Assembly (NCBI RefSeq): GCF_004104015.1
Contig: NZ_RYFV01000001.1
Span: 248,001 to 312,000 of the forward strand
From: Actinomyces oricola
Lineage (GTDB): Bacteria > Actinomycetota > Actinomycetes > Actinomycetales > Actinomycetaceae
Direction of reading: 5' to 3'
DNA: 64,000 nucleotides
Positions 1-64,000 of the stretch are shown here, piece after piece. The notes beneath the pieces were generated by a model. That model had not been told where the DNA came from, did no database searches, and saw only the letters and a program-made list of their open reading frames with translations. The position numbers and the translations under genes are program-made. Positions within the stretch are counted from its first letter, which is position 1. Every line of letters begins with the position of its first letter.

Positions 1-2876
1 GACCACGCCACCACCCCCCGGTTGACGTCCAGGCAGGCCTGGGAGGCTCGCAGTGCCAGTTCGCCCAGGACGGCGCGTTCGGCCGGCGGCGCCTCCGGTG
101 GGGGGCTCAGGGCGGCCAGCTGGGTCAGAACGTCAAGAAGTTGCTTGCACCAGCGCACGAAGTCCCCCGCGGTCAGTTCGGCGTCCTGAAGGACTTCGGC
201 CAGGTCGGCGCCCTCGCACCAGGCGCGCACCGCCCCGGCCAGGGCGGGCTCGGCCCCGGAGGAGGCCTCGGTGCGGGCCATGGCCTCCAAGTCGTTAATG
301 TGCCGCGAGACCGCGAGCTCCTCACGCAGGGCGCCTCCCAGGCGCGATCCGGGTGCCACCGGCAAGCCCAGCCCCGGAGCGGCGGCCCGTGGTTCGTAGA
401 CGCAGGCGCTCACGGCCCCGGCAAGCTCGGCGGCCTCCAGGTGCTGCCAGATGTCCTGATGCAGGCACTCGGCAATGAGCAGGTCGCGCTCGGCGTAAAT
501 GCGGGCCAGCAGCATCCCGGCCCGGGTGACCCGCAACTCGCGCTCGGGGTGGCCGCGCTCAGCCGGCTCCAGGTACCCCAACTCCAGGAGGACCTCGCTG
601 ACGGCGTCGAAGAGTCGGGCGATAGTGCCGGTGCTGGCCTCTATGCGCGTCTGCAGGTGCTCTAAGGCGGCCAGAGTCTTGGTCCACCGGCGCCCAATGC
701 GAGCGTGCTCCTCACGGTCGGGGCAGGCGTGGCAGGGGTGGGTGCGCATTTCATGGCGCAGTGCCTCCAGGCGCTCAGCTGTGGCGGTCCCGGCGTCCTG
801 CCCGCGCGCCCGGCGTATGACGCCCTTGTCCAGGGCCCCCGAGCGCAGCGCCTCCAGGAGACGTCCGACCAGCCGGTCGCGGTCTTTGGGGCGGCGCGCG
901 TCCACGGTGGCGGCCACGTGCAGGGAGCCCACGCGCAGCACCCCGTCGGGGCAGGTGTCCGGGGTCAGGGTCACCACCCGGGAATCCTCACCCAGGACGG
1001 TCAGGGTCGGGCTGGCGCTGTGGTCCTCGCCCCGCTCCAAAACCACGCCGTGTTTGAGGCGGCGCCCCTTGCGGTAGACGACTACCTCCCCGCGCTCCAG
1101 GGCGCTCATCTGGGCGCGGGTGGCGCTCGCCCGAGCCTGGCGACGCTCGTGAGACAAGTCGTTCTCGGTGTCGGCAATGGCCTGGCGCAGGCGCGCGTAG
1201 GTGCGGAAGTCGCCCAGGTGGCAGGTCATCTGCTCCTCCAGGGCCTCCAGGGCTCGACGTTTCCTGCGGGCCTGGGCGGCGAGCTCGACCACGCCGCGGT
1301 CGGCCTGGAACTGGGCGAAGGAGGACTCCAGGATCTCCCGGGCTCGAGCCCGGGTGGTGCGGCCCAGGAGGTTGACGGCCATGTTGTAGGTGGGGCGGAA
1401 GGCGGAGACCAGTGGGTAGGTGCGCCGAGAGGCCAGGGAGGAGACGAAGGAGGGTTCAACATTGTCGGCGGCCAGAACCACGGCGTGGCCCTCGACGTCA
1501 ATGCCCCGCCGCCCGGCCCGACCGGTGAGCTGGGTGTACTCCCCGGGGGTGAGTGTCACGTGCGCAGAACCATTCCACTTGCGCAAGGATTCGAGCACAA
1601 CGGTTCTTGCGGGCATATTGATGCCCAAGGCCAGGGTCTCGGTGGCGTAGACGACCTTGACCAGGCCCGCGCTGAAAAGCTCTTCGACTGTCTCCTTGAA
1701 CACGGGCAGCAGTCCGGCGTGGTGGGCGGCCACGCCCCGTTCCAGGGCGTCGACCCAGACGTGGAAGCCGAGCACGCCCAGGTCCGATCGCGGAATCTGG
1801 GCGGTGCGGCGCTCAATGATCTCCCTAATGCGCCGGACTTCGTCCTCGGTGGTCAGGTCCGCTCCCCCGCCCACCACTTGGGCGACCGCCTGCTCGCAGC
1901 CAGCCCGGGAGAAGACGAAGACAATGGCGGGCAGCAGGTGAGCGGACTCCAGGGCCCCCAGGACGCTCAACCGTGAGGGCGGGCGCAGGCGGGCGGTGCG
2001 CGCCCCGCCCTGGCCGCGTCGTAGCGCACGCGCCTGCGGCCGCGCGCCGCGCCTCCAGGGGCCCGGCCCGTTTGAGCCGCCCCCGGGGCGCTTGGTTGCC
2101 CGGTCCTCTCCGGCGGCGGCCCGCCGCGCGCTCTTAACGGCTTCAATGAGCTTGGGGTTCAGGGGCGGGGCGTCGTCGTCGGGGTGCCCCTGGTCGGGCA
2201 GGGTGTAGAGGGGCAGGAGGCGGCGGCCCACCATCATGTGCTGGGTGAGGGGTACGGGGCGGTGCTCGGAGACGACCACGGCGGTCCTGCCGCGTACCTG
2301 ACCAAGCCATTGCCCGAACTCCTCGGCGTTGGAAACCGTCGCGGACAAGGAGACCACCTGGACTTCGGGGGCCAGGTGGATAATGACCTCCTCCCACACC
2401 GGTCCCCGGAAGCGGTCCGCCAGGTAGTGAACCTCGTCCATGACCACGAAGCCGAGGCCCGTCAGCGCTGTTGAACCGGAGTAGAGCATGTTGCGCAAGA
2501 CCTCCGTGGTCATGACGACCACCTGCGCGTGCGGGTTGACTGAGGTATCCCCGGTGAGAAGACCGACTCTCTCCTGCCCGTGGCGGGCGCACAAGTCGAG
2601 GTACTTCTGGTTGGACAGGGCCTTAATGGGCGTGGTGTAGAAGGTCTTGAGGCCTCGAGACAGGCCCAGGTGGACGGCGAACTCACCAACCACTGTCTTG
2701 CCGGCGCCCGTGGGGGCCGCTACTAGCACGCCCTCCCCGCGTTCCAGCGCCCGGCAGCCGGCTTCCTGGAACTCATCCAGGGGGAAGGGGTAGCCCTGGG
2801 AGAAGTGGGCCAGCTCGGTGCGGGCGGCGGCCTGACGACGACGTGCGGCGGCGAAGCGCTCGGCGGGTGAGCTCAT
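1..2876 (-). CDS. helY: Ski2/Mtr4-type DEAD/DEAH-box RNA helicase HelY, 3' end cut by window
   Basis: ATP-dependent superfamily 2 RNA helicase of the actinobacterial HelY group, presumed cytoplasmic and involved in RNA turnover. Read on the minus strand from ATG at 2876, it has a Walker A motif APTGAGKT at residues 54-61, a PIKALSNQK motif Ia, a DEVH Walker B box near residue 145 and an SATVSN motif III. About 958 codons are open to the left edge, where the reading is VNRGVVAW. HelY proteins are usually about 900-1000 residues, so only the extreme C-terminus should be missing. A TAGGGT box lies 6 nt before the ATG with no Shine-Dalgarno, suggesting a leaderless mRNA. The order helY-tatC-tatA-pafC-pafB is conserved in mycobacteria; here a lipid kinase gene is inserted after helY. 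Confidence 0.93.
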   Translation of the reverse strand, partial: MSSPAERFAAARRRQAAARTELAHFSQGYPFPLDEFQEAGCRALERGEGVLVAAPTGAGKTVVGEFAVHLGLSRGLKTFYTTPIKALSNQKYLDLCARHGQERVGLLTGDTSVNPHAQVVVMTTEVLRNMLYSGSTALTGLGFVVMDEVHYLADRFRGPVWEEVIIHLAPEVQVVSLSATVSNAEEFGQWLGQVRGRTAVVVSEHRPVPLTQHMMVGRRLLPLYTLPDQGHPDDDAPPLNPKLIEAVKSARRAAAGEDRATKRPGGGSNGPGPWRRGARPQARALRRGQGGARTARLRPPSRLSVLGALESAHLLPAIVFVFSRAGCEQAVAQVVGGGADLTTEDEVRRIREIIERRTAQIPRSDLGVLGFHVWVDALERGVAAHHAGLLPVFKETVEELFSAGLVKVVYATETLALGINMPARTVVLESLRKWNGSAHVTLTPGEYTQLTGRAGRRGIDVEGHAVVLAADNVEPSFVSSLASRRTYPLVSAFRPTYNMAVNLLGRTTRARAREILESSFAQFQADRGVVELAAQARRKRRALEALEEQMTCHLGDFRTYARLRQAIADTENDLSHERRQARASATRAQMSALERGEVVVYRKGRRLKHGVVLERGEDHSASPTLTVLGEDSRVVTLTPDTCPDGVLRVGSLHVAATVDARRPKDRDRLVGRLLEALRSGALDKGVIRRARGQDAGTATAERLEALRHEMRTHPCHACPDREEHARIGRRWTKTLAALEHLQTRIEASTGTIARLFDAVSEVLLELGYLEPAERGHPERELRVTRAGMLLARIYAERDLLIAECLHQDIWQHLEAAELAGAVSACVYEPRAAAPGLGLPVAPGSRLGGALREELAVSRHINDLEAMARTEASSGAEPALAGAVRAWCEGADLAEVLQDAELTAGDFVRWCKQLLDVLTQLAALSPPPEAPPAERAVLGELALRASQACLDVNRGVVAW

Positions 2877-2882
2877 GAGCAC

Positions 2883-2888
2883 ACCCTA
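2883..2888 (-). promoter_or_regulatory. -10-like box TAGGGT for leaderless helY
   Basis: TANNNT hexamer ending 6 nt before the helY ATG, with no Shine-Dalgarno in between. The spacing would put transcription initiation at or next to the start codon. No convincing -35 hexamer was found. Confidence 0.45.
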
Positions 2889-2948
2889 CGTGTGCCCCAA
2901 GGCCCCCTGATGCGTCACCGCTCCGACCAGATGCGGGCCGGGTGAGCC

Positions 2949-3899
2949 CTACTGGGCGGCGGGCAGGAGCACCCGCACCGCCCCGGGGGCGGCCCGTAGG
3001 CGCAGCGGCAGGTGCTCCAGGGGCTCGCCGTCGGCGAAGGCGAGGGGCGGGCGGCGCAGCCAGTGCGCGTCCCCGGCCCAGGGCTCAATGACGATCGCGC
3101 GGGTGCGCTCGTGGTGGACGGCCGGGTGGTCCAGGTGCTTCCCGACGAAGATGCGCCGCACCAGGCGCCCCAGGGATAGGCGCCCCACCGGGTCCAGGTG
3201 CAGCACGTCAAGCAGCCCGTCGCTGGTGTCCGCGGTCGGCGCCAACTCCATGCCACCGCCTATGTAGCGGGTGTTGGCCACTGCCAGCACCAGGGCGGGG
3301 CCCGCCCAGGTGCCCGAGTCAGTGGTCACGCGGTAGCCGAAGGGGCGCAGGATGGCGAGCTCGGGCAGGACGGCGGCCAGGTAGCGGCCCTCGCCGTGGG
3401 GCCACACCAAGGCGTTGGCCCGGGCGTTGATCTGGGCGTCAATGCCGATGCCGACCGTGGCCATGCACCACTCGTGCTCGTCGGGCACACGGGTTCCGTC
3501 GGGGCGGGTGACGTGGATGGCGTCGCAGGCCTCAATGCGGCCTTGGCCGCGCAGGGCGGCGTCAATAATGTCGGCGGCGGCTTCGACGTCCCGGGCGGGC
3601 AAGCCGAAGTGCCGGGCGACGTCATTGCCGGTCCCGGTGGCAATAATGCCCATGGGCACGTCCGTTTGGGCGACGACGTCGAGCCCCAGATGGACCATGC
3701 CGTCCCCGCCGACCACGACCAGGGCGTCAATGCCCTCCCCCAGCAGGTCGGTGGCGGCCTGACGACTGGTGTCGTAACAGGTGGAGGTGGCTACCAGCAG
3801 GTCGTGCCCGCGGCGCACCAGGGCGCCGCGGGCCAGATCCTCGGCGCTGCGGTGGCGGCCGTGACCGGAGGCGGGGTTGGAGACAAGACCGAGCTTCAT
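2949..3899 (-). CDS. Diacylglycerol kinase-like lipid kinase (YegS/BmrU/LCB5 family)
   Basis: 316-residue cytosolic or membrane-peripheral lipid kinase, expected to phosphorylate diacylglycerol or a related lipid with ATP. The N-terminus has the DAGK catalytic fold: NPASG near residue 9, the VVGGDGMVH nucleotide loop near residues 62-70 and GTGNDVAR near residues 91-98. The C-terminal half has the beta-sandwich ending typical of YegS proteins (DGLLDV, FADGEPL). Length is normal. It starts 41 nt after the tatC stop with no clear Shine-Dalgarno, so it may be read from the tatC transcript. Lipid substrate cannot be told from sequence. Confidence 0.9.
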   Translation of the reverse strand: MKLGLVSNPASGHGRHRSAEDLARGALVRRGHDLLVATSTCYDTSRQAATDLLGEGIDALVVVGGDGMVHLGLDVVAQTDVPMGIIATGTGNDVARHFGLPARDVEAAADIIDAALRGQGRIEACDAIHVTRPDGTRVPDEHEWCMATVGIGIDAQINARANALVWPHGEGRYLAAVLPELAILRPFGYRVTTDSGTWAGPALVLAVANTRYIGGGMELAPTADTSDGLLDVLHLDPVGRLSLGRLVRRIFVGKHLDHPAVHHERTRAIVIEPWAGDAHWLRRPPLAFADGEPLEHLPLRLRAAPGAVRVLLPAAQ

Positions 3900-3939
3900 C
3901 GTTCAGGGTTCAGGTGGTTCGGGGGACGGCCGGGGAGCC

Positions 3940-4824
3940 TCAGGCCTGGTCCTTGCCGGCCTGAGGCTCCCCGGCGGGGGTTGAGGCGGGCAGGGCGGGC
4001 GCCTTGGGGGCCAGGGCGGCGTCCAGGGCCGCATCCTCCTCGGCGCGCCTCTTGGCCACATGTTTGTCGTGGCGGATGGAGAGGAAGCAGGCCAGGAAGT
4101 ACAGGCCGGTAATGGGCAGGGCCATAAAGATCATGGACCAGGGGTCGGGCAGGGGGTTCGCGAAGGCCATGAAAGTGAAAATGAGCAGCACCGCCCAGCG
4201 CCACCCCTTGAGCATGGTCGTGCCCTTCATCAAACCCAGCCGGTTGAGGGCCACAAGCAGCTCGGGCAGGAGGAAGGCGATGCCGAAGACCAGCACCAGG
4301 CGCATGACGAAGGACAGGTAAAGACCGGCCCCAATGATCCCCGCGGTGGGGCCGGTGGGGATGAAACTGGTCAAAATGGCCACCGCATGCGGCATGATCC
4401 AGATGCCCAAGGCGGCGCCGGCCAGGAAGAGCAGTAGGCCCACAGTGCCGTAGGCCCAGGCGTAAATCTTCTCCTTCTTCGTCATGCCCGGGCCCACAAA
4501 AGCCCAGAACTCGTACATCCACACCGGGGAGGCGAAGAAGACGCCCAGCCAAATAGACACCTTGAGCTTCATGTCGAAGGAGGCCAGGATTGTGTCGAAG
4601 TTCAGTGTCAGGTTGGCGCCGTTGGCGTTGGCGGCGTTAATCGGCCGGGTAATGAAGGAGAAGACCGGCTCGTAGACCATGTAGCCGACGATCGCCATAA
4701 TGAGCACGGCTAGGGCGGAGATGAAAAGCCGATTGCGCAGCTCGCGCAGGTGGTCCCCAATGGACATGCGCGCCTCTGGGTTGTCCCTGCGACTCGTCTT
4801 TGAGATCTTGGGCAGGTGCGGCAC
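3940..4824 (-). CDS. tatC: Sec-independent (twin-arginine) translocase subunit TatC
   Basis: Polytopic inner-membrane receptor of the Tat pathway, which binds RR signal peptides and works with TatA to export folded proteins. The chain has the conserved opening MSIGDHLRELRNRL, six hydrophobic segments, the FVGPGMTKKEK loop and a charged, Ala/Pro-rich cytoplasmic tail. I chose GTG at 4824 (294 aa) because AGGAGG lies 6 nt upstream; the longer open frame to 4875 has no such site. It follows tatA, as in other actinobacteria. A likely client in this window is the RR-signal lipoprotein at 14566-15621. Confidence 0.95.
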   Translation of the reverse strand: MPHLPKISKTSRRDNPEARMSIGDHLRELRNRLFISALAVLIMAIVGYMVYEPVFSFITRPINAANANGANLTLNFDTILASFDMKLKVSIWLGVFFASPVWMYEFWAFVGPGMTKKEKIYAWAYGTVGLLLFLAGAALGIWIMPHAVAILTSFIPTGPTAGIIGAGLYLSFVMRLVLVFGIAFLLPELLVALNRLGLMKGTTMLKGWRWAVLLIFTFMAFANPLPDPWSMIFMALPITGLYFLACFLSIRHDKHVAKRRAEEDAALDAALAPKAPALPASTPAGEPQAGKDQA

Positions 4825-4897
4825 GACGCTCCTCCTGGTTCGTCTGTTGTACGGGCGGGGCCGCGTGGGAGCCACCCGTCCGTGAATGGTCAGGGCC

Positions 4898-5167
4898 TCA
4901 CTGTTGGGCGGAGCCGTCGCCGCCCTGCTGGGGGGCGACCTGACCCTCCTGAGTGGGCTGGGTGTAGTAGGTGCCCTGCTGGGGCTGCTGGATCTGGGCC
5001 GGAGGAGGGGTCTGGGCGGGCTCGTCCTCGCGGAGCTCCTTGATCTCCTTCTTGAAGACCTTCATCGATTTGCCAATGCTGCCGGCAATCTCGGGGAGCT
5101 TGCCGGCCCCGAAAATGAGCAGGACGAGGACGAGCAGGACGACGATATGGGTCGGTGAGAACTTCAC
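4898..5167 (-). CDS. tatA: Sec-independent translocase subunit TatA
   Basis: 89-residue single-span component forming the Tat pore. It has a short N-terminal membrane helix (residues about 7-20), the FGAGKLPEIA hinge, and an amphipathic helix (SIGKSMKVFKKEIKEL). The tail is rich in Gln and Pro. Start is GTG at 5167, preceded by AGGAG 7 nt upstream. It lies between pafC and tatC; the 73-nt gap to tatC and the shared direction fit one transcript. The lack of a separate tatB nearby is usual for this locus. Confidence 0.95.
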   Translation of the reverse strand: MKFSPTHIVVLLVLVLLIFGAGKLPEIAGSIGKSMKVFKKEIKELREDEPAQTPPPAQIQQPQQGTYYTQPTQEGQVAPQQGGDGSAQQ

Positions 5168-5215
5168 AGCACTACTCCTAATCTAAGGACGTGGCTCGAT
5201 GAGACGGGGTAGAGT

Positions 5216-6238
5216 CTAACGTCCGCCCGAGGATGCCCCGTCATGGCGTTCGTCGCGTTCCACCGTCGGCGTAGGGTCGTGCACGGCGGCATCGGCTTCC
5301 AGGGCGCGCCGGGCCCTGGAGGCGGCGGCCGCGGCCAGCCCGGGCGGCTCGACGGACAGAAGATGCCGTCCGGCGGAGAGGACCAGGCCCTCCAGCCAGG
5401 CCTGGTCCCGGCCGGTGACCGTGGCCCGGATAGTGCCCCGGGGGGTGTGCTCGACGGCGTCGCAGGGAACTTGCTCAACCAGCCAGCGCCCGGTGGGGGC
5501 CAAGGTGAGTGTGGCGGTCACAGCGGTGGGGGCCGCAGGGCGTCCCGTGGCACGGTGGCCGGTCGCCGGTGCTGCCAGGACCTGGGCGGCCAGCACCCGA
5601 TCAAGACGAAAGGTCCTCTCGGCGCCGGCGCTCAGGCACCAGGCCCGCAGCCACAGGTGGGAGCCGTCGCTGAACAGGGCGACCGGGTCGACATCACGCT
5701 CGGAGTGCTCGTCGGTGGCCGAGACGTAAGACAGGTGGAGACGACGACGCTCATTGAGGGCCCGCCGCACGGCGGCCAGGATTGCCCGACTCACTCCTGC
5801 CCGCCCGGCCGGGGGCTCGGGCCGATCCTGGGCCTCCTGAGGAGGCCCGCCCAACGCAACCTCCAGTGCCGCGGCGGCCTCGTCCATGGTGGTGGCGGCT
5901 CCCGAATCGGCCGCCAGCAGATTGCGCAGGACCCGCAGGCTCAGCAACAGGGAGACCGCCTCCTGCCGTGACAGCCTCACCGGCAGGTCGAGCCCTTGGG
6001 GCTCACGCAGGCTCAGGCGCCCGGATTCGAAGGCCTCGGCGTCGAAGTCCACCAGCTGGTCGGGCATGCCGCCGGGCAGCCCTGCCACCCACAGGGTTTC
6101 AATGTCGCGGCGGATAGTGGCGCCACTGACATCGAAGTGGGCGGCCGCCTGATCAATGGTGGCGCCGTCGTGCTCGGCCACCCAGGCGGTCAGGGCCAGG
6201 AGTCGCACGAGGCGCTCAGAGGAGGGGCGGCGAGCCAT
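5216..6238 (-). CDS. pafC: WYL-domain transcriptional regulator PafC
   Basis: 340-residue DNA-binding protein with an N-terminal winged HTH (residues about 1-60: DQAAAHFDVSGATIRRDIETL) and a WYL domain near residues 150-240 (RLHLSYVS, LWLRAWCL, FRLDRV), followed by a WCX tail. In mycobacteria PafB and PafC form a complex that turns on the LexA-independent DNA-damage response. I chose ATG at 6238 because it overlaps the pafB stop as TAATG, implying coupling; an in-frame GTG at 6247 is the alternative. Confidence 0.9.
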   Translation of the reverse strand: MARRPSSERLVRLLALTAWVAEHDGATIDQAAAHFDVSGATIRRDIETLWVAGLPGGMPDQLVDFDAEAFESGRLSLREPQGLDLPVRLSRQEAVSLLLSLRVLRNLLAADSGAATTMDEAAAALEVALGGPPQEAQDRPEPPAGRAGVSRAILAAVRRALNERRRLHLSYVSATDEHSERDVDPVALFSDGSHLWLRAWCLSAGAERTFRLDRVLAAQVLAAPATGHRATGRPAAPTAVTATLTLAPTGRWLVEQVPCDAVEHTPRGTIRATVTGRDQAWLEGLVLSAGRHLLSVEPPGLAAAAASRARRALEADAAVHDPTPTVERDERHDGASSGGR

Positions 6239-7191
6239 TAGTCCCACCCCAGTGCGGCGGCGCCCCGCAGGTGGGCCAGGACCGCCTGGCGCAGATCGGT
6301 CGGCTTTAGGACGACGACGGCCTCACCCAACGCCGCCAGGGTGCCGGCGAAGCTGAAGGGATCGGTGTAAGTCACGGCAATGGCCTGCCTTCCGGCACGG
6401 GCGGCCCGCCGGCGGGCCCAGGCGGGGGCGTCCTCGGCGCGCCGGCGCAGGCCCAGGGCACGCCCGGGCAGCACCGCCAGAACAGCGGTGCTGGAGCCCG
6501 GCGCACTGTGGTGCGCCGGGGCGAAGGCGCCGGCCCGGCCGTGGACGGTCACCTCGCCGAGGATCCGGGCCAGGCGGAAGCGGCGCGGAGCGCCCACAGC
6601 GGTATCCACCCCGTCGAGGTACCAGGCGCCCTCCACCATGGTCAAACGGTGCGGCTCGACACTGCGGGCCCGCGTTGTGCCCGAGTGGGAGGAGACGTAA
6701 TCGAAGGTGACGCGCCGGCGCTCCTCGACGGCGGACACCAGGGCGGCGGGGAGCTCATTGCCGGCCAGGTCCACGGTGAGGTCGGGCAGGGCCCACGATG
6801 GGTCCTCGCCGCCCAGGGCGGCAACGGCCCGCAGCTTGGTCAGGGCCTGCCGGGCGACTCCCGGCAGGGAGCCGTCACGCCAGGCCGAGGCGGCCAGGGC
6901 CAGGGCGGCGGCGTGCTGGGCGCTTAGGCGGACCGGGGGCATGGCGTAGTCCTCCTCAGCCAGCCGGTAGCGGGTCTCCTCCCCCGTCCCCGAGACGCTC
7001 AGCACAATCCCCAGGCTGCGCAGGACCTCCTTGTCGCGCTCGAACATGCGGCGGGCCGAGGCCGCGGCGCCGGGCCCGTAGCCGGCGACCGTGCCCAGGA
7101 TCTGGGTGACCGTCAACCCGGTGCCGGTAGAGCGCAGCGCAAGCAGAAGATTGACCTGGCGCTCCTCGGCGGGGATCGTGGACCGGCTCAC
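6238..7191 (-). CDS. pafB: WYL-domain transcriptional regulator PafB
   Basis: 317-residue partner of PafC with the same layout: N-terminal HTH (VNLLLALRSTGTGLTVTQIL), WYL domain in the middle (RRVTFDYVSS, AWYLDGVD, RRFRLARI) and a C-terminal WCX segment. GTG at 7191 is chosen because the protein then starts just before the HTH and a TACGCT box ends 7 nt upstream; the frame is open to 7245 but that extension is low-complexity. pafA, which normally precedes pafB, is absent: a divergent gene sits there instead. Confidence 0.9.
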   Translation of the reverse strand: MSRSTIPAEERQVNLLLALRSTGTGLTVTQILGTVAGYGPGAAASARRMFERDKEVLRSLGIVLSVSGTGEETRYRLAEEDYAMPPVRLSAQHAAALALAASAWRDGSLPGVARQALTKLRAVAALGGEDPSWALPDLTVDLAGNELPAALVSAVEERRRVTFDYVSSHSGTTRARSVEPHRLTMVEGAWYLDGVDTAVGAPRRFRLARILGEVTVHGRAGAFAPAHHSAPGSSTAVLAVLPGRALGLRRRAEDAPAWARRRAARAGRQAIAVTYTDPFSFAGTLAALGEAVVVLKPTDLRQAVLAHLRGAAALGWD

Positions 7192-7198
7192 AGCGCAC

Positions 7199-7204
7199 AG
7201 CGTA
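7199..7204 (-). promoter_or_regulatory. -10-like box TACGCT for leaderless pafB
   Basis: TANNNT hexamer 7 nt before the GTG of pafB with no Shine-Dalgarno. It faces a similar box (7253-7258) for the divergent gene, so both promoters lie within about 75 bp. Confidence 0.4.
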
Positions 7205-7252
7205 TGCGCTCGGGGCCCGCCTCCGCAGCGCCCCGCACATCCCATGGTCGTC

Positions 7253-7258
7253 TATGGT
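7253..7258 (+). promoter_or_regulatory. -10-like box TATGGT for leaderless DUF3866 gene
   Basis: TANNNT hexamer 7 nt before ATG 7266. It argues for the start at 7266 rather than the in-frame ATG at 7254, which lies inside the box. Confidence 0.4.
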
Positions 7259-7265
7259 TGCCGCC

Positions 7266-8456
7266 ATGATGTGGCGCGACGGACAGGTCCTGGCCCTGCG
7301 GCGCACCTGGGGGGCGGCGGGCCGGCGCTGCGCCGAGTTGGAGGCGCGCCTGACCCGCGCGCCGGATGGTGCGGCGCGCCTGCTGCCCGGCCATAGGATT
7401 GACGCCGTCGCCTATGAGTCCCTCACGGGCGTGCCCGGTATCGGGGAGCTTGTGCGCCTAGAGGTCTCGGCCCTGGACCGCGGGCTGGGCACCGGGGGGC
7501 ACGCCATGGTCACCGCCCGCCTAGACGTCCTGCCCGAGGACCCGCCGCGCCAGGGTCACCTGGTCAAGGTCCGCTACATGCCCGACCAGGTCATGGTCAC
7601 CGGTGTCGACGAGCAGGACACCCCCCACCACCGGCTGCTGGCCGCCCCCTTGGGGGAGCTTACCCTGGCCGGAGCGCCCGTTATTGTCGCCGACCTGCAC
7701 TCCAGTTTGCCCGCCATCCTGGCCGGGCTCGGTTCCCCCCTGCCCGCAGGGGGCTCGGGCATTGAACCGGCTGAGCCCCTGCCGCGCACCGTCTACGTCA
7801 TGAGCGACGGCGGGGCCCTGCCCCTGCCCTATTCGCGCACGGTGGCGGCCCTGCGCGACAGGGGGTGGCTGGCCGGGACCGTGACCGCGGGTCAGGCCTG
7901 GGGCGGAGACGTGGAGGCCGTCAGTGTCCACAACGCCCTACTGGCGGCCCGCCACGTGCTCGGCGCGCAGGTGGTCGTCCTCATCCAGGGGCCCGGCAAC
8001 CTGGGCACCGACACGCCTTGGGGTTTCTCCGGGGTGGCCTGCGGGGACGCTATTAACGCCATTGACACCCTGGGGGGCCGGGCCGTGGCCTGCCTGCGCG
8101 TCTCCCAAGCCGACCCGCGCCCCCGCCACCGGGGGGTGTCCCACCACTCCATGACCGCTTACAGCCAGGTGGCGTTGGCCGGAGCCGATGTGGTCGTGCC
8201 CGACCTGGGCGGCGACCTGGGGATCCAGGTGCGCGAGCAGGCCCAGCAGATCTGCTCCCCACGCGAGCGTGGGAAGCGCCACCGCCTGGTCGAGGTGCCC
8301 CTGGGCGGTCTCATGGAGGCGCTGCACCGCGCGGAGGCCGCCACCGGCGTGCGCCTGTCCACCATGGGCCGCAGCCTGGAGGCGGACCCCGCCGCCTTCC
8401 TGGCCGCCGCCGCCGCCGGGCGCCACGCCCGCGCCCTATTGGAGGACGGGCTCTGA
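7266..8456 (+). CDS. DUF3866 family protein
   Basis: 396-residue protein that I recognise as the actinobacterial DUF3866 family; function unknown. Visible traits are a beta-rich N-terminus, the stretch VKVRYMPDQVMV, ADLHSSLP, VYVMSDGGALPL and a glycine-rich C-terminal half with GPGNLGT, GFSGVACGDAIN and RGVSHHSMTAY, probably a small-molecule-binding fold. No signal peptide or membrane span. ATG at 7266 is favoured by the leaderless box; 7254 and 7269 are alternatives. It is divergent from pafB and separated from the next operon by an AT-rich island. Confidence 0.85.
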   Translation: MMWRDGQVLALRRTWGAAGRRCAELEARLTRAPDGAARLLPGHRIDAVAYESLTGVPGIGELVRLEVSALDRGLGTGGHAMVTARLDVLPEDPPRQGHLVKVRYMPDQVMVTGVDEQDTPHHRLLAAPLGELTLAGAPVIVADLHSSLPAILAGLGSPLPAGGSGIEPAEPLPRTVYVMSDGGALPLPYSRTVAALRDRGWLAGTVTAGQAWGGDVEAVSVHNALLAARHVLGAQVVVLIQGPGNLGTDTPWGFSGVACGDAINAIDTLGGRAVACLRVSQADPRPRHRGVSHHSMTAYSQVALAGADVVVPDLGGDLGIQVREQAQQICSPRERGKRHRLVEVPLGGLMEALHRAEAATGVRLSTMGRSLEADPAAFLAAAAAGRHARALLEDGL

Positions 8457-8549
8457 ACATGCGCCCGCCCCAACCCGTGCCCGGCTCCCCGACCGGCCTC
8501 CTGCACTGGACCAGCGCGGCGGGCATGAACACGACCGTGGCATGAAACC

Positions 8550-8572
8550 GGGCCCTCAAGGTTCCCGGGCCC
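8550..8572 (+). terminator. Possible terminator hairpin after the DUF3866 gene
   Basis: GGGCCC at 8550-8555 can pair with GGGCCC at 8567-8572 across an 11-nt loop. There is no U-tract, so termination is only a guess. It lies about 95 nt after the stop and just ahead of the AT-rich island. Confidence 0.3.
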
Positions 8573-8580
8573 CTCAGCAG

Positions 8581-8640
8581 ATAATCAGATAATCAGCAGC
8601 TAAGCGGATAGCTAGCTGCTTAAGCAGATATTGAGCAGGT
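8581..8640 (+). promoter_or_regulatory. AT-rich repeat island upstream of the sensor/exporter operon
   Basis: A short AT-rich tract in otherwise GC-rich DNA. It holds ATAATCAG twice in tandem (8581-8596), direct repeats TAAGCGGATA (8601-8610) and TAAGCAGATA (8621-8630) exactly 20 bp apart, and an inverted repeat AGCAGCTA/TAGCTGCT (8595-8602, 8613-8620). It ends just before the Shine-Dalgarno of the histidine kinase gene. Two near-identical decamers two helical turns apart are what a dimeric LuxR-type regulator would bind, so an autoregulatory site is inferred. Confidence 0.5.
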
Positions 8641-8655
8641 AAGGAGACGGGGCCC

Positions 8656-9978
8656 GTGAGACCGGATCTGGGGGCAGGCGCCCCGGTGGCCAGAGCCCTA
8701 GACTGGCGCGCCCACCACCGCATGGTTCCCCGCAACGGGGGACGACGCGGCCTCGCCCTGGTCGACGTCTTACTCAGCGTCCCCCTGACGCTCCTGGCCT
8801 TAAGCGAATGGACCTTTATCGAGGACTACGGCCCCTATCCGATCTATGTGGCCAACCTGCTCCTGTGCCTGGGGCTGGCATTGGTCCAACCCCTACGACT
8901 GCTCCGCCTGCGGGCGGTCTTCACCGCCACCTACACCCTGCTGGTCCTCTACGCCGCCCTCCTGCTGGTCTCGCCGGTCAGCCTCGGCCTCAACCCCATT
9001 ATTGTGACGGCCCTGACCGGCCTGCACGCCGTGGTCCGCTGGGAGCCCGACCGGCGCTGGGGCACCGCGGCCCTGCTCCTGGCCCTGGCCGGGGCGGTGG
9101 CCAATCCGGTCACATTGACCAGCTACCAGTACCTGAGCGATGGTCGCGCCAGCAGCGCCTCCATTGTGCTCTTCTCCCTGGGATGCATGATCACCGTCAT
9201 CCTCACCTACCTGCGCGCCTCCTCGCGCAGGCGCATCGCCGAAGACCGCGACCGCGACCTGGCCCAGGCGGCCTCTCAGGCGGTGGACGCGGAGCGGCTG
9301 CGCCTGGCCCGTGAGCTCCACGACCTGGTCGGTCACACCCTGACCGCCGTCAAGGTGCAGGCGGCGACGGGTCTGGCGCTGGGCGGCCCCGAGGATCTGC
9401 GCTCGGCCCTGACCACCATCCGTGATACGTCGGACGCCTCGCTGGCCGCCGTACGTGAGCTCGTCGGCCTGCTGCGGACCGGTACCGGGGAGGCGGCGCC
9501 ACTGGCCGACCTGAGCCTCCTGCCCCGCCTGCTGGAGACCGCCCGCAGTGGGGGCCTCACCCTGGACGCCAAAGTGCCCGGGGCCGAGGAGCTCGCCACC
9601 TGGAACCAGACCTGGTCGGTGATTCAGCGGCTCACCCTCATGCGGCTGGTCTCCGAGGCGCTGACCAACGTGCTGCGCCACTCCGGGGGCACAGCCATCT
9701 TGGAACTCACGGCCCCGGAGGGCCGCTGCCACCTGCGTGTCGTCAACTCGGTGCCGGGCGACAGCGTCACGCGGGGCGAACCTGGCGGGGACGCCGAAAA
9801 CACCGAAAATACTGGCGGCATCGGCCAGGACGGGAACGGTTATGGCCTCCTCGGCCTGGCCGAACGCCTGCGCTTGGCGGGAGGCACCCTCACCCATGGG
9901 GCCACCACCCTGGGCGCAGGCCCCGGATTCGTTCTGGAAGCCGAATTCCCCGTCTCCCGCCCCATGCCCGCCGGCTGA
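8656..9978 (+). CDS. DesK/NarX-type sensor histidine kinase
   Basis: 440-residue membrane sensor. The N-terminal half (residues about 34-190) has several hydrophobic spans and no large extracellular domain. A HisKA_3 dimerisation helix follows with phospho-acceptor His222 in ARELHDLVGHTL, then a HATPase_c domain with the N-box-like LMRLVSEALTNVLRHS and the glycine box GNGYGLLGLAERL. Start is GTG at 8656 with AAGGAG 9 nt upstream. The response regulator follows after 13 nt and the ABC exporter genes after that, so the kinase probably senses the exporter substrate or the envelope stress it causes. The signal is unknown. Confidence 0.93.
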   Translation: MRPDLGAGAPVARALDWRAHHRMVPRNGGRRGLALVDVLLSVPLTLLALSEWTFIEDYGPYPIYVANLLLCLGLALVQPLRLLRLRAVFTATYTLLVLYAALLLVSPVSLGLNPIIVTALTGLHAVVRWEPDRRWGTAALLLALAGAVANPVTLTSYQYLSDGRASSASIVLFSLGCMITVILTYLRASSRRRIAEDRDRDLAQAASQAVDAERLRLARELHDLVGHTLTAVKVQAATGLALGGPEDLRSALTTIRDTSDASLAAVRELVGLLRTGTGEAAPLADLSLLPRLLETARSGGLTLDAKVPGAEELATWNQTWSVIQRLTLMRLVSEALTNVLRHSGGTAILELTAPEGRCHLRVVNSVPGDSVTRGEPGGDAENTENTGGIGQDGNGYGLLGLAERLRLAGGTLTHGATTLGAGPGFVLEAEFPVSRPMPAG

Positions 9979-9991
9979 AAGGAGCCCTGAG

Positions 9992-10753
9992 GTGACGTCC
10001 ATTGACGTGGCCATTGTCGACGACCAACCGCTGCTGGTGGGGGCCTTCACGGCGCTGATCACCGCCCAGCCGGACATGGAGGTGGTGCTCAGCGCCACCA
10101 ATGGGCTCCAGGCCGTCGAGGCGCTGCGCGCAGCGGCCCGCAAGCGCCATGGGGCTGACGTGGTTCTCATGGACCTGCGCATGCCCGTACTTGACGGCGT
10201 CAGTGCCATCCGCGCCCTGCGGGATGAGGCGCTGACCGCTTCAGTGCGTATCCTGGTGCTGACCACATTCGATGACGAGGACTTGGTGCTGGCCTCACTG
10301 CGGGCGGGCGCGGACGGGTTCGTCCTCAAGGACACGGAGCCGGCCGCATTGCTGGCCGCCGTGCGCGCCCTGGCCCAGGGCCGTTCCTGGCTGGATCCGG
10401 CCATTACCGCCACGGTCCTGCGCCACCTTGACGGCAGTCCTCAGGAGGTGGGCCCGCCGGCCCCTGGCGGGGCGGGGGCACCGCCGTCCGTGTCGCCTTC
10501 TGCATCTTCCGCGCCCATGGCCTGGGTCGAGCCCCTGACCGAGCGCGAGCAGGCGGTGCTGGCCCTGGTGTGCCAGGGCTTGTCCAACGCGCAGGTCGCC
10601 GAGCGCCTGCTTGTGGCCGAGTCCACCGTCAAGTCGCATGTCAAGGCGGTGCTGGGCAAGACCGGCTGCCGCAATCGCGTCGAGCTGGTGGTTCACGCCT
10701 TCACCACCGGTCTCCTCCCCAGGGAGGGGATGGGCGGGGCGCAGTCGTCGTGA
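9992..10753 (+). CDS. LuxR/NarL-family response regulator
   Basis: 253-residue transcription factor with an N-terminal receiver domain (acidic pair D10-D11, phospho-acceptor D61 in MDLRMP, KD switch near residue 110), a low-complexity Pro/Ala/Ser linker, and a C-terminal LuxR HTH (LTEREQAVLALVCQGLSNAQ, ESTVKSHVK). GTG at 9992 has AAAGGAG 7 nt upstream; the longer frame from 9737 overlaps the kinase gene and is a shadow. It is cognate to the kinase before it and likely controls its own operon through the repeats at 8581-8630. Confidence 0.93.
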   Translation: MTSIDVAIVDDQPLLVGAFTALITAQPDMEVVLSATNGLQAVEALRAAARKRHGADVVLMDLRMPVLDGVSAIRALRDEALTASVRILVLTTFDDEDLVLASLRAGADGFVLKDTEPAALLAAVRALAQGRSWLDPAITATVLRHLDGSPQEVGPPAPGGAGAPPSVSPSASSAPMAWVEPLTEREQAVLALVCQGLSNAQVAERLLVAESTVKSHVKAVLGKTGCRNRVELVVHAFTTGLLPREGMGGAQSS

Positions 10754-10807
10754 ACCGTATCCCTGGTGGGGATCCGCGGCCGGGGCTCTGGGCGGAGTCT
10801 TGGGGGC

Positions 10808-11542
10808 ATGAGTACTGTCGCATCCGCCTCACCCGGCCTGCGCCTGGCGGGGATCTCCAAGTCCTTCGCCGGCCAGCGCGTCCTGGACGGCCTTGACCTC
10901 ACCGCCCGCCCCGGCCGTGTCTACGGCCTTTTGGGGCTCAATGGCGCGGGCAAGTCCACCGCGTTCAATATTGCCCTGGGACTGTTGCGCCCGGACGCTG
11001 GAAGCGTGGAGGTCCTTGGCGCCCCCTTCCGCCGGGAGTGCCTGGCTCAGGTGGGGGCCCTGGTCAATGGCCCCGCCTTCTTCCCCCAGCTCTCGGCTCG
11101 GCGCAACCTGCTGGTCCACTGCCGCCTGACGGGCACCGCCACTGAGGTCATTGACCCGCTGCTGGAGGTGGTGGACCTGGCCCAGGCGGGTCGCAAGCGC
11201 GCCGGCCGCTTCTCCACCGGCATGAAGGTGCGTTTGGCGTTGGCCATGGCGCTGCTGACCGACCCGGCTGTGCTCATTCTCGACGAGCCCCAGAACGGTC
11301 TGGACCCGGCCGGCATGATTGAGTTGCGGGACCTGGTGCGCGTCTTGGCCGATGAGGGGCGCACGGTGGTGGTCTCCAGCCACCAGCTCGGGGAGATGGC
11401 CCGTATTAGCGACGACATCGGGGTCCTGGCCGCCGGGCGCCTGGTCTACCAGGGGCCGTTGGAGCGCCTTGCCGGGATCGATGACCCTCGGGCGCTTGAG
11501 GCGGCCTTCCTGGAGGCTGTCGAGGCGGGGGCACGGTCATGA
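10808..11542 (+). CDS. ABC transporter ATP-binding protein (BcrA/LanF-like)
   Basis: 244-residue cytoplasmic ATPase of an ABC-2-type exporter. Walker A is GLNGAGKST, the signature is the variant FSTGMKVRL in place of LSGGQ, Walker B is AVLILDEPQNGLDP and the switch His is in VVSSHQLGEM. The FSTGM signature is usual in bacitracin- and lantibiotic-type exporters. ATG at 10808 gives a normal length; an in-frame GTG at 10766 is possible but adds an unconserved stretch. Its stop overlaps the permease start as ATGA. Confidence 0.92.
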   Translation: MSTVASASPGLRLAGISKSFAGQRVLDGLDLTARPGRVYGLLGLNGAGKSTAFNIALGLLRPDAGSVEVLGAPFRRECLAQVGALVNGPAFFPQLSARRNLLVHCRLTGTATEVIDPLLEVVDLAQAGRKRAGRFSTGMKVRLALAMALLTDPAVLILDEPQNGLDPAGMIELRDLVRVLADEGRTVVVSSHQLGEMARISDDIGVLAAGRLVYQGPLERLAGIDDPRALEAAFLEAVEAGARS

Positions 11543-13278
11543 CCGCGCCCCAGGCCGTACCACAGGCCGTCGTCATGACAGACGCACCCGCGGTGCTCCG
11601 CCGCGCCTCCCGCCGTGGGGCGCGGGGCCCCGGCCACCGGGTGGGGCCGTGGGACCTGTTTTGCGCCGAACTCCTGCGCTCGCAGCGGACCTTCACCTGG
11701 GGGGTCGTTGCTGTCACAGCGGTCTTCACCCTTCAGACCATTCGCTTGTCCCACGCCTCGATCGGCCAGGGAGCGGTCCTGGAGGTGGCCTGGAATGGCA
11801 ATGCCCTGGCCTGGATGCACTTGTATCCTGCGGGCTTCGCGGTGTCGCTGGGGCTGCTGGTGGGGGTCATGGCGCAGTGGCGCGAGGAGCGGTGGCGCCA
11901 GGGTGGGGCTGCCTGGCGGGCGGTTGCGCCCCGGCGGGTTCTGGTCGCCCGCCTGGCCGTCATGTGGGTGTCGGCCCTGGCCTGTCAGGTGGCGCTCATT
12001 GCTCCGGTGGTTCTGGACGCGCTGCTAGCGGGCAACGGGTGGGGGCCGTGGCGCAACTATCTGCTGTTCGGGCTGTTCATGTGGATGGTGGTCGCCGGGG
12101 CCAGCGCCTGGGGCGTGGTGGCTTACCGGGTGGCGGGGGTCGCCGCCGTGGGGGCGGCCCCGATTATGGGGCTGGTGTGGTCCCTTGCCGGCGCTACGCA
12201 AGCTGAGAGGGACGACTGGTGGATGTGGCCATGGGCCTGGTGCGCCCGTCCCCCGCTGTCCCTCTTGGGGGTCCATGGCAATAGCGTCCTGTTGGAGGCC
12301 GGCTCACCGGTGTGGGACTACCCGCTGCTGCCCGGATTCCTGCTGACAGCCGCCCTGGGCGCGGCGGGCGCTGCCATCGCACTCCTGGCGGGGTCCGGCC
12401 CTGGGGGGCGGTCCCGCCCACGGGACCTGATCACTGGCGGCCCGGTCGCCGTGGGGCGGGCCGGGTCGGGCGGGCAGTCCGATCGGGCCGGCCGGGGACC
12501 GGAGGCCCTGGTCCAGGCGCCGCGGGATGCGCGCGCCCGGAGGGCCGGTGGCCTTGACGCCCGTGCGAAGGTGGGAGCCGCGGTGGCCAACGGTTCCGGG
12601 CTGCGCTCGGCTGTGGCGGGACTGGCCGGGGTCTTGCCGTGGACGCTGTGGTCGGCGCTAGGCGCGGTCTTCCTGGGCGTGGTGCTGGTGGTTCGTGCCG
12701 TGTACTCCCCCGATGCGGCCCTGGGGCTGTTGGAGCTGGCGGGCCTGCCCCTGTCCGCCGCGGTCATGGGGATCACCACCTGGGGTTCGGTGGCGCCGGC
12801 GTGGCGGAGTCTGCTTCTGCGCTGCGGCCCCGCCAGGCTTCTGGCCTCCCTGATCCTGCTGCAGGGCGTCTTCCTCGTGCCGGTGCTGACCGGGATCTGG
12901 CTAGTGGCCCGCTGGGGTGAACCGCTAGTGAGGACCGATCCCGGGCTGGGCGCGATCATGGGGAGCGTGTACGCCCTGGCGGTCATGCCTGCGGTGGCCC
13001 TCATGGTGGTCTCGGTGAGCATGAGCGTGGCCATGTGCGCCCGGCCGGTGAGCGCAATCGCGGTCAATGGGGTGCTGCTGCTCAGTGGTCTGATAATCGG
13101 CGGCAATGATGTCCTGGCCCGCACCTCCATGTGGCTGAGCGGCCCCTGGGGCTGGATGCGGGTGGCTCACTCCTTCCCGCAGTACTGGTTGAGTATTACC
13201 GTGCTCGGCGTTCTGGCCGCTGTTGCGTCCTTGGCCATAGCCTGGTGGCGTGCCAGTGCGGTGGCCGTGCGCGAGTAG
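11539..13278 (+). CDS. Double-length ABC-2 type permease (LanE-LanG fusion-like)
   Basis: 579-residue integral membrane protein, about twice the 240-270 residues of one ABC-2 permease. Residues about 40-290 form a first hydrophobic block that opens with an amphipathic stretch ending in ELLRSQRTFTW and has a NGNALAWMHLYP loop. A hydrophilic linker (about 290-355) leads to a second block with six or so spans. One chain could thus supply both membrane halves to the ATPase dimer, where LanEG systems use two proteins. It overlaps the ATPase gene by 4 nt. Export of, or immunity to, a peptide antibiotic is inferred. Confidence 0.85.
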   Translation: MTAPQAVPQAVVMTDAPAVLRRASRRGARGPGHRVGPWDLFCAELLRSQRTFTWGVVAVTAVFTLQTIRLSHASIGQGAVLEVAWNGNALAWMHLYPAGFAVSLGLLVGVMAQWREERWRQGGAAWRAVAPRRVLVARLAVMWVSALACQVALIAPVVLDALLAGNGWGPWRNYLLFGLFMWMVVAGASAWGVVAYRVAGVAAVGAAPIMGLVWSLAGATQAERDDWWMWPWAWCARPPLSLLGVHGNSVLLEAGSPVWDYPLLPGFLLTAALGAAGAAIALLAGSGPGGRSRPRDLITGGPVAVGRAGSGGQSDRAGRGPEALVQAPRDARARRAGGLDARAKVGAAVANGSGLRSAVAGLAGVLPWTLWSALGAVFLGVVLVVRAVYSPDAALGLLELAGLPLSAAVMGITTWGSVAPAWRSLLLRCGPARLLASLILLQGVFLVPVLTGIWLVARWGEPLVRTDPGLGAIMGSVYALAVMPAVALMVVSVSMSVAMCARPVSAIAVNGVLLLSGLIIGGNDVLARTSMWLSGPWGWMRVAHSFPQYWLSITVLGVLAAVASLAIAWWRASAVAVRE

Positions 13279-13332
13279 GCCACCGCAGGGCCGGGCGGGC
13301 GCGAGGATGCGGGCCTCTCCCGGGCTCTCCGC

Positions 13333-13338
13333 TAGCCT
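13333..13338 (+). promoter_or_regulatory. -10-like box TAGCCT for leaderless hisE
   Basis: TANNNT hexamer 6 nt before the hisE ATG; no Shine-Dalgarno is present. Confidence 0.45.
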
Positions 13339-13344
13339 TAGCCC

Positions 13345-13608
13345 ATGAAGACCTTTGAGGACCTGTTCGCTGAGCTGGAGCACAAGGCCGCCACCCGCCC
13401 CCAGGGGTCGGGGACGGTCGCCGAGCTCGACCGCGGAGTCCACTTCATTGGCAAGAAGCTCGTTGAGGAGGCGGCTGAGGCCTGGATGGCGTGCGAGCAC
13501 GAGTCCGATGAGGCGGCCTGCGAGGAGCTCAGTCAACTGCTCTACCACGTGCAGGTCATGATGGTCGCCAAGGGCTACTCCCTCAAGGACGTCTACACGC
13601 ACCTGTGA
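13345..13608 (+). CDS. hisE: Phosphoribosyl-ATP pyrophosphatase HisE
   Basis: 87-residue all-alpha enzyme that hydrolyses phosphoribosyl-ATP to phosphoribosyl-AMP and pyrophosphate, the second step of histidine synthesis. The MazG-like motifs are visible: [13 protein letters not shown] (metal-binding EExxE) and [16 protein letters not shown]. Length is normal. The pair hisE-hisG is the usual actinobacterial arrangement; the rest of the his genes are not in the window. Confidence 0.96.
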
Positions 13609-13616
13609 GGGCGGGG

Positions 13617-13658
13617 CCCGCCACGGCGCTGCGCCCTGCAGGGCCCCGCCGTGGCGGG
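13617..13658 (+). terminator. Strong hairpin between hisE and hisG
   Basis: A perfect 12-bp stem (13617-13628 with 13647-13658) encloses an 18-nt loop that itself contains the palindrome CCCTGCAGGG. It begins 9 nt after the hisE stop and lacks a U-tract. It may act as a partial terminator or processing site setting hisE and hisG levels apart. Confidence 0.45.
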
Positions 13659-13709
13659 GAGTCCCGTCAGCCCCTCACCGGTGGCTCCCCCGCCGCCGGC
13701 CCACCCCTC

Positions 13710-13715
13710 TACAGT
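13710..13715 (+). promoter_or_regulatory. Possible -10 box TACAGT for hisG
   Basis: TANNNT hexamer 10 nt before the hisG GTG. AGGAAAG overlaps the predicted transcription start, so this would give a very short leader. It lies after the hisE hairpin and may let hisG be expressed independently. Confidence 0.3.
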
Positions 13716-13725
13716 CAGGAAAGTC

Positions 13726-14571
13726 GTGCTGCGCATAGCCGTGCCCAATAAGGGCTCTTTGTCCGAGCCCGCCATCACCTTGCTGAAGGAGGCGGGCTAT
13801 CGTACCCGCCGCACCGGCCGTGAACTGGTCCTGGTCGATGAGGCCAACGACGTCGAGCTGTTCTTCTTGCGGCCCCGCGACATTGCCGTCTACGTGGGTC
13901 AGGGCACGGTTCATGCCGGCATTACCGGCCGCGACCTGCTCCTGGACTCCGGGGTGGAGGCCGTGGAGCATCTGGCCCTGGGCTTCGCCCGCTCCACCTT
14001 CCGCTTCGCCGCCCCCGCCGGGACCATGTCGAGCCTGGAGGACGTGGCCGGCAAGCGCGTGGCCACGTCCTATGACGTGCTGGTGCGCAACTACCTCAGT
14101 GAGCATGGGGTGGAGGCCACCACCGTCCACCTCGACGGTGCGGTGGAATCCTCCGTCCAGCTCGGTGTGGCCGACCTCATTGCCGACGTGGTGGAGACGG
14201 GCACCACGCTGCGCGCCGCCGGCCTGGAGGTCTTCGCCGAGCCCATCCTGGCCAGTGAGGCGGTCCTCATCACGACCGGGCGGTATGTGGAGGAGGCGGG
14301 CCTGGCCACGCTGGTGCGCCGCCTGGAGGGGGTGCTGCGGGCGCGCTCCTACGTGCTGGTGGACTACGACGTGCCCATGAGCAAGCTGCACCTGGCGGCG
14401 CGGGTGACTCCCGGCATTGAGTCCCCCACTGTCTCACCGCTGCAGAACCCGGACTGGGTGGCGGTGCGCGCCATGGTCCCCCGCAAGGACACGAACCGGA
14501 TTATGGATGAGCTCTACCAGGTTGGTGCTCGAGCGATCCTGGTCTCCTCGCTGCTGGCCTGCCGCCTATGA
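13726..14571 (+). CDS. hisG: ATP phosphoribosyltransferase HisG (long form)
   Basis: 281-residue first enzyme of histidine synthesis, joining ATP and PRPP. The N-terminus is the type II periplasmic-binding-like catalytic fold ([47 protein letters not shown], the PRPP loop). The last 75 residues are the ACT-like domain that binds histidine for feedback inhibition, so this is the long HisZ-independent form. GTG at 13726 matches the conserved N-terminus and follows AGGAAAG. Its last 6 nt overlap the convergent lipoprotein gene. Confidence 0.96.
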
Positions 14572-15621
14572 GACGGTCAGCAGCGGGTCGCAGATGTCGT
14601 CGGAGGTAATGGCGACCTCCCCCAGCAGGTTGTGCCCGGAGAGGAAGTCGATCATGTCCCCGACGTGCTCCTGAACCAGGGCGCCAATCACGGTCTTCTC
14701 GCTGGGGCGGATGAGTTCGCCGGTGGACACCGCCACCTCCTTGGCCTTGGCGGCCTCGGTGGCATCGGCCAGGTCGGGCAGGTACGCCTTGGTGGCCTCG
14801 ACGGCGGCGTCGGGCTCGTTCACGAAGGCGGTCATGCCCGCGGCGGAGGCCGTGACCAGGTCGATGAGCTCGGTGCGGTGCTGGTCCAGGACGGCGCGGC
14901 TGGTGATGATGGACACTCCCAGCAGTGGGATCTGCTCAGCAATGGGGATGAGGCGCACTGGTGTGCCCGCCAGGCCGATCTGGACGGCATCGTTGTTGGA
15001 GAAGCCCACGATCGCCTCCACCTTGCCGCCGATAAGGGCGGCCTGCTGGGTGAAGCCGATCTCCTGGATGTCCAGGTCGTCCTCTGCCAGCCCCGCGGTG
15101 TCCATGGCCAGTTCGAGGGCGAACCAGTTCTCCCCGTAGCGCCCCGGCAGGCCCACGCTGCGGCCCCGCAGGCCCGCCAGATCGGTGATCGGGGAGGATT
15201 CGGGGACGATGACGCACACCGGGTACTTCTGGTAGCAGCCGCCAATGACCACCAGGTCCGAGCCGTTGGAGGCGGCCACCGCGGCCTCGTCGCCGCCGGC
15301 GATCACCACCTGCTCCGTGCCGGCGGCCAGGGCGTCGAAGAGCCCCTCCTGGGCGCCGTGGTGGCGCAGCTTCACGTCCGGGGCGTACTGGCCGCGCGAG
15401 GCGGCCAGGTAGAAGGGGCCGAATTGGATATTGGGGGTGTAAGTCAGGCCAATGGTCAGGCCACCGGCTGCTGAGCCGGCTTGGGAGGCGGTGCCCGACG
15501 AGCAGGCGGACAGATTCCCCAGAATGCCGGCGACGCCGGCGGCCAGGCCCGCGCCGAGCAGGCGGCGCCGGGAGAGGCTGACCGTGGTGGGCAGGGGGCG
15601 GCCGGCGGAAAAGGGGGGCAT
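14566..15621 (-). CDS. Tat-exported ThiY/RibY-like substrate-binding lipoprotein
   Basis: 351-residue solute-binding protein of the NMT1/ThiY fold. The signal peptide has a twin-arginine motif (SRRRLLG, residues 17-23), a hydrophobic core and a lipobox LSAC with Cys40 as lipidation site, so it should be exported folded by Tat and anchored outside the membrane. The mature start [19 protein letters not shown] resembles RibY and ThiY proteins. ATG at 15621 has GAAGGAA 5 nt upstream. With the permease it is controlled by an FMN riboswitch, so riboflavin or a flavin is the inferred ligand; a pyrimidine like that of ThiY is less likely given the switch. No ATPase gene follows. Confidence 0.88.
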
Positions 15622-15665
15622 GGCGGTTCCTTCGGGTTGGGGGCTCATGGAGGGTGGATCGAAGG

Positions 15666-16472
15666 TCAGGTGGCACGGCGCCCGCGCAGGGCGTTGACGA
15701 CGCGGCTGCGCCGCTCCAGCTCGTGGAGGCACCAGTGGATGGTGGTGGCCAGGGTGCACATGAGGATGAGGGTGGCGAACAGCCCGGTGGTGTCCACCGA
15801 GTCGCGCTGGGAGGACAGCACCATGCCCAGGCCCTCACCCCCCATGGTCATCTCCCCCACCACGGCGCCAGTGATGGACAGGGTGAAGCCGGTGCGCAGG
15901 CCTGAGAGGATCGCAGGCAGGGTCATGGGCAGCTCAATGTGGACCACCATGGTCAGGCCGTGCGCGCCGTCGAGCCTGGCGGCGTCTACGACGTCCGCAT
16001 CCAGGCCGCGCAGTCCCAGGAGGACGGTGACGGTGATGGGGAAGAACACCATGAAGGCGCACAGGAGTACCACGGGAATAGTGCCGTATCCGACCCACAG
16101 GACCAGCAGGGGCGCCACGGCAATGGCGGGGACTGCTTGGCTGGCGGCGACGTAGGGCAGCACGGCGCGGGAGAAACGGCGGCAGTGGTGCAGGCCCCAG
16201 GCCAGGGGCAGAGCGAAAACGGCCGCGACCAGGCACCCCAGGAGGGCTTCGCGCAGGGTCACCCAGGTGTAGGTGAGCAGGCTGGTGCGGGTAATACCCA
16301 GCCACAGGCGTCCCAGGACGGCTACAGGATCGGGCAGGAAGACAGCGGGGACGGCGCCGCTGCGGGTCACGGCCGCCCAGGCGCCCAGAACCAGCAGGCC
16401 GGTGACCAGCGCCGGGCCGGGTGCATTAATGCGGCTGCGCCATGTGGTGGCCGGCGGTGCTGCCGTACTCAC
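15666..16472 (-). CDS. ABC transporter permease (ThiX/RibX-like, SsuC/TauC family)
   Basis: 268-residue inner-membrane permease with about six spans and the BPD_transp_1 EAA loop (DVVDAARLDGAHGLTMVVHIELPMTLPAI). GTG at 16472 is chosen because GAGAGGA lies 9 nt upstream; the longer open frame to 16646 runs through the riboswitch and is not real. The lipoprotein gene follows 44 nt later. FMN-riboswitch control points to flavin uptake (RibX role); other members of this fold move thiamine precursors, sulfonates or nitrate. The ATPase must come from elsewhere. Confidence 0.87.
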   Translation of the reverse strand: MSTAAPPATTWRSRINAPGPALVTGLLVLGAWAAVTRSGAVPAVFLPDPVAVLGRLWLGITRTSLLTYTWVTLREALLGCLVAAVFALPLAWGLHHCRRFSRAVLPYVAASQAVPAIAVAPLLVLWVGYGTIPVVLLCAFMVFFPITVTVLLGLRGLDADVVDAARLDGAHGLTMVVHIELPMTLPAILSGLRTGFTLSITGAVVGEMTMGGEGLGMVLSSQRDSVDTTGLFATLILMCTLATTIHWCLHELERRSRVVNALRGRRAT

Positions 16473-16479
16473 GCGTGCG

Positions 16480-16515
16480 GGTCCTCTCGGGTCGCTCCGG
16501 GGACCGGTTCCCCGG
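16480..16515 (-). promoter_or_regulatory. Candidate expression platform of the FMN riboswitch
   Basis: Two mutually exclusive pairings are visible. A 7-bp hairpin (16509-16515 with 16497-16503) sits upstream of the Shine-Dalgarno. Alternatively GGTCC at 16501-16505 can pair with GGACC at 16480-16484, which overlaps the Shine-Dalgarno GAGAGGA. Such a switch would act on translation; this is an inference from base pairing only. Confidence 0.35.
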
Positions 16516-16619
16516 GGTCCTCCGGGGTGAGGGCGCGACAACCCGCGGGCACCGCCGGCGTCGTCCCCCTGGGATGCGCCGCCCACGGCGGGTCCCTGGG
16601 GCCGGCAGCGCCGGCGCCC

Positions 16620-16758
16620 CGTGCTTCCTCCCATCCGGACTTTCACCGTCGGTGCCGGAGTTCCACCGGCTCAACCGGGGGCGCCTCCCCGGCGGGGCGG
16701 CTTCCCCGGGTCGCGGACTCTCACCGCCGGCTCGGACTTTCACCGACCCCGGAGCACG
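16620..16758 (-). ncRNA. FMN riboswitch (RFN element)
   Basis: On the minus strand the conserved RFN blocks appear in order: GGTGAAAGTCCGAGCCGGCG, GGTGAGAGTCCGCGACCC, then GAGCCGGTGGAACTCCGGCA, CCGACGGTGAAAGTCCGGAT and GGGAGGAAG. The closing stem pairs CGTGCT (16753-16758) with AGCACG (16620-16625). The aptamer binds FMN and normally shuts off flavin synthesis or uptake genes when FMN is plentiful. Here it precedes the permease gene by about 150 nt. A -10-like TAGCCT lies just upstream, so the transcript would start a few bases before the aptamer. Confidence 0.95.
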
Positions 16759-16769
16759 TTGCTGCGCAC

Positions 16770-16775
16770 AGGCTA
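16770..16775 (-). promoter_or_regulatory. -10-like box TAGCCT ahead of the FMN riboswitch
   Basis: TANNNT hexamer 11 nt before the first paired base of the aptamer, the expected distance for a promoter that starts the riboswitch RNA. No clear -35. Confidence 0.4.
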
Positions 16776-16824
16776 CCGGGCCGGGTCAGTGACCACGAGA
16801 CCCTCGGGCGTGCCTGTCGTCACA

Positions 16825-16844
16825 CCGGGCTCCTGTGGACCCGG
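16825..16844 (-). terminator. Possible terminator hairpin after the putP-like gene
   Basis: CCGGG/CCCGG arms extended by TCC/GGA with one bulge and a 3-nt loop, 25 nt after the symporter stop. No U-tract. Confidence 0.3.
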
Positions 16845-16868
16845 GGGGCGGGGTTCAGGGCGGTGCGA

Positions 16869-18353
16869 TCACTTCCTCAGGGCGGCCATCGCGGCATTGA
16901 ACTCCTCGGTGACCTCTTCGGCCGGGCTGGAGGCCGAGGACACCGTCCAGGTCACGAGCAAGTTGAGTAGGAAACCGGGGATGATCTCGTACAGGTCGAA
17001 GATGCCGCCAGGACCGCCCTCGATATTGCCCCACACGAGGACGGTCACCATGCCGATGAGCATGCCGGCCACCGCGCCGGTGGCGGTCAGGCGCCGCCAG
17101 TACAGGCTCAACAGGACGGTTGGGCCGAAGGAGGCCCCAAAACCGGCCCAGGCGAAGGCCACCAGTCCAAGAATGGTGTCATTGCGGCTCCACGCCATGG
17201 CCGCGGCCACCAGGGAAACCCCCAGCACGGCGGTGCGCGAGGCCAGTACCAGGTGGTTCGAGGAGAGCTCACCGGTGCGGATGGTGCGGTAAAGGTCCTC
17301 AATGAGGGCCGAGGAGGTCACCAGCAGCTGGGAGGAGATTGTGGACATAATGGCAGCCAGAATGGCGGCGAGCATAAAACCGGCCACCAGGGGGTGGAAG
17401 AGGAGTTGGCCCAGGGTGATGAATACGGCTTCGGGATTGGTCAGGGCGGCGGGGTCCTGCTTGTAGACGGCAACACCGACAATGGCGGTGGCGGCGGCGC
17501 CGCACACGGCGAAGAGCATCCAGCCAATACCAATGCGGCGGGCCTGCGTGGCCTCCCCCGGGGTGCGGATGGCCATGAAGCGCACAATGATGTGGGGTTG
17601 CCCGAAGTAGCCCAGGCCCCAGGCCACGGCTGAGATGACGCCCATGACCGAGACGCTCGACCCCACCAGGGCCCAGTAGTTGGGGTCCACGGCGCCCACG
17701 GCTGTGACCACCTCACCGGGGCCGCCGAGGCGAATGACGCCGACGACCGGCACCGCAATGAGCGCCACCACCATCATGATGCCCTGGACGAGGTCGGTGT
17801 AGGACACCGCCAGGAAACCGCCGACCAGGGTGTAGAGGATCGTAATGGCGGCGACAATGGTCATGCCCAGCCGGTAGTCCATGCCGAAAGAGGATTCGAA
17901 GAAGGTGCCGCCGGCCACCATTCCCGAGGAGACGTAGAAGGTGAAGAAGACCAGGATGACCACGCCCGCGACCCGGCGCATGAGGTGGCGCGGATCGTGA
18001 AGGCGGTTGTCCAGGAAGCTGGGGATGGTGATGGCGTTGCCGGCCACCTCGGTGTAGGTGCGCAGTCGCGGGGCCACGGCCCTCCAGTTCACCCAGGCGC
18101 CAATGGTCAGCCCAATGGCAATCCAGGACTCGGCCATTCCTGAGGCGTACAGGGCGCCGGGCAGGCCCATGAGCAACCAGCCGGACATGTCGGAGGCCCC
18201 GGCGGACAGGGCGGCGACGAAGGGATTGAGGTCGCGGCCGGCGAGCATGTAGTCGTCAATGTCATTGGTGCGCATGTAGGCCCACAGGCCGATCAAGATC
18301 ATGGCGACGAAGTAAATGATCATCGCAATGGCCTCGAAGGTGGTGTCTGTCAT
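16869..18353 (-). CDS. putP: Sodium/solute symporter, PutP-like (Na+/proline)
   Basis: 494-residue secondary transporter of the SSS family with about 13 membrane spans. Diagnostic stretches are LAGRDLNPFVAALSAGASDM (Na+ site region of TM2), SGWLLMGLPGALY, GGFLAVSYTDLVQG, GLGYFGQPHIIVRFMA and MSTISSQLLVTSSAL, all typical of PutP. It imports proline (or a related amino acid) with Na+. Start ATG with AGAGG 6 nt before it. It stands alone between the riboswitch operon and acpS, in the same direction. Substrate assignment rests on family resemblance. Confidence 0.9.
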   Translation of the reverse strand: MTDTTFEAIAMIIYFVAMILIGLWAYMRTNDIDDYMLAGRDLNPFVAALSAGASDMSGWLLMGLPGALYASGMAESWIAIGLTIGAWVNWRAVAPRLRTYTEVAGNAITIPSFLDNRLHDPRHLMRRVAGVVILVFFTFYVSSGMVAGGTFFESSFGMDYRLGMTIVAAITILYTLVGGFLAVSYTDLVQGIMMVVALIAVPVVGVIRLGGPGEVVTAVGAVDPNYWALVGSSVSVMGVISAVAWGLGYFGQPHIIVRFMAIRTPGEATQARRIGIGWMLFAVCGAAATAIVGVAVYKQDPAALTNPEAVFITLGQLLFHPLVAGFMLAAILAAIMSTISSQLLVTSSALIEDLYRTIRTGELSSNHLVLASRTAVLGVSLVAAAMAWSRNDTILGLVAFAWAGFGASFGPTVLLSLYWRRLTATGAVAGMLIGMVTVLVWGNIEGGPGGIFDLYEIIPGFLLNLLVTWTVSSASSPAEEVTEEFNAAMAALRK

Positions 18354-18444
18354 TGGCGCCTCTTCTCATGAGCATTGTCAGATAAGGACCAAATCCCAGG
18401 GTCATTCCAGGGACATTCGAGGGACACTGTAGCCGTGCGGCCGC

Positions 18445-19047
18445 TCACTGTGTTTCATGCCCGCATGACGGGCGGCGGAGCAGCACGATGGCGGCCGCCC
18501 AGTCCTCGTCGTGGGTGAGGGATGCGGGCCAGCACTCTGAGGCCGCACTGCCCGGACCCAGGGAGGCGGTCACGGCGTCGGCCACTCGGCCGCTGAGGCT
18601 GAGCCAGGGGCGCCCCCAGCGGTCGGAGCGGACCTCGATCTGACGCCAGTCCAGGTCCTCGGGCGCGATGACGGGCCCTGCGGGCGTCCCGCACTCCCGC
18701 GCCCGCAGGGCCAGGGCCTGGCTCCAGGCCTTGACGAAGGCCTCCTTGGCCGCCCACCGCGCCGCCAGATGCTCGGCCGCCCCCTGCGCGCCGGCTCCCC
18801 GCTGCTGCGCCCTGGCGGCGGCATCGCGGCGCTCCCGGGCCGTGAAGGCCCGGTCGGTGAAGACGGTGCCGGGCTGCTTCAACTGCTCGGCCAGGGAGGG
18901 GACGTGGACCAGGTCCATGCCCACGGCGAGGCCGCCACCGGGCACTGGCGGTGGCTGCGGCAGGTGCGGGGCCCGGCGTTGGCCCCCGGCGCCCATCCGG
19001 CGGTGCTCCTCGTCGGCCGCTGGGGGCTCGGTGGCAGGGGTGTCCAT
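18445..19047 (-). CDS. acpS: Holo-[acyl-carrier-protein] synthase AcpS with N-terminal extension
   Basis: Phosphopantetheinyl transferase that moves 4'-phosphopantetheine from CoA to a carrier-domain serine. Both Mg/CoA motifs are present: GMDLVHVPSLAEQL (residues about 43-56) and LAARWAAKEAFVKAW (about 94-108). At 200 residues it is longer than usual AcpS (about 120-130) owing to a Pro/Gly-rich N-terminal 40 residues and an insert. The ATG at 19047 has a leaderless box; a shorter form starting near residue 42 is possible. In mycobacteria acpS sits next to fas; here a convergent gene separates them. The FAS carrier domain is the probable substrate. Confidence 0.88.
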   Translation of the reverse strand: MDTPATEPPAADEEHRRMGAGGQRRAPHLPQPPPVPGGGLAVGMDLVHVPSLAEQLKQPGTVFTDRAFTARERRDAAARAQQRGAGAQGAAEHLAARWAAKEAFVKAWSQALALRARECGTPAGPVIAPEDLDWRQIEVRSDRWGRPWLSLSGRVADAVTASLGPGSAASECWPASLTHDEDWAAAIVLLRRPSCGHETQ

Positions 19048-19054
19048 GCCCGCG

Positions 19055-19060
19055 ACCCTA
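19055..19060 (-). promoter_or_regulatory. -10-like box TAGGGT for leaderless acpS
   Basis: TANNNT hexamer 7 nt before ATG 19047, the same hexamer and nearly the same spacing as at helY. Confidence 0.45.
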
Positions 19061-19192
19061 GATGATGGCCCGGATAATGGTCCGGCTCATGGTCCATCAC
19101 CTCCGGGCACGCCGCGGGCCAATCCCCACCGGTCAGTGCCTGGCGCCCTTCGCCGCCCAGTGGAAGCGGATTCCCGCGACGTTATCAACCTG

Positions 19193-19198
19193 TATTCT
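19193..19198 (+). promoter_or_regulatory. -10-like box TATTCT for leaderless gene at 19207
   Basis: TANNNT hexamer 8 nt before the GTG at 19207, with no Shine-Dalgarno. It is divergent from the acpS promoter 135 bp away. Confidence 0.45.
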
Positions 19199-19206
19199 CC
19201 CTTGGT

Positions 19207-19869
19207 GTGACATTCGATCCTCATGCTCAACCCGCCGGCCTGCGTTTGCCGGGGGGAGCCGTCCCCGCTCATCTCGAGCAGACCGTGCGCGACCGGGCCT
19301 GGTCGGCGATCCTCATGGGACTGGGCCATCCCGACGAGGTCGCCGACAGCGTCTATGGCGTCGTCTCCGAGGACGAGTTGCCCTATGAGCGGGCGCGTGA
19401 GGCCGCGCAGTTCCTCATTGCGGCCAGGAGGCGTCAGCAGGAATCCTTCGGCGAGGTCACGACGAATCTGGACCGGGCTTTCGGCGAGCTCAACTCGAAA
19501 CGGATTATCGCCCGGCAGAACCTGGGCTGCTGCCTGAACTGCGCCCTCGATGAGGTCCATGCCATTGCGGCGGGCGACCCCTCCTGGGCGGGCTTCGTCT
19601 TCTTCCACCAGCAGGATGCTGAGCGTCTCGTGGAATCGGGGGCCTGCGAGCTCGGATTCGGGGTCTTCAGGCCCTACTACCTCACCGATGCGCAGCGCGA
19701 CGCCATGACCTCCGCTGAGCTCGACGCCTTCCTCGACGAGCGGGCCGCGGAGTTGACGAGCACGCTCATAATCCCGATCCTGCGCAGCCACGGCTTGGGC
19801 GTGGAGTGGGACGGAGACCCCGACCGGCGAATCTCCATCTCCGGCGGCCAGTACTACAGCCCGATCTGA
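19207..19869 (+). CDS. DUF6891-like protein of unknown function
   Basis: 220-residue soluble protein, no signal peptide or membrane span. The middle holds a cysteine cluster NLGCCLNCALDEV, followed by FVFFHQQDAERLVESG, and the end reads DRRISISGGQYYSPI. I associate this with the DUF6891 family; function is unknown. The CCxxC cluster could bind metal or form a disulfide. GTG at 19207 is supported by the promoter box. It is wedged between acpS and fas in the opposite direction and ends at a 19-bp hairpin shared with fas. Confidence 0.75.
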   Translation: MTFDPHAQPAGLRLPGGAVPAHLEQTVRDRAWSAILMGLGHPDEVADSVYGVVSEDELPYERAREAAQFLIAARRRQQESFGEVTTNLDRAFGELNSKRIIARQNLGCCLNCALDEVHAIAAGDPSWAGFVFFHQQDAERLVESGACELGFGVFRPYYLTDAQRDAMTSAELDAFLDERAAELTSTLIIPILRSHGLGVEWDGDPDRRISISGGQYYSPI

Positions 19870-19897
19870 GTCTCGCACCCACGGCGGACGCCAGTGG

Positions 19898-19939
19898 ACG
19901 AGTCGGGGCCACCGCGCTGGCGCGGTGGCCCCGACTCGT
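19898..19939. terminator. Perfect 19-bp hairpin between convergent genes, likely bidirectional terminator
   Basis: 19898-19916 pairs without mismatch with 19921-19939 around a CTGG loop. It lies 28 nt after the stop at 19869 and 18 nt after the fas stop at 19958, so it can serve both strands. No U-tract on either side. Confidence 0.6.
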
Positions 19940-19957
19940 GCGTGAACTGCGAGTGCC

Positions 19958-22900
19958 TCAGTTCTCGACCGGCCGCTCCCCGGTGTGGTAGACGCCGTCG
20001 GCGCCCAGACGCGCCCGGGGGTCGAGCAGCATGGCGGCCTCAACCTCATGCGGGTCGCGCCCGTCCTCGGCCTCACCCAGACGACGGCCCTGCACCTGCT
20101 CGAAGAGCGGGGCGCGACCGATCATGCCGGCGCGGCGCTGGCGGGTGCCGGCGGCCAGGCGGGCATTGGCCTGCTCCAACCAGCGGTCGACAGCCCCCTG
20201 CCCCTCAGCGCGGCGCAGCGCCGCCTCGAAAGCGCCGGGGTGCACAATCGCAACCAGGCCGGAAACATGCCCGAAGCCCAGGCTGGTGAGCAGTCCCGCG
20301 CGGACCGGGCCGGCGCCCGGGACGCGGCCGGAGTCGCCGCCGCGACCCGCCAGGCGGATGGGGGTGCGCGGCCATACCCAGAAGGAGTCCTTGGCCAGCG
20401 GGGCGTCGACCACATCCAGGGAGGCGTTGCCCGGGGCCACGCCGGTGGCCAGGATCTCCGTCAGGCCCGCCACCTGGAAGACTGCGGCACCGCCCTTAGC
20501 GTGGCCGGTAATAGTCTTCTGGGACACCGCCACCAGCGGGTTGCCCTCAGACCTGCCCAGGGCCCGCGCCAGGCGGGTGTGGAGCTCGGATTCGTTGGGA
20601 TCGTTGGCGCCCGTGGAGGTGTCGTGCTTGGAGACCACGGCAATGTCGTCGGCCTCCACGCCCAAAGCCCCCAGGGCCCGCGCCAGGCGCGAGTTCCTGC
20701 CGCCGCGGCCCGCCCCCAGGGCGCCCAGTCCCGGGGCCGGAATGGAGGTGTGGGCGCCGTCGGCGTAGGAGGACACGAAGCCGAGGACACCGGCCACCGG
20801 CAGACCCAGGCGGGCGGCCACGTCACCACGGGCCAGAATCACCGTGCCGCCGCCTTCGGCCTCTACGAAGCCGCCGCGGCGCCGATCGTTGGCGCGCGAG
20901 AAGTGCCGCTCAGAAATGCCCTTGGCGCGCATGGCGGCCGCCTCGGCGGTGGCGTTCATATTGCCGAAGCCCACCACCGACTCAATGGAGATGTCGTCAA
21001 TGGCGCCGGCGATCACCACCTCGGCCTTGCCCAGGGCGATCTTGTCCCAGCCCTCCTCAATGGAGACCGCGGCGGTGGCGCAGGCGCTGACCGGCTGGAC
21101 CATGGAGCCGTAGCCGCCAATGTAGGACTGCATGACGTGGGCGGCCACCACGTTGGGCAGGGCCTCCTGGAGGATGTCGCTGGGGCGCTCCTCACCCAAG
21201 AAGCGGCCGACGAACATTTTGCGCATGGACTCCATGCCGCCGAAGCCGGTGCCCTGGGTGGAGGCCACGTCGGAGGGGTGAACCGCGCGCAGCAGCTCGG
21301 CGGGGGTGAAGCCGGCCGCTAGGAAGGCGTCCACGGCGGTGACCAGGTTCCATGAGGCAATGGTGTCCATGCCCTGGGTCATGGCGGCGGGGATGCCCCA
21401 GCGCTCCGGATCGAAATCGACCGGGAATTGGCCGCCCACCGTGCGCGAGAGTGCGGCACGGCGCGGCACGCGGGCCAGGGAGCCGGACAGGCGCGTGACC
21501 GTCCACTCGCCGGTCTCGGGGTCGGGGACCACCAGGGTGTGCTCGGGGTCGGAGGCCTCAATGGTGCGGGCGGTTGCCTCGTCGGCCACGGACAGGGTGA
21601 TGTCATGGTCGAGGTAGACGGTGACCTCCTCGTCGGCGATGGTGGCAATAACGCCGTCGTCGACGAATTCACGGATGCCGCAGCGGGCCACGACCTCGTC
21701 GCGGTAGCGCTCGAAGACATCCTCCTCGGGGACGAGCTCGCCCTCGGCGTCGTACCAGCCGGCCTTGGGAGAGTCCTGCCAGGTCAGCAGGCCCATGCCC
21801 CAGGCCAGCTCCAGCACGCCGGCGGCCGTCAGGTCGACGTCCTCCCCGCCGCCCATGCCCAGCTCGGCCTCGCGGCGCGTGCGCCCCGAACCCCAGGTGG
21901 AAACCTCGCCGGTGGAGACAATGACGACCAGATCGGCCGGGTCGACGTCCACCTCGCCCCACTGCGGGGCGGTGGGCTGGGTGGGAACCACCGGGGTGGG
22001 CAGGGCCCGCACGGTAGCGGGGGCAGAGGCCGGGGCCTTCTTGGCGGCCGCAGCAGCAGCAGCGGCCGCGGCGTTCTCCCGCAGGGCCACGAGGTCAATG
22101 TCCTGATCCAGCCCGCCGGTCAGGTCGGCGTCCACGGGGGCCACAGCAGCCTGGACGCGGACCTCCGGGGTGCACAGGGCCACCAGCTCGGCGGCGATCT
22201 CCTGGGTGGACCAGGTGCGCACGCCGGCGGCCTCGACGGCGGCCACGAGCGGGTCGTTGCCGCCCATGAGGCCGGTACCGCGCACCCAGCCGATGCGGGG
22301 GTGGGCCAGGGTGACGCGACCGGACCAGGCGCGCTCCGAGCTCCAGCGGTTGACCACGGCGTCCAGGGCGGACTTGACCTCACCGTAGGCGCCGTCCCCG
22401 CCGAAGGTGCCGCGGTTGGGTGAGCCGGGAAGCACCACGTGGAGGCGGTGGTCAACATGGGTGTCGGTGCCAATGGCGCTCAGGGCCGCAATGGACCGCT
22501 CCACGCTCCACAGCAGCAGCCGGGTCTGGGACTCGGCGGCCGGGCCGGCGTCGGCCAGGGTGCCGACCACGCGCGGGGCGGCGAAGGGGAACAGGAGGGT
22601 GGGGACCAGGGCCTCCTTAATGACCGTGGTCTTGCCGCCGGCGGTGAGCGCCTGCTCGCTGCCAATCCATTCGGCCAGGGCGTCCACATCCCGGTAGGAG
22701 GACAGGTTCGCCGGCGTCATCCACAGGCGGGCCCCGGCCGAGGCGTGCTGGCGGTACAGGTCCGTGGCGAACGCCAGGCGCTCGTGGGTCAGGCGCGAAC
22801 TGGTCGCCACCACGGTGGCGCCCCCCGCCAGGAGTTCACCCACCACGGCAGCGGCGATAGAACCGGGGGCCACACCGGTGACCACCGCGACATCCTGGGC

Positions 22901-25900
22901 CCAGCGCACCGCGGCGTCACCGGGGCTCGGCTGACGGCGGGCGGCCTCGGCCAGGGAGTCGGCCAGGGCGGCCCGCTCGGCCCGGTCCTCCAAGGCGCCC
23001 TCGCGCAGGGCGCGGGCCCACCAGGCGGCATGGTCGGCGACGGCCTGGCCCAGGCCCACGAAGGAGGCGGGCGTCAGCACGCGGCGGGCCCGGTCCAGCT
23101 CAGTCTGGCCGCTGCCCAGGCGGGCCAGGTCCTCGCGGGCGGTGGCCCAGCGGTCGTCGATGAGGACGGCGCGCTCGGCGGCGAAGGCCGGGGCAACGCT
23201 CTTGACCCAGCCGGCGCCCAGCTCAGCATCCAGGGCCGCAATGGCGGCGCGCGTAGCGGCGGCCTCGTCCCCGGCGTCGGCCGGCACGGTGATCCTCTCA
23301 CTGAGCCCCAGGGCGTCCAGGAGGGTGCGGGCGGTGGTGGCCAGGGCGCCATTGGGGCCGGTCACGCTGGCGGCCAGAGCGTCCAGGGCGGCGGAGTCCA
23401 CCACGGCGCCCCCGACGCCGCCACCGGCACTGGGCATGGCCACGCTCACACCGTGGTCGGCGGCCACGGCCTTCACGGCGGCGTCAATGAGGGCGTCCAC
23501 GGCCGCAGCCGAGGTCAAGGGCGCCGAAGAACCCAGGGAGGCCAAATCCTCTCCGCGCATTGAGGCGCCCTCGCGGGTGCCGAGCATGATGGCGGCGGTG
23601 ACGTGGGAGACCCAGCCCTCGCCCAGGCCCCAGGTGCCGGTGACGCGCTCGGCAATGCGGCTGGCGCGCACGCCCGAGGGGCCCAGGATGCGGGCCAGGC
23701 CGGTGCGCACGGCCTCGGAGAGGACCGGCCCGAAGGCCTTGTAGCCCGGTGCGCCCTTGGCGACAGTGGCGGCCAGGGCCGTCATGTCGGCGTCGGCGGC
23801 GCCGTCAATGCTGGCGAGCTGAAGCTCGGTGCCCAGGTCCATGAGGAGCTGGTTGCGGCGAGAGGAGACGCCATTGGTCAGGGTCTCGGTGGTGTCGGTG
23901 GCCCCCACCTGCTCGGGACGGATGCGCGAGGCGTGCGCCAGAAGCACAGTCAGGGCGTCGGTGGCGCCGAAGGGCAGATCGTCCACCGCTCCGGCGGCGA
24001 CCGACGCGGCCGGGGCCGGGGCGGCTGCGGCCTCGGGGGCCGGCGCGGAGGGCTCGGGGGCCGGGCCGGGCTGCGCGGGCGCGGCCGGGACCTCAACGAC
24101 GGGCTCCTCCAGCTCGACGGCGGGGTCGGTGTCGGTGGCCAGTACGCGCGCCTCGTCGCGGCGGGCGTTGTGGACGGTGACGTGGCGTCCGGCGTGGCGC
24201 GGCAGCAGCAGCGTCTTGGAGGCGAGGTTGGCCAGTGTCGGGGCGGCCGCCAGGCCCACCTCGACAATGTGCTCAATACCCAGCCCGCCCTGGGCCCCGG
24301 AGAGCAGGAACACGTCCTGGGTCTCGATCCAGCGCACCGGGGAGGCGAACTGCCAGGCCAGGAGCTCAACCAGGAGCTGGCGAGCCAGCTCGGTGGGCTT
24401 GGCGGCCCACTCCTCCCAGTCGGCCAGGATGGTCTTGACCGGTTCGGAGGGGACCACCTGGAGGATGGAGCGGGCGAACTCGGGGGTGAGCTCGAAGGGC
24501 CGCGCCACGAGGTTGGGCACGTAGCGGTCGACCAGGCGGCCGTAGTCCAGATCGGTGGGGACCAGGGCCAGGAGGCGCTCGCGGAACTCGGGCACGCCGG
24601 GGCGCAGAACCTCGGAGTGGAAGGGCACGTCAATGCCGGGCACGAACATGAAGGGGTTTTTGCCGCCGCGGGCCTTGGCCTTGGCCCGGCTGTCCGCGGC
24701 CAGGGCGTCCAGGCCGGCCACGGTCCCGGCCACGGCGTACTGCACGCCGGCCAGGTTGTGGTTGACGATCTGGAGGAACTCGCCGGTGCTCTCGCTAATG
24801 GAGGCGACATAGGCCTCCACCTGTTCGGCGCTAATGCCGCACTGGTTGGGACGCAGGGCGCCCATGCGGTAGTTGGAGGCACCGGAGTGGTCGCGCGGCA
24901 CCAGGGAGTGCATGGTCGAGCCGCGCTGGAAGACGATGGAGATTGTCGTCTCCACCGGCATGACCCGCCCGTAAGCGCTCAGAGCCGTGTACTCCCCCAG
25001 GGAGTGGCCGGCGAAGGCCGCGTCCTCCACCAGGGCCCCGGCCTCGGCCAGGCGGGCGGTGGTGGCCATGGCGACAGTGGCCAGGGCCACCTGGGTGAAC
25101 TGGGTGAGGTTGAGCAGGCCCTCGGGGTGGCGGTAGGTCACGCCGCGCGCCGTCATCTCCGTGGGGTTGTCACGCACCAGGGCGATGACGGAGAAGCCGA
25201 GCTCGGCGCGGGTGTGGGCGTCAGCGCGCTCCCACACCTCGCGGGCGGCCCTGGATGAGCGCATCTCGTCCAGGCCCATGCCCGGGGACTGGATGCCCTG
25301 CCCGGGGTAGACGTAGGCGGTGGGTTGAGGCACGGTGACGGCGGTGCCCCGGGAGACCACCTCCCCGTCAATACGGCAGACGACCTCCAAGACGTAGCCG
25401 CCGCCGCGCACCAGGCCAGTGCGCTCCACGGAGACCTCGACGTCGTCGCCCAACTCCACCGGGCCGGTCATGACGTAGGTCCAGCCGGCCAGCACGTGGT
25501 GGGAGCCGTCGGCCGCGGTGGAGGCGGCAACCTGCTGGGCGGTGGCCGACAGCCACATGCCGTGCACCAGTGGAGCCTCCATGCCGGCGACCTTCGCGGC
25601 GTGGTAGCTGGTGTGGATGGGGTTGAAGTCGCCGGTGACGCGGGCGAAAGCGGTCATGTCCGTCGGGGCGGTCACGGTCACTCGGCGCAGCAGGCGGCGG
25701 GCGGCCGGGGCGGTGCGGCGGCCGGTGCCCCCGGCCAGTTCGGGCGCGGAGGGGACGGCGGTGCCCGCGGCGCGGCCGCGGATGGCGAAGCGCTCGCGCA
25801 TGAGGGCCACGAGCGCGCCGTCGGCCGCGTCGGTCAACTCCAGGCGCACGTCCACGACGCGACCGGCACTGGACTCCTCCAGGGCGGCGACCCAGCCATC

Positions 25901-28900
25901 GACCTGGATGCGCGGGGCGGCCCCGGCAGTGGCGCCCCGGCGGGCCCAGGCCTCCAGCTCCGCCAAAGAGCGGTGCAGGTCAATGGTGTGATCCAGGTGG
26001 ACGGCTCCGAGCAGGCCCTCAATCAGGGGCATGCCCTCCTCGACGACGCTTCCCAGGGCCGCATAGACCACCGGCCAGCACGGGCCCAGTAGGGCGTCGG
26101 GCACCAGTGGGGCGGCGGACAGGCTGGTGGGCAGGGCGTTGGCGGTCACCGAGCCGTGGTCGTGGCCCAGGGTGTCGGCCAAAGTGAACTGGGCGTGGAC
26201 GGTGCCGAAGGGCTGGGTGGCCGGGCGGCCCAGGGCGTCGGTGGCGCCCTCGGCGGCCGGGCGCACCTGCGGCAGCTGCTCGACCAGGTCGCCGACAATG
26301 CTCACGGCCCCCACGCCGGCCGTGGTGCGCAGCAGGTCGTTCATGGTCTCGCTAATGCGCTCGGGGTCCACCAGCGGGGCGGCGCCATCCCAGGCGCGGG
26401 CCAGGCGCAACGGCACCACCAGGCGGCGCACCGCGTGGATGGCCTCACCGCCGGGGGTGGCGTCCCAGTGGGTGTCGAGGTGAATGTCCAGGTCGTAGGC
26501 GTCCTCGGCGATGTCGGGGCGGGCCTTGACCGTGTAGGCGCCCTCGTCCAGGACGGTGGCGGGGTTAATGCTCAGGTGGCCGTTCCACAGCACGTGGGGG
26601 GCGGTGCGCACCAGTTCGGTGGCGTCGGCCACCGGGGCGCTGCCGGCGCCCCACGAGGTGCCCAGGCGGCCGGCGGCAGCCCGCTCAGGGGCCTCGGCGG
26701 CCTGCAGGGCCTCAACGGCGGCGGTCTCGAAGCGCCCCAACAGCTCGCCAATGGGCTCGTTAATGGTGGTAATACCGGCCACGGCCACCGGTCCGGGGAT
26801 AATGCGGACCTGGTCGGCAGTGTAGCGCGGGTCCTGGGACTGCCACAGGGAGTCGGTGCCCCACCAGCGCAGGATGTCGGCGTCGACCACCGGGACGAAG
26901 GGGACCGGCTTGGGGTGCTTGGAGCACAGGTCCACGAACCAGGCGGCGTCCGCCGGCTCCACCAGGGTGGTGGCGGCCGCGGGGTAGCGCCCGGCCAGAG
27001 CGGCCAAGGCGGCGTCGGAGTCCACCACGGCGCTCTCGTCGGCGAAAAGAGTCTCGACTTCGCCGCGGTCGGCGCTGGACAGGCGGGCCTCAGTGCGGTG
27101 CAGCAGGTCGAGGAAGCGGTCGTACCAGCCCTCATCCGCCCAGTCCTCGACGGTGGCGGCGCGCCCCTCGTGCGGGGCCACGCACAGTTCGGCGTAGCGG
27201 GCGGCCCACTGCAGGTAGGTCATGGACTCGACATCGCCGAAGTAGGGCTTGGCGGTCTTGGCCAGGGCCTCAATCATCTCCTCGCGGCGCGCGGCCATGG
27301 CGGCCTCGTCACCGGCGAGCTCCTGAATGAGGCGCGAGGCCTTGGCCGAGGAGTTGTCGATCTCGTACAGGTCGGCGCGCAGATGGGACAGCCCGGAGGT
27401 CATGCCGCCCGCGGAGGCGCCCGAGGCGACCCAGCCTCCCCGGTCGGTGGGGTCGACCCCGGGGGTATCGACCAGCAGCTGCTTGACATCGTCGTTCGTC
27501 AGGGCCTCCCGGCAGGTCATGGCGGCGGTGCCGACCATGACGCCGTCCACCGGGGCGGCGGCGGTGCCGTAGGCCAGGGCCCAACGGCCGGTCAGGTAGT
27601 CGGCGGCCCGCTCGGGGGTGCCAATGCCGCCGCCGACGCAGACAATGACGTTGTCGTGGGTACGAATGGAGTCGTAGGTGGCCAGGAGCATGGTGTCCAG
27701 GTCCTCCCACGAGTGGTGGCCCCCGGCGTGACCGTCCTCGATCTGCATAATGATCGGGGTGGCGGGTACGGACCTGGCGATGGCCAGCACCTGGCGAATC
27801 TGGTCGACGGTGCCGGGCTTGAGGGCGATGTAGGGGAAGCCCTCGGCGTTGAAGCGGGTAATGAGGGCCTTGGCCTCATCCAGTTCGGGGATGCCGGCCG
27901 AGATGGTGATGCCGTCAATGGGGGCGCCCCCGCCACGGGCCTTGGACAGCAGGCGCTGGGTGCCCAGGTGGAGATTCCACAGGTAGCGGTCCATGAACAT
28001 GGCGTTGAAGGCGGCGGTGCGGCCCGGCTCCAGGGCCTGGGACAGCCCGTCGAGGTTGTCGGCGAGCACCCCGGCGGTGACCTGGCCGCCCCCGGCGAGC
28101 TCCGCCCAATAGCCGGCATTGGCGGCGGCCGCCACAATGCCCGGGTCCACGGTGGTGGGGGTCATGCCGGCCAGGAGGACGGCGGAGCGGCCAGTCAGGC
28201 GGGTAAAAGCGGTCTCAACCGTCAGGCGCCCGTCGGGCAGACGGGTCAGGCGCGGGGCGAAGCGGGAGCGGTCCACGGTGGGGGTCGGGGCGGCGCCCTC
28301 ACGATCCAGGGCGTCAATGGTGGCGGCGGTGCCGGCGGGGATGACGGTGGCGCCGGTGCCGGCCAGGACCGCCTCGGTCAGGCGGGTCAGCACGGTGCCG
28401 GGGCCCAGGTCCAGGACGGTGCGCACCGGGGTGGAGTCGTGGTAGAGCGCGGTGTGGACAATGCCCGGCCAGTCGACGGGATCAATGAGGACCGAGACGG
28501 CCAGGTCGCGGGCCAGGGCCTCATCCAGGCCGCAGGCGGCGGCCCAGGACACCACGTCGGTGACGGCGCTGGCCAGCAGCGGGGTGTGGAAGGGCACGGA
28601 GGTGGCAATGAACTCGGTGACTGGGGCCAGGACGGCGCCACCGCGGCGGCGCTCCTTGCGGTCCTTGGCGCTGCGGGCGGCGGCCGCCTCCAGGGCGGTG
28701 ACCACGGTCTCCAGGTCGGCGGGGCGACCGGAAAGGGTGTGGGACTGGCGGCCGTTGGTGACACCGATGTTAATGCGCTCGGCGGCGGGCACACGGGCCA
28801 GGACGGCGTCGAGCACGGGGCGGGTCACGCCGCGCACCGAAAGCATGGGGGTGGCCTCCCCCACTGTGCCCAAGTCGAGCCGGCGGGTGGCGCGGGCGGC

Positions 28901-29500
28901 GGCGGCGCCCATGAGGCGGGCCAGGGCGTGGATCTGGATGACGGCCTCGTCGGTGGGCCGGCCGCCGGCCGCGCTCAGCGCGTCGAGGAGGGCCACGCCC
29001 AGCACTCCTTGGGAATGGCCGATGACGCCGGCCGGGCGGTTGGTCAGCACATCCACGCCGGCGGCCGGAAGGCTGGCTAGGGCGGCGTGCTGGGCCAGGA
29101 GGATGCCGGGCACGGAGATGTCGGCGGTGTCGGCCAGGGCCTTGGGGGCGGGGGCCACCGGGGCGGCCTCGTCGTCCAGGAGGCGCGGGCCGCGGGGGGT
29201 GATGGTCAGCAGTTCGGTGGCCACGGGCGCCAGGCGATCGGCGACCGCAGCGTCAATGGCCGCGAGTTGGGAGGCCAAGTCACGGTCCAGGCCCACAAGC
29301 TCCTCGAGCGTGGAGCGCCACGGGGTGGCCTGGCCCCCGAAAGCTAGAACGTAGGGCTCGCCACTGGCCAGGCGGTCGGCACTGGTGCGGGCGGCGGATG
29401 GGGAGCTGGATGTCATCGTGCTGCTTCCGGTGGTGATTGACTGGGTCGTAGCGCCCTTGGGGGCGGCGGTTGAGGTAGTGGGCGGGAGAACGTGGGTCAT
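19958..29500 (-). CDS. fas: Type I fatty acid synthase, single-chain multidomain
   Basis: 3180-residue cytosolic megasynthase making saturated acyl-CoAs from acetyl- and malonyl-CoA. Domain order and landmarks: acetyl transferase (GHSQG near residue 163), enoyl reductase (LLAGMTPTTVDPG near 447), hot-dog dehydratase (GDFNPIHTSY near 1292), malonyl/palmitoyl transferase (GHSLGEY near 1498), acyl carrier (NGVSSRRNQLLMDLG, acceptor Ser near 1877), ketoreductase (VTGVAPGS near 2207), ketosynthase (active Cys in SACATAA near 2807, His in KHDTSTG near 2957 and ITGHAKGG near 2998). This is the mycobacterial FAS-I order and size. ATG at 29500 lies 16 nt after the accD stop. The repeat-rich, Ala/Pro-rich linkers are normal for FAS-I. 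Confidence 0.97.
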   Translation of the reverse strand: MTHVLPPTTSTAAPKGATTQSITTGSSTMTSSSPSAARTSADRLASGEPYVLAFGGQATPWRSTLEELVGLDRDLASQLAAIDAAVADRLAPVATELLTITPRGPRLLDDEAAPVAPAPKALADTADISVPGILLAQHAALASLPAAGVDVLTNRPAGVIGHSQGVLGVALLDALSAAGGRPTDEAVIQIHALARLMGAAAARATRRLDLGTVGEATPMLSVRGVTRPVLDAVLARVPAAERINIGVTNGRQSHTLSGRPADLETVVTALEAAAARSAKDRKERRRGGAVLAPVTEFIATSVPFHTPLLASAVTDVVSWAAACGLDEALARDLAVSVLIDPVDWPGIVHTALYHDSTPVRTVLDLGPGTVLTRLTEAVLAGTGATVIPAGTAATIDALDREGAAPTPTVDRSRFAPRLTRLPDGRLTVETAFTRLTGRSAVLLAGMTPTTVDPGIVAAAANAGYWAELAGGGQVTAGVLADNLDGLSQALEPGRTAAFNAMFMDRYLWNLHLGTQRLLSKARGGGAPIDGITISAGIPELDEAKALITRFNAEGFPYIALKPGTVDQIRQVLAIARSVPATPIIMQIEDGHAGGHHSWEDLDTMLLATYDSIRTHDNVIVCVGGGIGTPERAADYLTGRWALAYGTAAAPVDGVMVGTAAMTCREALTNDDVKQLLVDTPGVDPTDRGGWVASGASAGGMTSGLSHLRADLYEIDNSSAKASRLIQELAGDEAAMAARREEMIEALAKTAKPYFGDVESMTYLQWAARYAELCVAPHEGRAATVEDWADEGWYDRFLDLLHRTEARLSSADRGEVETLFADESAVVDSDAALAALAGRYPAAATTLVEPADAAWFVDLCSKHPKPVPFVPVVDADILRWWGTDSLWQSQDPRYTADQVRIIPGPVAVAGITTINEPIGELLGRFETAAVEALQAAEAPERAAAGRLGTSWGAGSAPVADATELVRTAPHVLWNGHLSINPATVLDEGAYTVKARPDIAEDAYDLDIHLDTHWDATPGGEAIHAVRRLVVPLRLARAWDGAAPLVDPERISETMNDLLRTTAGVGAVSIVGDLVEQLPQVRPAAEGATDALGRPATQPFGTVHAQFTLADTLGHDHGSVTANALPTSLSAAPLVPDALLGPCWPVVYAALGSVVEEGMPLIEGLLGAVHLDHTIDLHRSLAELEAWARRGATAGAAPRIQVDGWVAALEESSAGRVVDVRLELTDAADGALVALMRERFAIRGRAAGTAVPSAPELAGGTGRRTAPAARRLLRRVTVTAPTDMTAFARVTGDFNPIHTSYHAAKVAGMEAPLVHGMWLSATAQQVAASTAADGSHHVLAGWTYVMTGPVELGDDVEVSVERTGLVRGGGYVLEVVCRIDGEVVSRGTAVTVPQPTAYVYPGQGIQSPGMGLDEMRSSRAAREVWERADAHTRAELGFSVIALVRDNPTEMTARGVTYRHPEGLLNLTQFTQVALATVAMATTARLAEAGALVEDAAFAGHSLGEYTALSAYGRVMPVETTISIVFQRGSTMHSLVPRDHSGASNYRMGALRPNQCGISAEQVEAYVASISESTGEFLQIVNHNLAGVQYAVAGTVAGLDALAADSRAKAKARGGKNPFMFVPGIDVPFHSEVLRPGVPEFRERLLALVPTDLDYGRLVDRYVPNLVARPFELTPEFARSILQVVPSEPVKTILADWEEWAAKPTELARQLLVELLAWQFASPVRWIETQDVFLLSGAQGGLGIEHIVEVGLAAAPTLANLASKTLLLPRHAGRHVTVHNARRDEARVLATDTDPAVELEEPVVEVPAAPAQPGPAPEPSAPAPEAAAAPAPAASVAAGAVDDLPFGATDALTVLLAHASRIRPEQVGATDTTETLTNGVSSRRNQLLMDLGTELQLASIDGAADADMTALAATVAKGAPGYKAFGPVLSEAVRTGLARILGPSGVRASRIAERVTGTWGLGEGWVSHVTAAIMLGTREGASMRGEDLASLGSSAPLTSAAAVDALIDAAVKAVAADHGVSVAMPSAGGGVGGAVVDSAALDALAASVTGPNGALATTARTLLDALGLSERITVPADAGDEAAATRAAIAALDAELGAGWVKSVAPAFAAERAVLIDDRWATAREDLARLGSGQTELDRARRVLTPASFVGLGQAVADHAAWWARALREGALEDRAERAALADSLAEAARRQPSPGDAAVRWAQDVAVVTGVAPGSIAAAVVGELLAGGATVVATSSRLTHERLAFATDLYRQHASAGARLWMTPANLSSYRDVDALAEWIGSEQALTAGGKTTVIKEALVPTLLFPFAAPRVVGTLADAGPAAESQTRLLLWSVERSIAALSAIGTDTHVDHRLHVVLPGSPNRGTFGGDGAYGEVKSALDAVVNRWSSERAWSGRVTLAHPRIGWVRGTGLMGGNDPLVAAVEAAGVRTWSTQEIAAELVALCTPEVRVQAAVAPVDADLTGGLDQDIDLVALRENAAAAAAAAAAKKAPASAPATVRALPTPVVPTQPTAPQWGEVDVDPADLVVIVSTGEVSTWGSGRTRREAELGMGGGEDVDLTAAGVLELAWGMGLLTWQDSPKAGWYDAEGELVPEEDVFERYRDEVVARCGIREFVDDGVIATIADEEVTVYLDHDITLSVADEATARTIEASDPEHTLVVPDPETGEWTVTRLSGSLARVPRRAALSRTVGGQFPVDFDPERWGIPAAMTQGMDTIASWNLVTAVDAFLAAGFTPAELLRAVHPSDVASTQGTGFGGMESMRKMFVGRFLGEERPSDILQEALPNVVAAHVMQSYIGGYGSMVQPVSACATAAVSIEEGWDKIALGKAEVVIAGAIDDISIESVVGFGNMNATAEAAAMRAKGISERHFSRANDRRRGGFVEAEGGGTVILARGDVAARLGLPVAGVLGFVSSYADGAHTSIPAPGLGALGAGRGGRNSRLARALGALGVEADDIAVVSKHDTSTGANDPNESELHTRLARALGRSEGNPLVAVSQKTITGHAKGGAAVFQVAGLTEILATGVAPGNASLDVVDAPLAKDSFWVWPRTPIRLAGRGGDSGRVPGAGPVRAGLLTSLGFGHVSGLVAIVHPGAFEAALRRAEGQGAVDRWLEQANARLAAGTRQRRAGMIGRAPLFEQVQGRRLGEAEDGRDPHEVEAAMLLDPRARLGADGVYHTGERPVEN

Positions 29501-29516
29501 GTCGGTGGAGGTCTCC

Positions 29517-31178
29517 TCACAGGGGCACGTTGTCGTGCTTTTTGGGCGAGGTGGGTCGGGCGTCGTTCTTGGCTCTTAGGGCGGCCAGGGAGTCGACAAT
29601 GACGGCGCGCGTGTCCTCAGGGGCGATGACGGCGTCAATCTCACCAATGGCCACGGCCTTGTCGGGGTTAATGACCGCGTCGGTGTATTGCGCCACAAGG
29701 CGCTCCTGCTCGGCTGCGGCGGCCTGGTCGCCCTGCTCGTCGCGGACCCTCTTCAGGTCGCGGCGGTGGATGATGCCCACGGCCCCGGCAGCCCCCAGGA
29801 CCGCGATCTCGGCGCCGGGCCAGCAGAAGTTGAGGTCGGCGCCAATGGCCTTGGAGCCCATGACAATGTAGGCGCCCCCGTAGGCCTTGCGCAGGATGAC
29901 AGTCACCAACGGCACGGTGGCGGTGGCGTAGGCGTTAATGACCTTCGCGCCGCGGCGAATGATGCCGGCGTGCTCCTGCTCGGCGCCGGGACGGTAGCCG
30001 GGCACGTCCACGAAGGTGACCACCGGCAGGCCGAAGGCGTCGCAGAAGCGCACGAAGCGGGCCAGCTTCTCCGAGGCGTCCACGTCCAGAGTGCCGGCAT
30101 CCACCAGGGGCTGGTTGGCGACCACGCCCACCGGGCGGCCCTCGAAGCAGGCGAAACCCACCACCACGTTGGTGGCGAACTCTTCCTGGACCTGGACGAG
30201 CTCACCGTGGTCGACCAAGGATGAGACGACCTCGACGACGTCGTAGGCCTGACGGGTAGAGGCCGGCACCAACGCGCCCACCGAGGCGGCCGTCGCCTCA
30301 TCGTCAGCACGGTCGCTCTCGTCGTAGTCGTAGCAGGGGGCGTCGAGTTCGGCGGAGGAGGGCAGGTAGGCGAGCAGGGTGCGCACCTGCCCCAGGGCGT
30401 CGTCCTCGTCCTCAGCCACATAGTGCACCACCCCGGAGACCGAGCCGTGGATCCGGGCCCCGCCCAGGTCCTCAGCGCTGATCTGCTCGCCGGTGACGGC
30501 GCGCACCACGTCGGGGCCGGTGACGAACATGTGGGAGGCCTCGCGGGTGGCGATGACGAAGTCAGTCAGGGCCGGGGAGTAGACGGCTCCCCCCGCGCAG
30601 GGGCCCAGGATGACGCTGATCTGCGGGACCAGGCCCGAGGCGGCGCAGGTGCGGTTGAAGATGCGCCCGTACTGGCGCAGCGCCCCCACGCCCTCCTGGA
30701 TCTTGGCGCCGCCGGAGTCAATGAGGCCGACCACCGGGATCCGCAGGCGCAGGGCGTCATCGAGAAGACGGACGATCTTGTCCCCCTCCACCGAGCCCAG
30801 GGCGCCGCCGGAAACAGAGAAATCCTGGGAGTAGACGGCCACCTGGCGGCCGTCAATCTGGCCGAAACCGGTCACCACGCCCGAGGGGCGGGCCTTGTCC
30901 CCGGCCCCGGACCCGGTGTAACGGCCGATCTCCAGGAAGGTGCCGTCGTCGAGCAGGGAGTCGATGCGCTCGCGGGCGGTGGCCTTGCCCTTGGGGTGCT
31001 GGCGCTGGGCGGCCCGGGCCTCGGCCTCGGCGTCGACGCGGGCGATGCGCTCACGGAAGGCAGTGGTTGCGGTCGAGTCCGCCATCGTGCCGGCAGTGTT
31101 GGCAGTGCCGGCAGTGCTGGCAGTGCCGGCGCCGCCGGCCTCCGGCGCGGTGTTCTCGGGGGTGGCGTGGGTGGTCAC
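29517..31178 (-). CDS. accD: Acyl-CoA carboxylase carboxyltransferase (beta) subunit
   Basis: 553-residue carboxyltransferase that moves CO2 from biotin to acetyl-CoA (or propionyl-CoA). Both crotonase-like halves are complete: the N-half oxyanion loop GPCAGGAVYSPALTDF and the C-half RKAYGGAYIVMGSKAIGAD. The first 35 residues are a low-complexity Thr/Ala/Gly stretch. GTG at 31178 starts 3 nt after the stop of the biotin-carboxylase gene, with AGGAGG 8 nt upstream inside it. Position between accA3 and fas indicates malonyl-CoA supply for the synthase. Which acyl-CoA is preferred is not settled by sequence. Confidence 0.94.
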   Translation of the reverse strand: MTTHATPENTAPEAGGAGTASTAGTANTAGTMADSTATTAFRERIARVDAEAEARAAQRQHPKGKATARERIDSLLDDGTFLEIGRYTGSGAGDKARPSGVVTGFGQIDGRQVAVYSQDFSVSGGALGSVEGDKIVRLLDDALRLRIPVVGLIDSGGAKIQEGVGALRQYGRIFNRTCAASGLVPQISVILGPCAGGAVYSPALTDFVIATREASHMFVTGPDVVRAVTGEQISAEDLGGARIHGSVSGVVHYVAEDEDDALGQVRTLLAYLPSSAELDAPCYDYDESDRADDEATAASVGALVPASTRQAYDVVEVVSSLVDHGELVQVQEEFATNVVVGFACFEGRPVGVVANQPLVDAGTLDVDASEKLARFVRFCDAFGLPVVTFVDVPGYRPGAEQEHAGIIRRGAKVINAYATATVPLVTVILRKAYGGAYIVMGSKAIGADLNFCWPGAEIAVLGAAGAVGIIHRRDLKRVRDEQGDQAAAAEQERLVAQYTDAVINPDKAVAIGEIDAVIAPEDTRAVIVDSLAALRAKNDARPTSPKKHDNVPL

Positions 31179-31181
31179 GGC

Positions 31182-33008
<1,827 letters not shown>

Positions 33009-33210
33009 CAATGGCTCCTTGCCGGTGTGTCGGATCGAGGGACCGCATCGCGCTCCGTGGTTTCCTCCACCTCAGTGCGCTGCGCCGCCCCTCTTGTGCG
33101 AAGGACTTGCCGGTGCTGGCAGCCGGAACTCCCAGCGGACGGGCTCCGCCCTTCTCTACAAGGAGGCGTGGGCCGAACCAGCCAATGACCACGCTACGGT
33201 GCCCGGTTCA

Positions 33211-33226
33211 CCACAGCATATTGTGG
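33211..33226 (-). promoter_or_regulatory. Palindrome overlapping a -10-like box ahead of the acc-fas operon
   Basis: A 16-bp imperfect palindrome with arms CCACA and TGTGG. On the minus strand it includes TATGCT (33215-33220), a TANNNT box directed toward accA3. A repressor or activator of fatty acid synthesis binding here would cover the promoter. No matching regulator gene lies in the window. Confidence 0.4.
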
Positions 33227-33435
33227 ATTCCTCATAACTCTACGAGATCGCATTGAAAATGCGGGATGCTCGAACGCGAATCCAGCGGTACCGCCCCATT
33301 AAGGAGACGCATTGCACACGGTGCCGCGTTTCGTGACACCCACCAAATACACCTGTGTTGTGAAACTGCCGGAGTGCTGCCCCGCCGCACCGCGGGCGGC
33401 CTCGTCCTCTTTGTCCTCTTTCTCCGCGCCTTTTG

Positions 33436-33462
33436 CCGCGGCCGCCACTGGGGCGGCCGCGG
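33436..33462 (-). terminator. Hairpin after rpe
   Basis: Perfect 11-bp GC-only stem (33436-33446 with 33452-33462), 5-nt loop, 6 nt after the rpe stop. No U-tract; likely ends the long alaS-to-rpe gene series. Confidence 0.5.
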
Positions 33463-33467
33463 GCCCG

Positions 33468-34133
33468 TCAGTGGCTGTGGGCCGCGGCCAGGGCGCGCAG
33501 TCGGCTCAGGGAGGCCGCCGCGTCGTCGGCCCGGTAGACCGCGGATCCGGCAACGAACACGTCCGCCCCGGCCTCGGCGGCGCGTTCAATGGTCCGGGTG
33601 GTGACCCCGCCATCGACCTGGATGCGCAACTCCAGGCCCCGGGCGCCCACCATGGCCCGGGCCCGCTCAATCTTGGACAGCATGGCCTCAATAAAGGGCT
33701 GCCCCCCGAAGCCGGGTTCGACCGTCATGAGGAGGAGGAGGTCCAGTTCGCCCAGGACGTGCTCGACGGCCTCCAGGGGAGTGGCCGGGCGCAGCGCCAT
33801 CCCCACCCCGGCGCCCAGGCGCCGCAGCTCACGGGCCAGTCGGATGGGGGCGGTGCTCGCCTCCAGGTGGGGGGTGACAATGGCGCACCCGGCCTCGGCG
33901 TAGACCGGCGCCCAGCGGTCAGCGTTATCGATCATGAGGTGGGCATCCACGGCCAGGGAAGTGTTGGCCAGAACCGCCTCGACGAGAGACGGGCCCCCGA
34001 AGAGGTTGGGCACGAAATGGTTGTCCATAATGTCCACGTGCAGGCCGTCGGCGGAGGCGACGCGCTTGAGTTCATCAGCTAAATGGGCCTGGTCCGCATT
34101 GAGGATCGAGGGGTGGATGGCGGGGGAGGTCAT
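33468..34133 (-). CDS. rpe: Ribulose-phosphate 3-epimerase
   Basis: 221-residue TIM-barrel enzyme interconverting ribulose 5-phosphate and xylulose 5-phosphate in the pentose phosphate pathway. Conserved pieces: HPSILNAD at the start, [13 protein letters not shown] with catalytic Asp, [23 protein letters not shown] with the second catalytic Asp and phosphate-binding [11 protein letters not shown]. Length is normal. ATG preceded by AAGGACA. It ends the fmt-rsmB-rpe series, a common actinobacterial order. Confidence 0.96.
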
Positions 34134-34195
34134 CGGTTGTCCTTGGGTTGTCCTTGCCGTGCAGTGGGAAGGTCGGCGGTTGGGGTGCGGTGAGT

Positions 34196-35713
34196 TCAGG
34201 ATGTGCGCCGCAGCAGGGCGCAGAACATGGCGTCGGTGCCGTCCAGGTGCGGCCAGAGCTGGAGCATCTCCTGGTCCGCCCCCACCGGGGGCAGGGGCGC
34301 AATGCGGGTCGCGGCCTGCCCGGCGTGGAGCACCTCGGTTCTCTGACCCTGGCGGTTCAGGCGCCCGACGACGTCGCGCACCACCAGACTGGTCTCCAGC
34401 ACATGGGGGGAACAGGTTGTGTAGGCGACCACTCCCCCACGGCGCACTGCCTTGAGGGCGCTGGTGAGCAGCTCGCGCTGAAGGGCGGCCAGCTCGGTGA
34501 CGTCACGGGGCTCCCTGCGCCACCGGGCCTCGGGGCGGCGTCGTAGAGAGCCCAGCCCGGTGCAGGGCGCATCCACCAGGACGCGGTCGTAGTTGCCGGG
34601 CTCGAGGGCGCCGATGTCGCGCCCGTCAGCGCAGCGAATCTCAATGCTGTCCTCGGGCAGGGCGCGTACGGAGGCGCTGACGAGGCGAGCGCGGTGCGGG
34701 GCGATCTCATTGGCCACCAGGCGGGCTCCGCGCTGGGCGGCGCGCGCGCCCAGGAGCGCCGCCTTCCCGCCGGGGCCGGCGCACATGTCGAGCCAGCGCT
34801 CGTCATGGCCCGGCACGGGCGCCTCCGAGAGCATGAGGGCCACAAGTTGGCTGCCCTCGTCCTCGACGCCGGCGCGCGAATCGCGCACTGAGCGGATACG
34901 GCCCGGGTCGCCCCCGGGCAGAATCAGGGCGTAGGGGCTGACATCGCCGGGGCGCGGGCTCTGACGGCAGGCCGCGGTGGCCTCCTTGGCAAGTTGGGCC
35001 GGGGTGATGAGGCCGGGGCGGGCGCAGAGCACCACTTGGGGGTCGGTGTTGTCGGCCGCCAGGAGGGCGGCGAGTTCACTGGCGTCGCGGCCGTTCTTTA
35101 TGAGCGCCTGGCGCATGGCCTTGACAATCCACAGTGGGTGCGACTCGGTGACGGCCAGGGCGGTGCTCTCGTCGGGGGCGTCCAAGCGCAGGAGTGCTAG
35201 CCACTCCTCCAGGTCCTTGGCCGCCACTTGCCGCAGGACGGCGTTGACGAAGGTGGCGGCGCCGCGGCCGGCAGCATGGGCGGCCAGGTCGACGCTGGCC
35301 GACACGGCCGCGTGGCTGGGCACGCGCATGCCCAGCAGTTGGTGAGCCCCCAGGCGCAGCACGTCCAGGACCACGGCGTCAACTCGTTCCAGGGGCCTGT
35401 CCACGCACTGGGAGACAATGGCGTCATAGCGGCCCCGGAGCCTGAGCGTGCCGTAGGTCAGGGCGGTGGCGAAACCGGCGTCGCGGCGATCGAGCCCGGC
35501 GGCGTCGAGCATGGGGGGCAGCACCAGGTTGGCGAAGGCGTCATCGGTGCGGACCTTGGTCAGGGCCTCCAGGGCGGTCAAGCGCGCCCGGTCCGGGGTG
35601 CGGGACCTGCCGGGGGCGCCCCCGGCGGGTCGGGGGCGCCGGGGGCTGCCCGCGCCCCGGTCGCCCTTGCCGTGCCCCCGCGCGTAGCCGTGCCCGCGTG
35701 CGTCCCGTGTCAT
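34196..35713 (-). CDS. rsmB: 16S rRNA m5C967 methyltransferase RsmB (Sun/Fmu)
   Basis: 505-residue SAM-dependent RNA methyltransferase. After a basic, glycine-rich 40-residue N-terminus comes a NusB-like RNA-binding domain (residues about 40-180), then the Rossmann methyltransferase with the SAM loop [13 protein letters not shown], the [19 protein letters not shown] motif holding one catalytic Cys and YTTCSPH holding the other. Its ATG overlaps the fmt stop as ATGA, so the two are coupled. Confidence 0.94.
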
Positions 35714-36672
35714 TGGTGCGCCACCTCCTGGGTGGGGGCAGGCGCGCCGAGCACGGTGCCGGGGGCGGGCCGGGCGCCGCGGGCCCAGGCGTCGGCGGCC
35801 ATCCAGTTCTTGCCCGCCGGGGCGACCCGGCCCAGGCGCAGGGCGTAGGATCCGGTGCCCACCAGCACCTCGCGCTTGCCGACGCGCACCTGGCCGGGCG
35901 CCAAGTCGGTGACCTCCGGGGCTGTGGTGACGGGCCCCAGGCGCAGGCGCAGCCCCTGGTAGGTGGTGTGGGCGCCGGGGGCGGGGGTTACGCCGCGCAC
36001 GCGCCGGTCAATGGCCGGAGCTGGATCGCTCCAGGTCACCAGGCCGTCGACCGCGGTGAGCATGGGGGCGAGTGTGGCCGCGGCATCGTCCTGCGGTTCG
36101 GGGATGACGGCACCGGCGGCTACGGCGTGCAGGACGTCCAGGATGAGAGGGGCCCCGGCGTCGGCGAGCCGGCCCAGCAGGTCGCCGCTGGTGTCTGTGG
36201 GGCGCACGGCCTCGGTCAGGCGCCCGTAGACGGGGCCGGTGTCCAGACCCTCCTCGAGGCGGAAGACGGTGGCGCCGGTGACCTCGTCCCCGGCGATGAG
36301 GGCCCGTTGGACGGGGGCGGCACCGCGCCAGGCGGGCAGGAGGGAGAAATGCAGGTTGAGCCAGCCGTGGGTGGGGGCGTCCAGGAGCTCTGGGGGGACG
36401 AGGCGGCCGTAGGCGACGACGACGGCCACCTCGGCGGCCAGGGAACGCACCCACTCCTGGGTGTCCTGGTCGCGCAGGGTGGAGGGGGTGCGCACCTCGA
36501 GCCCGGCCCCGCGGGCCAGGGCGGCCACCGGTGAGGGGCGGAGGGTGCGGCCGCGCCCCTTGCGGGCGTCCGCACGGGTCAGAACACCGACGACCTCGTG
36601 CTCCGTGGAGTCCATGAGGGCGTGGAGCACGGGTAGGGCGGCCTCGGGGGTTCCGGCGAAGAGCACGCGCAT
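35710..36672 (-). CDS. fmt: Methionyl-tRNA formyltransferase
   Basis: 320-residue enzyme formylating initiator Met-tRNA with 10-formyltetrahydrofolate. N-terminal formyltransferase fold with AGTPEAALPVLHAL, VVVAYGRLVPPELL, NLHFSLLPAWRGAAPVQRAL (catalytic Asn, His) and GDEVTGATVFRLEEGLDTGPV (catalytic Asp region); C-terminal OB-like domain follows. Length normal. A TACACT box 6 nt before the ATG suggests a leaderless promoter. Confidence 0.96.
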   Translation of the reverse strand: MRVLFAGTPEAALPVLHALMDSTEHEVVGVLTRADARKGRGRTLRPSPVAALARGAGLEVRTPSTLRDQDTQEWVRSLAAEVAVVVAYGRLVPPELLDAPTHGWLNLHFSLLPAWRGAAPVQRALIAGDEVTGATVFRLEEGLDTGPVYGRLTEAVRPTDTSGDLLGRLADAGAPLILDVLHAVAAGAVIPEPQDDAAATLAPMLTAVDGLVTWSDPAPAIDRRVRGVTPAPGAHTTYQGLRLRLGPVTTAPEVTDLAPGQVRVGKREVLVGTGSYALRLGRVAPAGKNWMAADAWARGARPAPGTVLGAPAPTQEVAHQ

Positions 36673-36678
36673 GGCCTC

Positions 36679-36684
36679 AGTGTA
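36679..36684 (-). promoter_or_regulatory. -10-like box TACACT for leaderless fmt
   Basis: TANNNT hexamer 6 nt before the fmt ATG. The only purine-rich stretch, GAGG, is too close to the ATG to serve as a Shine-Dalgarno. Confidence 0.4.
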
Positions 36685-36690
36685 GGTGCG

Positions 36691-36731
36691 CGGCGGGGTC
36701 CTGCCCTCGTGCGCTGCCCTCCGCCCCGCCG
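36691..36731 (-). terminator. Hairpin between the HAD gene and fmt
   Basis: 8-bp GC-only arms (36691-36698 and 36724-36731) with a 25-nt loop, 21 nt after the HAD gene stop and just upstream of the fmt promoter box. No U-tract. Confidence 0.35.
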
Positions 36732-36752
36732 TGTCGTCCCGCCGGCCGGGCT

Positions 36753-37382
36753 CTAGGCGTGGGGCAGCAGGCCCAGCGCCACCAGGTCGCAGCGCAGGCG
36801 CCCGGCCCCGGTGAAATGCAGCCCGGTGATCCCCACCTGCTGTGCGCCGGCGATATTCGCCTCCGAGTCGTCAATGAACACGGCCCGGGCCGGGTCGACG
36901 TCGTAGCGCTCCAGCAGGATGCGGTACAGGGCCGGGTCGGGCTTGGTGAGGTGCTCGGCCCCTGAGACGACAATGCCGTCGAAGAGCTCCAGGACCGGGG
37001 CCAGGGGTATGGCGTCGGGGAAGACCGTGTGGTCGAAGTTCGTCAGCCCCAGGAGGCGGATGCCCTGCTCGTGGAGTTCGGTGAGGACCCGTGCCACACC
37101 GGGGACGGGGCCGGTCAACGAGTAAAGGTCCCGGCTGCGGTACAGGCGCAGCGCGGCCGCCCAGTCGGGGCGCTCGGGGTGGGTTCTCTCAAGGTCGGCC
37201 ACAATGTCCTCGAAGGGCTCGCCGGCGTCAGAACGGGAGTTGAGGGCGTAGAAGCCGGCCCCGGTGACGAACTCCTCCCACTGCTCGACGCTCAGGTGCC
37301 CGGCGACGGCCGCCAAGGGCTCCCAGGCCACCAGAACATTGCCGTAGTCGACGATCGCGGTGTCGTAGGCGACGGTGCTCAT
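36753..37382 (-). CDS. HAD-superfamily phosphatase (subfamily IA, YihX-like)
   Basis: 209-residue cytosolic hydrolase. Motif I is VDYGNVLV with the nucleophile Asp near residue 12, motif II the Thr in LLGLTNFDHT, motif III Lys in LTKPDPALY, motif IV DDSEANIAGA. The DYGNV form replaces DxD and matches the YihX/epoxide-hydrolase-like group, which acts on sugar phosphates such as glucose 1-phosphate; the substrate here is unknown. ATG at 37382 is used because the upstream open frame overlaps priA. Shine-Dalgarno is weak. Confidence 0.85.
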   Translation of the reverse strand: MSTVAYDTAIVDYGNVLVAWEPLAAVAGHLSVEQWEEFVTGAGFYALNSRSDAGEPFEDIVADLERTHPERPDWAAALRLYRSRDLYSLTGPVPGVARVLTELHEQGIRLLGLTNFDHTVFPDAIPLAPVLELFDGIVVSGAEHLTKPDPALYRILLERYDVDPARAVFIDDSEANIAGAQQVGITGLHFTGAGRLRCDLVALGLLPHA

Positions 37383-37416
37383 GGGCTCATCATGCCTTGC
37401 ACGGGCGGCGATGGGC

Positions 37417-39513
37417 TCACCACAGCACAGTCGGGTCAAGTTCGATGCGCACCTGCTCCTCGCGCCGCACTGAGCGCTCCCGCAGGCGCAGGCGCAGCAT
37501 GGCCGCCAGCTCGCGGCCCCGGGCCAGGGGGGCGCGCACCAGGGCCCGATCCATGGTTTGGGCCCCAGCGCCCTGACCTTCAGGGCCCGGCACGACTGGG
37601 GCCGGAACCGGGCCCAGGGTCTCGAAGCCGGCCCGGCGGGCCTCCTCCAGGGCGGACTCCACCGCCTGACTGGCGCCGTCGAGGCGGGCTGTGCGCCATG
37701 CCGGCGGCAGGTGCAGTTCGGCCCGCTCGGCGAGCTGTCGGCGGGCGAAGCCGGGATGGTCCCAGCGCACCAGCGCCTGGGCGGCGACCGGTTCGGCTCC
37801 TCCCAGAACCATGACTCGCGCCGAGTGGCGGGCCAGGGCCGCAGCATTGGTCCATAGGCGCAGCGCCTCACTGGAGGCCCCCAACTCCGGGCGGGTGGAC
37901 AGGGCCGAGGCGTCCACAATGAGGACGGCCCGGTACCCGCCCTCCGCATGCGGCTCCGCCCCGGGGGTCGCCACCACTAGGCGCGGCGAGTCGTCGACGG
38001 TGGCGACCACGCCGTGGTCCGCCCTGGCGCCGGAGACCACCACGGGTACGCCCGGGAAGGCCCGCCCCAGTTCCTCTCCCGTGCGGACGGCGCCCACACT
38101 GGCCATGCGCAGCGAGGTGGCCCCGCATTCCGGGCAACTCCAGGCGGCCACACCACGGGCGCACCAGCGGCAGGAGATGCCCCCCGACCGCCCCAGGGAC
38201 AGGGGCCCCCCGCAGGTCTGACAGCGGGCGGCGGTGCGGCAGCGGGCGCAGGCCAGGACTGGGGCGTAACCGCTGCGCGGGACCTGGATGAGCACCGGGC
38301 CCGCGGCCAGGGCGCGGCGCACCATTCGATAGGCGAGGGAGGGGATGCGCGCCGCCCCGGAAGCCCCTTCAGCCTCCAGTTCGGGGGCGCCGGGAACCTC
38401 CACGCGGGGGGCGGCGGCCCGCAATACCGGACGCGGGGCACGTAACTCGCGCGCCCAGCCCTGCTCCACATAGGCCTGGGCCTCGACGCTGCGGGAGTAG
38501 CCGGCCACTAAGAGGGCGCAGCCCTCCAAGCCGCTGCGCAACGCCAGGACGGTGCGGGCGTGGACGTAGGGGGCGTGGCGCTCGTCGAGGCGATTGTCGC
38601 CGTCGTCCCAGATGAGGGCCAGGCCCAGGTCCGCCACGGGGGCGAAGGCCGCTGAGCGGGTGCCCACCACCACCCGGCAGCGGCCCAGCAGTATGCGGGT
38701 GAAGACCCGGTAGCGGCGGGCGGGCCCGTGCTCGGCGCAGAGCACCCCCACGGGCTCGCCGGGCAGGGCCGACCTCAGCGCCTCGGCCACCTTCTCAGCG
38801 TGGCCGGTGGTGGCCACAACCACGAGCACGCCGCGGCCGCTGCTCAGGGCGGTGCGGGCGGCCGCTGCGAGCAGCCGGGTCCAGGGGCTGGTAACACCTG
38901 GGACGGCGGGCAGGGCGCACCAGGCGGCGCGGGGTGCTCCCCCACCGGCGAGCTCGCCCAGGAAGGCCGGCCCGCCGTCGTAGGCCTCCCAGCCCGGCGC
39001 CTCGGCGCGGGCCGTGCCGGTGCCCGGCGCCTCGGCGGCAGCCTCGGGAGCATCCCAGGTGGGCAGGGCCGGCCCCGGCGCCTCCCGCTCGGAGCGTTCG
39101 GTGCTGGCGTGGCGCGGCGGCACCGCCAGGCGGACGACGTCCGAGCGGGTGCCAGCGCAGCGCACGGCCACGGCCTCAACCAGGGCCATGGTGGCGGCGG
39201 TGAGCACCGGCAGGTCGGAGTGGACCCGCTGCACTGGCGCGAGGGGGCCCAGGTGCGTGGTGGTGCGGGCGCGCTCCCACACCCACCCGTGGGACTCCTG
39301 GGCCCCGAAGCGGACAGTGACCCGGGTGCCCACGGCGGCGGCCGCGTCGAGTTCGGGGGCGACCAGGTAGTCGAAGGTACGATCCAGGTGCGGGACGGGG
39401 GTCTCCAGCAACACCCGGGCCACGGGCTCGGCCACGCCGTGGCCCTCCACCTCGCGCTCGGCGGGTGCGGGCACGGCCAGTAGTGCGCCCTGCCCGGCAA
39501 TGCCCTCACGCAT
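37417..39513 (-). CDS. priA: PriA-like primosomal protein N' without helicase motifs
   Basis: 698-residue PriA homologue. The N-terminal DNA-binding domain (residues about 30-110: VLLETPVPHLDRTFDYLVAP) and the zinc-binding region with four CxxC-type pairs (about 415-465: CARC, CQTC, CRWC, CPEC) are intact. The helicase core is decayed: the expected GxTGSGKT is replaced by a region reading VVVATTGHAEK near residue 230, and the DEEH box by DDGDNRLD near 300. It cannot be a normal ATPase and probably serves as a replication-restart scaffold, as in other actinobacteria. ATG at 39513 is 7 nt after the metK stop. Confidence 0.9.
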   Translation of the reverse strand: MREGIAGQGALLAVPAPAEREVEGHGVAEPVARVLLETPVPHLDRTFDYLVAPELDAAAAVGTRVTVRFGAQESHGWVWERARTTTHLGPLAPVQRVHSDLPVLTAATMALVEAVAVRCAGTRSDVVRLAVPPRHASTERSEREAPGPALPTWDAPEAAAEAPGTGTARAEAPGWEAYDGGPAFLGELAGGGAPRAAWCALPAVPGVTSPWTRLLAAAARTALSSGRGVLVVVATTGHAEKVAEALRSALPGEPVGVLCAEHGPARRYRVFTRILLGRCRVVVGTRSAAFAPVADLGLALIWDDGDNRLDERHAPYVHARTVLALRSGLEGCALLVAGYSRSVEAQAYVEQGWARELRAPRPVLRAAAPRVEVPGAPELEAEGASGAARIPSLAYRMVRRALAAGPVLIQVPRSGYAPVLACARCRTAARCQTCGGPLSLGRSGGISCRWCARGVAAWSCPECGATSLRMASVGAVRTGEELGRAFPGVPVVVSGARADHGVVATVDDSPRLVVATPGAEPHAEGGYRAVLIVDASALSTRPELGASSEALRLWTNAAALARHSARVMVLGGAEPVAAQALVRWDHPGFARRQLAERAELHLPPAWRTARLDGASQAVESALEEARRAGFETLGPVPAPVVPGPEGQGAGAQTMDRALVRAPLARGRELAAMLRLRLRERSVRREEQVRIELDPTVLW

Positions 39514-39520
39514 GGGGCCC

Positions 39521-40720
39521 TCAGACGGCCTCGCGCAGGGCCTCGGCGCGCTGTGTGCCCTCCCAGGTGAACCCGGGACGGCCGAAGTGACCGTAGGCGC
39601 TGGTTGAGCGGTAGATGGGGCGCAACAGGTCCAGGTCTCGGATAATGGCGGCCGGGCGCAGGTCGAAGACCTCCTCAATGGCGGCGCGAATGCGCTGGGT
39701 GGCCACGGTGTGGGTGCCGAAGGTCTCCACGTACAGGCCCACCGGGTGGGCGGCCCCAATGGCGTAGGCGACCTGGACCTCGCAGCGCTGCGCCAGACCG
39801 GCGGCGACGACATTCTTGGCCACCCAGCGCATGGCGTAGGCCCCGGAGCGGTCCACTTTTGAGGGGTCCTTGCCGGAGAAGGCGCCCCCGCCGTGGCGGG
39901 CCATGCCGCCGTAGGTGTCCACAATGATCTTGCGGCCGGTCAGGCCGGCGTCCCCCGCGGGGCCGCCAATAATGAACTGCCCCGAGGGGTTAATGAGGTA
40001 GGTCGCATCCTTGGTGAGCAGTTCCACGCCCTGGGCCTGCGCCTCGTGCAGGACGGGGGTGATGACTTCCCGGGTGATGGCGTCGGTGAGCCAGGCGCGG
40101 GTGCGGTCCTCGTCGTGCTGGGTGGACAGGACAATGCCGGCCAAGCTCACGGGGCGGTCGCCGTCGTAGCCAATGGTCACCTGGGTCTTGCCGTCGGGGC
40201 GCAGGCCCTTCACGACGCCCTGCTTGCGCACGGCGGCCAGGCGCTCGGCCAGGCGGTGCGCCAGGTGGATGGGCAGGGGCATGAGGCTGGCGGTGTCGGT
40301 ACAGGCGTAACCGAACATGAGGCCCTGGTCCCCGGCGCCCTGGAAGTCCAGGGGGTCGAGGTTTCCGGCATCCTGGCGCACCTCCAGGGCCTTGTCCACG
40401 CCGGCGGCAATGTCCGGGGACTGCTGGCCGATGGACACCGACACCCCGCAGGAGCGGCCGTCGAAGCAGACGTCGGAGGAGGTGTAGCCAATGTTCACAA
40501 TCTCGGAGCGCACAATGTCGGGGATCTCCACATAGGCGCTGGTGGTCACCTCTCCGGCCACGTGGACCAGGCCCGTGGTCACCATGGTCTCGACTGCGAC
40601 ATGGGCCGCGGGGTCCTGGAGGAGGATGGCGTCGAGAATCGAGTCCGAGACGCGGTCGCACACCTTGTCGGGGTGGCCCTCGGTCACGGACTCAGAGGTG
40701 AAAAGGCGCAAAGAGGTCAC
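39521..40720 (-). CDS. metK: S-adenosylmethionine synthase
   Basis: 399-residue enzyme making SAM from methionine and ATP. It opens with [21 protein letters not shown] and has the [12 protein letters not shown] hexapeptide motif, the [11 protein letters not shown] segment and the P-loop-like [19 protein letters not shown]. Length normal. GTG at 40720 overlaps the coaBC stop as GTGA; a TAGGAT box 6 nt upstream, inside the end of coaBC, may give an additional leaderless start. Confidence 0.97.
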
Positions 40721-42123
40721 TGCGCCATCCTACCCAGGGCCCCGGACGCGCCCAGGTGGCCTTCCCCACGGCCCGAGCCTACCCCTTTCAGGGCTGCGCG
40801 TCCCCGGGCCCCCGCCCATTGATTGGCCCCCGGCCCGGCGTCCTCCAGGCGCTGGGCGACAAGGTTGACGAGCAACTCGGCGACCTGCTCCTTAGTGCCC
40901 TGACCGCGGGCCACCTCCTGGCCGGCGGCGTCGAGCACGACCACGGCATTGGGCACGTCCCCAAAACCCAGGTGCTCCCCCACGGTGTTCACGGCCAGCA
41001 GGTGGGCGCCCTTTCGGCGGGCCTTGGCGGCCCCGTGGGCCAGGACGTCCCCGTCATCGTCCCCGGTCTCGGCGGCGAAACCGACCAGGAGCTGTCCGGG
41101 GCGGGGTGGGGCGGACACCAGCCCGGCCAACACATCGGGGTTCTCCACCAGGGTGATCGTGGGCGCCCTGCCCAATGGGGTCGCACCGTCGAGCCCGTGC
41201 TTCTTGAGCTTGGTCCCCGCCGGGCCGGCGGGGCGGAAGTCCGCGACGGCAGCGGCCATAATGACGGCGTCGGCGCTGGCCGCCGCGTCCCTGACCGCCT
41301 CCCCCAGCTCAATGGCGGTGCCCACGGGCACCACCGCGACGGCGGTGGGCAGGGATGCCAGGAGGCCGGCCTCGACATTGGCCGCCACCAGGGTCACCGC
41401 GCCGCCCTGGGCGGCGGCGGCAGCAGCAATGGCGCAGCCCTGGCGCCCCGAGGAGCGGTTGCCCAGGAAGCGGACCGGGTCAATGGGCTCGCGTGTGCCG
41501 CCGGCGCTGACCACCAGGTGGCGGCCGGCCAGACGGCCCGGTCGGAGGGGGGCGGCCCCTCGGTCGGTGAGCACGGCCAGCGCCTGGTCGACAATATGCT
41601 GCGGCTCGGGCAGGCGCCCCACGCCGGAGTCCTCGCCGGTCAGGGGCCCGCGGGCGGGGTTGATAATGACCAGGCCGCGGCGGCGCAAGGTGGCGACATT
41701 GTCCCGGGTGGCCGGGTTGTCCCACATCTGGGTGTGCATGGCCGGGGCCAGGACCACGGGGGCCGTGGTGGTCAAAATGGTCGCGGTGAGCAGATCGTCG
41801 GCTCTCCCGGCGGCGACGCGGGCCAGCAGGTCGGCGCTAGCAGGAGCCACGAGCACCAACTCGGCCCACTCGCCAATGGCGACGTGCTCGACGGCCGCCG
41901 GGTCGTCGAAGACCCCGGTGGACACCGGTGCGCCACTGACGGCCGCTAGGGCCGGCGCCCCAATGAAACGCAGTGCCGCCCGGGTTGGGACGGTCTTGAT
42001 CTTGTGGCCTCCTCGCCGCAGCAGGCGGATGACGAAGGGGGCCTTGTAGGCGGCAATGGACCCGGCCACGCCCACCACAATGCGCCGCGGCCGATGCTCA
42101 CCGGCTGCGGCGCGGGCGCTCAT
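40717..42123 (-). CDS. coaBC: Bifunctional phosphopantothenoylcysteine decarboxylase / phosphopantothenate-cysteine ligase
   Basis: 468-residue flavoprotein catalysing two steps of CoA synthesis. The N-terminal CoaC domain has [14 protein letters not shown], the [21 protein letters not shown] block with its active His and [16 protein letters not shown]; the C-terminal CoaB domain has [21 protein letters not shown] and KLKKHG. About 45 low-complexity residues extend the C-terminus beyond the usual end. CoA made here feeds AcpS and FAS. ATG at 42123, 35 nt after rpoZ. Confidence 0.95.
40727..40732 (-). promoter_or_regulatory. -10-like box TAGGAT inside coaBC end, for metK
   Basis: TANNNT hexamer 6 nt before the metK GTG. 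It lies within the last codons of coaBC, so it may be chance or an internal promoter. Confidence 0.3.
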
Positions 42124-42158
42124 GGTCTGCGTGGGGGGTGGGTCCTGGCGCGGGGCGC

Positions 42159-42557
42159 TCAGAACTGAATGTCGTCCAGGCTGGTGGTGGTCTCCGTGGT
42201 GCCCGATTCAAGGGGGGCGTCCAGAGGGATGTCGGAGAACATGTCGGCCTCGGCGGCGCGGCGGGCCGCCTCGGCCTCGGCGCGGCGGGCGCGGGCAACG
42301 TCACCGGAGATGACCTGAAGTTTGTCGTCGGCGACCTCGCGCAGGGCGATGCTCAGGGGCTTCTCCTCCACGGCGGCCTCCACCAGGGGCCCGAAGAACT
42401 CGAACTGGTTGTCCTCGAGCTGCTGGGTGTAGGTGTTGATCTGGCGGGCGCGCTTGGCGGCCTCCACCACGAGCCCGTACTTCGACTCGACCTTCTCCAG
42501 GAGGTCGTCGATCGGCGGGTTGGTGATGCCCTCAGGCTGAGCAGAGGTTCCGAGCAT
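42159..42557 (-). CDS. rpoZ: RNA polymerase omega subunit
   Basis: 132-residue RpoZ that helps fold and assemble the beta-prime subunit. Core: [32 protein letters not shown] and [15 protein letters not shown]. An acidic/Ala-rich C-terminal tail follows, typical of actinobacterial omega. ATG with GGGGAGA 5 nt upstream. It follows gmk, as in most actinobacteria, and has its own good -10 box. Confidence 0.95.
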
Positions 42558-42598
42558 GTGCTTCTCCCCGGGGTCGAACGGCGATGATGCGTCGCGAT

Positions 42599-42604
42599 AT
42601 TTTA
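42599..42604 (-). promoter_or_regulatory. -10 box TAAAAT for rpoZ
   Basis: A near-consensus TAAAAT that includes the gmk TAA stop codon, about 40 nt before the rpoZ ATG. Its low GC stands out. No clear -35. Confidence 0.45.
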
Positions 42605-43189
42605 GCCCTTCAGGCCCAGCAGGCCCTCAAGCTCGTCCGTGGCACGCGCCACGGTGTCATTAATAATGACGTGGTCGAACTCGTCAATGGCGTCCATCTC
42701 CATGCGCGCGGTGGCCAGGCGCCGCTCCTGCTCATGGGCGTCCTCCGTGCCGCGCCCTGTCAGCCTGGCCACCAGCTCCTCCCAGGAGGGTGGGGCCAGG
42801 AAGACCAGCTGGGCTTCGGGCATGGTCTGGTGGACCTGGCGGGCCCCGTCGAGGTCGATCTCCAGGAGGGCCGGACGGCCGGCGTCGAGCTGGTCCTGCA
42901 CTGGCCTGCGGGGGGTGCCGTAGCGGTGGGCGCCGTGGACCAGAGCCCACTCCAGCATCTGGCCCTGGGCCACAAGAGCGTCGAATTCCTCGTCGGTGAC
43001 GAAGTGGTAGTGGACGCCATTGATCTCGCCGGGGCGGGGCGAGCGGGTCGTGGCAGACACTGAGACGAATAGGTCGGGGTGGCGACGACGGAGCTCAGTG
43101 ACAACAGTCCCCTTGCCCACGGCGGTGGGCCCGGCCAGGACCGTGAGTCGGGCGGGAGCGCTACTCATGGCCTCATCATGCCCTCTCAT
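42602..43189 (-). CDS. gmk: Guanylate kinase
   Basis: 195-residue kinase converting GMP to GDP with ATP. P-loop GPTAVGKGT at residues 20-28 (a GPSGxGKxT variant), the GMP-binding [22 protein letters not shown] and the [16 protein letters not shown] block are present. ATG at 43189 overlaps the pyrF stop as ATGA; ATG at 43168, seven codons on, matches the usual family start and is an equal candidate. In many actinobacteria mihF lies between pyrF and gmk; it is absent here. Confidence 0.94.
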
Positions 43190-44067
43190 GAGGACCGCAG
43201 GGCCCGAGCCGCCTCGGCTGTGGCCGCCGCGGCCGCACGACGCAGGGCGGAAGCGCCCGGCCCGGCCGCCAGGACGCCGCGCGAGGTCGAGGCGAGCACA
43301 TTGCGGCGCGCGGCCCCGAAGACGTCCCTGAGTTCGGCTGCGCCGGCCCCTTGGGCGCCGACACCAGGGGCCAGCAGCGGAGCATTGGCCCCGGCCAGGT
43401 CAATGCCCAGGTCCCGCACCGCCGAGCCCACGGTGGCTCCCACGACCAGGCCGACACTGCCCAGCGTGCCAGCGGCCCCGGCCGCCGCATTGGCGGCCCC
43501 GGCCGCCTCGACCACGGCGGCGGCCACCGCCCGTCCCCCCGCCGCCCGGGCGTGCTGCACGCCGGCGCCCTCCGGGTTGGAGGTGAGGGCCAGCACGAAG
43601 ACGCCGCGTCCGGTCGCCTGGGCCAGTTCAAGGGCCGGGGCGAGGGAGCCGTAGCCCAGGTAGGGGGACGCGGTCATGGCGTCGGCGGCCAGAGGGGCGC
43701 CGTCGGCCAGGTAGGCCTGGGCGTAGCCGCCCATGGTTGAGCCAATGTCCCCGCGCTTGACGTCCAGGATGACCAGGGTGCCGGTCTGCCGCGCCGCGGC
43801 CAGGGTCTGCTCCAGTACAGCGACGCCCGCTGAGCCGTGGCGCTCGAAGAACGCCGACTGGGGCTTGACGGCGGCCACGCGCCCGCCCACGGCCTCCACG
43901 GTGCGCAGGGCGAAGTCCCGCAGGCCCTGGGGCGTGTCGGGCAGGCCCCAGGAATCCAGGAGGCGCGCATGCGGGTCAATGCCCACGCATAAGGGCCCCG
44001 CATTGTCCATGGCGGCGCGCAGGCGCTCCCCGAAGGGATGTTGAGTCGGCGTGCCCGCGGTGCTCAC
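43186..44067 (-). CDS. pyrF: Orotidine 5'-phosphate decarboxylase (type 2)
   Basis: 293-residue enzyme for the last step of UMP synthesis. The type 2 signature is present: LCVGIDPHARLLDSWG, KPQSAFFERHG and LDVKRGDIGST with catalytic D102 and K104, then MTASPYLGYGSL and APGVGAQG. The Ala-rich tract at residues about 180-200 is a family-variable loop. GTG at 44067 has AAGGAG 5 nt upstream and follows carB by 20 nt. It closes the pyrimidine operon. Confidence 0.95.
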   Translation of the reverse strand: MSTAGTPTQHPFGERLRAAMDNAGPLCVGIDPHARLLDSWGLPDTPQGLRDFALRTVEAVGGRVAAVKPQSAFFERHGSAGVAVLEQTLAAARQTGTLVILDVKRGDIGSTMGGYAQAYLADGAPLAADAMTASPYLGYGSLAPALELAQATGRGVFVLALTSNPEGAGVQHARAAGGRAVAAAVVEAAGAANAAAGAAGTLGSVGLVVGATVGSAVRDLGIDLAGANAPLLAPGVGAQGAGAAELRDVFGAARRNVLASTSRGVLAAGPGASALRRAAAAATAEAARALRSS

Positions 44068-44087
44068 AGGTACTCCTTAATAGTGTT

Positions 44088-47000
44088 TTATTGATATTCA
44101 ATGGCGTTGGCCCGGCGGCGGGCGCGGTCGGCGTCGCGCTCCTGGAGGCTACGGGCCTTGAAGGGGCCGCGCAGCTGGGCCTCCAGGGCCTGGACGGCTG
44201 CCTGGAGCTCCTGGACGGTGGTGATAATGGGCTTGTCGGCGCTCGTGGTGGCCGCGCGAATGGAGTATCCGTCCGCGCGGGCGCCCTGACCCTTGGGGGT
44301 GTTGACCACCATGTCGACGGCCCCGGACTCAATGAGGCCCACAATCGTCTGCTCACCGTCTTCCCCGGCGCCCTCGGAGAGCTTGCGCACCGGCACCGAG
44401 GGGATGCCGTTGCGGCGCAGCACCTGAGCGGTGCCGGTGGTGGCCAAAATGGTGAAACCGAGTTCGGCCAGGCGCGCCACCGGCAGGATGATGGCCCGCT
44501 TGTCCCGGTCCGCCACCGACACGAAAAGGGTCCCCTCACTGGGCAGGCCCCCGTAGGCGGCGGCCTGGCTCTTGGCGAAAGCCCGCGGGAAGTCGACGTC
44601 GTAGCCCATGACCTCACCGGTCGAGCGCATCTCCGGGCCCAAGACGGTGTCCACGCCGCGGCCGGTGGGGGTGCGGAAGCGTTTAAAGGGCAGGACCGCC
44701 TCCTTCACGGCGATCGGGTCAAGAGGGTCGGAGACGGCGGCGTCACTGTGAGGCAAGTAGCCGGCCTCCCGCAGCTCGGCGATGGAGGAGCCGGCCATGA
44801 GCAGGGCGGCCGCCTTGGCCAGCTGAGTGCCGGTGGCCTTGGACACGAAGGGGACGGTGCGGCTGGCACGCGGGTTGGCCTCAATGACGTAGAGGGTGTC
44901 GCTCATGAGGGCGAACTGGATATTGATCAGGCCCCGCACCCCCACGCCGGCGGCAATAGCCTGGGTGGAGCGGTGGATCCGGGCGATCTCGGCATCGGAG
45001 AGCGTCATGGGGGGAAGCACGCAGGCGGAGTCCCCCGAGTGAATACCGGCCTCCTCAATGTGCTCCATAACGCCGCCCAGGAACAGCTCAGTGCCGTCGT
45101 AGAGGGCGTCGACGTCGATCTCAATGGCGTCGTCGAGGAACCGGTCGATGAGCAGGGGCCCGCCGGCGTAGGCGCCGCCCGGCTCGGCCCCGACGCGGCG
45201 CAGATAATCCTCCAGGCCCGCGCGCTCGTAGACGATCTCCATGCCGCGCCCGCCCAGCACGTAGGAGGGGCGCACCAGCACGGGGAAACCGATCCGCTCG
45301 GCCACCGCCAGGGCCTGCTCGTCGCTCAGGGCCGTGCCATGGGCCGGCGCGGGCAGGCCCGCGCGCTCCAAGACGACGCCGAAAACCTCCCGGTCCTCCG
45401 CGGCGTCAATGGCCCGCGGACTGGTGCCCAGGATGGGGACACCGGCGGCCTCCAGGCGGGCCGCCAGGGACAGGGGCGTCTGCCCGCCGAGCTGGACCAC
45501 TACGCCGGCCACGGGGCCGGCGGCCTTCTCCGCCTCGTAGACCTCCATGACGTCCTCGAAGGTGAGCGGCTCGAAGTAGAGCCTGTCGGAGATGTCGTAG
45601 TCGGTGGAGACGGTCTCAGGGTTGCAGTTGACCATGACGGTCTCGTAGCGCTCGGCCAGGGCCATGGTGGCGTGCACGCAGGAGTAATCGAACTCAATGC
45701 CCTGGCCAATGCGGTTGGGGCCGGACCCCAGAATGAGGACGGCCTCCCGCCGCCGGGGCGCCACCTCAGTTTCAGTGTCGTAGGAGGAGTAGAGGTAGGG
45801 GGTGCGGGCGGCGAACTCGGCGGCGCAGGTGTCCACCGTCTTGTAGACCGGCCGCAGGCCGAAGGCGTGGCGCACCTCGCGCACGGTGTCCTCGCTCACG
45901 CCCCGCAGGGCGGCGATCTGGGCGTCGGAGAAGCCGTGGCGTTTGGCGTGGGCCAGGACCTGGGCGGTCAGTGCCGGGGACCGCCTCACCTCGTGGGCGA
46001 CCTCCTCCAGCAGCAGCATCTGGTCCAGGAACCAGGGGTCGATCCTGGTGGCCTCGTAGAGCTGGTCAATAGTGGCCCCGCCGCGCAGGGCCTGCTGGAC
46101 GTCCAGGAGCCGGTGCTCAGTGGGGGTGCGCACGCCGGCCAGCAGTGCCGCGGTCTGCGCCGGCGTGGGGGCCGGCCCCTCCCAGTGGAAGCAGGTGCCC
46201 TTCTTGTCGATGGAGCGCATGGCCTTATTCAGCGCCTCGGTGAAGCAGCGCCCAATGGCCATGGCCTCGCCCACGGATTTCATGGTGGTGGTCAAGGCGG
46301 GGTCGGCGCCGCGGAACTTCTCGAAGGCGAAGCGCGGGACCTTGACCACCACGTAGTCCAGGGTCGGCTCAAAGGAGGCCGGCGTGGAGCCGGTAATATC
46401 GTTGGGGATCTCATCGAGGGTGTAGCCCACGGCCAGGCGCGCCGCAATCTTGGCGATCGGGAAGCCGGTGGCCTTGGAGGCCAGGGCGGAGGAGCGCGAG
46501 ACGCGGGGATTCATCTCAATGACCACGACCCGCCCAGTGGCCGGGTCCACGGCGAACTGGATATTACAGCCGCCGGTGTCCACGCCGACCTCGCGGATAA
46601 TGGCGATGCCAATGTCGCGCAGGCGCTGGAGTTCGCGGTCGGTCAAGGTCAGGGCGGGGGCGACGGTCACCGAGTCCCCGGTGTGCACGCCCACGGGGTC
46701 AACGTTCTCAATGGAGCACACAACGACGACGTTGTCCGCCTTGTCGCGCATGAGCTCCAGCTCGTACTCCTTCCACCCCAGGATGGACTCCTCCAGGAGC
46801 ACCTCGGTGGTGCGCGAAGCGGCCAGCCCGGCCCCGGCAATGCGCTCGAGGTCCTTGGGGCCGAAGGCGATGCCGCTGCCCAGCCCGCCCATGGTGAAGG
46901 AGGGGCGCACCACCACGGGGTAGCCGCCGAGCTCCTCGACACCGGCATGGCACTGGTCCATGGTGTGGGCAATGACGCTGCGGGCGACCTCGGCGCCGCA

Positions 47001-47414
47001 GCGCTCGACCACCTGCTTGAACTCGTCGCGATCCTCCCCGGCATTAATGGCCTGGGCACTGGCACCAATGAGTTCGACGCCATACCGGTCGAGGACCCCC
47101 TCCTCGACCAGGCTCATGGCCGCATTGAGCGCGGTCTGCCCGCCCAGAGTGGGCAAGAGGGCGTCAGGGCGCTCCCGGGCGATAATGGAGGACAGAACCT
47201 CGGTGGTAATGGGCTCAACATAGGTGGCGTCGGCCAAATCCGGGTCGGTCATAATGGTGGCCGGGTTGGAGTTGAGCAGGATCACCCGGATGCCCTCACC
47301 GCGCAGGACGCGGCAGGCCTGGGTGCCGGAGTAGTCGAACTCGCAGGCCTGGCCAATGACAATGGGCCCTGAGCCTATGACCAGCACCGACTCAATGTTT
47401 GAGCGCAGGGGCAT
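44088..47414 (-). CDS. carB: Carbamoyl-phosphate synthase large subunit
   Basis: 1108-residue synthetase making carbamoyl phosphate from bicarbonate, ATP and ammonia supplied by CarA. Two homologous ATP-grasp halves are seen: N-half [53 protein letters not shown]-half [54 protein letters not shown]. The C-terminal MGS-like allosteric domain ([12 protein letters not shown] onward) carries the UMP/effector site. ATG at 47414 is 1 nt after the carA stop. Confidence 0.97.
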
Positions 47415-47415
47415 G

Positions 47416-48645
47416 TCAATCCCTCTCCTCACGGTAGGAGCGCATGAGGCGGATAAAACGGTCGAAAAGGTGCTCGCCGTCGTGCGGCCCGGCAGCGGCC
47501 TCGGGGTGGAACTGCACGGAGAAGGCCGGCATGTCCAGGGCCGTCAGGCCTTCAACGACGCCGTCGTTGAGCCCCAGGTGGCTGACCTCGACCCGCCCGT
47601 AGCGGCCACCGGCGTAGGGGGCGACGGAGGGCCCCCCGACAGGGGCGTCGACGGCGAAACCGTGATTGTGGGCGGTGATCTCCACCCGGCCGGTGGCGCG
47701 GTCCAGCACCGGCTGGTTGACACCACGGTGCCCGTAGCCGAGCTTGTAGGTGCCGTACCCCAGGGCCCGCCCGAAGAGCTGGTTGCCCAGGCAGATGCCG
47801 AAGAAGGGGATGCCCGCGTCCAGAACCCCGCGCAGCAGCTCGATCTCACCGGTGGCGGCGGCCGGATCGCCGGGCCCGTTGGAGAAGAACACGCCGTCGG
47901 GGCGCAGGGTGAGAAGCTCCTCGAAGGTGGTGGACTGCGGCAGTACGTGAACGCGTGCGCCCCGCTCGGCCAGGTGGTGGGGGGTGCGGCTCTTTATGCC
48001 CAGGTCAATGGCGGCCACCACCGTCACGGGCTCGGCGCCCTCGTAGGCCCCGGAGGGTTCGACCACGTACCCCTCGGCGGTGGAGACCTCTGCGGCCAGG
48101 GCCCGCCCGGCCATGGGGGGCGTGGCCCGCACGGCGTCCAGGCAGATGTCGGTGGCCGCGGGCGAGGGCCCGGCGGGGTCCTGCGCTCCGGCCGGCAGGG
48201 CCTGGCCGGAGAAGATGCCGGCGCGCATGGCCCCGCGCTCGCGCAGGTGGCGGGTCAGGGCCCGGGTGTCGACCTGGCAGATGCCGACGACGCCGGCGGC
48301 GGCAAGCTCATCGTCCAGTTCGCGACGGGCGCGCCAACTGGAGGCGCGGCGGGCCGGGTCGCGCACCACATAACCGGCCACCCAGATGCGGTCGGACTCG
48401 GGGTCCTCGTCATTGACGCCGGTGTTGCCGACGTGGGGGGCGGTCATGACCACGATCTGACGGTGGTAGGAGGGGTCGGTGAGGGTCTCCTGGTACCCGG
48501 TCATGCCGGTGTTGAAAACGATCTCGCCGAGCGTGCGCCCGGTAGCGCCATAGGCGCACCCGCGCAGCACGTAGCCGTCCTCCAGGACCAGCAGCGCTAC
48601 CGGGCGCTCGGCACGGGCGGTGGCGGCCCGAGTGGTGGTGGTCAT
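47416..48645 (-). CDS. carA: Carbamoyl-phosphate synthase small (glutaminase) subunit
   Basis: 409-residue amidotransferase subunit that hydrolyses glutamine and channels ammonia to CarB. N-terminal CPSase_sm domain ([21 protein letters not shown]), then class I glutaminase with FFSNGPGDP, nucleophile Cys near residue 283 in [14 protein letters not shown] and the His/Glu pair in [14 protein letters not shown]. Start is 3 nt after the pyrC stop. Confidence 0.97.
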
Positions 48646-48648
48646 GGC

Positions 48649-49968
48649 TCAGGCCCCGCTGTCCACCGGGTTGTCCACCGGCGCGCCGTCCAGGACGGTG
48701 GGGCGCCCGTGCAGGAAGGTGGCCATGACCCGGCCGGGCAGTTCCAGCCCCGCATAGGGGGTGTTGGCGGAGCGGGTCCACTGGGCGCGCCCGTCAACGG
48801 TGCGTCTCACCTCGGGGTCCACCACCGCTATGTTCGCCGGCGCGCCCACCCCCAGGCCCTGGCCCTGGTCCGTCAGGCGGCCAATGCGCGCCGGCGTGGT
48901 GGACAGGACCCGGGCGACGTCACGCCAGGTCAGGCGTCCCGGGCGCACCATGGTCTCAATCACGACGCTCAGGGCGGTCTCCAGCCCGGTCATGCCGAAG
49001 GCGCCCGCGGCCCACTCGCAGTCCTTGCTCTCCAATGGGTGGGGGGCGTGGTCGGTGCCCACGACGTCAATGGTGCCGTCCTCCAGGGCCTGACGGACCG
49101 CCTCAACATCCTCGGCCGTGCGCAGGGGCGGGTTGACCTTGTACAGCGGGGAGTAGGTGCGGGCCATCTCATCGGTCAGAAGCAGGTGGTGGGGTGTGAC
49201 CTCCGCGGTGACGTCAATGCCGCGGGCCTTGGCCCAGCGGATAATGTCAACGCTGCCGGCGGTGGACAGGTGGCACACGTGCAGGCGGCTTCCCACGTGC
49301 TCGGCCAGGAGCACGTCGCGGGCAATGATTGACTCCTCGGCCACGGCCGGCCAGCCGCGCAGGCCCAACTCGGCGGAAACCACGCCCTCGTGCATCTGGG
49401 AGCCCTCGGTCAGGCGCGGATCCTGGGCGTGCTGGGCGATGACGCCATCGAAGCCTTTGACGTACTCCAGGGCGCGGCGCATGAGCACCGGGTCGGAGAC
49501 GCATTTGCCGTCGTCGGAGAAGACGCGCACGCGGGCGGCGCTGGCGGCCATGGCGCCCATCTCGGACAGGTGCTTGCCCGCCAGTCCCTCGGAGACCGCG
49601 CCGACGGGGTGGACGTCCACCCAGCCGGCCTCTTTCCCCAGGCGCAGGACCTGCTCGACAACACCGGCATTGTCCTGGACGGGGGTGGTGTTGGCCATGG
49701 CGAAGACGGCCGTGTAGCCGCCGACGGCGGCGGCGCGGGTGCCGGTGAAGACGGTTTCGGCGCTCTCCCCCCCGGGCTGACGCAGGTGGGTGTGGATGTC
49801 GACCAGGCCGGGCAGGGCCACCAGGCCGTCCAAGTCGTGGCGCACCGCCTCACGGGGGGCCTGGGAGGCGGCGCCGGCGCCCAGGGCGGCAATGGATCCG
49901 TCGACAATGAGGATGTCGGCGGCGTCTTCACCGTAGGGGCGTACACCGGTCAGGAGGTGAGCGGTCAC
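48649..49968 (-). CDS. pyrC: Dihydroorotase (class I)
   Basis: 439-residue zinc amidohydrolase cyclising carbamoyl aspartate. Metal ligands are in [48 protein letters not shown] and [18 protein letters not shown] at 49968 overlaps the pyrB stop as GTGA. It sits between pyrB and carA in the operon. Confidence 0.96.
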
Positions 49969-50954
49969 AGCTGGTTCCCTTCGTCGGCCAGGAGGAGGTA
50001 GAGGGCGGCCATGCGCACCGAGACGCCATTGCCGACCTGCTCGACGACCCGCGAGCGCGGGTCGTCGGCGGCCTCGGCGGTGATCTCCAGGCCGCGGTTC
50101 ATGGGGCCGGGGTGCATGACAATGGCGCTGGCGGGCATGGCCTGGCGGCGGGCCAGGTTCAGGCCGTAGGCGCGCGAGTACTCGGCGGGGCTGGGGAAGA
50201 AGCCGCCTCCGGCGGCGCTCATGCGCTCGCGCTGGACGCGCAGCATCATGACGGCGTCAGGGCGATTGTCGGCGATGGCGGCGTCCAGGTCGTAGGAGAC
50301 CTCGCAGGGCCAATTCTCCATGCCCACGGGCAGGAGGGTGGGTGGGGCCACCAGGGTGACCCGTGCGCCCAGGGTGGTGAGCAGGTCGACGTTGGAGCGG
50401 GCCACGCGCGAGTGGAGGATGTCGCCGACGATAATGACTCGGGCGCCATTCAAATCGCGGCCCTGCGGGGCCGGGGAGCCGTCGGCGGCGCCCGGGGAGC
50501 CGGGGACGTACCAGCGCCGCAGGGTCATGGCGTCCAGGAGCGCCTGGGTGGGGTGCTGGTGGGTACCGTCCCCGGCGTTGAGAACCGGGACATGGATCCA
50601 TCCGGCGTGAGCCAGCAGGTGGGCGGCCCCGCAGGCGCGGTGTCGCACGACCACGGCATCGGCGCCCATGGCTTGGAGGGTCTGGGCGGTGTCCTTGAGG
50701 GACTCGCCCTTGGACACCGACGAGCCCTTGGCGGAGAAGTTGATGACGTCGGCGCTCAGCCGCTTGGCGGCGGCTTCAAAGGACAGGCGGGTGCGCGTGG
50801 AGTCCTCGAAGAAGAGGTTGACGACCGTCCTGCCGCGCAGAGTGGGCAGTTTCTTAACGGAGTGGCGCTGGGTGGCGGCCATGGCCTCGGCGGTGTCCAA
50901 GACCATCACGGCGTCGTCGTGGGACAGGTCCTTCGCGGAGAGCAGGTGCCTCAT
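49965..50954 (-). CDS. pyrB: Aspartate carbamoyltransferase catalytic subunit
   Basis: 329-residue enzyme joining carbamoyl phosphate and aspartate. Carbamoyl-phosphate motif [43 protein letters not shown] and [16 protein letters not shown] are present, and the aspartate-domain [12 protein letters not shown] at 50954 overlaps the pyrR stop as ATGA; the upstream open frame is a pyrR shadow. No pyrI is present, as in other Gram-positives. Confidence 0.97.
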
Positions 50955-51559
50955 CGTGTGGCCTCCTGGCCGGTGGCGGCGGTGACTGAGGGGACGATGG
51001 TCACGGCGTCTGCGTCGGCGCCGAGCTCGGTTAAGGAGACAACGACCTTCTCGCTGCGGGAGGTCGGCAGATTCTTGCCCACGTAGTCGGCGCGGATCGG
51101 CAGCTCGCGGTGGCCGCGGTCCACCAGGACGGCGAGTTGGACGGCGCGGGGGCGGCCAATGGCGCCGATGGCGTCCAGGGCGGCGCGGATGGTGCGCCCG
51201 GAGTAGAGGACATCGTCGACCAGGATGACGGTCTTGTCGTCGAGGCCGCATTCGGGGATGCGCGTGGGTTTGGGCACGCGGATGGGGTGGCGGCCCAGGT
51301 CGTCGCGGTACATGGTGATGTCCAGCGTTCCCACGGGGACGGCGACCGGCGCGGTGACGGCGGGGTCTTCCCCGTGGGCACTGGCCAGGGACTCCGCCAG
51401 CCGCTGGGCCAGGGGGACCCCGGCGCTGGGGATGCCCAGGAGCACAATGTTCTGGGCCCCGCGGTTGCGCTCGATCGCCTCGTGGGCGATGCGCACCAGG
51501 GAGCGTGCGATCTCTGGGGCGCCCAGGATCTGCTTGCCGGTGGACTGCGTTGCGGCCAC
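50951..51559 (-). CDS. pyrR: Bifunctional pyr operon regulator / uracil phosphoribosyltransferase PyrR
   Basis: 202-residue PRTase-fold RNA-binding protein that senses UMP and binds pyr mRNA; many also make UMP from uracil and PRPP. The PRPP loop [17 protein letters not shown] is at residues about 110-126, and the family-typical DITMYRDDL and [21 protein letters not shown] are present. GTG at 51559 is chosen because AAGGAGG lies about 10 nt upstream and the protein then has normal length. First gene of the pyrimidine operon, with its own binding site in the leader. Confidence 0.95.
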
Positions 51560-51569
51560 GGTGTGTGGA

Positions 51570-51605
51570 CCTCCTTCCCCGCCTCTCCGGACGGACTTAA
51601 AGGAT
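51570..51605 (-). promoter_or_regulatory. PyrR-binding loop in the pyrR leader
   Basis: On the minus strand the leader reads AAGTCCGTCCGGAGAGGC followed by GGGGAAGGAGG. TCCxGAGAGGC is the conserved PyrR-loop motif. CCTT and TCC on the 5' side can pair with AAGG and GGA on the 3' side, and the 3' arm merges with the Shine-Dalgarno, so PyrR-UMP binding should block translation of pyrR and, through coupling, the genes after it. Confidence 0.75.
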
Positions 51606-51619
51606 GCCTGTCGGTGGCG

Positions 51620-51625
51620 ATCGTA
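51620..51625 (-). promoter_or_regulatory. -10-like box TACGAT for the pyr operon
   Basis: TANNNT hexamer placing the transcript start near 51613, about 8 nt ahead of the PyrR-binding loop, giving a leader of about 54 nt. No clear -35. Confidence 0.45.
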
Positions 51626-51687
51626 GCCCCGCGGGGGTCGGCCCGCGCGCCGTGACCGCACTGCGGATGAGCGTCGCGGGCAGGGCT

Positions 51688-52599
51688 TCAGGCCTCCAGG
51701 GAGCGCAGCAGGTCGGCCAGGGACATGGGGGCGCGCCCGGTCAGGCGCTCGACGTCGTCGGTGAGGAGCTCCAGCTCCCCGGCCGCAATGGCGGTGTAGG
51801 TGGTCACCCAGGCCTCCACCTGCCAGTGCGGGGCGCCGTAGTGGGCGCGCGCGGCGTAGGCCTCCTCCACGGTCTCTTCGCGGTAGACGCAGGGTCGGCC
51901 CGTGACCTCGGCGGTGGTGCGGGCGACGTCGGCCAGGCTGAGGGCCTGGGGCCCGGTGAGGTTGTAGGTGGCCCCGGTGTGCTGGGTCCGCCCCGCAGCC
52001 AGGTCTGTGAGAACGGCGCTCAGGCTGGCGGCGACGTCGGCCCTGGTCACGGCGCCGACCCTCCCCTGGCCGCCGGGTCCGGCGATGACGCCGCTGAGGG
52101 CCAGTTCGGCCAGGAAGTCGGTGTAGAAGGAGTCCCGCAGGAAGGTGAAGGCCATGCCGGAGTCGCGCAGCGCCTGCTCAGTGTGCCAGTGCGTGCGCGA
52201 GAGGGTGAAAGTCGCCTCTGGCGAGGCGCCCAGGAAAGAGGTGTAGACCACGTGCCGTACTCCCGCCGCCGCGGCTGCGGCAATGAAAGTGCGGTGCTGG
52301 CTCAGCCGGTCGGCCGATTCCGCCGCTGAGACCATGAGGAGGAGATCGACGCCCTCCAGGGCGTCAAGGCAGGCCCGACGGTCCCCGTAGGTCATGACGG
52401 CGACGTCGTCGGCCCACTGCGGTGCACGGCCCCGATCCCGCACCAGTAGTCTGAGCCGCTGGCCGTCCCGGTGAAGGGATTGGGCGACCATGCCGCCGAC
52501 CTTGCCGGTGGCCCCGGTGACTCCTATGAGGGGGCGGGATTGGGGCCGCCCAGCGCCGGAGGGGGCGGCCGGGTGACCGGTCGTGTCTGCCGCACTCAT
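51688..52599 (-). CDS. NmrA/QorB-like NAD(P)-binding oxidoreductase
   Basis: 303-residue atypical short-chain dehydrogenase. The N-terminal Rossmann motif is [15 protein letters not shown] (residues about 26-40), followed by [12 protein letters not shown] and [15 protein letters not shown], as in NADPH:quinone oxidoreductase QorB and NmrA-type sensors. The catalytic YxxxK of classical SDRs is not evident. It starts 12 nt after ppgK and is the last gene before the pyr operon. Substrate unknown. Confidence 0.85.
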
Positions 52600-52611
52600 G
52601 TCTCAGGTGTC

Positions 52612-53367
52612 TCAGGCCCGGCTGCAGCGGTCGGCCTCGTAGGCGGCTCCGATAATGCCGGCGGCGTTGAGCAGGGCGGCGGGGACGATCTCGGTGTGAA
52701 GGTCGAGCAGCGGGAGGAACTTCTCGTGTTTCTTGGACACGCCCCCGCCGACGACGAAAAGGTCGGGGGAGAAGAGCATTTCGACGTGGCTGTAGTAGCG
52801 CTGGAGGCGCTTGGCCCACTTCTTCCAGGACAGGCCCTGGGCTTCACGCTGCCCGGAGGAGGCGCGCGTCTCGGCGTCATGCCCGTTAATCTCCAGGTGG
52901 CCGAGCTCGGTGTTGGGTACCAGGGTCCCGTCGACAATGACGGCCGACCCGATCCCGGTGCCGAGCGTGGTGACAATGACGGTGCCCGGGTGGTCCTTGG
53001 CGGCGCCGTAGGCGACCTCGGCGAGGCCGGCGGCATCGGCGTCGTTGAGCGTGTGCACGCGGCGGCCGAGGCGCTCGGACAGGAGCGCATTGACGTCCAC
53101 ACCGGTCCAGGACTGGTCGAGGTTGGCCATGAAGCGCACGACGCCGCGGATGATTGGAGCGGGGAAGCTAACGCCGACGGCGATGTCCTGCGGGGCGCCG
53201 AGGCGGTCGAGGACCTCCGCACAGACCGCGGCCACCGCCTCAGGGGTGGACGGCTGCGGGGTTTCAATGCGCACGCGCTCGCCAATGAACTCCCCGCTGT
53301 CGAGATCTACCAGGGCGCCCTTGACACCCGATCCGCCAATGTCGATACCGCATCCGACGTGTGCCAT
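52612..53367 (-). CDS. ppgK: Polyphosphate glucokinase
   Basis: 251-residue ROK-family kinase phosphorylating glucose with polyphosphate (and usually ATP). Phosphate loop GIDIGGSGVKGALVD near the start, catalytic Asp in LNDADAAGLAE, GTLGTGIGSA and the ELGHLEINGHDAE block. The SSGQREAQGLSWKKWAKRL stretch resembles the polyphosphate-binding region of PPGK. ATG at 53367 has AGGAGG 5 nt upstream; the longer frame is not supported. Confidence 0.93.
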   Translation of the reverse strand: MAHVGCGIDIGGSGVKGALVDLDSGEFIGERVRIETPQPSTPEAVAAVCAEVLDRLGAPQDIAVGVSFPAPIIRGVVRFMANLDQSWTGVDVNALLSERLGRRVHTLNDADAAGLAEVAYGAAKDHPGTVIVTTLGTGIGSAVIVDGTLVPNTELGHLEINGHDAETRASSGQREAQGLSWKKWAKRLQRYYSHVEMLFSPDLFVVGGGVSKKHEKFLPLLDLHTEIVPAALLNAAGIIGAAYEADRCSRA

Positions 53368-53443
53368 GGCTTCCTCCTGCAGGGCCGTGTACATGGCTGT
53401 CAGCGCGAGAATACCGCCCAGCGGGGTGCCGGCGCCCTGGTTT

Positions 53444-54022
53444 TCAGCCCAGAGTGTCCGCCAAATCGCCAATGCGGCCCAGTAGGCCGCCCAGGTAGCG
53501 GGGGGAATCGTCAGTGGAGAGCATGCGCGCCAGGGTCATGGCCTCGTCCAGGGCCACGGGGGCGTCGACCTCGTTGTTGTAGACGATCTCCCAGGTGGTC
53601 ATGCGCGCTATGGCCCGGTCCACGGCGGGCATACGGCCCAGGGTCCAGTCCTGGGCGTAGGTCTCAATGGCCTCGTCAATGGCGTCGAGGTGGTCGGCTA
53701 CACCGGCCAGGATCTGGCGGGTGTAGGCGGGGGCCGGGGTGTGGTTGGCGGAGTTGACCGCACGTTCAGCGGCGAACAGGCGCAGTCGCTCCCCGGCCGG
53801 CCCAGCGCCCGCGGGGTCGCCCCCGCCCTGGGCCTCGTCACTGTCATTGCCGCTGCGGCGCCCAGCGTCCAGCAGGCCGCGCTGATCGGCCTCGAAGAGG
53901 ATCTCAATGGCGCGGCGCCGGGCCTTGGTGCGGGCGGTGACGGCGTGCTTGAGCGGGCGGGAGGCCCCGCCCCCCTGGTGGGGGGCGGGGCCGCTCGGCG
54001 GGGCGGTGGTGTCCTCAGTCAT
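53444..54022 (-). CDS. nusB: Transcription antitermination factor NusB
   Basis: 192-residue all-helical RNA-binding protein of the antitermination complex used for rRNA transcription. Conserved parts: TARTKARRRAIEILFEADQRG and DWTLGRMPAVDRAIARMTTWEI, then ALDEAMTLARMLSTDDSPRYLGGLLGRI. A low-complexity Gly/Asp/Ala insert (residues about 52-80) and an Ala/Pro N-terminus lengthen it over the usual 140-150. ATG at 54022 after the tandem repeat that separates it from efp. Confidence 0.93.
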   Translation of the reverse strand: MTEDTTAPPSGPAPHQGGGASRPLKHAVTARTKARRRAIEILFEADQRGLLDAGRRSGNDSDEAQGGGDPAGAGPAGERLRLFAAERAVNSANHTPAPAYTRQILAGVADHLDAIDEAIETYAQDWTLGRMPAVDRAIARMTTWEIVYNNEVDAPVALDEAMTLARMLSTDDSPRYLGGLLGRIGDLADTLG

Positions 54023-54034
54023 TAGTCATTCATT

Positions 54035-54058
54035 AGTCACTGCGTCAGTCACTGCGTC
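54035..54058. repeat. 12-bp perfect tandem duplication between efp and nusB
   Basis: AGTCACTGCGTC occurs twice back to back (54035-54046, 54047-54058), directly after the efp stop. Next to it ATTAGTCATT and CATTAGTCA repeat toward the nusB start. The unit probably arose by slippage and sets efp-nusB spacing. Confidence 0.85.
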
Positions 54059-54622
54059 TCAGTCGGTGACGCGGGAAATGTAGGAGCCGTTGCGGGTGTC
54101 CACCTTGATTCTGTCCCCGGTGTTGAGGAACAGGGGCACCTGGATCTCCGCGCCGGTCTCCAATGTGGCCGGCTTGGTGCCGGCGCTGGAGCGGTCGCCC
54201 TGGAGGCCGGGCTCGGTGTGAGAGACGGTGAGCACCACGGAGGCGGGCAGCTCAACGAACAGGACGGCGTCCTCGTGGAAGGCCACCACGACGTCCTGGT
54301 TCTCCAGGAGGAACGTGGCGGCCTCCCCCACGGTGGCCGCCGGGACATAGGTCTGCTCGTAGTCCTTGACGTCCATGAAAACGAAGCCGTCACCGTCGCG
54401 GTACAGGAATTGCATGTCGCGGCGGTCCACGGTGGCGGTGTCGACCTTGAGGCCGGCGTTGAAGGTCTTGTCCACGGTCTTGCCGGACAGGACGTTCTTG
54501 AGCTTGGTGCGCACGAAGGCGGGGCCTTTGCCGGGCTTGACGTGCTGGAACTCGACCACCTGCCACAGCTGGCCCTCGAGGTTGAGAACCATGCCGTTCT
54601 TCAGGTCGTTCGTCGTGGCCAC
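54059..54622 (-). CDS. efp: Elongation factor P
   Basis: 187-residue three-domain factor that relieves ribosome stalling at polyproline. The tip loop is [12 protein letters not shown] with Lys32 in the PGKGP context, the form that works without lysine modification in actinobacteria. GTG at 54622 gives the standard length and has GAGGAA 7 nt upstream; a GTG five codons earlier is unlikely. The many proline-rich proteins of this genome fit a need for EF-P. Followed by nusB, the usual order. Confidence 0.96.
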
Positions 54623-54697
54623 GAGCGGTTTCCTCACTGTCGGGGCTGGACCCCTGGGCTGTGCCGGCTGCGGGGTCCGGGGGTCTTGGACGCGGTG

Positions 54698-54703
54698 AGT
54701 CTA
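54698..54703 (-). promoter_or_regulatory. -10-like box TAGACT for efp
   Basis: TANNNT hexamer about 75 nt before the efp GTG in the non-coding gap, implying a leader of about 70 nt. Confidence 0.35.
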
Positions 54704-54754
54704 CCGTGCCCCCGGCCCCGGCGCCGACCGGCGAGGTCGGGCCCGCCGAGCTCC

Positions 54755-55450
54755 TCAGGCGCCGTAGCAGGTGGGGGCGGCGGCCAGGTCCGTGCGGGCC
54801 TGCCGCTGGCCGCGTAGGCGACTAATGGTGGCGAAACGCTCCTCGGCGTAGGGCAGGGAGACGTCGCGCAGGTAGCGGGCCAGTTTCATCTCCCCCTGCT
54901 CCTCCATGGCCGCTATGAGGCTGCGCACGTCGTCGGGGTGGCGGTTTTGGCTCATCTTCGCCTTGCCGCGCACCATTCGGGCCTCGACTGAGGCTGCGAC
55001 GATCGCCCGGGACATGCGCTCCAGTTTCTCCTCGCCAATGGGCTCCAGGGTGTCGCCATCGCCCATGACGTGCGTCATGCGCCGGGCGGCCTCGAGCGCC
55101 GCCGACGGGCTCGGGTCAATGGTCACCGGACCAGTGACGTGGATAGTGATGTAGTCCCAGGTGGGGACGTTCGGCTTGACGTCATTGGTGGCGTACCACT
55201 CAGGCGAGACGTAGGCGTCGGCTTCGTCGAGGATAATCAGTCCCGTGGGGTGAATCAGGGGCTCGCCGGCCTGGGGGTTGTTCCGCACGAGGTGGGTGAC
55301 GAGGCTGGAGGATTCCTCGTCGTAGTAGAACGGCACCAGGGTGGCCTCGGGGCCGTGTGCGTGGACTGTGACCAGGTTGCCGGACCTTGGCGCGGTCATT
55401 AGTCGGCGGGTGTAGTCCTCGGGCAACTCGAAGTGCTGGGGAACGTACAT
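54755..55450 (-). CDS. PaiB-like FMN-binding protein
   Basis: 231-residue protein of the PaiB family (split-barrel FMN-binding fold). It starts with the family hallmark MYVPQHFELPED and has LVTVHAHGPEATLVPFYYDE, SLVTHLVRNNPQ, PEWYATN and MSQNRHPDD near the C-terminus. PaiB proteins are described as negative regulators or flavin-binding proteins; the real role is unclear. It starts 9 nt after the shikimate-kinase-like gene, with a TAGCCT box 6 nt before the ATG. Confidence 0.85.
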   Translation of the reverse strand: MYVPQHFELPEDYTRRLMTAPRSGNLVTVHAHGPEATLVPFYYDEESSSLVTHLVRNNPQAGEPLIHPTGLIILDEADAYVSPEWYATNDVKPNVPTWDYITIHVTGPVTIDPSPSAALEAARRMTHVMGDGDTLEPIGEEKLERMSRAIVAASVEARMVRGKAKMSQNRHPDDVRSLIAAMEEQGEMKLARYLRDVSLPYAEERFATISRLRGQRQARTDLAAAPTCYGA

Positions 55451-55456
55451 GCCGGC

Positions 55457-55462
55457 AGGCTA
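55457..55462 (-). promoter_or_regulatory. -10-like box TAGCCT for leaderless PaiB-like gene
   Basis: TANNNT hexamer that includes the TAG stop of the preceding gene and ends 6 nt before ATG 55450. No Shine-Dalgarno. Confidence 0.4.
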
Positions 55463-56002
55463 CTGGCGCGCCCCTGAGCTGTCGAGAAGTGCGGCGACCT
55501 GCTCGGCCTCCAGGTCGGTGGTGTCGACAACACGATCCGCCACCTGCCGGCACTGGGCCTCGCGGGCGTGCAGCATGAGGGTGAACTCGTGGCGGACGGT
55601 GCCCAGGGCCACCGACCGGGGCGCGTCCAGGCCATTGCGGGAGGCCAGGCGTCGCGTTGAAGCGGTTAGGGCGATGATGCGGCCGCCGCTGTCGGCCAGG
55701 GCGGCGAGCGCGGCGCGAACCGGCCCGGCACCCAGGCACCCCGAGCCCAGGGCGACGACGGTGCCCTCGGCCCGGGCCTGCGCAATGAGGCGCAGGGCGC
55801 AGGCTTCCTCAACCCGCCGGTACTGGGCCTCCGGCGCCATGACCAGGGCGAGCTCGGGCTCCACGCCGAGTCCGGCGGCGGTTTGCTCCGCCAGGTCGGT
55901 GCTGGCCGTTCCCCGGAGGGCGGCGAGGGCGCGCGCTGCGCTGGAGCATCCGGCGCCGGGAGGCCCCACGAGGATGACCGGTTGGCGCCGACTAGCGCTC
56001 AT
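55460..56002 (-). CDS. Shikimate kinase-like protein with broken P-loop
   Basis: 180-residue homologue of shikimate kinase lying directly after aroKB. The Walker A site reads GPPGAGCSS: Cys19 replaces the catalytic lysine present as K31 in the AroKB protein. The DTD metal motif is reduced to STD and GGG to GSG; the LID arginine region is changed to RNGLDAPRS. The overall fold pattern (LHARE at the C-terminus) is kept and there is no frameshift, so it is under some selection but not a normal kinase. ATG at 56002 overlaps the aroKB end by 11 nt. A regulatory or scaffolding role is conceivable; function unknown. Confidence 0.75.
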   Translation of the reverse strand: MSASRRQPVILVGPPGAGCSSAARALAALRGTASTDLAEQTAAGLGVEPELALVMAPEAQYRRVEEACALRLIAQARAEGTVVALGSGCLGAGPVRAALAALADSGGRIIALTASTRRLASRNGLDAPRSVALGTVRHEFTLMLHAREAQCRQVADRVVDTTDLEAEQVAALLDSSGARQ

Positions 56003-57842
56003 GCGCGCGCCCGGGGGTGGTGACGGCGGTGTGGGCGGCTTCGAGCACCTGGGCTTCGGGGGCGCGCGCGCGCACGGGCGCCGCAATGGCCTCGAGCAGG
56101 ACCATGCGCAGGGTGCCGGCGCGCACTTTTTTGTCGCTGAGCATGGCGGCGTGCAGGTCCGCCCAGTGGTCGGCGCCCTCGGGAAAGGTGGTGGGCAGCC
56201 CTACCGCCTCAAGGGCCCGGCGGTGGAGGGCGAGTTCGTCGGCGCCCAGGCGGCCGGTGCGCCAGGCGGTCTCGGCGGCGAAGACGCAGCCCACGGCCAC
56301 GGCCTCCCCGTGGCGCCAGGTGTAGTTGGTGACTTTCTCAATGGCGTGGGCGTAGGTGTGCCCATAGTTGAGTATTTCCCGCAGCCCCGATTCGGTGAGG
56401 TCCTCGCTGACTACGGCGGCCTTGACGGCCACGGAGCGGGTGACGAGATCGGCCAGAACCGGGGAGTCCCAGTTCAAGCAGTCGGCGGGGTCGGCCAGGA
56501 CCCGGTCCAGGATGACGGGGTCGGCGATGAAGCCGCACTTGACGACCTCTGCCATGCCGGCGCGCAGCTCGGCGGTGGGCAGGGTCGCCAGGGCGGCCAG
56601 GTCCGCGATGACGGCGCTGGGGGGGTGGAAAGCCCCCACGAGGTTCTTGCCCGCGGCGGTGTCAATGCCGGTCTTGCCGCCCACGGCGGCGTCGACCATG
56701 GCCAGCAGGGAGGTGGGGACCTGCACCACGGGGACTCCGCGCAGCCAACTGGCGGCGGCGAAGCCCGCCAGGTCGGTGGTGGCCCCTCCGCCCAGGCCAA
56801 TGAGGCAACCGTCACGACCCATGCGGAATGCGCCCAGGGCCTCCCAGACGTCAGTGAGGACCGCTGCGCATTTGCAGGCTTCCCCGTCGGGGACGACGAC
56901 GCGGGTCACGCGCCCGCCGGCGCCGGCCAGGTCGGCCTCGTAGCCGCGGGCGACCCGAGTCAGGGCCTGGGGGTGGACTATGGCCACTCCCCCGGCGCCG
57001 CCGCCCGGGGCCGTTTGGACGGCGCGAGTAACCTCGGGGGCCAGGTCGTGGCCAATGACGACCTCGTAGGGCCGGGCGCCCCCGACACGGACGCGGGCGG
57101 GGCCGTGCCGCTCGGCGACCGTGCCGGAGGAGGCCACGGTCCTGGGACGGTCCGGGCGGCGCGGTGAGGGGGCCGCCAGGGAGCTGCGGGTGGCGCCGGC
57201 AGCGGCCAGGGAGCGGGCCGTGTCGCTGGGGCTGGCTCCCAGGGCGACCAGCACCAGGGCGCTGACCTGTTCGGGGGTGAGCCCGTCGGTGGCCACGGTT
57301 ATGGTGGCCACCTCCTCGTACAGGGGGGCCCTCTCAGCGTGGAGGGCCTCCATGCGGGCCAGGATCCCGGGCGCCACCGGGCCCTCGAGGGCGGCCTCGG
57401 CGGCGTCAGAGTCGACGGTCTGGTTCATGAGGGGCCGTCCGCTGCCGTCACCGACGTGGGCGGCGGCGGTGGCCGGGGAGGCGACCAGGTGGATGACGCT
57501 GTGCCCGGCCAGCATGGCCCGGTTCTCGGCGCGCAGCACCGCGCCGCCTCCCAGGGCCACCACGCCCTGAGCACGGGCCTCGGACTCCAGCACGGCCCGC
57601 AGGGCGCGTTGCTCGCGGTCGCGGAAGCGCTCCTCCCCCTCTGAGGCGAAGATCTGGGGGATGGTCATGCGGGCCCGGCGGCGGACCTCGGCGTCGGTGT
57701 CGGTGACCTGGACGCCCAGGGCCGCGGCCAGGAGGCGCGCCACCGTCGTCTTGCCCGCCCCGGGCAGACCCACGAGGATTAGGGGCAGGTGGGTGGGGTC
57801 CACGACGAGGCCCGGCTCGCCGGGGCGTTTGCGCGCGCTCAC
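55992..57842 (-). CDS. aroKB: Bifunctional shikimate kinase / 3-dehydroquinate synthase
   Basis: 616-residue fusion. Residues about 18-185 are shikimate kinase: P-loop GLPGAGKTT with K31, [17 protein letters not shown] and [10 protein letters not shown] Pro/Arg/Ser linker (about 205-245) leads to dehydroquinate synthase (about 250-600): [57 protein letters not shown] and zinc ligands in [14 protein letters not shown] and RHGEAVAVG. It supplies steps 2 and 5 of the shikimate pathway. GTG at 57842 overlaps the aroC stop as GTGA. Confidence 0.95.
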
Positions 57843-59086
57843 GGGTGCTCCCTTCGGCTCGTGCCCTCCCAGGTGGTGCGCCCGGCCACCTGCTCCAGGT
57901 AGCCGGCCAGGTTGCGGCGGGCCTCGGCCACTGAGTCCCCTCCGGTCTTGTCCAGGAGGGCGTCGGCCAGGACCAGGGCCACCATGGCCTGGGCGATGAC
58001 GGCGCCGGGCACGACGGCAGTGGTGTCCGACCGCTGATGGAGCCCAGTGGCCTCCTGCCCGGTGGCCAGGTCCACGGTGCGCAGGGCGCGTGGGACGGTG
58101 GAGATGGGTTTGTAGGCGGCGCGCACGCGGAGGGGGGCGCCATTGGACATGCCGCCCTCAATGCCCCCGGCCCGGTTGGTGGCGCGCGTCATGTGTCCGC
58201 GCTCCACCGCCAGGATCTCGTCGTGGGCGGTTGAGCCGCGCCGGGCGGCCTGGGCGAAGCCATCCCCGATCTCCACGCCCTTGACGGCCTGGATGCTCAT
58301 GACAGCGGCCGCCAGTCGGGCGTCCAGGCGCCGCTCGGCGCTGACGTGGGTGCCCAGGCCGACCGGCACGCCGGTGGCGATAACCTCGACGACTCCCCCC
58401 AGGGTGTCGCCCGCCTTCTTGGCGGCGTCGATCTCGGCGACCATGGCGGCGCTGGTGGCCGGGTCGGTGCAGCGCACCGGGTCGGCGTCCAGGCGGGCGG
58501 TGTCCTCCACGCGGGGGGCGGGGGCGTCCTCGGGCAGGGCGATGGCGCCCAGGCGCACGACGTGGCTGATCAGGCCAACTCCCGCGATCTGCTCCAGTAG
58601 GGCCTGGGCGATGGCGCCCAGGGCGACGCGGGCGGCGGTCTCGCGGGCGGAGGCGCGTTCCAGGACGGGGCGGGCGTCGGGCAGTTCGTACTTGAGCAGG
58701 CCGGGCAGGTCGGCGTGGCCGGGCCGCGGGCGGGTCAGGGGGCGGTTGCGGGCAATCTCCTTCTCGTCGCCGGTGCCGGCGTCTATGAGCATCGCGGCTT
58801 CGTCGACGGGGTCGGCGTTCATGACGGTGGACCACTTGGGCCACTCGGTGTTGGAGATCTGCAGGGCGATCGGGCTGCCAATGGTGCGGCCGTGGCGCAC
58901 TCCTCCCAGGAGGCGCAGGTGGTCCTGTTCGAAGGCCTGGCGGGCCCCGCGCCCGTGCCCCAGGCGGCGGCGGGCCAGGGCGGCGCGGATCTGCTCGCTG
59001 GTGATCCTCACCCCGGAGGGGATCCCGTCGATCACGGCGGTTAGGGCCTCGCCGTGCGATTCGCCGGCGGTCATCCATCGAAGCAT
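57839..59086 (-). CDS. aroC: Chorismate synthase
   Basis: 415-residue FMN-dependent enzyme converting EPSP to chorismate. Signatures: [20 protein letters not shown] at the start, [59 protein letters not shown] and [16 protein letters not shown] at 59086 matches the conserved N-terminus; ATG at 59098 (MINGMLRW) is possible. Neither has a clear Shine-Dalgarno. Lies between aroE and aroKB in a shikimate cluster. Confidence 0.96.
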
Positions 59087-59159
59087 GCCGTTGATCATCC
59101 CACAGTGGGGCACTGGCCCATGAGGGCTTCTCGTCGGCTCCTGACGGGCACGGGCCCGC

Positions 59160-60089
59160 TCACCGCGCAATGGCGGCCAGCAGGGCGGCGCGCATGGTGT
59201 TGAGGTCGGGCTGGCGACCAGTCATGAGGCGCACTTGGGGCGCGGCCTGGTGCAGCAGCATGAGCCAGCCGGGTGCCACGGCGCCGCCGGCGTCCTGCCA
59301 GGCGGCGGCTATGGCCGTGGGCCAGGGGTCGTAGATGACGTCGAGCATGGCGGCCCCGGGGCGCGGGCCGCCCCGGGCCGCCAGGGCGTGACCCAGGGGC
59401 AGGGCCAGGGGGTCGGCGGCGTGGGCGGGCAGGGTGGTGACGATCAGGTCGGCCGCGGCCAGGGCCCGGGCGACCTCGGCGTGGGAGGCCTGGTCATTGA
59501 CCCGCCACGTCAGGGTGGTGACGTTCAGGCCCATGCGCCGGGCGGCTGCCTGGGCGCGCCCGGGGCCGGCGTGGCGGCGGGCGGCGATGGTCATGCTGGT
59601 GGCGCCCAGCTCGCTGAGCGCGGCCAGCGCCGAGCAGGCGGTGGCCCCTGATCCCAGGACGACGGCGCGGAGCGGGGCCGGCCCGCCCGGCTCGCGGGCC
59701 GCGGTGATCTCGCGCAGCGCCTCGACAATGCCGGCGACGTCGGTATTGAAGCCGGCCAGCAGGGCGGCCCCGGTGCCCGAGCGCTGGGCGAGGACGGTGT
59801 TGACCGCCCCGACCGTGCTGGCCAGCGGGTCGACTATGTCCAGGTGAGGGATGAGCGCCTGCTTGTGGGGCATGGTCACGCTCAGCCCGGCCCAGACGGC
59901 GCCCTGTGCGGGGGCGGCGACCTGCTCCAGCACGGCCGCCAGCGCGGCGGGGGCGACCCGACGGGCCTCGTAGGTCCAGTGGTCCAGGCCGAGTCGCCTG
60001 TAGGCGGCGCGGTGCAGGACTGGGGACAGGGAGTGCTCCACCGGGTCGCCAATGACGGCCACCCGGTGGCCCCTGGGCTCAGCCCCCAC
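59160..60089 (-). CDS. aroE: Shikimate dehydrogenase
   Basis: 309-residue NADP-dependent enzyme reducing 3-dehydroshikimate. Substrate domain: [31 protein letters not shown] with the catalytic Lys, GAVNTVL and GFNTDVAGI; Rossmann domain: [16 protein letters not shown]-terminal [16 protein letters not shown] at 60089 overlaps the mltG end by 11 nt. Length is slightly above average. Confidence 0.94.
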
Positions 60090-61296
60090 TGCCGGTGGGG
60101 GTCGGTGTGGCCGTGTTGCCCGAGCAGATATCGGGGTGCTCCTTGCAGTAGGCGGTGAGTTTCTCCGTGTTGGTCTTCTGCTCCTCGTGCGTGGTGGCGA
60201 AGAGGGTTTCGCCGGTGGTCAGGTCCACGGTGACGAAGTAGAGCCAGTCGCCCGCGGGCGGGTTCATGACCGCGGCAATGGCTTTCTCGCTGGGGCTGCC
60301 GATCGGTGTGGGCGGCAGGCCGGCGTGAGCGTAGGTGTTGTAGGGGTTGGAGGTGTCGGCGATCTCCGCCGATGAGGGGATGCCGCCGGTGCGGCCCAGC
60401 CCGTACAGGACGGTGGAGTCCATTTGGAGCATGCCCCGGGTCTCGCCTCCGGTGTCGGCCAGTCGGTTCTCAATGACGCGGGCGACCTTCCCGTAGTACT
60501 GGTCGGAGGAAACCTCGCGTTCAACGATGGAGGCCTTGGTGAGCACCGCCTGGTAGTCGGCGGCGGCCACCCCCTGGGCGGTGAGTCGCGAAATGGTGGT
60601 GGCGACCATCTGGGCGACCACATCGGTGGCGGTGGCGTTCTCAGAAATGTCGTAGGTTGATGGCGCCAACCAGCCCTCGACATCGCCTCCTGCGACCTCC
60701 GGCAGGCCAATGGCGGCGGTGTCCGCGAAGGCGGCGTCGATCTCGGCGTTGGTGTAGCCGCCGACGCTCTGAAGGCGCTCGCGCACCTGGGCCTTGGTGG
60801 CGCCCTCGGGAATGGTCAGCGCATGGTCGGACCGCGATGAGGGGTCGAGGAGCGCGGCCACGGCGTTGGCGGCGGACATGCGGGTCTTGAGGGTGTAGGT
60901 GCCCGCCTGGATTTTGGAGGCGTTGGCATTGGCGCCGTAAGCGTTGACGAAGGCCCCCACGGAGGCCACTACGTCGGCCTCCACGAGGATGGCCCCAATC
61001 TCGTTTCCGGTGGCGCCCTCGGGGATGGTGACGGTCACCTCGGTGTCACCGATCCCGGTGTAGTCGGTGATGGCGGTCTGGAGGCTCTGGGCCTCCCGGA
61101 TGTTGTCGAGGGCCAGGTAACCGCCAACACCCACCCCGGCGAGGGCCACGACCAGCACCACGGTGGTCAGAATGCGGCGGCGCCGGCGGCGGCGCCTGGC
61201 TGCACGGCGCGCGGCGCGCCGGCTGCGCTCGCCCCGCTGAGACCGGGTGGGACCGGGGTCGATGCCGATCTGGGCGAAGAAGTCATCTTGGCTCAT
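60079..61296 (-). CDS. mltG: Endolytic murein transglycosylase MltG
   Basis: 405-residue membrane-anchored enzyme that cuts nascent glycan strands and helps end peptidoglycan polymerisation. A cytoplasmic Arg-rich segment (about 21-41) precedes one membrane helix (about 42-64); outside lie a LysM-like part (VTVTIPEGATGNEIGAILVE) and the YceG domain with catalytic Glu in KASIVEREV, plus GMLQMDSTVLYGLGR and NPYNTYAHAGLPPTPIGSPS. The ATG overlaps the ruvX stop as ATGA. Confidence 0.95.
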   Translation of the reverse strand: MSQDDFFAQIGIDPGPTRSQRGERSRRAARRAARRRRRRRRILTTVVLVVALAGVGVGGYLALDNIREAQSLQTAITDYTGIGDTEVTVTIPEGATGNEIGAILVEADVVASVGAFVNAYGANANASKIQAGTYTLKTRMSAANAVAALLDPSSRSDHALTIPEGATKAQVRERLQSVGGYTNAEIDAAFADTAAIGLPEVAGGDVEGWLAPSTYDISENATATDVVAQMVATTISRLTAQGVAAADYQAVLTKASIVEREVSSDQYYGKVARVIENRLADTGGETRGMLQMDSTVLYGLGRTGGIPSSAEIADTSNPYNTYAHAGLPPTPIGSPSEKAIAAVMNPPAGDWLYFVTVDLTTGETLFATTHEEQKTNTEKLTAYCKEHPDICSGNTATPTPTGSGG

Positions 61297-61769
61297 GATC
61301 TGCCTCTCTTGGTCGGGACGACGGGTTCCCCGGCCGGGGCGCCCGTGGCTCGCTCAGCCTCGAGGGCCTGCTCGAGAATGACCACGGCCGCGGCCTGGTC
61401 GACAATGGCGCGGAAGTTCTTCTCACGGCGACCGGACTCGTGCAGTGAGCGGTGCGCCATGACCGTCGTGAGGCGCTCGTCGACGAGTCGCACGGGAACG
61501 GGAGCAATGGCCCCCGCCAGGTCACGGGCCCATCGTCGGGCATCACGAGTGGATGAAGAGCTGCCACCACTCATAGTACGCGGCAGGCCGACAACGACCT
61601 CAACTGCGGCGTGGTCCTGGACCAGGTCTGCCGCCTGATCGAGATCTGCGCCGTAGCGGTCACGGCGCAGCGTGGTCAACGGGACGGGGAGGATTGCCTC
61701 CGCGTCGCAGCGGGCCACGCCCACCCGCGCCTTACCGACGTCGAACGCCAGTCTCACACCGTAACGCAC
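61293..61769 (-). CDS. ruvX: Putative pre-16S rRNA nuclease RuvX/YqgF
   Basis: 158-residue RNase H-like protein thought to finish the 5' end of 16S rRNA. It has LAFDVGKARVGVARCD with the first catalytic Asp, VVVGLPRTMSGGSSSSTRDAR, VRLVDERLTTVMAHRSL with the Glu, and IVDQAAAVVILEQAL with the last Asp. GTG at 61769 is 12 nt after the alaS stop. alaS-ruvX-mltG is the standard actinobacterial order. Confidence 0.94.
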   Translation of the reverse strand: MRYGVRLAFDVGKARVGVARCDAEAILPVPLTTLRRDRYGADLDQAADLVQDHAAVEVVVGLPRTMSGGSSSSTRDARRWARDLAGAIAPVPVRLVDERLTTVMAHRSLHESGRREKNFRAIVDQAAAVVILEQALEAERATGAPAGEPVVPTKRGRS

Positions 61770-61781
61770 CGGTCTAAGGCC

Positions 61782-64000
61782 TCAGGCACCCAGCTCGCGC
61801 TCGACAACGTCCAGCGCCTGGTCCAGCGCCTCACTGTTCTGGCCCCCGCCTTGGGCGACATCGTCGCGGCCACCGCCGCCGCCGCCGAGGATCCTGGCGG
61901 CCAAACGGACCAGCGGCCCGGCCTTAATGGAGCGCTCACGCGCCCTACTGTTCGTGGCCGCCACCACTGAGGGCTTGCCGCCCACCAGACCAACCAGGAC
62001 AACGGTCACCGGCCCGTCCTCGCCCAGGCGGTCGCGCACGCCCAGGGCCAGGGCGCGCAGGGCGTCGGCGGAGGGCATCTCGCCGACGGCGGCGCGCACC
62101 AGGCGCACCGGGCCCACCTGGGTGGCGGAGCCGGCGAGTTCGGCAACCCGGGCCAGCGCCTGGGCGGTGCGGGCCTTGTCCAGTTCCTTCTCCGCCTCCT
62201 TCAGGCGCGTCATGAGGCTCTCGACGCGGCTGGGAAGCTCTTCGGCGCGGCCCCCCACAAGGGCGGAGAGCTGAGAGACCAGGGCGTGCTCCCTGGCCTG
62301 GAAGCCGTAGGCCCCGTCACCGACCAGGGCGTCGATACGACGCACGCCCGAGCCAATGGAGGACTCCCCCAGGACGGCAATGCGCCCAATGCGGCCGGTG
62401 GTGGGCACGTGGGTGCCGGCGCACAGTTCCTTGGACCAGTCCCCGCCAATGGACACCACACGGACTTGTCGGCCGTACTTCTCCCCGAACAGGGCCATGG
62501 CCCCGGCGGCGCGGGCGGCGTCAATGTCCATGACCTCGTCAGTGACCGGCAGGTCCTGGGCGAGCTTGACATTGACGAGTTCCTCAATGCCCTCGATCTG
62601 CTCGCCGGCCAGGGCGGTGCCGTGGCGGAAGTCGAAGCGCAGGCGGGAGGGGGAGTTCTCACTTCCGGCCTGGGTGGCGTTGTCGGAGACGACCTCATGG
62701 AGGGCCTTGTGGACCATGTGGGTGGAGGTGTGAGCCCGGGCAATAGCCAGACGGCGCTCGGTATCAATGTGCGCGTAGGCCCGCTCCCCCACGGTGATGG
62801 TTCCCTCGGTGAGGCGGCCGCGGTGAACGGTCAGCCCCTTGACGGGGGCCTGGACGTCGTCGACCTCCATGGTGCCCCCCTCCGCCAGGCGGATGGTGCC
62901 GTGGTCGGCGAGCTGGCCGCCCATCTCGGCCCAGAAGGGCGTGCGGTCCAAGATGACCTCAACCTGCGCGGGGGCGGTGGCGACGGGCTGAGGGAGGCCG
63001 TCGACGAGGAGGCCGGCCACCGCCGCCTCAGCGCTGGAATCGGTGTAGCCCACGAAGGTGGAGCCTCCGCCGAGCTCCTTAACCATGTCCCGGAAGACGC
63101 GAATGTCGGCGTGGCCGGTCTTCTTGGCGCGGGCGTCGGCGCGGGCGCGCTCCTTTTGCTCGTTCATCAGCGTGCGGAAAGCGCTCTCGTCCACAACCAC
63201 GCCCTGCTCGGCAGCCATCTCCAAAGTCAGGTCGATGGGGAAACCGTAGGTGTCGTGCAGTTCGAAGGCGGAGGTGCCTGACACCACCGGCCGGGATCCC
63301 TTCTTGGCGCTTCTCCTGGCGGTGGCCACAGCCGTGTCCAAGATGGTGGTGCCGGCGGCCAGGGTGCGTAAGAAGGCCTCCTCCTCGCCGTAGGCGACGT
63401 CGGCAATGGTGGACCAGTTGGTTTCCAGCTCAGGATAGGAGGCCTTCATAACGTCCTTGGAGGCGGTCAACAGGATGGGCATGGTGGCCTCCTCCACGCC
63501 CAGCAGGCGCATGGATCGCACCGCACGGCGGATGAGACGGCGCAGCACGTAGCCGCGGCCGTCGTTGCCGGGGCGCACGCCGTCGCCAATGAGCATGAGT
63601 GCGCTGCGCACGTGGTCGGCCACCACGCGCATGCGCACATCGTCGTCGTAGGCCTGCCCGGCGGCGGCCCCCTTGGCCCCACGGCCGTAGGTCTTAGAAC
63701 TCATGTCCTGGACGGCGGCGATGACGGGGAAAACCTCGTCAATCTCATACATATTGGGTTTGTCCTGCATGAGGAAGGCGAGGCGCTCCAGGCCCATGCC
63801 GGTGTCAATGGCCGTCCTGTCGAGCTTGCCCACCAGCTCGAAGTCGTGGCCCTGGCCCTCCCCGCGCAGGAATTCGTCGAACACGAGGTTCCAGATCTCC
63901 AAGAAGCGGTCGCCCCGGGTGTCTACGGCCGGACCGCCGTCGGGCCCGTAGGCCCGGCCGCGGTCGTAGTGAATCTCACAGCACGAGCCGGCCGGCCCGG
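61782..64000 (-). CDS. alaS: Alanyl-tRNA synthetase, 5' end cut by window
   Basis: About 739 codons are visible, open at the right edge where the reading is GSCCEIHYDRGRAYGPDG, part of the catalytic domain. Missing is the N-terminus, about 150-170 residues by family length. Present are the rest of the aminoacylation domain (NLVFDEFLRGEGQGHDFELVG, DTGMGLERL), the editing domain with zinc ligands HTSTH and CAGTH, and the C-terminal Ala domain ending in LDVVERELGA. It charges tRNA-Ala and clears mischarged Ser and Gly. Upstream promoter is outside the window. Confidence 0.96.
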   Translation of the reverse strand, partial: GPAGSCCEIHYDRGRAYGPDGGPAVDTRGDRFLEIWNLVFDEFLRGEGQGHDFELVGKLDRTAIDTGMGLERLAFLMQDKPNMYEIDEVFPVIAAVQDMSSKTYGRGAKGAAAGQAYDDDVRMRVVADHVRSALMLIGDGVRPGNDGRGYVLRRLIRRAVRSMRLLGVEEATMPILLTASKDVMKASYPELETNWSTIADVAYGEEEAFLRTLAAGTTILDTAVATARRSAKKGSRPVVSGTSAFELHDTYGFPIDLTLEMAAEQGVVVDESAFRTLMNEQKERARADARAKKTGHADIRVFRDMVKELGGGSTFVGYTDSSAEAAVAGLLVDGLPQPVATAPAQVEVILDRTPFWAEMGGQLADHGTIRLAEGGTMEVDDVQAPVKGLTVHRGRLTEGTITVGERAYAHIDTERRLAIARAHTSTHMVHKALHEVVSDNATQAGSENSPSRLRFDFRHGTALAGEQIEGIEELVNVKLAQDLPVTDEVMDIDAARAAGAMALFGEKYGRQVRVVSIGGDWSKELCAGTHVPTTGRIGRIAVLGESSIGSGVRRIDALVGDGAYGFQAREHALVSQLSALVGGRAEELPSRVESLMTRLKEAEKELDKARTAQALARVAELAGSATQVGPVRLVRAAVGEMPSADALRALALGVRDRLGEDGPVTVVLVGLVGGKPSVVAATNSRARERSIKAGPLVRLAARILGGGGGGRDDVAQGGGQNSEALDQALDVVERELGA

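Follow-up and report, generated by a model that had tools for sequence, protein, structure and literature searches.

The name RibXY was introduced in 2013 for a homologue of ThiXYZ that lacks the ATPase and is found with FMN riboswitches in Chloroflexi (PMC3766115). In 2015, ribXY genes with FMN riboswitches were described in Actinobacteria, whether or not these possess the biosynthetic pathway, the assignments being made from a COG0600 permease and a COG0715 binding protein, with an initial RibY threshold of at least 38% identity over 80% to the protein of Chloroflexus aurantiacus (PMC4418817). According to the same source, an E. coli ribB mutant, which is auxotrophic for riboflavin, is complemented by ribXY of C. 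aurantiacus when riboflavin is low, the RibY of C. aurantiacus is cited as binding flavins, and a few Chloroflexi carry a linked ATPase gene, ribZ. Streptomyces davaonensis ribXY is reported as a highly active importer (PMC11039241), and in a gut survey RibXY appears among prototrophs as well as auxotrophs (PMC6593275). The RibXY type is thus already known, Actinobacteria and ATPase-less forms included (PMC3766115, PMC4418817, PMC11039241). Only for a few Chloroflexi do the cited papers settle which ATPase drives RibXY. A precedent for a vitamin importer with a shared ATPase is given by the vitamin B6 importer P5PAB, which uses AfuC (PMC8427247). New here are the context of auxotrophy, the RibY/RibH pattern within the genus, the conservation of the ATPase-less state and MsiK as the proposed motor.

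The DNA under study, hereafter the window, is a stretch of 64 kb from Actinomyces oricola, whose genome (G000) comprises 2.93 Mb on 78 contigs with a stated completeness of 100%. The features of the window discussed below are as follows.

10766..11542, plus strand: ABC ATPase gene elsewhere in the window, preceding a membrane-rich ORF
14549..14585, no strand assigned: hairpin spanning the convergent ribY and hisG stop codons, found by folding, without a T run
14566..15621, minus strand: ribY, NMT1/ThiY-fold binding lipoprotein, 351 aa, ATG start (PF09084, E 1.2e-25)
15666..16472, minus strand: ribX, ABC permease of the nitrate/sulfonate type, 268 aa, GTG start (PF00528, E 4.6e-29)
16618..16760, minus strand: FMN riboswitch aptamer (RFN element; Rfam RF00050, 74.7 bits, model positions 1–138, full length)
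16869..18353, minus strand: PutP sodium/proline symporter gene, upstream of the riboswitch-ribXY unit

On the minus strand the order is FMN riboswitch, ribX, ribY; the Pfam E-values of both genes were obtained on frames slightly longer than the final gene calls. The GTG start of ribX has AGAGGA just upstream. At the other end, hisG on the plus strand terminates at 14571 and overlaps the ribY frame tail to tail by 6 bases. The preliminary description had recognized a full RFN element ahead of a permease and an NMT1-fold lipoprotein, a convergent end at hisG, and an RR signal with a lipobox at Cys40. All of this could be confirmed by the matches to RF00050 (full model), PF00528 and PF09084, by the 6-base overlap, and by the SRRRLLG signal and the LSAC lipobox of RibY. 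It had also described the unit as devoid of an ATPase gene, and the ORF survey of the 64-kb window found none in it either. The ABC ATPase at 10766–11542 looks like part of an exporter, judged from the membrane-rich ORF that follows.

In the whole-window scan the riboswitch scored 74.7 bits (cut-off 66.2, E 4.3e-15) and was the sole match above the gathering score in the window, so that no TPP riboswitch appeared among the matches. The genome-wide riboswitch search revealed no second FMN site in the host. Binding of FMN to riboswitches of this family lowers expression. A search for a terminator or expression platform gave no consensus terminator, and the riboswitch leader folded no better than shuffled sequences. 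The hairpin between ribY and hisG is possibly a shared terminator without a T run; its folds (121 nt on the plus strand, z −0.28; 101 nt on the minus strand, z −1.19) are not clearly above those of shuffles.

Similar to the RibXY of C. aurantiacus and other Chloroflexi described in the literature, the locus combines an FMN riboswitch, a permease and an NMT1-type binding protein in an operon without an ATPase. It differs in that it belongs to an Actinomyces, an apparent auxotroph, and in the RR (Tat-type) signal of its lipoprotein. The S. davaonensis system, in contrast, is reported from the rosB roseoflavin cluster (PMC11039241). Pfam and NCBIfam matches place a COG0600-type permease beside a COG0715/NMT1-type binding protein, the combination used for RibXY assignments. 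The unit is very probably an actinobacterial RibXY riboflavin importer, presumably repressed via its FMN riboswitch and powered by an ATPase encoded elsewhere, most likely MsiK. The RibY lipoprotein would capture riboflavin at the outer face and a RibX dimer would form the channel, driven by the separately encoded ATPase, most likely of the MsiK/UgpC type. With plentiful flavin, FMN would bind the riboswitch and ribXY expression would be lowered.

RibY occurs in all 49 genomes of the genus. Of the 151 genomes of the family, 136 have it at E 1.1e-51 or better, a count that excludes a match in G034 with E 4.2e-4. Among the remaining 15 family genomes, G036 carries ribX on a truncated contig. An FMN match was obtained in 150 of the 151 genomes, and among the 30 best family FMN loci 24 have ribX and 23 have ribY within flanks of 1.5 kb. 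Further named relatives were taken as the best 80 of at least 193 RibY matches, and 15 of these 80 loci are from Actinomyces with 55–65% identity to RibY. In 78 of these best 80 loci ribX precedes ribY, the other two (L340, L365) being cut contigs. When scanned with a model derived from 16 FMN sites, 69 of the best 80 of at least 193 loci showed the riboswitch before ribX. The remaining 11 loci are seven from Streptomyces, which differ from the A. oricola unit in that no FMN riboswitch was found in front, one from Saccharothrix, with an FMN site about 5 kb off on the other strand, and three cut contigs (L340, L349, L365). Rfam's own FMN model was concordant in the 10 loci tried, nine of them with a site, and found no FMN site in Streptomyces L331.

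By PDB profile the best solved relatives of RibY are ThiY 3ix1 (E 1.1e-16) and 4nmy, although two other binding proteins outrank 3ix1 in a single-sequence comparison, and the nearest structures by profile include pyrimidine-binding ThiY and THI5 proteins. The binding-protein fold is thus shared with ThiXYZ, and the unit could be read as a ThiXY-like importer of a thiamine precursor with an incidental FMN riboswitch. However, the riboswitch is of the FMN and not of the TPP class, it precedes ribX in the 69 of the best 80 of at least 193 loci mentioned above, and there is no linked ATPase as in ThiXYZ. Near the N-terminus of mature RibY the motif also differs: the stretch LDWxPN..H of 3ix1 and 4nmy, which we take to be a mark of pyrimidine binders, is replaced in the RibY alignment by a GLTYxPNxQFxPxY-like stretch. 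Its P, Q, F, P and Y as well as a later RHH are invariant across 66 RibY rows (the window plus 65 loci from the best 80 of at least 193). This replacement points away from a pyrimidine pocket, and we regard uptake of a thiamine precursor as very unlikely.

The auxotrophy of the host was approached through lumazine synthase (RibH, PF00885), by which alone biosynthesis was scored. The genome search for ribH that the preliminary description had proposed was carried out and did not find PF00885 in the host, whereas the same PF00885 control was positive in 14 of 14 genomes. Since only one FMN riboswitch, one NMT1 protein (RibY, the single NMT1 match found in the host genome) and no lumazine synthase were found, the host is probably a riboflavin auxotroph. 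As lumazine synthase was not found, RibXY is probably also the main flavin source of the cell. Within the genus PF00885 is present in 21 of 49 genomes and was not found in 28, which points to riboflavin auxotrophy as a common trait of Actinomyces. Twelve genomes of the genus were scored for both traits: the nine with RibH all have two FMN sites, the three without it all have one.

On a quick tree of ribX and ribY from 35 of the 49 genomes, at least 7 changes of RibH state are required, at least 5 of them forced by well-supported branches. Shuffled labels gave about 12 changes; RibH is therefore clustered, yet still changes often. With RibY present in 49 of 49 genomes and RibH gained or lost repeatedly, the importer is constant while biosynthesis comes and goes. 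An importer in all 49 genomes combined with a variable RibH makes the missing motor testable in Actinomyces. Common auxotrophy, if true, would be relevant to vitamin exchange within the communities that these bacteria inhabit.

An adjacent or fused ATPase was rejected. Besides its absence from the window unit, none was found beside ribY in 83 family loci (flanks of about 1.5 kb, 77 with ribX), apart from one spurious signature-like match. Likewise, there was none within 2.8 kb of ribY in the best 80 of at least 193 named loci, several of which lie on contigs short of the 6 kb flanks; nine of these 80 gave ATPase matches above 60 bits (64–124), all at least 2.8 kb from the ribY match. This consistent absence could be taken to mean that RibXY is a secondary transporter working without any ATPase. 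RibX, however, carries an EAA-like loop (DAARLDGAHGLTMVVHIELP), and in the permeases of ABC importers the EAA loop is the docking site of the ATPase. Together with the linked ATPase gene reported for a few Chloroflexi (PMC4418817), this makes a secondary transporter highly improbable. The riboswitch, the RibH result and the ATPase-less operon kept in relatives rather support flavin uptake with a borrowed ATPase, as the preliminary description had suggested.

To cover the ATPases of the host, 52 ORFs below 520 aa (38 found by motif and 14 missed by it) out of a genome with 100 PF00005 matches were compared with eight E. coli ATPases; of the longer frames, that on contig 28 was rechecked. A dedicated orphan ThiZ/SsuB-like ATPase, for which a search had been proposed together with that for ribH, was rejected, as none was present among the 52 short ORFs. 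The only one of the 52 with TauB as best reference at 39% lies on contig 12 and belongs to a nitrate/sulfonate-type operon of methyltransferase, ATPase, binding protein and permease. For two further short ORFs TauB was also the closest reference, with identities of about 30% and 29%; the former, on contig 21 (L126), was discarded, its setting being read as PadR-like and exporter-like.

The contig-12 ATPase could drive RibXY. RibX and the permease of the contig-12 operon are of one type, the nearest NCBIfam models of both being SaoP, then SsuC/TauC, those of RibX all below cut-off. On the other hand, this ATPase has its own permease, and an orthologue was found in only 15 of 49 genomes of the genus (82–100% identity, next best 49%). 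It is missing in 18 of the 28 RibH-negative genomes, all 18 of which have RibY. We therefore consider a contribution of the contig-12 ATPase to RibXY improbable.

A comparison with two small genomes that contain RibXY, G030 and G055, was used to find the ATPases that are kept throughout. In G030 the motif recovered 15 of 20 short-frame hits, the remaining 5 being compared with the references separately. Eight of the 15 are reciprocal best matches in both the host genome and G055, and six of these, at 44% or more, are MetN (identified by BLAST to the E. coli ATPases), a GlnQ-like protein, FtsE, SufC, a LolD/exporter-like protein and MsiK. FtsE and SufC are not importers. With the contig-28 type as seventh, at least seven ATPases are kept in both small genomes. 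The latter is encoded in a 902-aa frame with permease followed by ATPase, has counterparts in G030 and G055 (53% and 58%), and is the one further hit that the contig-12 ATPase gives in the host at E 1e-25.

Among these conserved proteins MetN, the GlnQ-like protein and the contig-28 ATPase could be borrowed by RibXY. Their counterparts in G030 and G055 show 53–64% identity to those of the host, and over 196 aa the contig-28 ATPase shares 43% identity with TauB. It is nevertheless nearer to PotA and CysA than to TauB, with PhnT2/PotA types as nearest NCBIfam models. In addition, all three adjoin or follow membrane-protein ORFs in the host genome and therefore look dedicated. Borrowing from one of them, MetN, GlnQ-like or the PotA/PhnT2-type protein of contig 28, appears rather unlikely.

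Of the seven kept ATPases only MsiK is of importer type without a recognizable permease alongside. The relatives of MsiK serve as a common motor for several sugar importers. The host protein (370 aa, contig 25) matches the UgpC family with 463.9 bits (cut-off 432) and has one orthologue in each of the 49 genomes of the genus with 89–100% identity. In the family, 146 of 151 genomes have a match. At E 1e-80, only 3 of the 136 RibY-positive genomes lack one (G045, G069 and G134, each in at least 80 contigs), and 13 of the 15 genomes without a strong RibY still have MsiK. Because MsiK is nearly universal, its co-occurrence with RibXY is weak evidence, and because it would be present anyway for sugars, its conservation is suggestive but no proof. 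By elimination and conservation, RibXY is most likely driven in trans, with MsiK as motor.

Neighbors of msiK are a four-span ORF directly downstream (about 520 aa, about four predicted spans, unmatched in Pfam and NCBIfam), a DUF4032 protein and a divergent protein kinase, none of them matching a permease family; in G055 a DUF4032-like ORF directly follows msiK instead. Because of this unclassified four-span ORF, "orphan" merely means for msiK that no known permease family is encoded beside it. The ORF and the finding of the contig-28 ATPase both weaken the reading of MsiK as motor. To our knowledge, MsiK is known with sugar permeases and not with a permease of the RibX type. A connection of MsiK with RibXY was not found among the titles and abstracts listed for open-licence papers.

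In the multitask ATPase MsmX, four positions have been mutated (PMC7658222). After alignment to 6yir, three of them are kept in host MsiK (D77, E110 and K154, with R104 replaced by A), in comparison to two in MsiK of G030, one each in MsiK of G055 and E. coli PotA, and none in MalK. RibXY resembles the systems described for MsiK, MsmX and AfuC/P5PAB in that an importer without an ATPase gene would be served by one encoded elsewhere. The partners reported for MsmX and AfuC, however, are sugar, hexose-phosphate and vitamin B6 importers (PMC7658222, PMC8427247), whereas the coupling to RibXY is one that we infer here. We tentatively propose that in riboflavin-auxotrophic Actinomyces a single ATPase, MsiK, whose relatives drive sugar importers in common, would also energize vitamin B2 import, through a permease belonging to another ABC family. 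If true, carbon uptake and flavin supply would run on one motor.

Finally, the preliminary description had proposed that the binding protein folds, perhaps with its ligand, before Tat export. Among the best 80 of at least 193 loci, a lipobox Cys could be assigned in 79, although the signal was weak in two of these; the remaining one, L340, is truncated by the contig end. With a loose pattern, the twin arginine was found in all 15 Actinomyces loci at 55–65% identity to RibY but in only 19 of the 65 other loci of these 80, some of the 19 being doubtful, which makes the proposal weak. The 65 include four loci titled Actinomyces at 44–46% identity. Of the earlier interpretation, flavin uptake with an ATPase in trans is supported; the orphan ThiZ/SsuB-like ATPase was not found among the 52 short ORFs, and the significance given to Tat is weak. 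The RR signal also occurs outside the genus, in other families. Tat export is usual in Actinomyces, but it is not a fixed or required property of RibXY.

The convergent ends of ribY and hisG meet in the following element:

window 14549-14585: GC hairpin holding the overlapping stop codons of ribY and hisG, tail to tail

Of the 15 close Actinomyces loci, 14 have a hisG match, and across these the computed spacing between the two stop codons ranges from 6 bases to more than 2 kb. In the close Actinomyces loci hisG is oriented against ribXY, unlike the same-strand order with hisG downstream of ribXY that is often observed in other genera (L317, L324, L334, L341, L354, L366 and others among the best 80 of 193 RibY relatives). 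This orientation contrast between genera points to an ancient ribXY-hisG neighbourhood that has since undergone an inversion.

Among the same best 80 of 193, no FMN riboswitch was found ahead of the Streptomyces ribXY pairs (L331, L335, L358, L360, L362, L371, L372). An oxidoreductase-like and an alcohol-dehydrogenase-like ORF were recognized near ribXY in L331 and L358 by reading of the ORFs.

Outside the window, the genes of two candidate RibXY motors have the following surroundings:

L139:7959-11106 (host contig 12): importer set of the nitrate/sulfonate type, order methyltransferase-ATPase-RR lipoprotein-permease
L140:3556-5118 (host contig 25): ORF of ~520 aa directly 3' of msiK, roughly four spans predicted

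All parts of the contig-12 importer are present, and orthologues of its ATPase occur in 15 of the 49 same-genus genomes. For the msiK neighbour, Pfam and NCBIfam gave no match.

The window also contains a large ORF:

window 18445-29500: ORF of 3180 aa

From its translation, it reads as a type I fatty acid synthase. A phosphopantetheinyl-transferase-like ORF, likewise recognized by reading of translations, is located downstream.
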